Assembly (NCBI GenBank): GCA_902773635.1
Contig: CACYFH010000009.1
Coordinates: forward strand, 1-34,670
Length of the DNA stretch: 34,670 nt
Direction: 5' to 3'
From: an uncultured Ruminococcus sp.
Lineage (GTDB): Bacteria > Bacillota > Clostridia > Oscillospirales > Acutalibacteraceae
The translations under genes and the position numbers were made by a program. Positions 1 to 34,670 of this stretch are shown here, one piece after another. Under the pieces are notes generated by a model. It made no database searches. It was not told the DNA's origin and saw only the letters and a list, made by a program, of their open reading frames with translations. Every line of letters begins with the position of its first letter. Position 1 is the first letter of the stretch.

Positions 1-127
1 TTGGCTGGAAATCTCCGCGAGAGTTTCTTGACCGCTTCTTACATACTGGAGAGGTCATTCTTTCTTGATGTGTAACACATCATTGACAAACCTACACTAC
101 CAACCACCAACAAAATTGTTACAATAC

Positions 128-156
128 TTGAATTTCCTTATCCTGTAGGTTATAAT
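128..156 (+). promoter_or_regulatory. sigma-A type promoter of the murT-gatD-ATP-grasp cassette
   Basis: TTGAAT at 128-133 and a perfect TATAAT at 151-156 are separated by 17 bases. The murT-like start lies 46 bases past the -10 box. The upstream sequence (1-127) shows no gene I can recognise. Confidence 0.65.
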
Positions 157-201
157 AAAACAAATATGCCCACAAATCTTCATCGGAAATAAGGAAATGA
201 A

Positions 202-1527
202 ATGAAAAAGTTTTTCACCATATTGATCTGCAAGCTCCTGCGCTTTGTCGGCAAGCTGATCGGCAAGGGCAGCAGCATGCCCGGACAGGTCGCCTTGAAG
301 CTCTGTCCCGATATCCTAAAGCGCATCGAGCTGCCGCAGTATATCATCGCCATCACCGGCAGCAACGGCAAGACCTCGACCGTCGAGATGATCGCCCACA
401 TCCTCACCGCCGCGGGCAAGACCGTCGCGTGGAACCGTGAGGGCTCCAACCAGATCGAGGGCGTCACCACGATGGTGCTCTCGAACGCCACTCTCTCGGG
501 CAAGGTCAAGAGCGACATCCTCCTGATCGAGAGCGACGAGCGCTACGCGCGCAAGACCTTCCGCTACATCAGCCCGACCCATTACGTCATCACCAATCTC
601 TACCGTGACCAGCTCACCCGCAACGGTCATCCGGAGTTCGTCTTTGAGGCGATCCGGGACAGCATCCATGACGACACCCGCCTCATCCTCAATGCGGACG
701 ACCCGCTCGTCTCCGTGTTCGGACATGACAAAGAGGATGTGATCTGGTTCGGCGCGGACAAGCTCTCCACCGATACGGACACTCTCGTCGGACGCTACAA
801 CGACGGCGTGTACTGCCCGATCTGCAAGGAGAAGATGACCTACTCCACCTATCACTACAATCACATCGGCAACTACCGCTGTACCTCCTGCGGCTATCAC
901 CGCGAGGATACCGACTACACCCTCACCGCAGTCGATATGCAGAAGGGCGAGATCGAGATCAACGGCAAGTATCATATCTCCCTCGCTCTCAAATCCCTCT
1001 ATAATATCTACAACATCCTCGCCGCCTTCACGGTCGCGTCTCTCGTCGGTATCGACGGCGCCGTGATCGCTGAGAAGATGAACGACTATGTTTTGAAAAA
1101 CGGACGCGTCATCCAGTTCAAGCTCGGAAGCAGAAAGGGAACGCTCCTGACCTCCAAGCATGAGAACAGCGTCTCCTACGACCACTCTATCCGCGTCGCC
1201 TGCGCATGCGAGGAGGGCGCCGACGTCATCATCATCGTCGACGCGATCTCCCGCAAGTACTTCACCGGCGACACCTCGTGGCTCTGGGATATCAACTTCG
1301 ACGCGCTGAATGATGATAACATCCATGATATCGTCCTCGCAGGCGCCTACGTCAACGACCTCGCCGCCCGCTTCTCCTACACCGACATCCCGCAGGAGAA
1401 GATCCGTCTGTTCGAGGATATCCATGAGGCGGCGGCTTACCTGAACAGCGACCGCAAAGAATACATCTACGCGATCACCTGTTTCTCCGATAAGGGAAAA
1501 TTCCTGTCCGAAGTGGAGGAGGTTTAA
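202..1527 (+). CDS. murT: MurT-like Mur ligase (lipid II isoglutaminyl synthase subunit family)
   Basis: A 441-residue Mur-ligase-family protein. In MurT/GatD systems this subunit activates the D-Glu alpha-carboxylate of lipid II with ATP and receives ammonia from GatD, on the cytoplasmic face. The P-loop GSNGKTS is at residues 53-59 (Lys57). The MurT-type zinc ribbon inserted in the central domain has all four cysteines (C205, C208, C227, C230). The C-terminal DUF1727-type region carries DTSWLWD (357-363), the Asp-containing motif that faces GatD in the staphylococcal enzyme. The segment preceding it (LTSKHENSVSYDHS) departs from the usual KNPAG-type motif, so this is a divergent subfamily. 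The ATG follows a weak AAGGAAATG leader, and the next gene starts one base after the stop. The family is clear; whether the substrate is lipid II is inferred. Confidence 0.85.
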   Translation: MKKFFTILICKLLRFVGKLIGKGSSMPGQVALKLCPDILKRIELPQYIIAITGSNGKTSTVEMIAHILTAAGKTVAWNREGSNQIEGVTTMVLSNATLSGKVKSDILLIESDERYARKTFRYISPTHYVITNLYRDQLTRNGHPEFVFEAIRDSIHDDTRLILNADDPLVSVFGHDKEDVIWFGADKLSTDTDTLVGRYNDGVYCPICKEKMTYSTYHYNHIGNYRCTSCGYHREDTDYTLTAVDMQKGEIEINGKYHISLALKSLYNIYNILAAFTVASLVGIDGAVIAEKMNDYVLKNGRVIQFKLGSRKGTLLTSKHENSVSYDHSIRVACACEEGADVIIIVDAISRKYFTGDTSWLWDINFDALNDDNIHDIVLAGAYVNDLAARFSYTDIPQEKIRLFEDIHEAAAYLNSDRKEYIYAITCFSDKGKFLSEVEEV

Positions 1528-1528
1528 G

Positions 1529-2239
1529 ATGAAGCTGCTGCATTTGTATCACGATATCATGAACCTCTACGGCGACTACGCGAACGTCAGCGCCATGCAG
1601 AGGATCCTTGAAAAGAGCGGGGAAGAGGTCGCGATCGATCATATCAGCCTCTGCGAGAAGGCGGAGCTCTCTGTCTACGACTTCATCTTCATCGGCTCCG
1701 GCACGGAGAAGAACCAGAAGGTTGTGCTGAACGATCTTCTGCAATATAAGGACGCACTGAAAAGCTATATCGAATCGGGAAAGGTCCTGCTCATGACCGG
1801 CAACTCCTTTGAGCTTCTCGGCAAGAGTATCACCGACGGCGCGGGAAAGCGCTATGAAGGGCTCGGGCTGTACGACTTCACCACTTCTGAGAAAAGCGGC
1901 GAGCGCATGACGGCGGATATCATCTGCACCGCCGATTTCCTCTCCGAGCCCCTCGTCGGCTTCATCAATAAATCGAGCGAGCTCAGCGGTATTTCCGCCC
2001 ACCTGTTCCATACGCAATTCGGCGTCGGCGATAACGCTGCCGACAAGACCGAGGGCGTCCGCGACAAGAACTTCTTCGGCACGCATATGATCGGACCCAT
2101 CCTGATGAAGAACCCGCACTTTTTATCATACCTCGCCGCCCTGATTCTGGGCAGAGAGCCTGAGACCGCTCACCTTTCCTATGAGCGCAAGGGCTATGAG
2201 ATCACACTGCGCAAGCTCACCGAGCGCGCGCAGGGATAA
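1529..2239 (+). CDS. gatD: GatD-like class I glutamine amidotransferase, catalytic residues apparently lost
   Basis: A 236-residue CobB/CobQ-type amidotransferase domain, coupled to murT (1-base gap). Canonical GatD releases ammonia from glutamine and passes it to MurT. Collinear GatD features are visible: an N-terminal YHDIMNLYGDYAN-like start, a GSG turn after FIFI, then LLGK, GLGLYDF and a GT..GPIL block near residue 184. The nucleophile elbow, ICGGYQFLGK in S. aureus GatD (Cys94), reads MTGNSFELLGK here, with no cysteine. The catalytic His of GTYLHGPIL is Ile188 in GTHMIGPIL. The only cysteines lie elsewhere (about residues 42 and 132). The protein keeps the fold but lacks the canonical Cys-His pair. 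It may be a structural partner using free ammonia, or serve another chemistry. Confidence 0.8.
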   Translation: MKLLHLYHDIMNLYGDYANVSAMQRILEKSGEEVAIDHISLCEKAELSVYDFIFIGSGTEKNQKVVLNDLLQYKDALKSYIESGKVLLMTGNSFELLGKSITDGAGKRYEGLGLYDFTTSEKSGERMTADIICTADFLSEPLVGFINKSSELSGISAHLFHTQFGVGDNAADKTEGVRDKNFFGTHMIGPILMKNPHFLSYLAALILGREPETAHLSYERKGYEITLRKLTERAQG

Positions 2240-2252
2240 CGGAGGAACGCTT

Positions 2253-3281
2253 ATGGCAATGTCAGCCACCAAATGGCTTCTCAATAAGTTCAAGGACGTC
2301 AACCGCGACCGCCTGAACAAGCACCTGGATACCATCCAGCAGAACACTGGCAAGAGCAGATTCTACATCCGCATGGATATGATGTGGAATTTCCTCACCC
2401 GCGGCACGGGCTATACCGATTACTTCCGCTGCAATTTCATCGAGCTGAGCAATAAGGAGAAGGACACCTTCGCGACCGCGAAGCGCTTCTATAAGCTGCT
2501 CGCCTACCTCAACAGCGAGGAATACATCGTTGTCCTCTCGGACAAGCTGATCTTCAACGAGGTGTTCCGCGATTATCTCCACCGCGACTTCATCAACCTC
2601 CGCAAAAGCTCCGTAGACGATTTCAGAGAGTTCCTCAAAACAAAGACCACCGTTTTCGCGAAGGAGACCCACGGCGAGGGCGGCCACGGCATCACCAAGT
2701 ACGCCGTGAAGGATATCACGGACGTCGAGAAGCTCTACGACGAATTGAAGCAGAAGGGTCAGCTCCTCGTCGAGGACGCGATCATCCAGCACGACGACCT
2801 CAACGCGATCAACCCCTACGTCGTCAACTCCTTCCGCATCATCACGCTCTATAAGGACGGCAAGGCGCACCTGCTTGCCAACGCTCTCCGCATCAACCAG
2901 GACGACGCGGAGGTCATCGGCTGTACCAACGACCTCTATTTCAGCCTCGGCGCCGACGGCAGGATCGACAGCAACGTCGTCGATGACTACGGCAAGGTCT
3001 ACGACACTCACCCCATGACCGGCGTGAAGTTCAAGGACGTGTAGATCTCGGGGGTGGCGGTAGCCTTCGATATGTGCGTCGAAGCCCATCAGCGCATCCC
3101 TCAGGTGCGCTATATCGGCTGGGACGTCGCCTTTTCCGTGAACGGTCCCGTACTGGTCGAGGGCAACGAGTACCCCGGCTACGGACTTGTCCAGCATTTC
3201 GCCTTGAAGAATAAGCGCACCGGCCACCTCAAAGAGGTCGCCGACATCCTCGGTGACGAGTACAAGAACATCAAGCTGTGA
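2253..3281 (+). pseudogene. ATP-grasp protein (sugar-transfer-associated type) interrupted by one in-frame TAG
   Basis: One reading frame of 343 codons is broken only by TAG at 3042-3044 (codon 264). Both sides align with a single ATP-grasp family of the sugar-transfer-associated kind. Before the stop are KETHGEGGHGI (ATP-grasp glycine loop), LLVEDAIIQH, INPYVVNSFRI and HPMTGVKF. After it are VRYIGWDVAF and GPVLVEGNEYPG, which carry the Mg-binding EGN. Translation stopping at TAG would lose that C-terminal active-site segment. ATG 2253 is chosen over the upstream in-frame start because GGAGGA lies just before it. The stop may replace a Gln codon (CAG to TAG). It follows gatD by 13 bases, so it belongs to the cassette. 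It could be a true pseudogene, a base-call error or a readthrough site. Confidence 0.75.
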
Positions 3282-3310
3282 TTCTTCTAGTTGGGAATAA
3301 TACAGAATAT

Positions 3311-3446
3311 TGTAGGGCGGGGGCTTGCTCCCGCCGAAACTTTTCATATAGATCTGTTCTATATGCGAAGCAAATGAGCTTGATCTGCTTCGCAAAATAA
3401 TGACAGAAAACTGAAAGGTCTCGGCGGGAGCAAGACCCCGCCCTAC
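3311..3446. repeat. Palindromic repeat family A, full copy (MITE-like)
   Basis: The two ends form an inverted repeat of about 30 bases with roughly 28 matches: TGTAGGGCGGGGGCTTGCTC at the left, its near-complement ending CCCCGCCCTACA at the right. A second inner palindrome (TGCGAAGCA / TGCTTCGCA) lies between. Related copies are at 5797-5987 and 10541-10620. It follows the ATP-grasp gene and may serve as its transcript end. Confidence 0.8.
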
Positions 3447-3452
3447 ATAGTT

Positions 3453-3743
3453 TCACCCGCTTTCCCTGATCTCGATAAACGGATAATCCTTCTTCATCAA
3501 GCTGCATATTTCTTTTACAGAACTATCTTCTCCGCAAATACAGACCATCCCGACGCCCCTGTGCCGCTGACAGATCCGCGCCGCCGCTCTGATCTGCGCC
3601 TCCGCGCTGTCGGGCGTGAGACCCTCGACGATCAGCGTCAGCCCTTCCTTCACGCGGTACGTCCTGTCGAGCATCGCACCGATAAACGTGCACAGCCCGA
3701 TGATCGCGAAGAAGATCAGGATCACCATACTCAGTATGTACAT
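3453..3743 (-). CDS. Small membrane-anchored protein of unknown function
   Basis: 96 residues, the only convincing minus-strand gene. Residues 1-24 form one hydrophobic segment (YILSMVILIFFAIIGLCTF). A cytoplasmic-looking domain follows with an Ala/Arg-rich helix (AQIRAAARICQRH), a VGMVCICGE strand and a short acidic-basic tail. GAGGTGAT stands three bases before the ATG. I do not recognise the family; the layout resembles small hypothetical proteins common in Clostridia. It is divergent from the DUF1540 gene. A CATATGATA box lies upstream but is too close to the start to be trusted. Confidence 0.65.
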   Translation of the reverse strand: MYILSMVILIFFAIIGLCTFIGAMLDRTYRVKEGLTLIVEGLTPDSAEAQIRAAARICQRHRGVGMVCICGEDSSVKEICSLMKKDYPFIEIRESG

Positions 3744-3816
3744 TCGATCACCTCATTTTATCATATGCTTTGAAAACAGATGGGTGCATAAACCTTGCGT
3801 GTTTGCAAATACTTCT

Positions 3817-3836
3817 ATTATCGGACATCCGATAAT
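3817..3836. promoter_or_regulatory. 20-bp perfect palindrome (operator-like)
   Basis: ATTATCGGA-CA-TCCGATAAT has 9-base arms with no mismatch and ends 19 bases before the DUF1540 start, in the divergent region between two genes. Its size and symmetry suit a dimeric repressor site. Transcribed, it could also form a hairpin in front of the ribosome-binding site. Confidence 0.45.
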
Positions 3837-3855
3837 CATATATGAGGTGAACACT

Positions 3856-4038
3856 ATGCAGAATAAGAGTAATGAAGCGAATCCCAGCATCCGCTGCAGC
3901 GTAGAGGACTGCCGCTACCATTGCGGCGAGGTGGACTACTGCTCACTCGACTCCATCAAGGTCGCGTCCCATGAGCAGAACCCGACCGAGAAAACCAGCG
4001 TCGACTGCCGCTCCTTCGAGTGCCGCGGAACCTGCTGA
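3856..4038 (+). CDS. DUF1540 small cysteine-rich protein
   Basis: 60 residues, GAGGTGA-led, ATG at 3856. The pattern matches DUF1540: IRCSVEDCRYH, then YCSLDSIKV and finally SVDCRSFECRGTC, with paired cysteines likely to bind metal. DUF1540 proteins are small clostridial proteins without an established biochemical role. It is encoded between a divergent membrane protein and the dipicolinate genes. A role in sporulation is possible from position only. Confidence 0.8.
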   Translation: MQNKSNEANPSIRCSVEDCRYHCGEVDYCSLDSIKVASHEQNPTEKTSVDCRSFECRGTC

Positions 4039-4057
4039 TCATCCCCTCGGGGATGAT
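4038..4057 (+). terminator. Hairpin after DUF1540 gene (weak terminator)
   Basis: ATCATCCCC-TC-GGGGATGAT is a strong 9-bp stem overlapping the stop codon, but no T-run follows. It may slow or protect the transcript end rather than terminate intrinsically. Confidence 0.3.
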
Positions 4058-4125
4058 ACATAAGGAACGAATAGAGAATAACGAATAAATAATATTCCGC
4101 TCAAAACGCGGACAAGAAGGGTAAA

Positions 4126-4200
4126 GGCTCCCTTTGGTAAAGGGAGCTGTCCCCGCAAGGGGACTGAGGGATTGCATAAACTGATCGAGCGTTAGCGAGA
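4126..4200. repeat. Palindromic repeat family C, copy 1
   Basis: It begins GGCTCCCTTTGGTAAAGGGA, then a second hairpin (GTCCCCGCAAGGGGAC), then TGAGGGATTGCATAA and a GAGCGTTAGCGAG tail. The same architecture recurs at 21352-21435 and inside a gene at 32078-32165. Confidence 0.8.
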
Positions 4201-4226
4201 AACATTTTTAAATATACTGTTGTTAT

Positions 4227-4248
4227 GCCGACCCTGTCGGCTTTTTTT
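4227..4248 (+). terminator. Intrinsic terminator upstream of dpaA
   Basis: GCCGAC-CCT-GTCGGC followed by seven T. It insulates the dipicolinate operon from the DUF1540 side. Confidence 0.75.
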
Positions 4249-4260
4249 ATGCCCGTTTGC

Positions 4261-4287
4261 ACCTTCACCCGACTGCATCATAGTATA
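4261..4287 (+). promoter_or_regulatory. Sigma-K-like sporulation promoter of dpaA
   Basis: AC at 4261-4262, a 16-base gap, then CATAGTATA at 4279-4287 match the Bacillus sigma-K form AC-16-CATAnnnTA. The expected start of transcription leaves a leader of about 20 bases that includes the GAGGTGA ribosome-binding site. spoVF in B. subtilis is a sigma-K operon, so function and motif agree. The match is by eye. Confidence 0.5.
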
Positions 4288-4314
4288 AGGTGTATTCTAT
4301 GACGAGGTGAGCGA

Positions 4315-5157
4315 ATGAAGATTGCGGTGATCGGCGGCGATAAGCGGATGCTTTTCGCGGCGCGGGCTTTTGCGGACGACGGTCATGAGGTCGCTGTAGC
4401 GGGCTTTGATGACTTGACGAGCCTATGTGAGATCAGAATATTGTCCGTGGCGGACGCGGTAAGGTGGGCGGATATCATTATCCTGCCGGTGCGACCGGTG
4501 AAGGACGGCTTTCTCAACGCGCCGTTCACAAAAACGGAGTTTCCCATCACCGACCTGCTCGACAGAGTAGGGGAGAAGCCGATCTTCGCGGGTGGGATCG
4601 AACCCCTGAAACCGTATGCAAAGGGTAAGCTGTGCGACTACGCGGCGCTCGAGTACTTCTCCCTCTACAACGCGGAGCTGACCGCCGAGGGAGCGCTCTC
4701 GATCCTTTTGAGCGACTACGAGGATTCCGTGTTCGGCACGAAGATTCTCGTGACCGGCTACGGACGGATCGGCAAGCTCCTCTCCGCACAGCTCCATTGT
4801 CTCGGCGCAGAGGTCACCGTCGCCGCGCGGAAGGCGCTCGACCGCGAGCGTGCGGAGCTCAGCGGTCTGCCCGCGGTCGATTATCCCGATATTGATCACA
4901 GCGCCTACCCGGTGATCATCAACACCGTGCCCGCCTTGGTACTCGACCGAAAGGCGGTCGACCGCATGCGCGAGGACGTTTTCCTGATCGACCTCGCGTC
5001 CGCCCCGGGAGGGGTCGATTTCGCCCGCGCAAGGGAGCGTGGACTGAGCGTGATCCACGCCCTCTCCCTCCCCGGCAAGACCGCGCCCTACGCCGCCGGC
5101 CGCGTGATCAAGAACGCCGTCATGAATATACTTTCCAAGGAAATACCCTTGATTTAA
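4315..5157 (+). CDS. dpaA: Dipicolinate synthase subunit A
   Basis: 280 residues, the dehydrogenase-like subunit (SpoVFA) of dipicolinate synthase, which makes pyridine-2,6-dicarboxylate from dihydrodipicolinate for the spore core. It starts MKIAVIGGDKRM, the usual N-terminus of the family. The nucleotide-binding turn GYGRIG is at residues 148-153, inside ILVTGYGRIGKLLSAQL. Near the end LIDLASAPGGVDF and a VIHALSLPGKTAPYAAG stretch are typical. GAGGTGA precedes the ATG. dpaB follows 12 bases after the stop. In B. subtilis the pair acts in the mother cell; the sigma-K-like site upstream fits that. Its presence marks the organism as a spore former. Confidence 0.93.
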   Translation: MKIAVIGGDKRMLFAARAFADDGHEVAVAGFDDLTSLCEIRILSVADAVRWADIIILPVRPVKDGFLNAPFTKTEFPITDLLDRVGEKPIFAGGIEPLKPYAKGKLCDYAALEYFSLYNAELTAEGALSILLSDYEDSVFGTKILVTGYGRIGKLLSAQLHCLGAEVTVAARKALDRERAELSGLPAVDYPDIDHSAYPVIINTVPALVLDRKAVDRMREDVFLIDLASAPGGVDFARARERGLSVIHALSLPGKTAPYAAGRVIKNAVMNILSKEIPLI

Positions 5158-5169
5158 AGGAGGAAAACG

Positions 5170-5742
5170 GTGGAAAAGATTACTTTGGGCTATGCGATGA
5201 CCGGCTCCTTTTGCACCTTTGATAAAAGTATCCGCGAGATGGCGCGCCTGCGCTCCATGGGCTGTGAGCTTCTGCCGATCATGTCGGAGAACGCCTACGC
5301 GACCTCGACCCGCTTCGGCAAGGCGCGGGATATCGTCTCTCGCGTGGAGGATATCGCCGGAAAGAGCGTGATCCATACCGTTCCGGGCGCGGAGCCGATC
5401 GGACCGAAGCACCTGTGCGACGCGCTCGTCGTCGCTCCCTGTACCGGCAACACCCTCTCGAAGATCGCTCTCGGGATCACCGATACCCCGGTGACGATGG
5501 CGGTAAAGTCCCAGCTCCGCATCGGCGCGCCGGTGCTCCTGTGCGTCGCGAGCAACGACGCCCTCGGCGCCTCCGCGGAGAACCTCGGCAGGCTCCTGAA
5601 CCGCAAGAATATCTATTTCGTCCCGCTGTCTCAGGACGATCCGGAGAACAAGCCGAACTCGCTGGTCTCTCATTTCGACCTGCTCCCGCAGTGCGTGGAG
5701 CTTGCGCTCAGCGGCAAACAGCTCCAGCCGATCTTTCGATAA
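5170..5742 (+). CDS. dpaB: Dipicolinate synthase subunit B (flavoprotein)
   Basis: 190 residues of the flavoprotein/HFCD family (SpoVFB), the second subunit of dipicolinate synthase. The start is GTG 5170, eight bases after AGGAGG. Visible family features are TLGYAMTGSFCTF at the N-terminus, IGPKHLCDALVVAPCTGNTL in the middle (flavin-binding PxxxNT-like region) and a VLLCVASNDALGASAENL stretch toward the C-terminus. It forms a two-gene unit with dpaA and is closed by a hairpin 28 bases later. Confidence 0.93.
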   Translation: MEKITLGYAMTGSFCTFDKSIREMARLRSMGCELLPIMSENAYATSTRFGKARDIVSRVEDIAGKSVIHTVPGAEPIGPKHLCDALVVAPCTGNTLSKIALGITDTPVTMAVKSQLRIGAPVLLCVASNDALGASAENLGRLLNRKNIYFVPLSQDDPENKPNSLVSHFDLLPQCVELALSGKQLQPIFR

Positions 5743-5769
5743 ACTGACCTATATGCACTCATTGAGAAG

Positions 5770-5799
5770 CCCCGAGCAATCGTGCTCGGGGTTGCTTGT
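5770..5799 (+). terminator. Terminator of the dpaAB operon
   Basis: CCCCGAGCA-ATCG-TGCTCGGGG, nine perfect pairs, followed by TTGCTTGT. The T-tract is interrupted, so termination strength is moderate. Repeat A begins inside the tail. Confidence 0.65.
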
Positions 5800-5987
5800 A
5801 GGGCGGGGGTACCCCCGTTGGGGGAATGTCCGAAGGACAAGGGGAGGAGCCGTCTCCGGCGAGGAATGCTCCCGCCGAATGCTTTTCCAATAGATGAAGT
5901 TTTTATGCGTAGCATATCAAGCTCGTCTTGCTTCGCTTATTCGAAAATAAATCTGAAACGTTTCGGCGGGAGCAACCCCCGCCCTAC
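5797..5987. repeat. Palindromic repeat family A, long copy
   Basis: It begins TGTAGGGCGGGGG and ends CCCCCGCCCTAC, with inner TGCTCCCGCCGAA and TTCGGCGGGAGCA arms. Relative to the copy at 3311 it holds about 58 extra bases in the left arm (from TACCCCCGTTGGGGG to CGAGGAAT). The first 80 bases are identical to 10541-10620. It fills most of the 388-base gap between dpaB and the next gene; overlapping open frames here are artefacts of the repeat. Confidence 0.85.
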
Positions 5988-6039
5988 GCTCACACTGATA
6001 GCCCCATTCCAAAACATTTGACTTTTCTGCCTGTACTTA

Positions 6040-6068
6040 TTGAATTGCGTAACATTTTATGGTACAAT
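6040..6068 (+). promoter_or_regulatory. Sigma-A type promoter of the zinc-ribbon membrane protein
   Basis: TTGAAT at 6040-6045, 17 bases, TACAAT at 6063-6068. The gene starts 63 bases downstream. No other promoter is evident before metY. Confidence 0.6.
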
Positions 6069-6130
6069 ACACATTTAGAACATGAATCTACAGCGGATCG
6101 CACCTTCCCATCCGCGTCAGGAGGTAACCT

Positions 6131-6652
6131 GTGTATTACTGCAAAACCTGTAAGGCGCTGTGCTACGGCGACAGCCTGCAATATGACGGCTGTAAGCATA
6201 AGCTCGTCGAGCTCAGAGACGTCAACGAGCCTGTCCGCCTTTGCGTGATCGGCGGAACGGAGCGTGCGCTCCTGACCGGCATGCTGCGGGACGCGGAGAT
6301 CCCCTTTTTGGAGGAGAACGTCCAGCCTCAGGGCGTCGCGAACGAGACCGTCACCGGCTTTGACGTGAAGCTCTCCAACATCAGCCTGCTCGTGCCCTTC
6401 TCGGCGCTCCCCAAGGCGAGTGAGCTTCTAAGCTCCCTTGAAACGGTGGAGAACACCGTCGAGCCGCATATGGAGCAGATCAAGGCGGAGATCACCCGCC
6501 TGACTAGCGCCAAAAAAACAGAGGACAAGCCCATGAGCCCCGCCCTTCGCACGACGGTCAAGATCATCACCGCTCTCTTGTTCCTCGCGGCAGTCGCCGT
6601 CGTCGTCCTCGGCACGGACAAGATCATGGAATGGGTCAAGTCCCTGTTCTAG
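6131..6652 (+). CDS. Zinc-ribbon, single-pass membrane protein of unknown function
   Basis: 173 residues; GTG start with GGAGGTAAC just before it. The N-terminus has a CKTC pair and a further Cys (YCKTCKALCYG, then DGCKHKL), a short zinc-ribbon-like module. Residues 36-105 (LCVIGGTERALLTGMLRDAE, then IPFLEE) resemble DUF2007-type small domains, but only loosely. The C-terminus has one membrane segment (ITALLFLAAVAVVVLG) and a short tail. It is the only gene in the main part of the window ending in TAG. Function unknown. Confidence 0.7.
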   Translation: MYYCKTCKALCYGDSLQYDGCKHKLVELRDVNEPVRLCVIGGTERALLTGMLRDAEIPFLEENVQPQGVANETVTGFDVKLSNISLLVPFSALPKASELLSSLETVENTVEPHMEQIKAEITRLTSAKKTEDKPMSPALRTTVKIITALLFLAAVAVVVLGTDKIMEWVKSLF

Positions 6653-6718
6653 TGGCAAGTGATCAGTGACCAGCAACCAGCAACTAATAACCAATAACTA
6701 TAACCCGGAGGTAAAGAA

Positions 6719-7984
6719 ATGAAACTCGATACTTTATGCGTACAAGCCGGCTATGAGCCGCAGAACGGCGAGCCTCGTCTGCTCCCGATCGTCCAGAGCA
6801 CGACCTTTGTCTATGACACTGCCGAGACGATGGGCAAGCTCTTCGACCTCGAGGAAGCGGGCTTCTTCTACACCCGTCTCGCGAACCCCACGCTCGATAC
6901 CGTCGCGAAGAAGATCGCGGCGCTCGAGGGCGGCGTCGGCGCGATGCTGACCGCATCCGGCCAGGCGGCTTCCCTGATCTCCGTCACCAATATCGCGAAG
7001 GCGGGCGACCATGTGATCGCGTCCGCGGCGATCTACGGCGGCACCTTCAACCTGTTCAACAAGACCCTGCGCGACCTCGGCATCGAATTCGATTTCGTCA
7101 GCCCGACCATCTCCGCTGAGGAGCTCGAGAAGTGCTTCAAGCCCAACACCAAGGCTGTTTTCATCGAGACCGTCACCAATCCGTCTCTCGACGTCGTCGA
7201 TATCGAGCTGTTCGCGACCGTCGCTCACGCGCACAACGTCGCGCTGATCGTCGACAATACCTTTGCGACCCCGATCAACTGCCGTCCCTTTGAGTGGGGC
7301 GCGGATATCGTCGTCCACTCCACCTCCAAGTACATGGACGGCCACGCGGTCGCTCTCGGCGGTGTGATCGTCGATTCCGGCAACTTTGACTGGACAAAGG
7401 GCGACTATCCCATGCTCACCACCCCCGACGAGACCTACCACGGCACCGTCTATACCGAGCAGTTCGGCAAGGCGGCATATATCACCAAGTGCTGTACCCA
7501 CCTGATGCGCGACCTCGGTCCTCAGCAGTCTCCGCAGAACGCGTTCCTGCTCAACCTCGGTCTGGATACCCTCGCCCTCAGAATGGAGCGCCATTGTGCG
7601 AACGCTCAGAAGGTCGCGGAGTTTTTGGAAGCGCACGACAAGGTCGAGTCCGTCAACTATCCGGGTCTGAAATCCAATAAATACTATGAGATCGCGAAGA
7701 AGTACATGCCCAACGGCTCCTGCGGCGTGATCTCCGTCTGCGTCAAGGGCGGCAAGGAAGGCGCCGTCCGCTTCATGGAGGGCTTGAAGCTCGCGAAGAT
7801 CGTTATCCACGTCGCCGACGCCCGCACCTGCGTGCTCCATCCCGCCTCCACCACACACCGTCAGCTCTCCGATCAACAGCTGATCGACGCGGGCATCGCG
7901 CCGAACATGGTGCGTCTGTCCGTCGGTATCGAGAACGCCGAGGATATCATCGCTGATCTCGCTCAGGCGCTGGAGCAGGTTTGA
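6719..7984 (+). CDS. metY: O-acetylhomoserine sulfhydrylase (Cys/Met metabolism PLP enzyme)
   Basis: 421 residues, the usual length of MetY. It is a cytoplasmic PLP enzyme making homocysteine from O-acetylhomoserine and sulfide. It starts TLCVQAGYEP; next come YTRLANPT and the GAMLTASGQAA loop that holds the cofactor phosphate. DNTFATP precedes the Schiff-base lysine K204 in HSTSKYMDGH. RTCVLHPASTTHRQ and MVRLSVGIEN close the protein, as in the family. GGAGGTAAAG sets the start. ispD begins one base after the stop, so they are probably cotranscribed, although no metabolic link is known. No S-box or T-box is visible in the 66-base leader. A related gamma-family enzyme cannot be fully excluded. 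Confidence 0.9.
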   Translation: MKLDTLCVQAGYEPQNGEPRLLPIVQSTTFVYDTAETMGKLFDLEEAGFFYTRLANPTLDTVAKKIAALEGGVGAMLTASGQAASLISVTNIAKAGDHVIASAAIYGGTFNLFNKTLRDLGIEFDFVSPTISAEELEKCFKPNTKAVFIETVTNPSLDVVDIELFATVAHAHNVALIVDNTFATPINCRPFEWGADIVVHSTSKYMDGHAVALGGVIVDSGNFDWTKGDYPMLTTPDETYHGTVYTEQFGKAAYITKCCTHLMRDLGPQQSPQNAFLLNLGLDTLALRMERHCANAQKVAEFLEAHDKVESVNYPGLKSNKYYEIAKKYMPNGSCGVISVCVKGGKEGAVRFMEGLKLAKIVIHVADARTCVLHPASTTHRQLSDQQLIDAGIAPNMVRLSVGIENAEDIIADLAQALEQV

Positions 7985-7985
7985 T

Positions 7986-8675
7986 ATGAGCGAGCGATTC
8001 ACGACCGCCATCATCGTCGCGGCGGGCGACAGCACCCGCATGGGCTATAAGCTCTCCAAGCAGCTCATTCCCATCAACGGTCACGCGGCGATCGAATACA
8101 CGATCAAGGCGTTCCAGAACTGCCCTCTGATCGACGAGATCATCATCGTCGCGCGTTCCATCGACATCGACGATATCGCCCACGTCGCCTTCAATTTCCG
8201 CAAGGTCATCGCTGTCACGGCGGGCGGCTCGACCCGCATGGCGAGCGTCCGCAAGGGCATGCACGCGGCGGATAAGCGCGCGACCCATTACGCCGTCCAC
8301 GACGGTGCGCGCATCCTGATCACTCCCGCTGAGATCGAGAAGGTGCTCAACGAAGCCTACGACTGCTCCGCGGCGGCTCTCGGCACGCCTGTCACCGATA
8401 CGCTCAAGGTCATGGGCGAGAACGGCGAGATCGTCTCCACCCCCGACCGCTCCACCCTCTGGGCAGTCCAGACGCCCCAGGTCTTTGAGAAAGAGCTCTA
8501 CAAGCGTGCGATGGGCAACGCCCTTATGAACAACCTTGAGGTCACCGACGACTGCTCGATGGTAGAGGCGCTGGGCGAGACCGTCCGCATCGTCCGCGGC
8601 GAGTACAGCAACATCAAGCTGACCACCCCCGTAGACGTCACCATCGCCGAAGCGATCCTCTCCAAGAGGAAGTAA
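7986..8675 (+). CDS. ispD: 2-C-methyl-D-erythritol 4-phosphate cytidylyltransferase
   Basis: 229 residues, the normal size of IspD. It couples CTP to methylerythritol 4-phosphate, the third step of the MEP isoprenoid pathway. The nucleotide loop AAGDSTRMG (canonical AAGxGxRMG) and the following KQLIPINGHA are near the start. VHDGARILI and LWAVQTPQVF are family motifs, and the end reads IKLTTPVDVTIAEAIL. It is separated by one base from metY. ispF is 203 bases downstream, with repeat B between them. Confidence 0.95.
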   Translation: MSERFTTAIIVAAGDSTRMGYKLSKQLIPINGHAAIEYTIKAFQNCPLIDEIIIVARSIDIDDIAHVAFNFRKVIAVTAGGSTRMASVRKGMHAADKRATHYAVHDGARILITPAEIEKVLNEAYDCSAAALGTPVTDTLKVMGENGEIVSTPDRSTLWAVQTPQVFEKELYKRAMGNALMNNLEVTDDCSMVEALGETVRIVRGEYSNIKLTTPVDVTIAEAILSKRK

Positions 8676-8706
8676 AAGTCAGATTAAAGCTTTTTCCAAA
8701 TACACA

Positions 8707-8835
8707 GTCATTCCGAGGAAGGGAGAACACGCGTGTTCTCCCTTCCGTGGGAATCCCACAAATAGAGAATGAAACGTTTGTGTGCTACTTTGTGGGATTG
8801 CTACGTCGTAATCTGCGATTACTCCTCGCAATGAC
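8707..8835. repeat. Palindromic repeat family B, full copy
   Basis: The ends are GTCATTCCGAGGA and TCCTCGCAATGAC (12 of 13 complementary). Inside are a perfect hairpin GGGAGAACACGCGTGTTCTC, the block GTGGGAATCCCACAAA and its reverse TTTGTGGGATTGCTAC. It occupies the gap between ispD and ispF. Shorter relatives occur at 22052, 28342 and 33073. Confidence 0.85.
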
Positions 8836-8878
8836 AACTATTATTTCGATCTGATCGAACTCAGAAAGGACTGATCAT

Positions 8879-9355
8879 ATGAGAATCGGACACGGATATG
8901 ACGTACATCGCTTCAAGAAGGGTCGCGACCTGATCCTCGGCGGTGTCGAGATCCCCTATGAGATGGGTCTCGACGGCCATTCCGACGCGGACGTCCTTCT
9001 CCACGCCGTGATGGACGCGCTGCTCGGCGCGGCGGCGCTCGGCGATATCGGCAAGCATTTCCCCGATACCGACCCGAGGTACGAGGGCGCCGACAGCTCC
9101 AAGCTCCTGTGGGACGTCGTCGGCATGCTCCAGAAGGAGGGCTATAAAGTCCACAATATCGACTCCACTATCTGCGCCCAAGCGCCCAAGCTCGCACCCT
9201 ATATCGACGAGATGCGCGAGAACATCGCCGTCGCCTGCGGGCTGAAGAAGAGCGCCGTCAGCGTGAAGGCGACCACGGAGGAGGGTCTCGGCTTCACCGG
9301 CAAGCTGGAGGGCGTCTCCGCGACCGCCGTCTGCCTGCTTGAAGAAATCGAATAA
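8879..9355 (+). CDS. ispF: 2-C-methyl-D-erythritol 2,4-cyclodiphosphate synthase
   Basis: 158 residues, full length. IspF cyclises CDP-methylerythritol phosphate with release of [15 protein letters not shown] carries the metal ligands Asp8 and His10, and [20 protein letters not shown] carries the third (His42) and the substrate loop. [13 protein letters not shown] follows; [12 protein letters not shown] near the C-terminus is the CMP-side motif. AGAAAGGA precedes the ATG. It ends at a hairpin that also holds the next gene's ribosome-binding site. Confidence 0.96.
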
Positions 9356-9360
9356 TCCAC

Positions 9361-9400
9361 GCACCTCTCTCATACACATATGGGGAGAGGTGCTATTTTT
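9361..9400 (+). terminator. ispF terminator overlapping the ribosome-binding site of the next gene
   Basis: GCACCTCTC (9361-9369) pairs with GAGAGGTGC (9385-9393), followed by TATTTTT (9394-9400) and immediately by the ATG at 9401. The right arm is also the Shine-Dalgarno sequence of the carboxypeptidase gene, so the hairpin can both end ispF transcripts and cover the ribosome-binding site in readthrough transcripts. Confidence 0.7.
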
Positions 9401-10537
9401 ATGAAACTGAAACCATTTTTTGCCATCCTATTGGCGGTCATTTTCTGCATGCCTGTCATTACGACCACCGCGTTGAGCGAGGAGGAGATCAACGCGCCGT
9501 CGGCGATCCTGATGGACGCGAACTCCGGCAAAATTCTTTTTGAGAAAAATCCGCATGATCAGCGACCCTGCGCGTCCATCACCAAGGTCATGACCCTGAC
9601 CCTCGTGCTGGAGGCGGTCGACAGCGGGAAGATCCACATGGACGACGTTGTGACCACCTCGGCGCACGCGGCTTCGATGGGCGGGTCGGATATCTGGCTG
9701 GAGGAAGGTGAGCAGATGACGGTCGACGAGATGATCAAGGCGACCGCCGTCGCTTCCGCGAACGACGCGGCTGTCGCGCTCGCGGAGTTCGTCAGCGGGA
9801 GCGAGGATGATTTCGTCGCCGCGATGAACGAGAAGGCGAAAGCTCTCGGCATGAACGAGACCACGTTCAAAAACTGCAACGGACTCGATGAGGAAGGGCA
9901 TGTGACCTCCGCCTACGACGTCGCAGTCATGTCGCGCGAGCTGATGAAGCACGAGCAGATCTTTGACTACACCAACATCTGGCTCGATACCCTCCGCGGC
10001 GGCGAGACCCAGATCGTCAACACCAACAAGCTTCTGAAAACCTACGACGGCATCACCGGACTGAAAACCGGCACCACCGGCGACGCGGGCGCGTGTATCA
10101 GCGCGACGGCGGAGCGCGACGGGCTGAGCCTGATCGGCGTGGTGTTGGGCGCGTCCAGCGGCAAGGAGCGTTTCCGCGACGCGGCGGCGCTGCTCGATTA
10201 CGGCTTTGCAAATTATCAGACAAAGGAGCTCCACCTCGACGGCGAGCTCGATCCGCTCTCCGTTACGGGCGGTATGCAGGATCAGGTGAAGCTCTCCTGC
10301 GGCGACACAGCATATTTGACCGTCCCGAAGGGTGAGGGAGAGGGCGTGGAATCCGCCGTCGAACTGCCCGAGAGCGTAGAAGCCCCGGTGCATAAGGGCG
10401 ATCCGCTCGGCAAGCTGCATTTCACCGCGAACGGCGCGGAGCTCGCGACCTTCGACATCCTCGCGGACGAGGATGTGGAGAAGAAGGATTTCGGCTGTAT
10501 CATGGGGCTTCTGCTGAGATCTCTCGCAAGGTTGTAA
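9401..10537 (+). CDS. Serine D-alanyl-D-alanine carboxypeptidase (PBP5/DacF type)
   Basis: 378 residues. ATG 9401 is preferred to the in-frame ATG at 9380 because GGAGAGGTG lies at the right distance and the shorter form has a clean signal peptide (KLKPFFAILLAVIFCMPVI). It trims the terminal D-Ala of peptidoglycan outside the membrane. The catalytic triad motifs are SITK (59-62, nucleophile Ser59), SAN (119-121) and KTG (222-224). A PBP5-type beta domain follows. The C-terminus is a short hydrophobic/amphipathic segment (CIMGLLLRSLARL) suitable for membrane association. A paralogue lies at 25893-27224. In clostridia such enzymes serve vegetative wall or spore cortex; which one cannot be told. 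Confidence 0.93.
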   Translation: MKLKPFFAILLAVIFCMPVITTTALSEEEINAPSAILMDANSGKILFEKNPHDQRPCASITKVMTLTLVLEAVDSGKIHMDDVVTTSAHAASMGGSDIWLEEGEQMTVDEMIKATAVASANDAAVALAEFVSGSEDDFVAAMNEKAKALGMNETTFKNCNGLDEEGHVTSAYDVAVMSRELMKHEQIFDYTNIWLDTLRGGETQIVNTNKLLKTYDGITGLKTGTTGDAGACISATAERDGLSLIGVVLGASSGKERFRDAAALLDYGFANYQTKELHLDGELDPLSVTGGMQDQVKLSCGDTAYLTVPKGEGEGVESAVELPESVEAPVHKGDPLGKLHFTANGAELATFDILADEDVEKKDFGCIMGLLLRSLARL

Positions 10538-10540
10538 TGC

Positions 10541-10620
10541 TGTAGGGCGGGGGTACCCCCGTTGGGGGAATGTCCGAAGGACAAGGGGAGGAGCCGTCTC
10601 CGGCGAGGAATGCTCCCGCC
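10541..10620. repeat. Palindromic repeat family A, left half only
   Basis: 80 bases identical to 5797-5876, from TGTAGGGCGGGGG to TGCTCCCGCC. The right half of the element is missing. Identity over 80 bases suggests recent copying or conversion. Confidence 0.85.
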
Positions 10621-10687
10621 GCGCGACCTTTCTCCAATTGTCGCCTTTAAGGGCAGTCCGGCACAACCGAATACACCGCAAACCTCG

Positions 10688-10710
10688 GGGTGTTCCATTA
10701 TGGAACACCC
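10688..10710 (+). terminator. Strong hairpin upstream of the giant protein
   Basis: GGGTGTTCCA-TTA-TGGAACACCC, ten perfect pairs, followed by TTTAAAAATG. The T-run is short. It separates the carboxypeptidase from the promoter at 10733. Confidence 0.5.
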
Positions 10711-10732
10711 TTTAAAAATGTCTGAAAGGCAT

Positions 10733-10761
10733 TTGAAAAATGTTAGTATTTTTGGTAAAAT
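10733..10761 (+). promoter_or_regulatory. Sigma-A type promoter of the giant secreted protein
   Basis: TTGAAA at 10733-10738, 17 bases, TAAAAT at 10756-10761. A leader of about 60 bases precedes the AAAGGAGGA ribosome-binding site and ATG 10829. Confidence 0.6.
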
Positions 10762-10828
10762 AATAAATTGAAAAGTTGTATACCGCCGTTAGTGATACAA
10801 CTGCTGATTTCTCAAAGGAGGAATAGGA

Positions 10829-13800
10829 ATGAAAGGAAGATTTTGGAAAAAGACCCTGTCAGTCTGTCTGGCTCTCTTGATGATCGCGGCGCTCGTTCCG
10901 GCGCAGCTCATCGCGAGCGTCGGCGCGGCGACCGGCGTCTCTTATCTCAGCAGGAGCTGGGACGGCTCACAGGTCGTAACGGAGACGAAAACTGTCGACT
11001 GTCAGGATTATAATTTCGGCATTACCGATCTCAACGGTTGGTACTATGTGAACGGATACTACGAAGTGAGCCAAAGATTGAATGTCACAGGTACAGCCAA
11101 CATCGTCATCCAGGATGGCTCCACTTTATTGGCGAAGGATGGCATTCACGTTCCGGAGGGAACGACGCTCAACGTCTATAACGCACCCGGCGGCGAGAAC
11201 GGCAGGCTGGTGTGCCAGGTAGACACCAACAACGCGGCAGCCATCGGCGGCAACGATGGTGAAGTCTGCGGTACTGTCAATATTTACAGCGGAACCGTTA
11301 TCGCAAATACCCGCGACAACGGCGAAGACGCGGCGGGTATCGGCGGCGGCTACGGCGGCTACGGCGGTCATATCAATATCTACGGCGGCACGGTCGACGC
11401 GACCGGCGGCTCTTCTTCATATGACGGCGGCGCGGGCATCGGCGGCGGCGGTCAAAGCTGGGGCGGCTTTATCACAATCTACGGCGGCAAAGTTACTGCT
11501 CAAGGCGGCGCGAATGCGGCAGGAATCGGCGGCGGCGACGAAGGCATGAGCGGCGATATCGTGATCTTCGGCGGCACCGTCAAGGCGACCGGCGGCTCTG
11601 TGAATTCCGACGGCGGCGCGGGTATCGGCGGCGGTAATGAAAAAGGCGTCAATAACATCGTTATATACGGCGGTAATGTCACAGCACAGGGCGGCTGTGA
11701 CGGAGCAGGAATCGGCGGCGGTGACGCCGGCGACGGCGGCAATATCACGATCGTCGGCAATACTACTGTCAATGCGACCGGCGGCAAATACGGCGCGGGT
11801 ATCGGCGGCGGCCAAGGCAAGGGCGGCGGCACGATCAAAATCAACGGTGCTGCTGTCACCGTCACCGCTCAGGGTGGCGACTACGGCGCAGGTATCGGCG
11901 GTGGTCAAAACGGCTCCGACTTTACAATCGAGCTCACCAATGCGAACGTAACCGCAACGGGCGGCGATAATGCCGCGGGTATCGGCGGCGGTGACGGCGG
12001 CTATGCCGATTCCATCACGATCACCGGCGGTATCATCAACGCGACCGGCGGTTCTGCAAATCTTGACGGCGGCGCAGGTATCGGCGGCGGTAACGAAAAA
12101 CAGGGCGGTATCATCACGATCACCAACAGCGACGTCACCGCTAAGGGCGGCGCTGACGGCGCGGGCGTCGGCGGCGGCGACGGCGGCGACGGCGGCACGA
12201 TCACCATCACCGACGGCAAGGTCGAGGCAACCGGCGGCGCCAACGCCTCAGGTATCGGCGGCGGAGACCACGGAAGCGGCGGTTTCATCACGATCAACAG
12301 CGGTACCGTTATCGCAAACGGCGGCGAAGACGCGGCGGGTATCGGCGGCGGAGAAAACGCCGACGGCGGCGTGATCACTATTAATGACGGCGTCGTCACC
12401 GCAACGGGCGGACAAGACGGCGCAGGTATCGGCGGCGGCGGCGACGGCGCGGCGTCCGGCGGTAACGGCGGCGTGATCACCATCAACGGCGGCAAGGTCA
12501 CAGCGAACGGCGGTAAATTTCATAAGGAAGTCGAAGGCACACATTACAACGACGGCGCCGCAGGTATCGGCGGCGGCTATCTGGGCAACGGCGGAATCAT
12601 CAAGATCACCGGCGGCGAGGTCACGGCGACAAGCGGTTACCAGGCGGCAGCTATCGGCGGCGGTGACGGCGGCTCGAGCGGCAATATCACGATAACCGGC
12701 GGTACAGTCAGAGCCAAAACTCTTGCGTATTTTGTTTCTTGGACGAATAAATCGGACGCAGCTGCCGGCATCGGCGACGGAATGAGCGTTCACGGAGATT
12801 CCGAACGCATCATCACGATTTCCGGCGGAGACATCGTTACAGAAACTGTGGATGAAACTAACCCTTATCTTCATGGCGGCGCCGGTATTGGCTCAGGCTA
12901 CGGCGGAAGCGGCTCCGAGAATATGAAGATCATCATCACCGGCGGTAAGGTCGTGGCAAACGGTGCTCCTAGCTCCGCGGGTATCGGCGGAGGCGAAGGA
13001 AAGTACGTCGGTGAGATCTCTATCAGCGGAGATGCCAATATCATCGCAAGAGGCGGCGGATTCGGCGCGGGTATCGGCGGCGGAGCTAAGGCTAAGTCCG
13101 GAAAGATCACGATCTCCGGCGGCGCGATCGAAGCCTACGGCGGAAATGGCGGCGCAGGCGTCGGTTCCGGTGCTGCGTGCACCCAAAAAGATAATTCTGT
13201 GGATATCACGATCTCCGGCGGCAATATCAAAGCGAACGGCGGTGCTGGTATTAAATATTATCAGGAAAGTTATTATTTTCCGGGAGCGAGTATCGGCGCA
13301 GGCGGTTGTAAACAGGAGATTTTACATGGTACTGATTATGGAGACATTGTAGATAAGTCTTATTTTGCCGGAAACATCTATCTGAACGGCGGTACGATCA
13401 CTGCCAACCGAACCATCGGAGCGACCCGTGAGGAGGCGCTTGACGGTGCAGAGGGCGAGGTCTATTTCAACGGCGCGACCGTGCAGATCGAAACGGATGA
13501 AAATTATCCTTCCGTAAGAGCTACAAACATCAAACTCAGAGACGACGATGAGTATCCTCAGAATGTCGCCTATAAGAACAGCGATTCCGATGCGCTTACC
13601 AAGGTACCGAAAGCCGACCGTATCGCTACTCTGAAGGAAGAAGCAAAAAAGATCGTGTTTGTATCGCCCTGTGTGCATTCAGATATGACCTATACCGATA
13701 ACGGCGATAACCATATAGCGGATTGCCCTCACTGCCACAGAAACTACACGGCGCCGCATCGCTTCGGTGAGCCGGTATGGAACTGGGCGGGGGATCACCT

Positions 13801-16800
13801 CTCAGCAACAGCGACCTTCACCTGTGAGGATTGCGGTCACAAGACTACTTTGGACGCAATAGTCTCTAAAACCGAGGGTTATGCAGAGAATATCTATAAG
13901 GCTGTTGTCGAATTCCAAGGCAAAATGTACGATACGGAATTCGTGGAGTACTTCAAGCCCGCAAACGTATCCTATAAGAAAGCGAAGTATACTCCCGGTG
14001 AGAACGATCCGGCGAACGGCGCCGTCTCTTATGACGATGCAACGGTAACGGATTATACCGAGGTCACCGCTACCGAGAACACATGGAGCGACGGCGCCTA
14101 CGTCGTTCTGCATGATACTGTTGTCAGCGAGAAGATCACGGTCACCGGCAACGTCGATCTGATCCTCTGTGACGATACGGCGCTGACTGCCGCGAACGGC
14201 ATCACCGTCAGCAGTGGCGGTCACCTCAATATCTATATTCAGGAAAAGGGCACCGGCAAGCTGATCGCCAACGGCACACCCGGAACAGATAAATCAAGCG
14301 ATAAGACAGACGGCTCTACGGCGATCGAAGGCTCCGTCACCGTCCACGGCGGCGAGATCACCGCGATCGGCGGCAAGGGCGGCGAAGGCTCCGGCAGCTC
14401 GAGATGGAGTCGCGGAGGAGACGGCGGCAAGGGCAGCTTTGGATTCTCCGGCGACGTCGTCATCTACGGCGGCACCGTCAAGGCAGTCGGCGGCAACGGC
14501 GGCAGGGGCGGCTATGGTTATTATTCAGGACACGGCGGCGTCGGCGGTTTCGGCTTGAACGGAAATATCGAGATCTACGGCGGTTCGTTCGACCTGAGCG
14601 GCGGCATCGGCGGCAGAGGTGATAACGGTACAATAAATTATGTTCTTGCCGGAGAAAACGGCGGCGCGATCACTGCGACACGCGCGAAGATCTGGGGCAA
14701 CCCGACCTTTGTCACCCAGCCGTTCACCGAGGTAGCCTACAAGGCTCCTACCGTCGATGCGACAGGTAATATCCTCTATTACAAAACTGACGTCGGCGAT
14801 CGCTATTTCTGTGAAAACCGCATCTATACGCCCGCCGACAAGGACGTAACTCTTCCGAAGATCGACCTCAAGCATGTTGCGGCGGCTGCTTCTACCTGTA
14901 TCAAGAACGGTAACATCGAATATTGGTACAGCGAGCATTATAATAAGTATTATTCCGACGATAAAGCCAAGAACGAGATCACGGCTGAGAGCGTCGTTCT
15001 CCCCATGATCGCCCACACCTACGGTGCGCCGACATGGAGCTGGGCGGACGACTGCCAAACAGCGACAGCGATCTCCGTTTGCTCCGTGTGCCATCAGCCT
15101 TTTGAATTTGAGGCAACGGTCACATCCGTTCAGGAGGAGCTCAAGACCACCTACACCGCGACGGTAGTGATCGACGGCACGACCTATACCGATAAGGTCG
15201 AGGCCAATAAGCCGAAGAAATACGTCGCGCAGATCGAGCCGTATATCGACGATAACGGCGCCTATATCCTCGGCACGAAGGAACATTATGTGATCGAAGG
15301 CAAAAACTATGCCGTCAACGAGGACAAGACCGTCGGCGAAAAGCTCGATTCTGTCGAACTCAACTATTTTGACTTTAAACTTGACAACTACGAGAACTAC
15401 AACATACTCGGCTATACCGGCTCCTACGACGGCCTTGACGAGCTGGTGATCCCCAAAACCTACAAGGGTAAGCCTATCACGGCTCTCGGTTCCGATAACG
15501 GCGAAGGATTCATGGGTAAGGCGACCGGCGAGAAAAAGCAGTTTGTCTTACGATTGAATGAGAACATCAAAGAGATCAAGAACAGCGCATTCTATGACTC
15601 ATTTGTGACCAAGGTCGTCGGCGATACCTCCGGTCTGAACACTCTCGGTGTGTATGCGTTCTCTCAGGCAAACTCCCCTGACGGCTACACACTGGATATC
15701 ACGTTCGATTATCCCGGAGAGATCACCACAGAAGCGAGCACCTTCAACAATATGAATGTCACCATTCACCTGACGCACAGCGCATGGATCACGAATGAAA
15801 GCAGCGGTTCGGTGCAGAAAATCATCTATGACATCACCGACGATCAGCATACCTACGGCGAACCCGTCTGGTCTTGGGCGGATGACTGCAGCTCGGCAAC
15901 CGCGACCTTCACCTGCACCGATTCGCGCTGTAAGCATGCTCAGACCGTGGATGCAGCGATAGAGAGAACCGCCGTCCACGACGACGGTACAGCGACCTTC
16001 ACCGCGACGGCTGAGCTTGACGGCAGGAGCTATACCGATACAAAGACGGGCTATGCCGATACGCTCGGGGCAAAGCTCGTCGGCCGCTCGATCTCCCTCG
16101 ACGGCGATATCGGCGTCAACTTTTACATGGAGCTGTCCGACGCTGTCGCAAAGAGCAGCACAGCCTATATGCACTTCACCATCCCGAAGAACGGCGAGCC
16201 CGCCACACAGGATATCAAGGTATCCGACGCAAGACCCGTTGAGTCCGGCGACAAGACCTACTATGTCTTCAAGTGCCAGGTAGCCGCGAAGGAGATGACC
16301 TCCGATATCAAGGCGCGGATCATCGACGGCGAGAAGCTCGGTACGGAGTTCACCTATTCCGTCAAGGATTACGCCGACTATCTGCTCGCGCATACCGAGG
16401 AGAGGGAAGACCTCGCGAAGGCGGCTCCTTTGGTAAAAGCCTTGCTCAACTACGGCGCATATGCCCAGATCCATTTTGACAAGACCTCTAAGGGACTTGC
16501 GAACGCCGGCCTGACAGAAGCAGAAAAGGCGCTCCCTGATTTCACGATCGACGTCGCGGAGCCTGTCATCGGCAAGCTGCCTGCGGGCACGACCTTTGCG
16601 GGCGCGTCCCTCTCGCTGAAGTCCGAGACCACCCTCTCGCTCTACTTCAAGAGCGATTCCGCGCTCACCTTCTCCTGCGGCAAGTATACCGTTGAGAACG
16701 TGAAGAACGGCGACTATCAGGTAGCGCGTATCCGAGGCATCAAGGCGAAGAAGCTCGGCAGCACCCTCACCCTGAACGTCAGCGGCGCGACCGTCAAGTA

Positions 16801-18976
16801 CAGCCCGCTGAACTACTGCAAGTATATGCTGGCTAATGATAAAGCCGACGCAAACCTGAAAAATGTGTTGAAGGCGCTGTATTGGTACTACATGGCTGCC
16901 GATACATATTTTGTCGAAGCTCCTCATGACCATACTCCCGGCGAGGCGGTACGCGAGAACGTAGTTCCGTCAACCTGCGCTTCTGCGGGCAGCTATGACG
17001 AGACCGTCTACTGCACGGAGTGCGGCGAGGAGATCAGCAGAGAAACAAAAACCATCGACAAACTCGCGCATACTCTCACGGCAGTCGCCGAGGTTCCGGC
17101 AACTGTCAAAACGGCAGGAACAGCCGCGCACTACGAGTGCTCGGTATGTCACAAGCTCTTTTCGGACGCAGAGGGCAAGAATGAGACCACAGCGGAGGCT
17201 CTCGTGATCCCGATGCTTGATCCGATCCTTGACCTGAGCGCCGTGACCGAGGATACCGTTGTACTGGACGGTCAGATCATTATCGGCAAGCTCAACGGCA
17301 ACTATAAAATTTCTATCGCTGACGACGCGACCGTCACCCTCAGAAACGCGGATATCACCTGCCTGTCCGAGGGCGCCGCATACGCCGGTATCACCCTCCT
17401 GGGCAACGCGACCGTCGTCTTAGAGGGCGAGAATACCGTCAAGGGCGGATTAAAACGTAATTTTGGCAGGTATTCCGGCAATTATCCGGGTATCTATGTT
17501 CCTAAGGACAGAGACCTCATCATTGACGGCGAAGGCTCTCTCTATGCTTCACCCGGTAGTGCTGCAGGAGAAGCTTTCGGCTGCGGAATCGGCGGCGAAT
17601 ATGAGGGCGACGCCGGCAATATCATCATCAATAACGGTAATATCACAGCCGCCGGCGGTACCGGCGCAGCCGGTATCGGAAGCGCCAATCAGGGAGAATG
17701 CGGCGATATCGTCATCCTTGGCGGCACTGTCACAGCTACCGGCGGTGACGACGCAGCCGGTATCGGAGCCGGATTCTATGGAAAATGCGGTGAGATCGTG
17801 ATCTTTAATACTATCACAAAGGTCACCGCGACAAAGGGCGAAAATTATACCAGCGGGCAGTACAGCATGATCGGTGCAGGCATCGGCGGTACCTGCGGCA
17901 CCGTGAACATCGGGGAAGGTCTCATCTCTGCCGAAAACGGCGATACCGTTGTGATCACCCCGAATCCCGACGAGCACATCGTTGATCTCAGAAAACTGAC
18001 CGGCGACTACGAAGCGCAGGACGGCGACGTGCTGAGCGGCAAGCTCTCCGGCAACAAGAAGATCACCATAGCCCCCGATGCGACCGTCACGCTCAGAAAC
18101 GCGGATATCACATCTCTGGACGAAGACGCGGATTACGCCGGTATCACCCCCTTAGGCAATGCGACCATCATCCTCGGCGGAGAGAATACCGTCAAGGGCG
18201 GTTATGTGATCTACGGGTACAATGACGACGGGGAAAAGGAAGCGTATGGAGATCACCCCGGCATTTTAGCTCCCGAGGGCTTTACTCTCACCATCGACGG
18301 CACCGGTGTGCTGAACGTATCCTCAAACGGCTGGGGCAGCGGCATCGGCGGCGGATATAACATGAGCGCCGGCAATATCGTTATCAAAGGCGGCGTCATA
18401 TATGCCGACGGAGGTGAATCAGTTGCCGCGATCGGAAGCGGCAGCGACGCAAGCTGCGGCGATATTACCATCACCGGAGGTAGTGTGTTTGCCGCCGGCG
18501 GTGAGTACGCGGCAGGTATCGGAACCGGCGCAGATGGAAAGTGCGGTAGTATTATGATCACCGGCGGTACTGTTTCAGCCACCGGCGGTGAGTTCGCGGC
18601 GGGTATCGGAAGCGGCAACAGCATCGACTCAAGCTGCGGTGATATCACGATCACCGGCGGTACTGTCTCAGCCACCGGCGGTGAGAACGCGGCGGGTATC
18701 GGAACCGGTGCATATGGAACATGCGGTAAAATCACGATCAGCGGCGGTAATGTTTCAGCTACCGGCAGCTATAGCGCGGCAGGTATCGGAACCGGTCGTA
18801 ACGGAAGAGGCGAAGAAATCACGATCACAAACACCGTCACTAAGGTCACCGCGACAAAGGGCGAGGGTGCTCCCGACTCCATCGGCGCAGGTAAAGAAGG
18901 CGCCTGCGGAACCGTGACCATCGGCGGCGTAGTAGGAGCTATTTCCGAAAGCCCCTATACTTATCAGCCTGAATAA
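10829..18976 (+). CDS. Giant secreted glycine-rich repeat protein (2715 residues)
   Basis: Residues 1-34 are a signal peptide (KKTLSVCLALLMIAALVPA). Residues about 136-830 hold some 21 repeats of about 30-40 residues, pattern AAGIGGG-x-GG-ITI-x-GG-xVTAxGG, which suggests a right-handed beta-helix. From about 948, 1394 and 1671 come Cys-containing modules sharing HxxGxPxWxWADD and CxxC. A second glycine-rich block is at about 1171-1268. About 1524-1668 resembles BspA-type LRR (LNENIKEIKNSAFYDS). About 1747-2028 is an unrecognised globular domain (GDIGVNFYMEL). Another Cys module (2031-2129) precedes two copies of a VTLRNADITxL / ENTVKGG domain, each followed by AAGIG repeats carrying a Cys per turn. 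There is no LPXTG or C-terminal membrane helix, so it is either released or held non-covalently. Role unknown; surface adhesion or glycan binding is a guess. Confidence 0.85.
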   Translation: MKGRFWKKTLSVCLALLMIAALVPAQLIASVGAATGVSYLSRSWDGSQVVTETKTVDCQDYNFGITDLNGWYYVNGYYEVSQRLNVTGTANIVIQDGSTLLAKDGIHVPEGTTLNVYNAPGGENGRLVCQVDTNNAAAIGGNDGEVCGTVNIYSGTVIANTRDNGEDAAGIGGGYGGYGGHINIYGGTVDATGGSSSYDGGAGIGGGGQSWGGFITIYGGKVTAQGGANAAGIGGGDEGMSGDIVIFGGTVKATGGSVNSDGGAGIGGGNEKGVNNIVIYGGNVTAQGGCDGAGIGGGDAGDGGNITIVGNTTVNATGGKYGAGIGGGQGKGGGTIKINGAAVTVTAQGGDYGAGIGGGQNGSDFTIELTNANVTATGGDNAAGIGGGDGGYADSITITGGIINATGGSANLDGGAGIGGGNEKQGGIITITNSDVTAKGGADGAGVGGGDGGDGGTITITDGKVEATGGANASGIGGGDHGSGGFITINSGTVIANGGEDAAGIGGGENADGGVITINDGVVTATGGQDGAGIGGGGDGAASGGNGGVITINGGKVTANGGKFHKEVEGTHYNDGAAGIGGGYLGNGGIIKITGGEVTATSGYQAAAIGGGDGGSSGNITITGGTVRAKTLAYFVSWTNKSDAAAGIGDGMSVHGDSERIITISGGDIVTETVDETNPYLHGGAGIGSGYGGSGSENMKIIITGGKVVANGAPSSAGIGGGEGKYVGEISISGDANIIARGGGFGAGIGGGAKAKSGKITISGGAIEAYGGNGGAGVGSGAACTQKDNSVDITISGGNIKANGGAGIKYYQESYYFPGASIGAGGCKQEILHGTDYGDIVDKSYFAGNIYLNGGTITANRTIGATREEALDGAEGEVYFNGATVQIETDENYPSVRATNIKLRDDDEYPQNVAYKNSDSDALTKVPKADRIATLKEEAKKIVFVSPCVHSDMTYTDNGDNHIADCPHCHRNYTAPHRFGEPVWNWAGDHLSATATFTCEDCGHKTTLDAIVSKTEGYAENIYKAVVEFQGKMYDTEFVEYFKPANVSYKKAKYTPGENDPANGAVSYDDATVTDYTEVTATENTWSDGAYVVLHDTVVSEKITVTGNVDLILCDDTALTAANGITVSSGGHLNIYIQEKGTGKLIANGTPGTDKSSDKTDGSTAIEGSVTVHGGEITAIGGKGGEGSGSSRWSRGGDGGKGSFGFSGDVVIYGGTVKAVGGNGGRGGYGYYSGHGGVGGFGLNGNIEIYGGSFDLSGGIGGRGDNGTINYVLAGENGGAITATRAKIWGNPTFVTQPFTEVAYKAPTVDATGNILYYKTDVGDRYFCENRIYTPADKDVTLPKIDLKHVAAAASTCIKNGNIEYWYSEHYNKYYSDDKAKNEITAESVVLPMIAHTYGAPTWSWADDCQTATAISVCSVCHQPFEFEATVTSVQEELKTTYTATVVIDGTTYTDKVEANKPKKYVAQIEPYIDDNGAYILGTKEHYVIEGKNYAVNEDKTVGEKLDSVELNYFDFKLDNYENYNILGYTGSYDGLDELVIPKTYKGKPITALGSDNGEGFMGKATGEKKQFVLRLNENIKEIKNSAFYDSFVTKVVGDTSGLNTLGVYAFSQANSPDGYTLDITFDYPGEITTEASTFNNMNVTIHLTHSAWITNESSGSVQKIIYDITDDQHTYGEPVWSWADDCSSATATFTCTDSRCKHAQTVDAAIERTAVHDDGTATFTATAELDGRSYTDTKTGYADTLGAKLVGRSISLDGDIGVNFYMELSDAVAKSSTAYMHFTIPKNGEPATQDIKVSDARPVESGDKTYYVFKCQVAAKEMTSDIKARIIDGEKLGTEFTYSVKDYADYLLAHTEEREDLAKAAPLVKALLNYGAYAQIHFDKTSKGLANAGLTEAEKALPDFTIDVAEPVIGKLPAGTTFAGASLSLKSETTLSLYFKSDSALTFSCGKYTVENVKNGDYQVARIRGIKAKKLGSTLTLNVSGATVKYSPLNYCKYMLANDKADANLKNVLKALYWYYMAADTYFVEAPHDHTPGEAVRENVVPSTCASAGSYDETVYCTECGEEISRETKTIDKLAHTLTAVAEVPATVKTAGTAAHYECSVCHKLFSDAEGKNETTAEALVIPMLDPILDLSAVTEDTVVLDGQIIIGKLNGNYKISIADDATVTLRNADITCLSEGAAYAGITLLGNATVVLEGENTVKGGLKRNFGRYSGNYPGIYVPKDRDLIIDGEGSLYASPGSAAGEAFGCGIGGEYEGDAGNIIINNGNITAAGGTGAAGIGSANQGECGDIVILGGTVTATGGDDAAGIGAGFYGKCGEIVIFNTITKVTATKGENYTSGQYSMIGAGIGGTCGTVNIGEGLISAENGDTVVITPNPDEHIVDLRKLTGDYEAQDGDVLSGKLSGNKKITIAPDATVTLRNADITSLDEDADYAGITPLGNATIILGGENTVKGGYVIYGYNDDGEKEAYGDHPGILAPEGFTLTIDGTGVLNVSSNGWGSGIGGGYNMSAGNIVIKGGVIYADGGESVAAIGSGSDASCGDITITGGSVFAAGGEYAAGIGTGADGKCGSIMITGGTVSATGGEFAAGIGSGNSIDSSCGDITITGGTVSATGGENAAGIGTGAYGTCGKITISGGNVSATGSYSAAGIGTGRNGRGEEITITNTVTKVTATKGEGAPDSIGAGKEGACGTVTIGGVVGAISESPYTYQPE

Positions 18977-18996
18977 TCGGAAAGGACGTACATGAT

Positions 18997-19113
18997 ATGA
19001 AGAAAGAAAAGTATGAGCGCACCGAGCTGGATATCATCAAGTTTCAAACGGAGGACGTCCTTTTCATAAGCGGCGAATTTGATCTTGAAGAAGATGAGAC
19101 ACCGCCTGTTTGA
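18997..19113 (+). CDS. 38-residue acidic peptide downstream of the giant protein
   Basis: ATG 18997 with GGAAAGGAC upstream, stop TGA at 19111-19113, 20 bases after the giant gene and before its terminator. The N-terminal half is charged with a YERTELDIIKF core followed by QTEDVLFISGEF. The C-terminal part is very acidic and ends TPPV. Short peptides with a similar Y-E-x-P/T-E-x-x-I-I-x-F start and an S-G turn are, to my memory, common unannotated products in Ruminococcaceae and look like leader peptides. No modification enzyme is visible nearby. Function unknown. Confidence 0.6.
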   Translation: MKKEKYERTELDIIKFQTEDVLFISGEFDLEEDETPPV

Positions 19114-19147
19114 TTAATCCGTAAATCATATTAATACACCTATCATG

Positions 19148-19190
19148 ATCTCAGCGGCAGTTTCGATTGCCGCTGAGATTTTTTATTTTG
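19148..19190 (+). terminator. Intrinsic terminator after the giant protein/peptide unit
   Basis: ATCTCAGCGGCA (19148-19159) pairs with TGCCGCTGAGAT (19168-19179), 12 perfect pairs, then TTTTTATTTT. It is the clearest terminator in the window. Confidence 0.92.
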
Positions 19191-19308
19191 AGAGCAAACG
19201 CAAGCCCCAACGCTCCTGTTGCACAGCCTGTTCTCTCTACATCTTGTGCCCATCCTGCATTTCTATGCCTAAATTTAGATTTTGTTCATATTTTATCCGA
19301 TAAAAATG

Positions 19309-19337
19309 TTGCATTGAGCCTGAAAATATAGTATAAT
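19309..19337 (+). promoter_or_regulatory. Sigma-A type promoter of pgi
   Basis: TTGCAT at 19309-19314, 17 bases, perfect TATAAT at 19332-19337, 61 bases before the pgi start. The 19191-19308 stretch before it shows no other feature. Confidence 0.7.
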
Positions 19338-19398
19338 ACAACCATTAATATCGGGAGAAATATCTATTTTTCTCCTTTGGAAAATTAAGGAGGGTATT

Positions 19399-20736
19399 AT
19401 GCCTACAACTCTTAGTGATAAGCATTTACAGGGCTTTCTGGGCGCGGATGAATATGTCGGTATCGCACCGGCTGTCAAAGCGGCTCACGAGGCGCTTCAT
19501 GCGGGTACGGGTCTTGGCAACGATTTCATCGGCTGGCTGACTCTGCCCACGGATTACGACAAGGACGAATTCGCCCGCATCAAGGCGGCTGCGAAGAAGA
19601 TCCAGTCTAATTCCGATATTTTCGTCGTCATCGGTATCGGCGGCTCCTACCTCGGCGCGCGCGCTGCGATCGAGTTCATCAAGTCCCCGAACTACAACGC
19701 GCTGTGCCAGGACACTCCCCAGATCTACTACACCGGCAACTCCATCAGCTCCAACGCGCTGTCCGAGCTGCTCGAGATCTGCGAGGGCAAGGACGTCTCC
19801 ATCAACATGATCTCTAAGTCCGGCACCACCACCGAGCCCGCGATCGCGTTCCGCGTATTCCGCGAGATGCTCGAGAAGAAGTACGGCAAGGAAGGCGCCA
19901 AGGAGCGTATCTTCTGCACCACCGACAAGGCGCGCGGCACCTTAAAGCAGCTCGCCGACCGCGAGGGCTATGAGACCTTCGTCGTCCCGGATAACGTCGG
20001 CGGCCGCTACAGCGTTCTGACCGCAGTCGGTCTTCTGCCGATCGCCGTATCCGGCGCGGATATCGACGCGCTCATGCAGGGCGCGAAGGACGCGCAGGAT
20101 AAGTTTGCTGAGCCTGATCTTGAGAAGAACGATTGCTACAAGTACGCCGCGATCCGCAACATGCTCTACAACAAGGGCAAGACCACCGAGATCCTCGTCT
20201 CCTATGAGCCCGCCTTCACCCTGATGAACGAATGGTTCAAGCAGCTCTACGGCGAGTCTGAGGGCAAGGATCAGAAGGGTATCTTCCCGGCTTCCGTCAT
20301 CTTCTCCACGGACCTGCACTCTATGGGTCAGTACATCCAGGACGGCAGACGCAACCTCTTTGAGACCGTCGTGCTCTTCGACTCCGTCCAGAGAGAGATC
20401 ACCCTCGGCACCGATCCCGAGAACGTGGACGGTCTGAACTTCCTCTCCGGCAAGACGATGGACTTCGTCAACCGCAAGGCGTTTGAGGGCACCGTCCTCG
20501 CGCACAACGACGGCGGCGTGCCCAACATCGTCCTCACCGTCGACAAGATGGACGAGTACAACCTCGGCTACCTGATCTACTTCTTCGAGAAGGCTTGCGC
20601 GATCTCCGGCTATGTTCTGGGTGTGAATCCCTTCAACCAGCCCGGCGTTGAGAGCTACAAGAAGAACATGTTCGCCCTGCTCGGTAAGCCCGGCTACGAG
20701 GATCAGAAGGCTGCTCTGGAAGCAAGATTAAAGTAA
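19399..20736 (+). CDS. pgi: Glucose-6-phosphate isomerase
   Basis: 445 residues, the short bacterial form. It interconverts glucose 6-phosphate and fructose 6-phosphate in glycolysis. [16 protein letters not shown] holds the sugar-phosphate loop. [17 protein letters not shown] is the second SIS phosphate-binding motif. [17 protein letters not shown] is the family signature, and [14 protein letters not shown] near the C-terminus contains the conserved catalytic-site Lys. TTAAGGAGG precedes the ATG. It stands alone behind its own promoter. Confidence 0.96.
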
Positions 20737-20811
20737 TAGGCGCCCAAAGCGCGACCAACCATTCAATGGTAAAAACGTTGTTATCATTACATAACACTGG
20801 AGGAATATAAA

Positions 20812-21228
20812 ATGGTTACATTAATTATTGGTAAAAAGGGTTCCGGCAAGACCAAGAAGCTCATCCAGCTCGCGAACGAGGCTGTCGCCAAGTCCAGCGG
20901 TAACGTTGTCGTTATCGAGAAGGGCGCAGGTCTGACCTACGACGTGACCCACAAGGCGCGTCTGATCGACACCGACGTTTACGGCATCAAGGGCTATGAC
21001 ATGCTTCTGGGCTTCATCAGCGGCATCTGTGCGGGTAACTATGACGTTACCGATATTTTCGTAGATTCTACCTTCAAGATCGCTCCCGAGGCGATCGACG
21101 GCATTGAAGCCTTCGTCACCAAGCTCAACGCGCTGTCCGACGAGAGCGACGCTCACATCACCCTGCTCGTATCCTCTGCGGAGGGTGAGCTTCCCTCCGG
21201 CCTGAAGGCTGTCTGCGAGGAAATTTGA
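20812..21228 (+). CDS. Small P-loop protein of unknown function
   Basis: 138 residues; GGAGGAATATAAA before the ATG. The Walker A motif GKKGSGKT is at residues 7-14. A hydrophobic strand ending in Asp (VTDIFVDSTF) could be Walker B. The protein is much shorter than usual ATPases and lacks recognisable sensor motifs, so it may bind nucleotide without being a motor. It sits 75 bases after pgi with no terminator between, so both may share a transcript. Confidence 0.75.
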   Translation: MVTLIIGKKGSGKTKKLIQLANEAVAKSSGNVVVIEKGAGLTYDVTHKARLIDTDVYGIKGYDMLLGFISGICAGNYDVTDIFVDSTFKIAPEAIDGIEAFVTKLNALSDESDAHITLLVSSAEGELPSGLKAVCEEI

Positions 21229-21281
21229 TCGTAAAGCGTTTTGAAGCATCCCAGTCAATGACAGTATGATCTAAAGCCTCT

Positions 21282-21308
21282 GCCGCCCTGTCCCGCAGGG
21301 CGGCTTTT
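21282..21308 (+). terminator. Terminator after the P-loop gene
   Basis: GCCGCCCTG-TCCCG-CAGGGCGGC followed by TTTTGCTTG. Nine perfect pairs. Confidence 0.82.
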
Positions 21309-21351
21309 GCTTGTTGAAAATGCAATATAGTAAGGAGCGCCGCGCATACAA

Positions 21352-21435
21352 GGCTCCCTTTGGTAAAGGGAGGACGCGCGCGTCTTAATCCTGAGGGATT
21401 GTACAAATTGCCTGAGGCGTAGCCGAGAGTACAAA
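21352..21435. repeat. Palindromic repeat family C, copy 2
   Basis: GGCTCCCTTTGGTAAAGGGAG, then a GGACGCGCGCGTCTT hairpin replacing the GTC/GAC one, then CTGAGGGATTGTACAAATTG and a GAGGCGTAGCCGAGAGTACAAA tail. The changed inner stem is still self-complementary. Confidence 0.78.
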
Positions 21436-21485
21436 TATCTCTTTAAAAACCGCCAAAAAATCTGCGCTTTTTCTCATGTTTTGAC

Positions 21486-21514
21486 TTGACAAAGTTTCAT
21501 GCGTTTATTATAAT
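21486..21514 (+). promoter_or_regulatory. Perfect sigma-A promoter of the DUF177-rpmF unit
   Basis: TTGACA at 21486-21491, 17 bases, TATAAT at 21509-21514: both hexamers are consensus. The leader is about 35 bases. This fits a strongly expressed ribosomal protein operon. Confidence 0.88.
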
Positions 21515-21555
21515 ACAAAGTAGCGTTTTAATGTAGATAACTGTGCGGAGGGCTT

Positions 21556-22047
21556 ATGCTGTTAGATTTAAAAGACATTTTTGTCTGCGACGGCGCCTTC
21601 AAGGACGTCAGTTATGCGCTCGATATGAGCGATGTGGTCATCGCGGGGGAGTCTCCATTCACCTCTCCTGTCGGGATCAGCGCCCATGTAGAGAATAAGG
21701 CGGGGATCGTTACCCTCGATGTGGATGCGGCGTTTGCGTACTCCACCGTCTGTGACCGATGCCTGACCCCTCTGGAGCGGCATTTTGACTATCACTTCTC
21801 CCACAAGCTCATCGAGGAGCTGGAGGAGGATTTCAATGATGATTATATTGAAGCGCCTGACCTCAGCCTGGATTTAGACGAGCTTATATCGTCCGACATC
21901 CTCCTGGAGCTACCGACTAAGTTTCTTTGCAAGGGAGACTGTCAAGGTCTCTGTCAAAAATGTGGACATAATCTTAACTTAGGCGACTGCGGCTGTGACA
22001 GGACGGAGATCGATCCGCGCCTTGAGGCATTGAAAGAGTTATTATAA
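21556..22047 (+). CDS. yceD: DUF177 (YceD) protein
   Basis: 163 residues. YceD/DUF177 proteins are found next to rpmF in most bacteria and are linked to large rRNA metabolism; their exact action is not settled. Here the Cys pair VCDRCLTPLERHF, the acidic middle (LEEDFNDDYIEAPDLSLDLDEL) and the second metal-site-like cluster CKGDCQGLCQKCGHNLN are all as in the family. GCGGAGGGC precedes the ATG. rpmF is 79 bases downstream, with a repeat B fragment between. Confidence 0.9.
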   Translation: MLLDLKDIFVCDGAFKDVSYALDMSDVVIAGESPFTSPVGISAHVENKAGIVTLDVDAAFAYSTVCDRCLTPLERHFDYHFSHKLIEELEEDFNDDYIEAPDLSLDLDELISSDILLELPTKFLCKGDCQGLCQKCGHNLNLGDCGCDRTEIDPRLEALKELL

Positions 22048-22051
22048 ACAT

Positions 22052-22100
22052 GTCATTGCGAGGAAGCGGTGTGAGCCGCTGACGTGGCAATCTCAACTGA
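22052..22100. repeat. Palindromic repeat family B, short copy
   Basis: GTCATTGCGAGGAAGCGGTG, then a GAGCCGCTGACGTGGCAATCTC half-complement. It lies inside the DUF177-rpmF operon without a terminator T-run. Confidence 0.7.
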
Positions 22101-22126
22101 TTAAGATAAAGTAAGGAGGGTTTTTC

Positions 22127-22312
22127 ATGGCTGTTCCCGCTAGAAAACATTCACATGCTCGTAAAATGAAGAGAAGATCCAACGTTTGGAAGCTCCAGGC
22201 TCCGGCGCTTTCTATCTGCCCCGAGTGCGGCGAGTATAAGGCTCCCCATAAGGTATGCCCCAACTGCGGCATGTACAAAGGCAGACAGGTCATCGCCAAG
22301 GACGCTGACTAA
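22127..22312 (+). CDS. rpmF: Ribosomal protein L32
   Basis: 61 residues, standard length, basic. MAVPARKHSHARKMKRRSN is the typical N-terminus. CPECGEYKAPHKVCPNCG is the four-cysteine zinc knuckle of the zinc-binding L32 form. AAGGAGGG sets the start. It closes the operon at the hairpin at 22332. Confidence 0.97.
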   Translation: MAVPARKHSHARKMKRRSNVWKLQAPALSICPECGEYKAPHKVCPNCGMYKGRQVIAKDAD

Positions 22313-22331
22313 TTTGATAACAAAAGTTTCA

Positions 22332-22363
22332 GGCGGGCAGGGTTTCTGACCGCCCTTTTGTTT
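22332..22363 (+). terminator. Terminator after rpmF
   Basis: GGCGGGCAG-GGTTT-CTGACCGCC with one G/A mismatch, followed by CTTTTGTTT. Confidence 0.75.
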
Positions 22364-22392
22364 ATTATGTGGCAAGTCAGGTGCAGGACGTG

Positions 22393-22491
22393 AAAGCCTT
22401 CCCCTCGGGGGGAAGGTGTCAACGAAGTTGACGGATGAGGGGCTAGCGCTTCCTTCTGTATCCGAACTCGGAGGGAATCAAGATCATCTCT
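22393..22491. repeat. Palindromic repeat family D, full copy
   Basis: AAAGCCTTCCCCTCGGGGGG with the rest of a perfect stem, then GTCAACGAAGTTGAC, then GGATGAGGGGC and a tail ending CGAACTCGGAGGGAATCAAG. The plan (hairpin, GTC-loop-GAC hairpin, G-rich tail) is the same as in family C, so the two may share an origin. It lies between rpmF and the DUF512 gene. Confidence 0.75.
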
Positions 22492-22548
22492 TAGGCTTGG
22501 TGCTCTACTGCTGATGACTACTAACTAAAAACCGCCCGGAGGTGTACT

Positions 22549-23865
22549 ATGGCTGTTACAATCAAAGATGTTGCCCGCCATAGCTATGCCGAGCGCGTCG
22601 GCTGTGAGGCGGGGGACACCCTGCTTTCCATCAACGGGAACGAGATCGTCGACGTTCTCGACTATCGTTTCTACCAGCTTAATTCTAATTTAGAATTAAA
22701 GATCCGCGATATCCACGGCACGGTGCATACCGTGAAGGTCAGGAAGCCCGAGTACGAGGAGCTGGGGCTGGAATTCGAGACCTATCTCATGGATAAGGAG
22801 CGCTCCTGCCGCAACAAGTGCGTGTTTTGCTTCATCGACCAGCTCCCGCCGGGACTGCGCGAGACGCTCTACTTCAAGGACGACGACAGCCGCCTGTCCT
22901 TCCTGTTCGGCAACTACGTCACCCTGACGAACCTCACCGAGCATGAGATACAGCGCATTATCAAAATGCACATCAGCCCGATCAACGTCAGCGTGCACAC
23001 CACCAACCCCGAGCTGCGCGTGAAGATGATGGGCAACCGCTTCGCCGGAGAATCCCTCTCCATCATGAAGCGATTATCCGACCACGGCATCGCGTTGAAC
23101 ACCCAGATCGTCTGCTGTCCCGGACTCAACGACGGCGACGAGCTGCGCCGCACCCTGAAAGACCTCTATGACCTCAACGTCAACCTGATCGGCGTTGTGC
23201 CGGTCGGACTGACCAAGTACCGCGAGAAGCTCTTCAAGCTCACGCCCTTCACCCGTGAGAAAGCCGCCGAGACGGTGGATATCCTCACGGAGTTCGGCGA
23301 GATGTGCCTGAGGACGCGCGGCAAGCGTATCGCCTACGCCGCCGACGAGCTGTACATCAAGGCGGGCTACGAGATCCCCGAGCCGTCCTTCTACGGCGAC
23401 TTTGAAGCCATCGAGAACGGTATCGGACTGATCGCCATGCTGCGCGAGGATCTGCGCGCGGAGCTGGAATGGAGGGAGCCTGACGACAGTATTGTCAGGA
23501 GCGTTTCCGTCGCCTGCGGCACCTCCGCGGCGCCCTACCTCAGAGAGCTGATGGACGAGGTACAAGCGCAGTATCCGCGCGTGAAGATCACCGTCTATCC
23601 CATCGTCAACCGCTTTTTCGGAGAGCAGATCAACGTTAGCGGACTGATTGTCGGCGGCGACCTGATCGAACAGCTAAAGGGCAAGCCTCTGGGCGACGTC
23701 CTCCTGATTTCCTCGGCGATGCTGAGATTTGAAAACGACCTTTTCCTTGACGACGTCCACATCGACGACGTGAAGAAAAAACTGCATATTAACGTTATCC
23801 CCATCAACAACGACGGCAAGATGCTTCTTGACGCCATATTAGGAGAGGAGGGGGAAAATGAGTAA
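22549..23865 (+). CDS. DUF512 protein (PDZ plus radical-SAM-like Fe-S domain)
   Basis: 438 residues. The N-terminus is PDZ-like (AERVGCEAGDTLLSINGNEI). A radical-SAM-like cysteine motif CRNKCVFC (C87, C91, C94) follows, then FIDQLPPGLRETLYFKDDD, a near-invariant DUF512 signature, and NYVTLTNL. The biochemical function of the family is not established; it is common next to der in Clostridia, as here, where the genes overlap by 8 bases (ATG of der inside the end of this gene). GGAGGTG precedes the ATG. Confidence 0.88.
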   Translation: MAVTIKDVARHSYAERVGCEAGDTLLSINGNEIVDVLDYRFYQLNSNLELKIRDIHGTVHTVKVRKPEYEELGLEFETYLMDKERSCRNKCVFCFIDQLPPGLRETLYFKDDDSRLSFLFGNYVTLTNLTEHEIQRIIKMHISPINVSVHTTNPELRVKMMGNRFAGESLSIMKRLSDHGIALNTQIVCCPGLNDGDELRRTLKDLYDLNVNLIGVVPVGLTKYREKLFKLTPFTREKAAETVDILTEFGEMCLRTRGKRIAYAADELYIKAGYEIPEPSFYGDFEAIENGIGLIAMLREDLRAELEWREPDDSIVRSVSVACGTSAAPYLRELMDEVQAQYPRVKITVYPIVNRFFGEQINVSGLIVGGDLIEQLKGKPLGDVLLISSAMLRFENDLFLDDVHIDDVKKKLHINVIPINNDGKMLLDAILGEEGENE

Positions 23866-25177
23866 ACCAATTATCGCGATCGTCGGCAGACCGAACGTCG
23901 GCAAAAGCACACTGTTCAATAAGCTCGTCGGCGAGCGCATCTCCATCGTGGACGACACTCCCGGCGTGACCCGTGACCGCATCTACGGCGAAGTAGAGTG
24001 GAGCGGACGCAGCGCGACCCTGATCGACACGGGCGGTATCGAGCCGTATTCCGACGATATCATCCTGTCCCAGATGCGCGAGCAGGCACAGCTCGCGATC
24101 GACACCGCGGATGTCATCATCATGGTCTGCGACGTGCGCTCGGGACTTGTCGCGACGGACGAGGAAGTCGCCCATATGCTGATCAAGAGCAATAAACCTC
24201 TCGTCCTGTGCGTGAATAAATGCGACTCCGTCGGCGATCTGCCCGCTGAGTTCTATGAATTCTACAAGCTCCCCTTGGAGCCGATTGCGGTCTCATCCGT
24301 CCACGGTCACGGCACCGGCGACCTGCTCGACGCCGCCTTCAAGGAGCTTGATAGCTATACGGAGGAGGAGACCGACCCCGAGGTCATCTCGGTCGCGGTC
24401 ATCGGTCGCCCGAACGTCGGTAAGTCCTCCCTGATCAACAAGATCACCGGCGAGAACCGCTGTATCGTCTCCAATATCGCCGGCACCACCCGCGACAGTA
24501 TCGACACCCGTATCGAGAACCAGTACGGCGTGTTCAATTTCATCGACACCGCCGGCATGCGCCGCAAGAGCAAGGTCACCGACCAGATCGAGCGCTATTC
24601 CATCCTGCGCGCGAAAATGGCGATCGACCGCTGCGACGTCTGCGTCATCATGCTCGATGCCGAGACCGGCATCACCGAGCAGGACACCAAGGTCGCCGGG
24701 CTCGCTCTGGAAGCGGGCAAAGCGTGCATCATCGCGGTCAATAAATGGGATGCGATCGAGAAGGACGACAAGACGATGCAGAATTTCCGCAAGGATATCG
24801 AGCGCGACTTCGCCTTCATGAGCTACGCGCCCTCGGTCTTTATCTCCGCGAAAACGGGACAAAGACTGAACAATCTATTCGAGAACATCGTCCATGTCAC
24901 CAACACCGCCGCCATGCGTATCACCACGGGACTGCTCAACGAGCTTCTCGCGAGCGCGACCGCGCGCGTCCAGCCCCCGACCGATAAGGGCAGGAGGCTG
25001 AAGATATTTTATATGACCCAGGCTTCCGTGAAGCCGCCGACCTTTATCTTCTTCTGCAACGACGCCGAGCTGTTCCATTTCTCATACCAGCGGTATCTCG
25101 AGAACCGGCTTCGCGAGGCGTTTGATTTCAGCGGAACACCCATCAGATTTGTGATAAGGGAGAGAGATAAAAAGTGA
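23858..25177 (+). CDS. der: Ribosome biogenesis GTPase Der
   Basis: 439 residues, full length, with two tandem GTPase domains and a KH-like C-terminal domain, as in Der (EngA), which acts in 50S subunit assembly. G1 of domain 1 is GRPNVGKST near residue 10 with DTGG at its G3. Domain 2 has GRPNVGKSS near residue 183, DTAG (IDTAGMRRKSKV) and NKWD. The KH-like part includes FIFFCNDAELFHFSYQRYLENRLR. It starts inside DUF512 and overlaps plsY by GTGA, so expression is probably coupled. Confidence 0.97.
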   Translation: MSKPIIAIVGRPNVGKSTLFNKLVGERISIVDDTPGVTRDRIYGEVEWSGRSATLIDTGGIEPYSDDIILSQMREQAQLAIDTADVIIMVCDVRSGLVATDEEVAHMLIKSNKPLVLCVNKCDSVGDLPAEFYEFYKLPLEPIAVSSVHGHGTGDLLDAAFKELDSYTEEETDPEVISVAVIGRPNVGKSSLINKITGENRCIVSNIAGTTRDSIDTRIENQYGVFNFIDTAGMRRKSKVTDQIERYSILRAKMAIDRCDVCVIMLDAETGITEQDTKVAGLALEAGKACIIAVNKWDAIEKDDKTMQNFRKDIERDFAFMSYAPSVFISAKTGQRLNNLFENIVHVTNTAAMRITTGLLNELLASATARVQPPTDKGRRLKIFYMTQASVKPPTFIFFCNDAELFHFSYQRYLENRLREAFDFSGTPIRFVIRERDKK

Positions 25178-25896
25178 CATTTGATCTGATCCTTCGAACC
25201 GTCGGCACGGTTGTGATCGCCTACCTGATCGGCAGTCTCAGCCCGGCTATCATCATAACAAAGCTCAAAACCGGGAAGGACATCCGTAAGATGGGCTCCG
25301 GCAATGCGGGCTTTACAAACGTTCTGCGCTCCGTGGGCGTCGGACCTGCGGTCGCGACCATCATCTGCGACTACCTCAAGGGCGTCATCGCCGTCCTGAT
25401 CGGCTGGTGGCTGTTCTCGACCCTGACCGTCACCAACGACGTTGCGCCTGTCGAGTACGTCAAGTACGGTCGCTACCTCGCGGGCATGTGCGTCATCATC
25501 GGACATTCCTTCCCGATCTACTACGGTTTCAGGGGAGGGAAGAGCGTCGTCACCGCCAACGCCCTGATGCTGGTGGTCGACTGGCGTGTGTTCCTGATGA
25601 TCCTCGGCACCTTCCTGATCATCGCGCTCGCGACCAGGCTGATCTCCCTCGGCTCTGTTGCCTGCGCCGTGCTGTACCCCGTGTACACCTTATTAGTGAC
25701 CTACTTTCTTGAATATCTGCCATTCCTCGGAACGGAGAACGAGCTGCGCTTCCGCTTCGTGCTGATCTCCACCGCCTGCGCCCTTGCGGTCGGGCTGATG
25801 GTCATTATCCGTCATAAGGATAATATCAAGCGCCTGATGAACGGCGAGGAAAAGGGCATCAAGGCTAAGAAAAAGGAGAAGGCTGAAGCAGTATGA
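25174..25896 (+). CDS. plsY: Glycerol-3-phosphate acyltransferase PlsY
   Basis: 240 residues, somewhat longer than the usual 200. PlsY moves acyl from acyl-phosphate to glycerol 3-phosphate at the start of phospholipid synthesis, in the membrane. Hydrophobic helices alternate with the family motifs GSGNAGFTNVLR and the glycine-rich FRGGKSVVT. IGHSFPIYYGF is also typical. GTG start overlaps the der stop in GTGA. The C-terminus adds a lysine-rich cytoplasmic tail (GIKAKKKEKAEAV). Its stop overlaps the next start in ATGA. Confidence 0.95.
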   Translation: MTFDLILRTVGTVVIAYLIGSLSPAIIITKLKTGKDIRKMGSGNAGFTNVLRSVGVGPAVATIICDYLKGVIAVLIGWWLFSTLTVTNDVAPVEYVKYGRYLAGMCVIIGHSFPIYYGFRGGKSVVTANALMLVVDWRVFLMILGTFLIIALATRLISLGSVACAVLYPVYTLLVTYFLEYLPFLGTENELRFRFVLISTACALAVGLMVIIRHKDNIKRLMNGEEKGIKAKKKEKAEAV

Positions 25897-27224
25897 AACG
25901 AGTGATATCCATTCTTTTTGCATTGTTGATCATAGCGGTCTGCGTGATCCCCGCCGCGGCGGTCGATTACGGCTGCAATGTCGATACTGTCTCCGGCGCG
26001 GTCTATTTGGAGAATCTCGACACCGGCGCGGTGGTCTATGAGAAGAATTCCACCACCCAGATGTATCCAGCCTCCACCACCAAGATCATGACCTACGTCA
26101 TCACGGCGGAGAACGTGACCGACTTCGATAATACGATGGTCGAGATCAAGGAGGACGTCATCACGGGTCTTGATCCCGAGAGCACCGTCATGGGCTTGTC
26201 CTCTCATATCGGCGAGCAGGTTTCCGTCCGCGATCTTCTCTACGGCTTGATGCTCCCCTCCGGCAACGACGCCGCGCTGGTGCTTGCCGATTACGTCGGT
26301 AGCGGCATCCCGCATTTTGTCGAGATGATGAACGCCAAGGCGGCGGAGCTCGGCTGTACCGGCACCCATTTCATGAACCCCCACGGTCTGTATGACGCCG
26401 ACCATTACACCACCGCCCACGACATGGCGCTGATCGCGAAGCACGCGAGAACCCTCAACAGCTTCATGGAGATCACCAGCACCGTCTACTACACTCCCGC
26501 GGGCTTTGAGACCCTGCACAACACCAACTATATGCTCGACCAGAGCTTCGAGGGCGGCGCGTACTACTACCCCTACACCAAGGGCATCAAGACCGGCTAT
26601 CTGGACGAAGCCGGAAAGTGCCTTGTCACCACCGCGGAGAAGGACGGCTTCACCTACCTTTGCGTCTGTCTCGGCGCGAACTACTCCTACGCGGAGGACG
26701 TCAACTACGCCATGAAGGACACCGCGAACCTATACAACTGGGCGTATGAGAACCTCGGCACCCAGACCGTCTACGGTCCCTCCGACACTGTCACCACCGT
26801 CCCCGTCAAGTATGTCTGGGGTGACAAGACCGTGACCGCTGTCCCTGAGAAGGAGGTTTTCGCGCTCCTGCCGAACAGCTTCAACAAGGATCTGATCGTC
26901 GTGGATATCAATTGCAAGGATGTGGTGGAAGCCCCGGTGAAGAAGGGCGACGTCCTCGGCACCGTCAGCGTCCGCTATGACGATATGGATCTCGGCACGA
27001 CCAACGTCGTCGCCGCTCAGGATATCGAGCGCGACGGCTTGAACTACACGCTCTCGAAGATCGGCGAGTTCATCAAGACCCATATCGTGCTTGTGCTGAT
27101 CATCGTCGTCGTCCTGATCCTGCTGATCATCCTGCTGGTCGCCGCAAGCTCCGCCCGACGCCGCCGCAAAGCCCGCGCCGCCAGAGCAAGAAACAGAGGC
27201 ACCGCCGGCCGCCATTCCAGATGA
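25893..27224 (+). CDS. dacF: Serine D-alanyl-D-alanine carboxypeptidase (DacF-like), membrane-anchored
   Basis: 443 residues. Signal peptide VISILFALLIIAVCVIPAAA. Motifs: STTK (61-64, nucleophile Ser61), SGN (123-125), KTG (233-235). Beyond the penicillin-binding domain there is a PBP5-type C-terminal domain, then a real transmembrane helix (IVLVLIIVVVLILLIILLVA) and an arginine-rich cytoplasmic tail (SSARRRRKARAARARNRG). Unlike the paralogue at 9401 it has a full C-terminal anchor. It is translationally coupled to plsY. It trims D-Ala from peptidoglycan stem peptides. Confidence 0.93.
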   Translation: MKRVISILFALLIIAVCVIPAAAVDYGCNVDTVSGAVYLENLDTGAVVYEKNSTTQMYPASTTKIMTYVITAENVTDFDNTMVEIKEDVITGLDPESTVMGLSSHIGEQVSVRDLLYGLMLPSGNDAALVLADYVGSGIPHFVEMMNAKAAELGCTGTHFMNPHGLYDADHYTTAHDMALIAKHARTLNSFMEITSTVYYTPAGFETLHNTNYMLDQSFEGGAYYYPYTKGIKTGYLDEAGKCLVTTAEKDGFTYLCVCLGANYSYAEDVNYAMKDTANLYNWAYENLGTQTVYGPSDTVTTVPVKYVWGDKTVTAVPEKEVFALLPNSFNKDLIVVDINCKDVVEAPVKKGDVLGTVSVRYDDMDLGTTNVVAAQDIERDGLNYTLSKIGEFIKTHIVLVLIIVVVLILLIILLVAASSARRRRKARAARARNRGTAGRHSR

Positions 27225-27236
27225 AAACATAAAAGC

Positions 27237-27268
27237 AAAGCGACAGGTCACGCGCCTGCCGCTTTTCA
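27237..27268 (+). terminator. Terminator of the DUF512-der-plsY-dacF operon
   Basis: AAAGCGACAGG-TCACGCG-CCTGCCGCTTTT with a single A/C mismatch. Confidence 0.7.
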
Positions 27269-27303
27269 TTTGCACAATCTGTCGGATTTCGGGGAACTTT
27301 CTC

Positions 27304-27332
27304 TTGACTAATCTTCCCCGAGGTTATACAAT
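27304..27332 (+). promoter_or_regulatory. Sigma-A type promoter of the HIT gene
   Basis: TTGACT at 27304-27309, 17 bases, TACAAT at 27327-27332, 32 bases before the start codon. Confidence 0.7.
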
Positions 27333-27364
27333 AAATAGGTAATAAAGATTTCAGGAGGCAAGCT

Positions 27365-27706
27365 ATGTCAGACTGCATTTTTTGTAAGATAGCCGCGGGA
27401 GAGATCCCCTCGAACAAGGTCTATGAGGACGACCGCATCATCGCGATCCACGACCTCAACCCGATGGCGCCCGTGCATGTGCTCTTCATCCCGAAGGAGC
27501 ATTATTGCTGCGCGAACGCGATCAACGCAGAGAACAGCGATATTATCGCCCATATCTTTGAGAAGATCCCCGTTGTCGCGAAGGAGCTGGGACTTGAAAA
27601 CGGCTACCGCATCGTCAACAACTGCGGCGAGGACGGCGGCCAGACCGTCATGCACATCCATTTCCATCTCCTCGGCGGCAAGAAGCTGAGCCTCGGAATG
27701 GGCTGA
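27365..27706 (+). CDS. HIT family purine-nucleoside phosphoramidase (HinT-like)
   Basis: 113 residues, full length. Members hydrolyse AMP-linked phosphoramidates in the cytoplasm. It begins DCIFCKIAAGEIPSNKVYED, with a Cys pair that can bind zinc. HVLFIPKEHY follows, and HIHFHLLGG (H97, H99, H101) is the histidine triad with the catalytic middle histidine. CAGGAGG precedes the ATG. The next gene starts 73 bases later without a terminator. Confidence 0.95.
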   Translation: MSDCIFCKIAAGEIPSNKVYEDDRIIAIHDLNPMAPVHVLFIPKEHYCCANAINAENSDIIAHIFEKIPVVAKELGLENGYRIVNNCGEDGGQTVMHIHFHLLGGKKLSLGMG

Positions 27707-27779
27707 CTCAGCATATTGATCTCCAGGCTCCGTGCCATAGCGAACTTAATCAAAACAAAAGTAAAGAAGGTATTTTCCC

Positions 27780-28319
27780 ATGGGCAGAACATTTAAAATG
27801 AATATCGCCGGCTGTGAGCGCGAGCTCCCGCTGTGCGAAGTGAACGCGCATCTGGACATCGCCGCTTTCATCATGTTCGGCGACGTAGAGGTGACGGAGA
27901 AGGCCGCCGCGGAGCTGTTGAAGATCGCTCCCAAGCACGACGTCGTCATCACAGCGGAGGCCAAGGGCATCCCGCTCTGCTATGAGGTCGCGCGCCAGGG
28001 CTGCGGCAAGTACATCGTCGCGCGCAAGGGCGTGAAGGTCTATATGCCCGACCCCATCAGCGTGAACGTCCAGTCCATCACCACCCTGAGCCAGCAGACC
28101 CTCTATCTCGGCAGCGACGACGCGGAGCATATGCGCGGCAAGGACGTCCTGATCGTGGACGACGTCATCTCCACCGGCGAGAGCCTCCACGCGCTTGAGG
28201 CGCTGGTCGAGAAGGCGGGCGGCAACATCGTCGGCAAGGCGGCTGTCCTCGCGGAAGGCGACGCGGCTGACCGCGACGACATCATCTTCCTCCAAAAGCT
28301 CCCCGTATTCCCTAAGTAA
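27780..28319 (+). CDS. apt: Type I phosphoribosyltransferase (adenine PRTase-like)
   Basis: 179 residues. The PRPP-binding loop VLIVDDVISTGES starts at residue 123 (Asp127, Asp128). ITAEAKGIPLCYEVA and YIVARKGVKVYMP are shared with adenine-type phosphoribosyltransferases. It salvages a purine base with PRPP. The exact base is not certain: xanthine-type or regulatory PRTases have similar motifs, and the N-terminus is not a textbook Apt. It probably belongs to the HIT transcript. Confidence 0.8.
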   Translation: MGRTFKMNIAGCERELPLCEVNAHLDIAAFIMFGDVEVTEKAAAELLKIAPKHDVVITAEAKGIPLCYEVARQGCGKYIVARKGVKVYMPDPISVNVQSITTLSQQTLYLGSDDAEHMRGKDVLIVDDVISTGESLHALEALVEKAGGNIVGKAAVLAEGDAADRDDIIFLQKLPVFPK

Positions 28320-28341
28320 ATCCTGATTCATTCAAATAGAT

Positions 28342-28400
28342 GTCATTGCGAGCCCTTTAGGGCGCGGCAATCCCACAAAGAGAGAATCGCACGAATCATC
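28342..28400. repeat. Palindromic repeat family B, short copy
   Basis: GTCATTGCGAGCCCTTTAGG, then GCGCGGCAATCCCACAAAGAG, sharing the ends and the ATCCCACAAA block of the copy at 8707. It lies between the phosphoribosyltransferase and comEC genes. Confidence 0.72.
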
Positions 28401-28429
28401 ATTTGCAAAACCATTAAAGAGGTAAACTC

Positions 28430-30646
28430 ATGAAGCGATTGTTAGCACAGATCGGTATTACATACTTTTCTGTGCTGGCGGTCGCTTTTTATTTATCCGA
28501 TCTTTTAATATTGATCCTCGCGGGCGTCGCGCTGATCCTCTCCGTCCTCTTTCTGATCATCCGCAAGACCCGTCGGACGATCTTCGTCCCCGCGATGGCA
28601 GTCGCCGCGCTCGTCGCCTGTCTCGTCAATCTCGGCTTTACCCATTGGCACGTCCTTCCGCTGATCGAGAAGTACGCGGATTCCGAGCGTGTGATCAAGG
28701 CTGTTGTCAGCGACGAGCCGTACCGCTGCTACACCCAGACCGTCTATCCGATGGAGGTCAGAGCGGTCGATGGGGAAGAGGCGCGCTTCCGTCTCCTGCT
28801 CTACTCCAAAGAGGATCTCGGCGCTGAGCCGGACGATCTTCTCACCTTCTCGGCGACACTCTCAAAGACGGAGAACGACACCTACCGTTCCCGCCAATAC
28901 TTTCTCAACGTTGACGACTACCGGATAACGGAGCATGAAGCGGCTGAGAGCCATTCCTTATACTTCCACCTGATCAAGCTGCGCGAGAAGCTGCGTTCCG
29001 GCTTGAACGTCTGCCTGCCCGCAGACTGCGCCGCTCTCTGCCGCGCGGTGTTCATCGGCGATAAATACGCCCTCGATACGGACACGCTCAGCGCCTTTCG
29101 CTATGCGGGCGCGTCCTACTTCATCGTCGTTTCGGGCATGCATTTCGTCGTTATCTGCGGCTTGATCGCGCGCCTGCTTCGCCGTCTTCGCAACCGCTGG
29201 CTGAGCCTGATCCTGAGCGTTCTTTTCATCCTGATGTATATGGCGCTGACGGGCTTTCGACCGTCCGTCCTGCGCGCGGGCATCATGATGCTGGTCTACA
29301 TGACCGGCTCCGCTCTGCGGCGGCAGACCTATTCTCCCAATCACCTCGGACTCGCGGGCGTCCTGATCCCCTTCATCGTCTCGCCCTACGGCGCGGGTGA
29401 CGTCGGGCTGATCCTCTCCTTCTATGCGACCCTCGCGATCCTGCTCTGGGCGACCCCGATCCTCAACAAGATCGGCTGTAAAGATCCGGAGGGCGCGATC
29501 CTCCGCTTCCATCCGAGAGCCTTCTTCCACCGCCTGAGAACGCAGGATAAGAAGAAAACGGCAAACCCACCCTCACAAAAACTCGATTGGCTGAAAAAGC
29601 TCTGGAATATCTTTGCATCCGTCCTCGCGGTCAGTATGGCAGTCAACATCCTCGTCTTTCCGCTGAGCATCATCATCTTCCGCAGCTTCTCGCTGGTCAC
29701 GCTCCTGTCCTCTGTCCTGCTCTATTATTGGATCTACCTGATCCTCCTGCTCTCGATGGCGGTCGCGATCCTGTTCTGGCTCGGACCTCTGCGCGTGCTG
29801 ACCGTACCGCTCGCGGCTCTCCTGACCCTCTCATGCCGGATCGTCCTGTGGATCGTCCGCACCCTCGCCGACCTGCCCTTCTCCTATATCCCGATGCGCG
29901 AGGACTACCTGATCGTGTGGATCATCAGCTCTGCGCTGTTTTTCACCGCCGCCTATCTCTGCAAGACCAAGCGCAAAGCCTGCCTGCGCTATGCGGCGCT
30001 TGGCTCAGCCCTCGTCTTTATTGCGGGTGCGCTCCTGCATACCGTCCTCAATCTGAATACCCTGACCCTTCGCGTCTTTGAGAGCGAAAGCGGTATCTGC
30101 GCGGGCGTCGACTGCGGCGGTCGCTTCTACCTTCTGTCAACGGAATGTTCCTCCAAAACCCTCTATAACTCCCTGAGGAAGCTCGAGAGATCCTACGGCG
30201 GCGCGGAGCTGATTCTCTGCTCCAATATCAAGACCCTCGAAAAGCTCGAGCAGTTCTCCGACAGAGAATTTGCAATTTCCGGCTATTTGTTGTATGATGA
30301 TTCATATACGGCGAACGACCCGCGCATCCGCAGGGTAGGGGAGAACACGACCTTCGTCCTCGGTGACGACCTGACCCTCACGACCTACCTTTCCAAGGGG
30401 CATGTGCTCTCCTATCTCCGCGCCGGAAACAGGACGCTCCTCCTTCTCCCTAAGACCTGTTCCCTCAGCGATATCCCCGAGAGCCTGCGCCGACCCGATA
30501 TCATCGTCATGCCGTCTCCCTTCGCGGGAGCGGATGCGCTGACCTGTACCGATCTCATTCTGGGCGGCAGCAAGCCCCTTTCTTTACCTTCCTACAGCAA
30601 CATCCATCTGACCGCCGACGGCGATTTATCCTACGATCTGAGGTGA
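28430..30646 (+). CDS. comEC: ComEC/Rec2-type competence protein with degenerate C-terminal domain
   Basis: 738 residues, close to usual length. N-terminal membrane helices, a periplasm-side OB-like region and the ComEC core (YFIVVSGMHFVVICGLIARL, then LTGFRPSVLRAGIMML) mark the channel that brings single-stranded DNA across the membrane. The last ~190 residues should be the metallo-beta-lactamase-like nuclease domain. Its fold-like pattern remains (RVFESESGICAGVDCGG, LILCSNIKTLEKLEQF), but the HxHxDH metal motif is not visible. The channel is recognisable while the nuclease looks inactive. AAAGAGGTAAAC precedes the ATG; holA starts 3 bases after the stop. Confidence 0.85.
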   Translation: MKRLLAQIGITYFSVLAVAFYLSDLLILILAGVALILSVLFLIIRKTRRTIFVPAMAVAALVACLVNLGFTHWHVLPLIEKYADSERVIKAVVSDEPYRCYTQTVYPMEVRAVDGEEARFRLLLYSKEDLGAEPDDLLTFSATLSKTENDTYRSRQYFLNVDDYRITEHEAAESHSLYFHLIKLREKLRSGLNVCLPADCAALCRAVFIGDKYALDTDTLSAFRYAGASYFIVVSGMHFVVICGLIARLLRRLRNRWLSLILSVLFILMYMALTGFRPSVLRAGIMMLVYMTGSALRRQTYSPNHLGLAGVLIPFIVSPYGAGDVGLILSFYATLAILLWATPILNKIGCKDPEGAILRFHPRAFFHRLRTQDKKKTANPPSQKLDWLKKLWNIFASVLAVSMAVNILVFPLSIIIFRSFSLVTLLSSVLLYYWIYLILLLSMAVAILFWLGPLRVLTVPLAALLTLSCRIVLWIVRTLADLPFSYIPMREDYLIVWIISSALFFTAAYLCKTKRKACLRYAALGSALVFIAGALLHTVLNLNTLTLRVFESESGICAGVDCGGRFYLLSTECSSKTLYNSLRKLERSYGGAELILCSNIKTLEKLEQFSDREFAISGYLLYDDSYTANDPRIRRVGENTTFVLGDDLTLTTYLSKGHVLSYLRAGNRTLLLLPKTCSLSDIPESLRRPDIIVMPSPFAGADALTCTDLILGGSKPLSLPSYSNIHLTADGDLSYDLR

Positions 30647-30649
30647 CCT

Positions 30650-31696
30650 ATGTATACCGAAAGTGAACTGAAAAAGCACCTGAACAGTGGCAGCTTCCGC
30701 AATCTCTACCTGACCTTCGGTGAGGAGAAGATGCTCGTGAAGCGTTCCGCCGAGCTGATCCTGAAGAAGGTCTCCGGCGGCGACCTGAGCGAGTTCAACT
30801 ACCATGAATTTGACAACAACAGCGATATTGCGGATATCTCCGTCAGCGCGGATATCATCCCCTTCATGAGCGAGCGCAACATCGTCCGCATCACGGATAT
30901 GGACGTCGACAAGCTCGGCAAGAGCAATTTCGAAGCCCTGATGAAGATCCTGCAAAATCTCCCTTCTTCCACCGTCGTGATCTTCACCATGCCCACCCTC
31001 GACGTCACCTCCAAGACCGCCAAGGAACCGATGAAGAAGCTGATCTCCTTCATCGACAAGAACGGCGTCTGCCTCGAGCTGACCCACCGCACAGGTCTCG
31101 CCCTCGAGCGCGATCTCTGCAAGTGGGCGAAGGCGGGCGGCTGCACCATGACCGAGCTGACCGCCCATACCCTCGTCCAGTACGTCGGCGAGGATCTCAA
31201 CCGCCTCAACGCCGAGATGAAGAAGCTCACCGCCTATGCCGACGGTGCGGAGATTACCCCCGAGATGATCGACCTGCTCGTCTCCAAAAGCACCGACGCC
31301 AGCGTCTACGACCTTTTCGGCTACATCATCAGCGGCAAGCTCGACCCCGCTCTCCGCGCCCTCTCCGTCCTTTTCTACCAGCGCGTCGAGCCGGTCTATA
31401 TCGTCACCGTCCTCTCCGGCGCCTACCTCGACGCCTACCGCGCGCGCGTCGGCACAGAAGCCGGCAAGCCCTCAGCGGAGATAGGGAAGGACTTCAACTA
31501 CAAAAAACGCGCCTGGGTGCTCGATAAGATCGCCCGTCAGATCAAGAGCGTCTCCACCCCTGCCTTGCGGAGAAGTCTCGACGAGCTTCTCTCCGCCCAG
31601 ACCCGCCTGGTCACAGAAGCGGTCGACGGCACCGCCGAGGTCGAGCGCCTTGTCTGCACCCTCGCCCTGATCGCGGAGGATCGCGCTGATGCCTGA
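30650..31696 (+). CDS. holA: DNA polymerase III delta subunit
   Basis: 348 residues, normal length. HolA is the subunit of the clamp loader that opens the beta sliding clamp. The N-terminus YTESELKKHL and NLYLTFGEEKMLVKRSAELI is typical. Features further on include the ERNIVRITDMDVDK strand, LVQYVGEDLNRLNAEMKKL and SKSTDASVYDLFGYIISG. Placement directly after comEC is the common order in Firmicutes. It overlaps the TOPRIM gene by 8 bases. Confidence 0.93.
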   Translation: MYTESELKKHLNSGSFRNLYLTFGEEKMLVKRSAELILKKVSGGDLSEFNYHEFDNNSDIADISVSADIIPFMSERNIVRITDMDVDKLGKSNFEALMKILQNLPSSTVVIFTMPTLDVTSKTAKEPMKKLISFIDKNGVCLELTHRTGLALERDLCKWAKAGGCTMTELTAHTLVQYVGEDLNRLNAEMKKLTAYADGAEITPEMIDLLVSKSTDASVYDLFGYIISGKLDPALRALSVLFYQRVEPVYIVTVLSGAYLDAYRARVGTEAGKPSAEIGKDFNYKKRAWVLDKIARQIKSVSTPALRRSLDELLSAQTRLVTEAVDGTAEVERLVCTLALIAEDRADA

Positions 31697-32360
31697 GAAG
31701 ATACAGCTGAAAGAAGCCGTCCTCGTAGAAGGCCGCTACGACCGCATCAAGCTCAGCGAGTTCATCGCTTCGCCCATCATCGAGACCGGCGGCTTCCGCG
31801 TGTTCAAGGATAAGGAGAAGCAGGCTCTGATCCGCGCCATCGCCGCGCGCCGCGGCATCCTCGTCATGACCGACGTCGACTCCGCGGGCTTCGTGATCCG
31901 CAACTTCCTGCGCGGCATCGTCCCGGAATCTCAGCTTCTCCATGCCTACATCCCGACAGTACAGGGCAAGGAACGCCGCAAGCCCGAACCCTCCAAGGAA
32001 GGCGTCCTCGGCGTAGAGGGACTCGACCGCGAGACCCTCCTCAAAGCCATCCAAACCTCCGGCGCACATATAAATGAGGCTCCCTTTGGTAAAGGGAGCT
32101 GTCGCGAAGCGACTGAGGGATTGCATAATTGTCCGAGCGGACACGAGTGTCCCGCGAGTAACCATTCCCCCCTCACCAAGCTCGACCTCTACACCTACTC
32201 CCTCAGCGGCACTCCCGACGCCGCGAAGAACCGCGCCGCCCTGCTCTCCGCCCTCGGACTGCCCAAATACCTCACCGCGAACGCCCTCCTCTCCGCCCTC
32301 AACTGCCTGTTCACCAAAGAGGAATTCGAGCGTTATCTCGACACCACAGACTTCTCCTGA
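31689..32360 (+). CDS. rnmV: RNase M5-like TOPRIM protein (DUF4093) with a translated repeat insertion
   Basis: 223 residues. The N-terminal TOPRIM domain has VEGRYD (13-18), IETGGF and TDVDSAG (61-67, Asp62 and Asp64), as in RNase M5, which matures 5S rRNA. GVLGVEGLDRETLLKAI follows, and then TKLDLYTYSLSGTPDAAKNR onward matches the C-terminal DUF4093 part. Between them, about residues 130-159 (GAHINEAPF to PASNH) are encoded by a family-C palindromic repeat and have no counterpart in the family. The frame is kept through about 100 bases, so a full-length protein is still predicted. Whether it is active is unknown. Confidence 0.82.
   Translation: MPEKIQLKEAVLVEGRYDRIKLSEFIASPIIETGGFRVFKDKEKQALIRAIAARRGILVMTDVDSAGFVIRNFLRGIVPESQLLHAYIPTVQGKERRKPEPSKEGVLGVEGLDRETLLKAIQTSGAHINEAPFGKGSCREATEGLHNCPSGHECPASNHSPLTKLDLYTYSLSGTPDAAKNRAALLSALGLPKYLTANALLSALNCLFTKEEFERYLDTTDFS
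32078..32165. repeat. Palindromic repeat family C, copy inside the RNase M5-like gene
   Basis: GGCTCCCTTTGGTAAAGGGA, then GTCGCGAAGCGAC, TGAGGGATTGCATAATTG and a GTCCGAGCGGACACGAGTG tail. It shares more than 40 bases almost exactly with 4126-4180 apart from the inner loop. It has no in-frame stop in the gene's frame. Confidence 0.85.
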
Positions 32361-32385
32361 CCCGCCAAACGGCGGGTTTTCTTTT
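32361..32385 (+). terminator. Terminator after the comEC-holA-RNase M5-like operon
   Basis: CCCGCC-AAAC-GGCGGG followed by TTTTCTTTT, directly after the stop codon. Confidence 0.85.
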
Positions 32386-32388
32386 CAA

Positions 32389-32490
32389 TGTAGGGGACGT
32401 CGCCCCCGACGTCCCGCCAGTAAAGCCTTCCCCTTGGGGGGAAGGTGGGCTTACGTTTCCTCTTGCAGTCGAACTCAGAGAATCAAGGGA
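32389..32490. repeat. Repeat cluster: family-A-like hairpin plus truncated family D copy
   Basis: TGTAGGGGACGTCGCCCCCG with GACGTCCCGCC (32389-32418) is a short variant related to repeat A. At 32422 AAAGCCTTCCCCTTGGGGGG begins a family D copy whose middle is deleted and whose tail CGAACTCAGAG / AATCAAGGG matches 22470-22491. Confidence 0.65.
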
Positions 32491-32581
32491 TACCGCAACA
32501 TGTCGCATTTCAACCTTGCTAAGCAATCGACCGCCCCCCTCAACATTCCATCACAATCCCTTCGCCTGATCCACCACCATA

Positions 32582-32856
32582 TTTTGTGCATTTCACCCAA
32601 TCAAGGCACAATCCATTAGTGCAACTGCACAAAAATCTTTAATTTCGAAAGAATCTCAAACGTTTTCTTGACTATTTTTTTTAAATTTGATATAATGCTT
32701 ATACCAATGGTAGAAGGATAGGAGTGCCATGCCCTTTTGCCGGTTGCACATAGCTTTTTTTGATGACGGAAAAGGTTACAATTCTGTTACATAAAATTGC
32801 CATTTTGTGCACCGCGCACAAAAGCTGATACGAAAATTCTTCTAATTTGCACAAAA
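32582..32856. promoter_or_regulatory. Five copies of TTTTGTGCA/TGCACAAAA around a promoter
   Basis: TTTTGTGCA occurs at 32582-32590 and 32803-32811; TGCACAAAA at 32626-32634 and 32848-32856; CGCACAAAA at 32815-32823, forming an inverted repeat with its neighbour. Two lie upstream of the promoter at 32668 and three downstream. A regulator binding array is a possible reading. Confidence 0.4.
32668..32696 (+). promoter_or_regulatory. Near-consensus sigma-A promoter without an evident gene
   Basis: TTGACT at 32668-32673, 17 bases, perfect TATAAT at 32691-32696, in AT-rich DNA. The first large reading frame is more than 600 bases away. Confidence 0.75.
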
Positions 32857-32955
32857 ACGCAGAAAGAATAGTTATGCAATTTGCATGCAGACATATTCTT
32901 TCACAAAGTTCATAAAACGCTTGGTTTTATGAATTAAAACTTGTATTTTTTTTAT
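32703..32955 (+). ncRNA. Candidate non-coding RNA or long leader
   Basis: Transcription from the promoter at 32668 would run through an AT-rich stretch to TTCATAAAAC-GCTTG-GTTTTATGAA (32909-32933), then a T-rich tail with eight T near 32947-32954. I do not recognise the RNA. A 21-codon frame with a GGAG before its ATG (32729-32794) lies within it but resembles nothing known. It could equally be the 5' leader of the gene at 33310. Confidence 0.25.
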
Positions 32956-32959
32956 TGTT

Positions 32960-33055
32960 ACGCCGGTGAGCGAAGGCGCTTGCGGCAGACAGCGGAACGA
33001 TGTCGGGCGGAAGGCTCAGCGAGCTGAATGGTCAGTTCCCGCCGGACATTTGACA
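32960..33055. other. GC-rich structured stretch in an AT-rich gap
   Basis: ATGTCGGGCGG pairs with CCGCCGGACAT apart from one position, enclosing a small CAGC-GA-GCTG hairpin. The composition jumps relative to the AT-rich flank. It may be another mobile palindrome family or part of a leader RNA. No coding sign. Confidence 0.35.
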
Positions 33056-33072
33056 AGAGGAATCACACAGCA

Positions 33073-33166
33073 GTCATTCCGAGGAGGGATTTATCCCGAC
33101 GTGGGAATCCCACAAAGAGGGAATTCACTTCTCCTCCTGCACGGTATTAATGACCGTGGCAATGAC
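33073..33166. repeat. Palindromic repeat family B, intermediate copy
   Basis: GTCATTCCGAGGAGGGATT at the left, GTGGGAATCCCACAAAGAGG in the middle and GGCAATGAC at the right. Just beyond, 33192-33224 is a run of ATTCCTA / ATTCCTC units. Confidence 0.75.
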
Positions 33167-33309
33167 ATCGTAATGAATCAGCGCTTAGTTCATTCCTAAT
33201 TCCTCATTCCTAATTCCTAATTAGCGAAGTCCGTTCCTGCTCCTGCCAAAACGCGCCAAGAAAAGTCCAAAACCTTGCCGACCGTAACGAGAAAGGGAGG
33301 AATCTTTAC

Positions 33310-34446
33310 ATGAAACAAAAGATCGACCGCATAACAACCGGAGCTAAGAGCATTTCTCTGCGTACCCTCGCAATGGTGCTCTGCTTTGTCATGCTCCTCT
33401 CCGCTATCGGCGTAGGCACCGTGGTCACCGCGATCGCGAAGTCATCCAACGCCAAGGCGGCAGCCGCCGGCGCGCTCTCCAGAGCTGTCGCTGACGTCGC
33501 TGTTGAGGAAGAGGACGATGACGACGTTGTTGTTACCAAGAAATCCGACTCTGACCTTGCCGACACCGGAGCGGCTGATGTTTATGCGGTCGCAGGTTCG
33601 TGGGATAACTGGACAAAGCACTATTTTACCGGTTCGACCGGATCGGCTACGGTGTCAATTAATCTTGCCGACAACACCAGTTATACATTTAAGATTTATT
33701 CAAGCTACAGCAAAACATGGTATGGCGCTGATCATACCTTTACCGGAACTCAGAGCGATTATTATTTTATGACGAGTAAGGAGCAGATCGGACGGAAGGC
33801 AGAGCTTGTCTATGCCACCGCTCCGACGCCCGAACAGCTGTCCTCTCTTAAGGAAGCGGTCAGACGGCGCTACGGGCTTGAGCCGGGAGAGCTAAATCTT
33901 CTGGAAAGGCTGTTCCGCGGGGAATACTATCTCTCCCAGCGCATCCTGATCGACGGCGCACTCGAATGCGGCAGTGAAGTCACGCATTTTACGGCGCTTA
34001 ATGACATAGCGGTAAGCGGTGTCTACGGCAAGGTCTTTGACTTTTCCGTCTTTTCCGACGATCACATGATCGGCCGCTACCGTGCCGACGGAATGGTCTG
34101 CTCGACCCCGACCGGATCGACGGCCTATGCGCTTTCTGCCGGAGGGCCTCTGATGGAACCGGAGCTGTCGCTCATTGAGATCACGCTGATCTGTCCGCAT
34201 TCGCTGTTCAACCGGCCGCTGCTGCTGTCGGCGGACAGAACCGTGACGATCCGTCATGCGGCGGACGATTCGCGGGACATCATTCTGAGCGCCGACGGTG
34301 AGAGGCCGGTGCCGTTCCCGCCGGATGCACAGCTCACGATCCGGCGTTCGGAGAGTATGGTATCCATCATTCATCTGCACAGCGGCAGCTTTTATGATGC
34401 AGTCAGCCGCAAGCTGATGCAATCCATCAAGGGCTTCGGAGAATAG
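33310..34446 (+). CDS. Chimeric ORF: secreted carbohydrate-binding-type protein joined to C-terminal NAD kinase
   Basis: 378 residues in one frame, GGGAGGA before the ATG. Residues 1-45 are a signal/anchor (LAMVLCFVMLLSAIGVGTVV). An acidic linker (VEEEDDDDVVV) and a small beta-domain (AVAGSWDNWTKHYFTG, NTSYTFKIYSS, TWYGADHTFTG) follow to about residue 154, resembling starch-binding modules of Ruminococcus secreted proteins. From about residue 191 the protein is the C-terminal part of NAD kinase: LLERLFRGEYYLSQRILID, then ALNDIAVSG (N231, D232) and DGMVCSTPTGSTAYALSAGG (from 260). The N-terminal NadK part with GGDGT is absent. Residues 155-190 fit neither part clearly. A secreted NAD kinase makes no biological sense and composition changes, so an assembly joint is likely. 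Confidence 0.75.
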   Translation: MKQKIDRITTGAKSISLRTLAMVLCFVMLLSAIGVGTVVTAIAKSSNAKAAAAGALSRAVADVAVEEEDDDDVVVTKKSDSDLADTGAADVYAVAGSWDNWTKHYFTGSTGSATVSINLADNTSYTFKIYSSYSKTWYGADHTFTGTQSDYYFMTSKEQIGRKAELVYATAPTPEQLSSLKEAVRRRYGLEPGELNLLERLFRGEYYLSQRILIDGALECGSEVTHFTALNDIAVSGVYGKVFDFSVFSDDHMIGRYRADGMVCSTPTGSTAYALSAGGPLMEPELSLIEITLICPHSLFNRPLLLSADRTVTIRHAADDSRDIILSADGERPVPFPPDAQLTIRRSESMVSIIHLHSGSFYDAVSRKLMQSIKGFGE

Positions 34447-34455
34447 GGGGCAGCC

Positions 34456-34670
34456 ATGAAGAATGCAAGACAAAAGGAGATCCTCGATCTGATCCGCACC
34501 AACAGCGTCGGCAATCAGGATGCTTTGATTGAGCTGCTGTCTGCCCGGGGATTTCCGGTGACACAGGCGACTGTCTCCCGCGACATCCGGGAGCTGAATC
34601 TCATTAAAAAAGCCGATGCACAGGGCGTTTACCGCTATGTGCTCCCGGATGCACCGGCGGCGCAGGGCGA
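34456..34670 (+). CDS. argR: Arginine repressor ArgR, N-terminal part (runs off the window)
   Basis: 71 codons visible. The winged-helix DNA-binding domain is clear: KNARQKEILDLIRTNSVGNQ, then ALIELLSARGFPVTQATVSR and DIRELNLIKK, the ArgR recognition-helix region. ArgR senses L-arginine and represses arginine biosynthesis; the C-terminal hexamerisation/arginine domain lies outside. A GGGGG stretch precedes the ATG at 34456, 9 bases after the NAD kinase stop. nadK-argR is a common clostridial order, which supports the NadK reading upstream. Confidence 0.9.
   Translation, partial: MKNARQKEILDLIRTNSVGNQDALIELLSARGFPVTQATVSRDIRELNLIKKADAQGVYRYVLPDAPAAQG

Follow-up and report, generated by a model that had tools for sequence, protein, structure and literature searches.

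Does a small palindromic repeat lie in frame inside an RNA-processing gene, and is it read there as part of the protein? The question comes from a 34,670-nucleotide stretch of an uncultured Ruminococcus sp. genome (GenBank assembly GCA_902773635.1, contig CACYFH010000009.1, positions 1 to 34,670), here called the window, in which a sequence-only reading had seen an otherwise intergenic repeat translated within an RNase M5-like gene. The genome is a 1.66-Mb draft in 68 contigs, 75% complete, with the window as its contig C9. The main features are as follows, with scores for the repeat from a covariance model, R1, described below.

4125-4204, forward strand: intergenic copy of the repeat, family C (97.9 bits, R1 training member)
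21351-21432, forward strand: diverged intergenic copy of family C (46.5 bits, R1)
30650-31696, forward strand: holA (DNA polymerase III delta; PF06144, E 7e-13), overlapping the start of rnmV
31689-32360, forward strand: rnmV, an RNase M5-like ORF of 223 aa with TOPRIM domain, linker and C-terminal DUF4093/RNA-binding part
32077-32163, forward strand: family-C palindromic element of 87 nt, inside rnmV

The palindromic repeat is indeed present in the RNase M5-like gene, and the ORF stays stop-free across it; its extent, first given as 32069-32169, becomes 32077-32163. With blastn at E ≤ 0.01 we found at least 47 matches to it in its own genome, the best other copy at E 9e-23; this number is a lower bound, with 40 of the 66 first-look candidates scored. 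Forty-four of the 47 copies were examined with their flanks (three short ones were omitted), and rnmV was the only recognisable gene around any of the 44, the other ORFs being judged by eye. R1 was built from 44 copies, among them the rnmV copy and the copy at 4125, and gave clear matches at three places in the window (4125-4204, 21351-21432 and 32077-32152); the rnmV copy, a training member, scored 88 bits. The other two fall between long forward ORFs, which bears out the earlier statement that the family is intergenic near 4126 and 21352. Beyond this genome, in a sample of 147 genomes from the order, R1 matched 46, belonging to 34 of 86 genera, at E ≤ 1e-5. An Rfam scan of the window returned no family at gathering score, and a literature search, judged by title and the start of the abstract, found no publication treating family C.

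The copies follow a common plan of stem I (AGGCTCCCTTTGGTAAAGGGAGCT), a variable second stem, a box (GAGGGATTG), a spacer and a variable third stem, and terminate near GAGWWWCC; full copies mostly measure 76-96 nt. The parts of the rnmV copy are listed here.

32077-32100, forward strand: stem I, AGGCTCCCTTT-GGT-AAAGGGAGCT, conserved among copies (alignment A4, fold)
32101-32113, forward strand: stem II, GTCGC-GAA-GCGAC, variable in sequence between copies, with pairing retained
32115-32125, forward strand: box GAGGGATTGCA, its GAGGGATT invariant in 44 aligned copies (A4)
32137-32155, forward strand: stem III region, GCGGACACGAGTGTCCCGC, variable between copies (by inspection)

This copy folds at an MFE of -34.2 kcal/mol (z -2.55), with the stem III region partly differently folded in the single-strand MFE structure. 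Pairing was compared across 90 distinct copies from ten genomes, whose middle segments comprise 71 different sequences; the sample holds the better-scoring copies, with at most 15 candidates scored per genome, and the rnmV copies of genomes G035 and G017 were deliberately left out. A stem II of at least 6 bp is possible in 47 of the 71 distinct segments, against 12.4% of equally re-optimised chimeras of two copies (8.8% with unlike arms), and family C is therefore a structured repeat with compensated change. Self-complementary structure is retained among the copies in the stem II test and in stem I of A4, and shows also in the z of the window copy.

Within rnmV the element covers codons 130-159 (both ends partial) and adds 29 residues, EAPFGKGSCREATEGLHNCPSGHECPASN, in good agreement with the roughly 30 in-frame residues first proposed. 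Its 87 nt are divisible by three, as is the length of 13 of 59 copies as cut. The copy in the HflX gene of G067 measures 83 nt and yet adds 28 codons. Together these two observations mean that family-C ends are uncertain by at least one base. Read from the sequence, stem I is open in two sense frames and has a TAA in the third.

What kind of protein receives the insert? The Pfam DUF4093 model (PF13331) matches residues 107-216 (E 3e-16), so the insert, which had been placed between TOPRIM and DUF4093, does lie between the two domains of the protein but falls inside the DUF4093 model, after its first helix. An AlphaFold model built from 63 sequences (mean pLDDT 83.7) drops below 50 at residues 134-155 only, a stretch flanked by helices at 114-124 and 164-169, both in confident regions. 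The insert is accordingly predicted by this model to be a disordered stretch between two folded domains. The best match among solved folds is 6tpq_B (RNase M5 on the 50S; E 8e-6, 219 columns), with a TM of only 0.35-0.41, an rmsd of 17.7 and the domains differently placed. Next is 6tg6, the RNase M5 TOPRIM domain (TM 0.75 by target), and the C-terminal RNA-binding domain matches 6tgj_B (prob 0.89, E 0.68). As the top-ranking solved fold is that of RNase M5, the label RNase M5-like is supported, and the modelled structure suggests an RNase M5 function for the window protein. The solved RNase M5 structures (6tg6, 6z2b, 6tpq, 6tgj) combine a TOPRIM domain with a C-terminal RNA-binding domain as the window protein does; the window protein differs in carrying a repeat insert and in scoring 46.3 bits with TIGR00334 (RNase M5), under the cut-off of 110.65. 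On this second count the identification first made is weaker than on the fold. None of 12 genus members tested passes the TIGR00334 cut-off. All 12 genomes have rnmV, and ten also have a weak TIGR00334 match in a frame of 591-621 aa, which we took for DnaG by its length; the search, at E ≤ 0.01, gave no matches besides these. A second rnmV copy was not found in the window's own genome (75% complete).

The description of this protein as an essential-type enzyme is doubtful. In the available text of PMC12774634, a Listeria mutant deleted for rnmV showed wild-type growth on plates at low temperature, and a paper by Condon et al. that is cited there states in its title that mature 5S rRNA is dispensable in B. 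subtilis. RNase M5 is therefore not likely to be essential.

Insertion-free orthologues are found across the same genus, in other species rather than in strains of the same one. The gene was present in 55 of 59 relatives, most of which are named as uncultured Ruminococcus, Oscillospiraceae or Clostridia and many of which come from rumen and gut, as well as in 148 of 161 genomes of the same genus. The window falls in a clade of 21 (support 95/88) in a tree built from 90 distinct rnmV orthologues, and the 69 outside this clade all have linkers of 9-16 residues. Linkers within the clade range from 13 residues, in three members, to 60. Nine further distinct orthologues whose linkers could not be parsed were omitted from the tree (L102, L103, L108, L111, L119, L126, L140, L143 and L147); their linkers look short. 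The orthologues compared are from other species, and the window insertion itself rests on one assembly. One insertion is seen twice elsewhere, as G017 and G088, whose proteins are 93% identical, have a linker insertion in common.

The long linkers of the clade contain three palindromic families, assigned by motif and by eye and partly nested. Family A (CATTGCGAGGAGC ... GGCAATCTC) is read as HCEE..WQSQP and family B (GTAGGGGAGGGGCTTGCTCCTCCC) as VGEGLAPP; family C is read in either of two sense frames, as RLPLVKGA.. and as EAPFGKGS../EPPFPKGG... By eye the three have no evident sequence kinship. At L091 and L013, a C element is nested within an A element. We ran R1 over all 21 clade loci and seven outsiders at E ≤ 0.01. 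Family C was found in the linker of nine of the 21 (L009, L158, L156, L155, L091, L080, L077, L176 and L181), of which L009 is an R1 training member and L091, L080, L077, L176 and L181 score just 25-28 bits; it was absent from rnmV of all seven outsiders. Neighbouring species differ in the family that fills their linker, and five linker labels need at least nine changes on the tree, a count that misses L154, which reads VGKGLAPPE like L152 and is family B by eye only, outside the B pattern. Part of this turnover could be exchange between species and not new insertion. Five other loci, L162 and L163 (34 aa), L160 (26), L159 (20) and L166 (18), gave no C match and, by pattern, no A or B motif; the long linkers of L162 and L163 are possibly decayed repeats or of another origin.

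Family C also occurs at the N-terminus of the protein or directly 5' of the start in seven of the 21 clade members. It stands before the start at L152, L153, L156 and L181 and is in frame N-terminally at L091, L157 and L077. At the first four loci, the element is preceded by what looks like an old start (ATGAATAA..) and followed immediately by an ATG, and the rnmV start codon therefore seems to have been moved by the element.

Is rnmV alone in taking up the element? In the set of 90 distinct copies, we found 29 ORF frames that run through an element with 20 or more codons on either side. Four of these are recognisable genes, namely rnmV, HflX, AsnB and MetH, and we took the remaining 25, by eye, for overlapping frames. 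HflX (TIGR03156, 448 bits) and AsnB (TIGR01536, 489 bits) are above their NCBIfam cut-offs, and MetH (TIGR02082) scores 425.6 bits on an incomplete stretch, below its cut-off of 1010.85. We compared these three genes across 19 genomes, with 17 readable per gene (our patterns could not read AsnB at L287 and L293 or HflX at L277 and L280). HflX has an insertion in two of 17, where 52 and 70 residues stand in place of the 24 found in the other 15. AsnB has one in a single genome, with a longer loop without recognised repeat in four and a short loop in 12. The MetH linker carries family C in four of 17, antisense in G017, G108 and G092 and sense in G094; three more have a family-A-like stretch by eye, and ten are short, with 57-61 residues between the same anchors (R1 was run on eight of the 17 MetH loci). 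The seven coding copies in these three genes score 36-87 bits under R1; one of them, in HflX of G067, was among the copies used to train the model. The C elements of G108 in HflX and MetH each have a further repeat nested within them. Taken together, the linkers of RNase M5 and MetH are best read as recurrent insertion sites, and the rnmV linker seems to collect repeats that become protein segments.

The window gene bears signs of constraint. Compared with eight relatives, its pN/pS is 0.17-0.27 before the insert and 0.24-0.49 after it, against 0.13-0.21 and 0.20-0.33 in four other pairs, with synonymous sites close to saturation in these comparisons. The window protein retains 44 of the 45 columns that are invariant in the other 62 rows of alignment A3; at the remaining one it has Ser171 where all 62 have Gly. 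No other end branch in the clade is as long as that of its row (0.35). From these values rnmV is under constraint on both sides of the insert, and the end branch, Ser171 and a pN/pS after the insert above that of the other pairs indicate that this constraint may be relaxed.

The linkers themselves change slowly. In all seven species pairs, divergence is lower in the aligned linker than at four-fold sites, for instance 0.07 vs 0.35 in L181/L176, 0.12 vs 0.33 in L156/L155 and 0.03 vs 0.21 in L152/L153; L080/L176 (0.33 vs 0.64) is aligned partly across unlike parts. Such slow change is not predicted by plain neutrality; constraint or gene conversion would explain it, in what is a small sample. 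From its third block on, the L181/L176 tract has four changes in 111 sites, compared with 47 in the next 177 bases downstream, and this near-identity hints at gene conversion or tract exchange.

How the element moves was approached through its ends and through candidate transposases. By eye, the 59 copies with both ends, themselves uncertain, show no consistent target-site duplication. A single RAYT-like Y1 gene is present in the own genome (L326, C13:20055-20339, 26.7 bits), and R1 found no element in the flanks examined. Across 17 Y1-transposase loci in 16 genomes, R1 placed an element near one only, L325, a partial gene in G017. Mobilisation by RAYT is thus unsupported, and no helper transposase for family C was identified among the Y1 loci scanned.

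The window and its genome hold further repeats and unusual frames. Several own-genome C copies lie inside another palindrome (CAATATCATTAAGTTAGGC ... TTTCTTAACTTAATGATATTG; G000:C3:56044, C21:21397, C15:18659), so composite elements occur. Positions 5797-5877 and 10541-10621 are an exact 81-bp repeat with hairpins of its own (TGTAGGGCGGGGG..), and a motif related to it is what is nested in the family-C element of G108 HflX and MetH (L263, L303). An inverted pair of 36-nt repeats of GGGCGGGGGCTTGCTCCCGCC type, 92% complementary and family-B-like by eye, is found at 3311-3346 and 3412-3447. The 2715-aa protein of 10829-18976 has many glycine-rich beta-helix repeats (PF18889). The second half of ORF 33310-34446 is an NAD kinase C-terminal domain (PF20143, residues 239-355), and its first half matches nothing in Pfam and lacks the N-terminal part of NAD kinase; the ORF is possibly a chimera or a deletion near the contig end.

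The closest parallel is with the Rickettsia palindromic elements (RPEs). In the available text of PMC2229807, PMC3733652 and PMC2996958, these are palindromes of 105-146 bp inserted in frame into non-structured segments of 19 genes, and an RPE-bearing guanylate kinase is still active with a changed substrate affinity. As described there, RPEs and family C share short palindromic repeats that are both intergenic and in frame in conserved genes, an open frame through the element, and insertion in non-structured segments (here, in rnmV, by prediction). The parallel drawn in the sequence-only reading is thus strengthened by insertion-free orthologues, other genes with in-frame copies and predicted disorder. 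Family C differs in belonging to another phylum, to gut or rumen Oscillospiraceae going by its named relatives, in its mostly 76-96 nt, and in having several families stacked at one linker in sister species; the two are likened by description and behaviour and not by sequence kinship. Wolbachia palindromic elements and coding repeats of Methanocaldococcus jannaschii are likewise palindromic coding insertions in housekeeping genes, from other lineages and likened by description only (PMC2996958, available text). MITEs with open frames, such as the 107-bp form of Correia/NEMIS, ERIC and YPAL, are also small structured elements fused in frame; most elements in the table of PMC2229807 are given with terminal inverted repeats and target-site duplication (YPAL without), whereas in family C no consistent duplication was seen by eye. 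REP units resemble family C as high-copy hairpins, some within genes (PMC3733652, available text); as these are described, family-C units are longer, with three stems, and there is no element in the examined flanks of the own RAYT-like gene.

With these results in hand, we consider it highly probable that family C is a protein-coding palindromic element of the RPE kind, tolerated in the disordered rnmV linker as 29 translated residues. A wrongly joined repeat copy is a concern in a 68-contig draft with multi-copy repeats and with comparators from other species only. We regard such an assembly artefact as very improbable, given that the element is only 87 nt long and keeps the frame exactly, and that other insertions stand at the same place in separate assemblies, including the one shared by G017 and G088. 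A somewhat less remote idea, though still improbable, is that this rnmV allele has lost all or nearly all of its function and that a decaying gene simply tolerates the insert. The long branch and the raised pN/pS after the insert would fit, as would Ser171 at an otherwise invariant Gly, for which we raised the weight of this explanation slightly, and the loss of RNase M5 in Listeria without growth defect under the plate conditions given in the available text of PMC12774634. However, the frame is intact, 44 of the 45 invariant positions are kept, both domains are confidently predicted, pN/pS is below 0.5 on both sides, and the 75% complete genome yielded no second copy.

The repeat tract might instead have been domesticated, with the hairpins in rnmV mRNA or the peptide being useful, e.g. 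as a structured RNA through which an RNA-cleaving enzyme would feed back on its own level. Repeated occupation of one linker and of the 5' junction of rnmV, compensated stems, and linker tracts that change less than four-fold sites in seven of seven pairs all speak in its favour. MetH, HflX and AsnB are also hit, however, the three families look unrelated by eye, ordinary 13-aa linkers persist in three of 21 clade members, and gene conversion equally explains the slow change; we give domestication little weight, as little as we give gene decay. A broader proposal is that the RNase M5 and MetH linkers are landing pads, where unrelated palindromic families insert, nest and exchange, the tract is kept by selection or gene conversion, and linker sequence comes from mobile DNA rather than point mutation. 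This we put forward as a possibility that we presently doubt.

For the preferred reading, that of a tolerated coding palindrome, the course of events might be as follows. Family C is a small palindromic element in dozens of copies, and would be selfish or neutral. One copy of 87 nt, divisible by three and with an open frame, would have entered the rnmV linker and would now be read as 29 extra residues in a disordered loop between TOPRIM and the C-terminal RNA-binding part. Coding insertions would survive selection only in frame and in flexible linkers or at a terminus, and once a linker is expendable, elements of any family could land there or within one another. We infer that an active window protein is produced, that transposition brought the element to its site, and that the effect of the insert is neutral or mildly harmful.

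The recurrence in the rnmV and MetH linkers, by several families and in sister species, is the stronger result. The available text of the sources cited reports protein-coding palindromes for Rickettsia, Wolbachia, an archaeon and some further bacteria, to which a gut and rumen lineage is added here. In a single enzyme, across 21 sister species, the site is seen both empty and filled, with different families, two reading frames and nesting, and this diversity opens the supply of protein segments by mobile DNA to comparative and biochemical tests. Annotation and homology searches in such genomes will encounter repeat-derived peptides.
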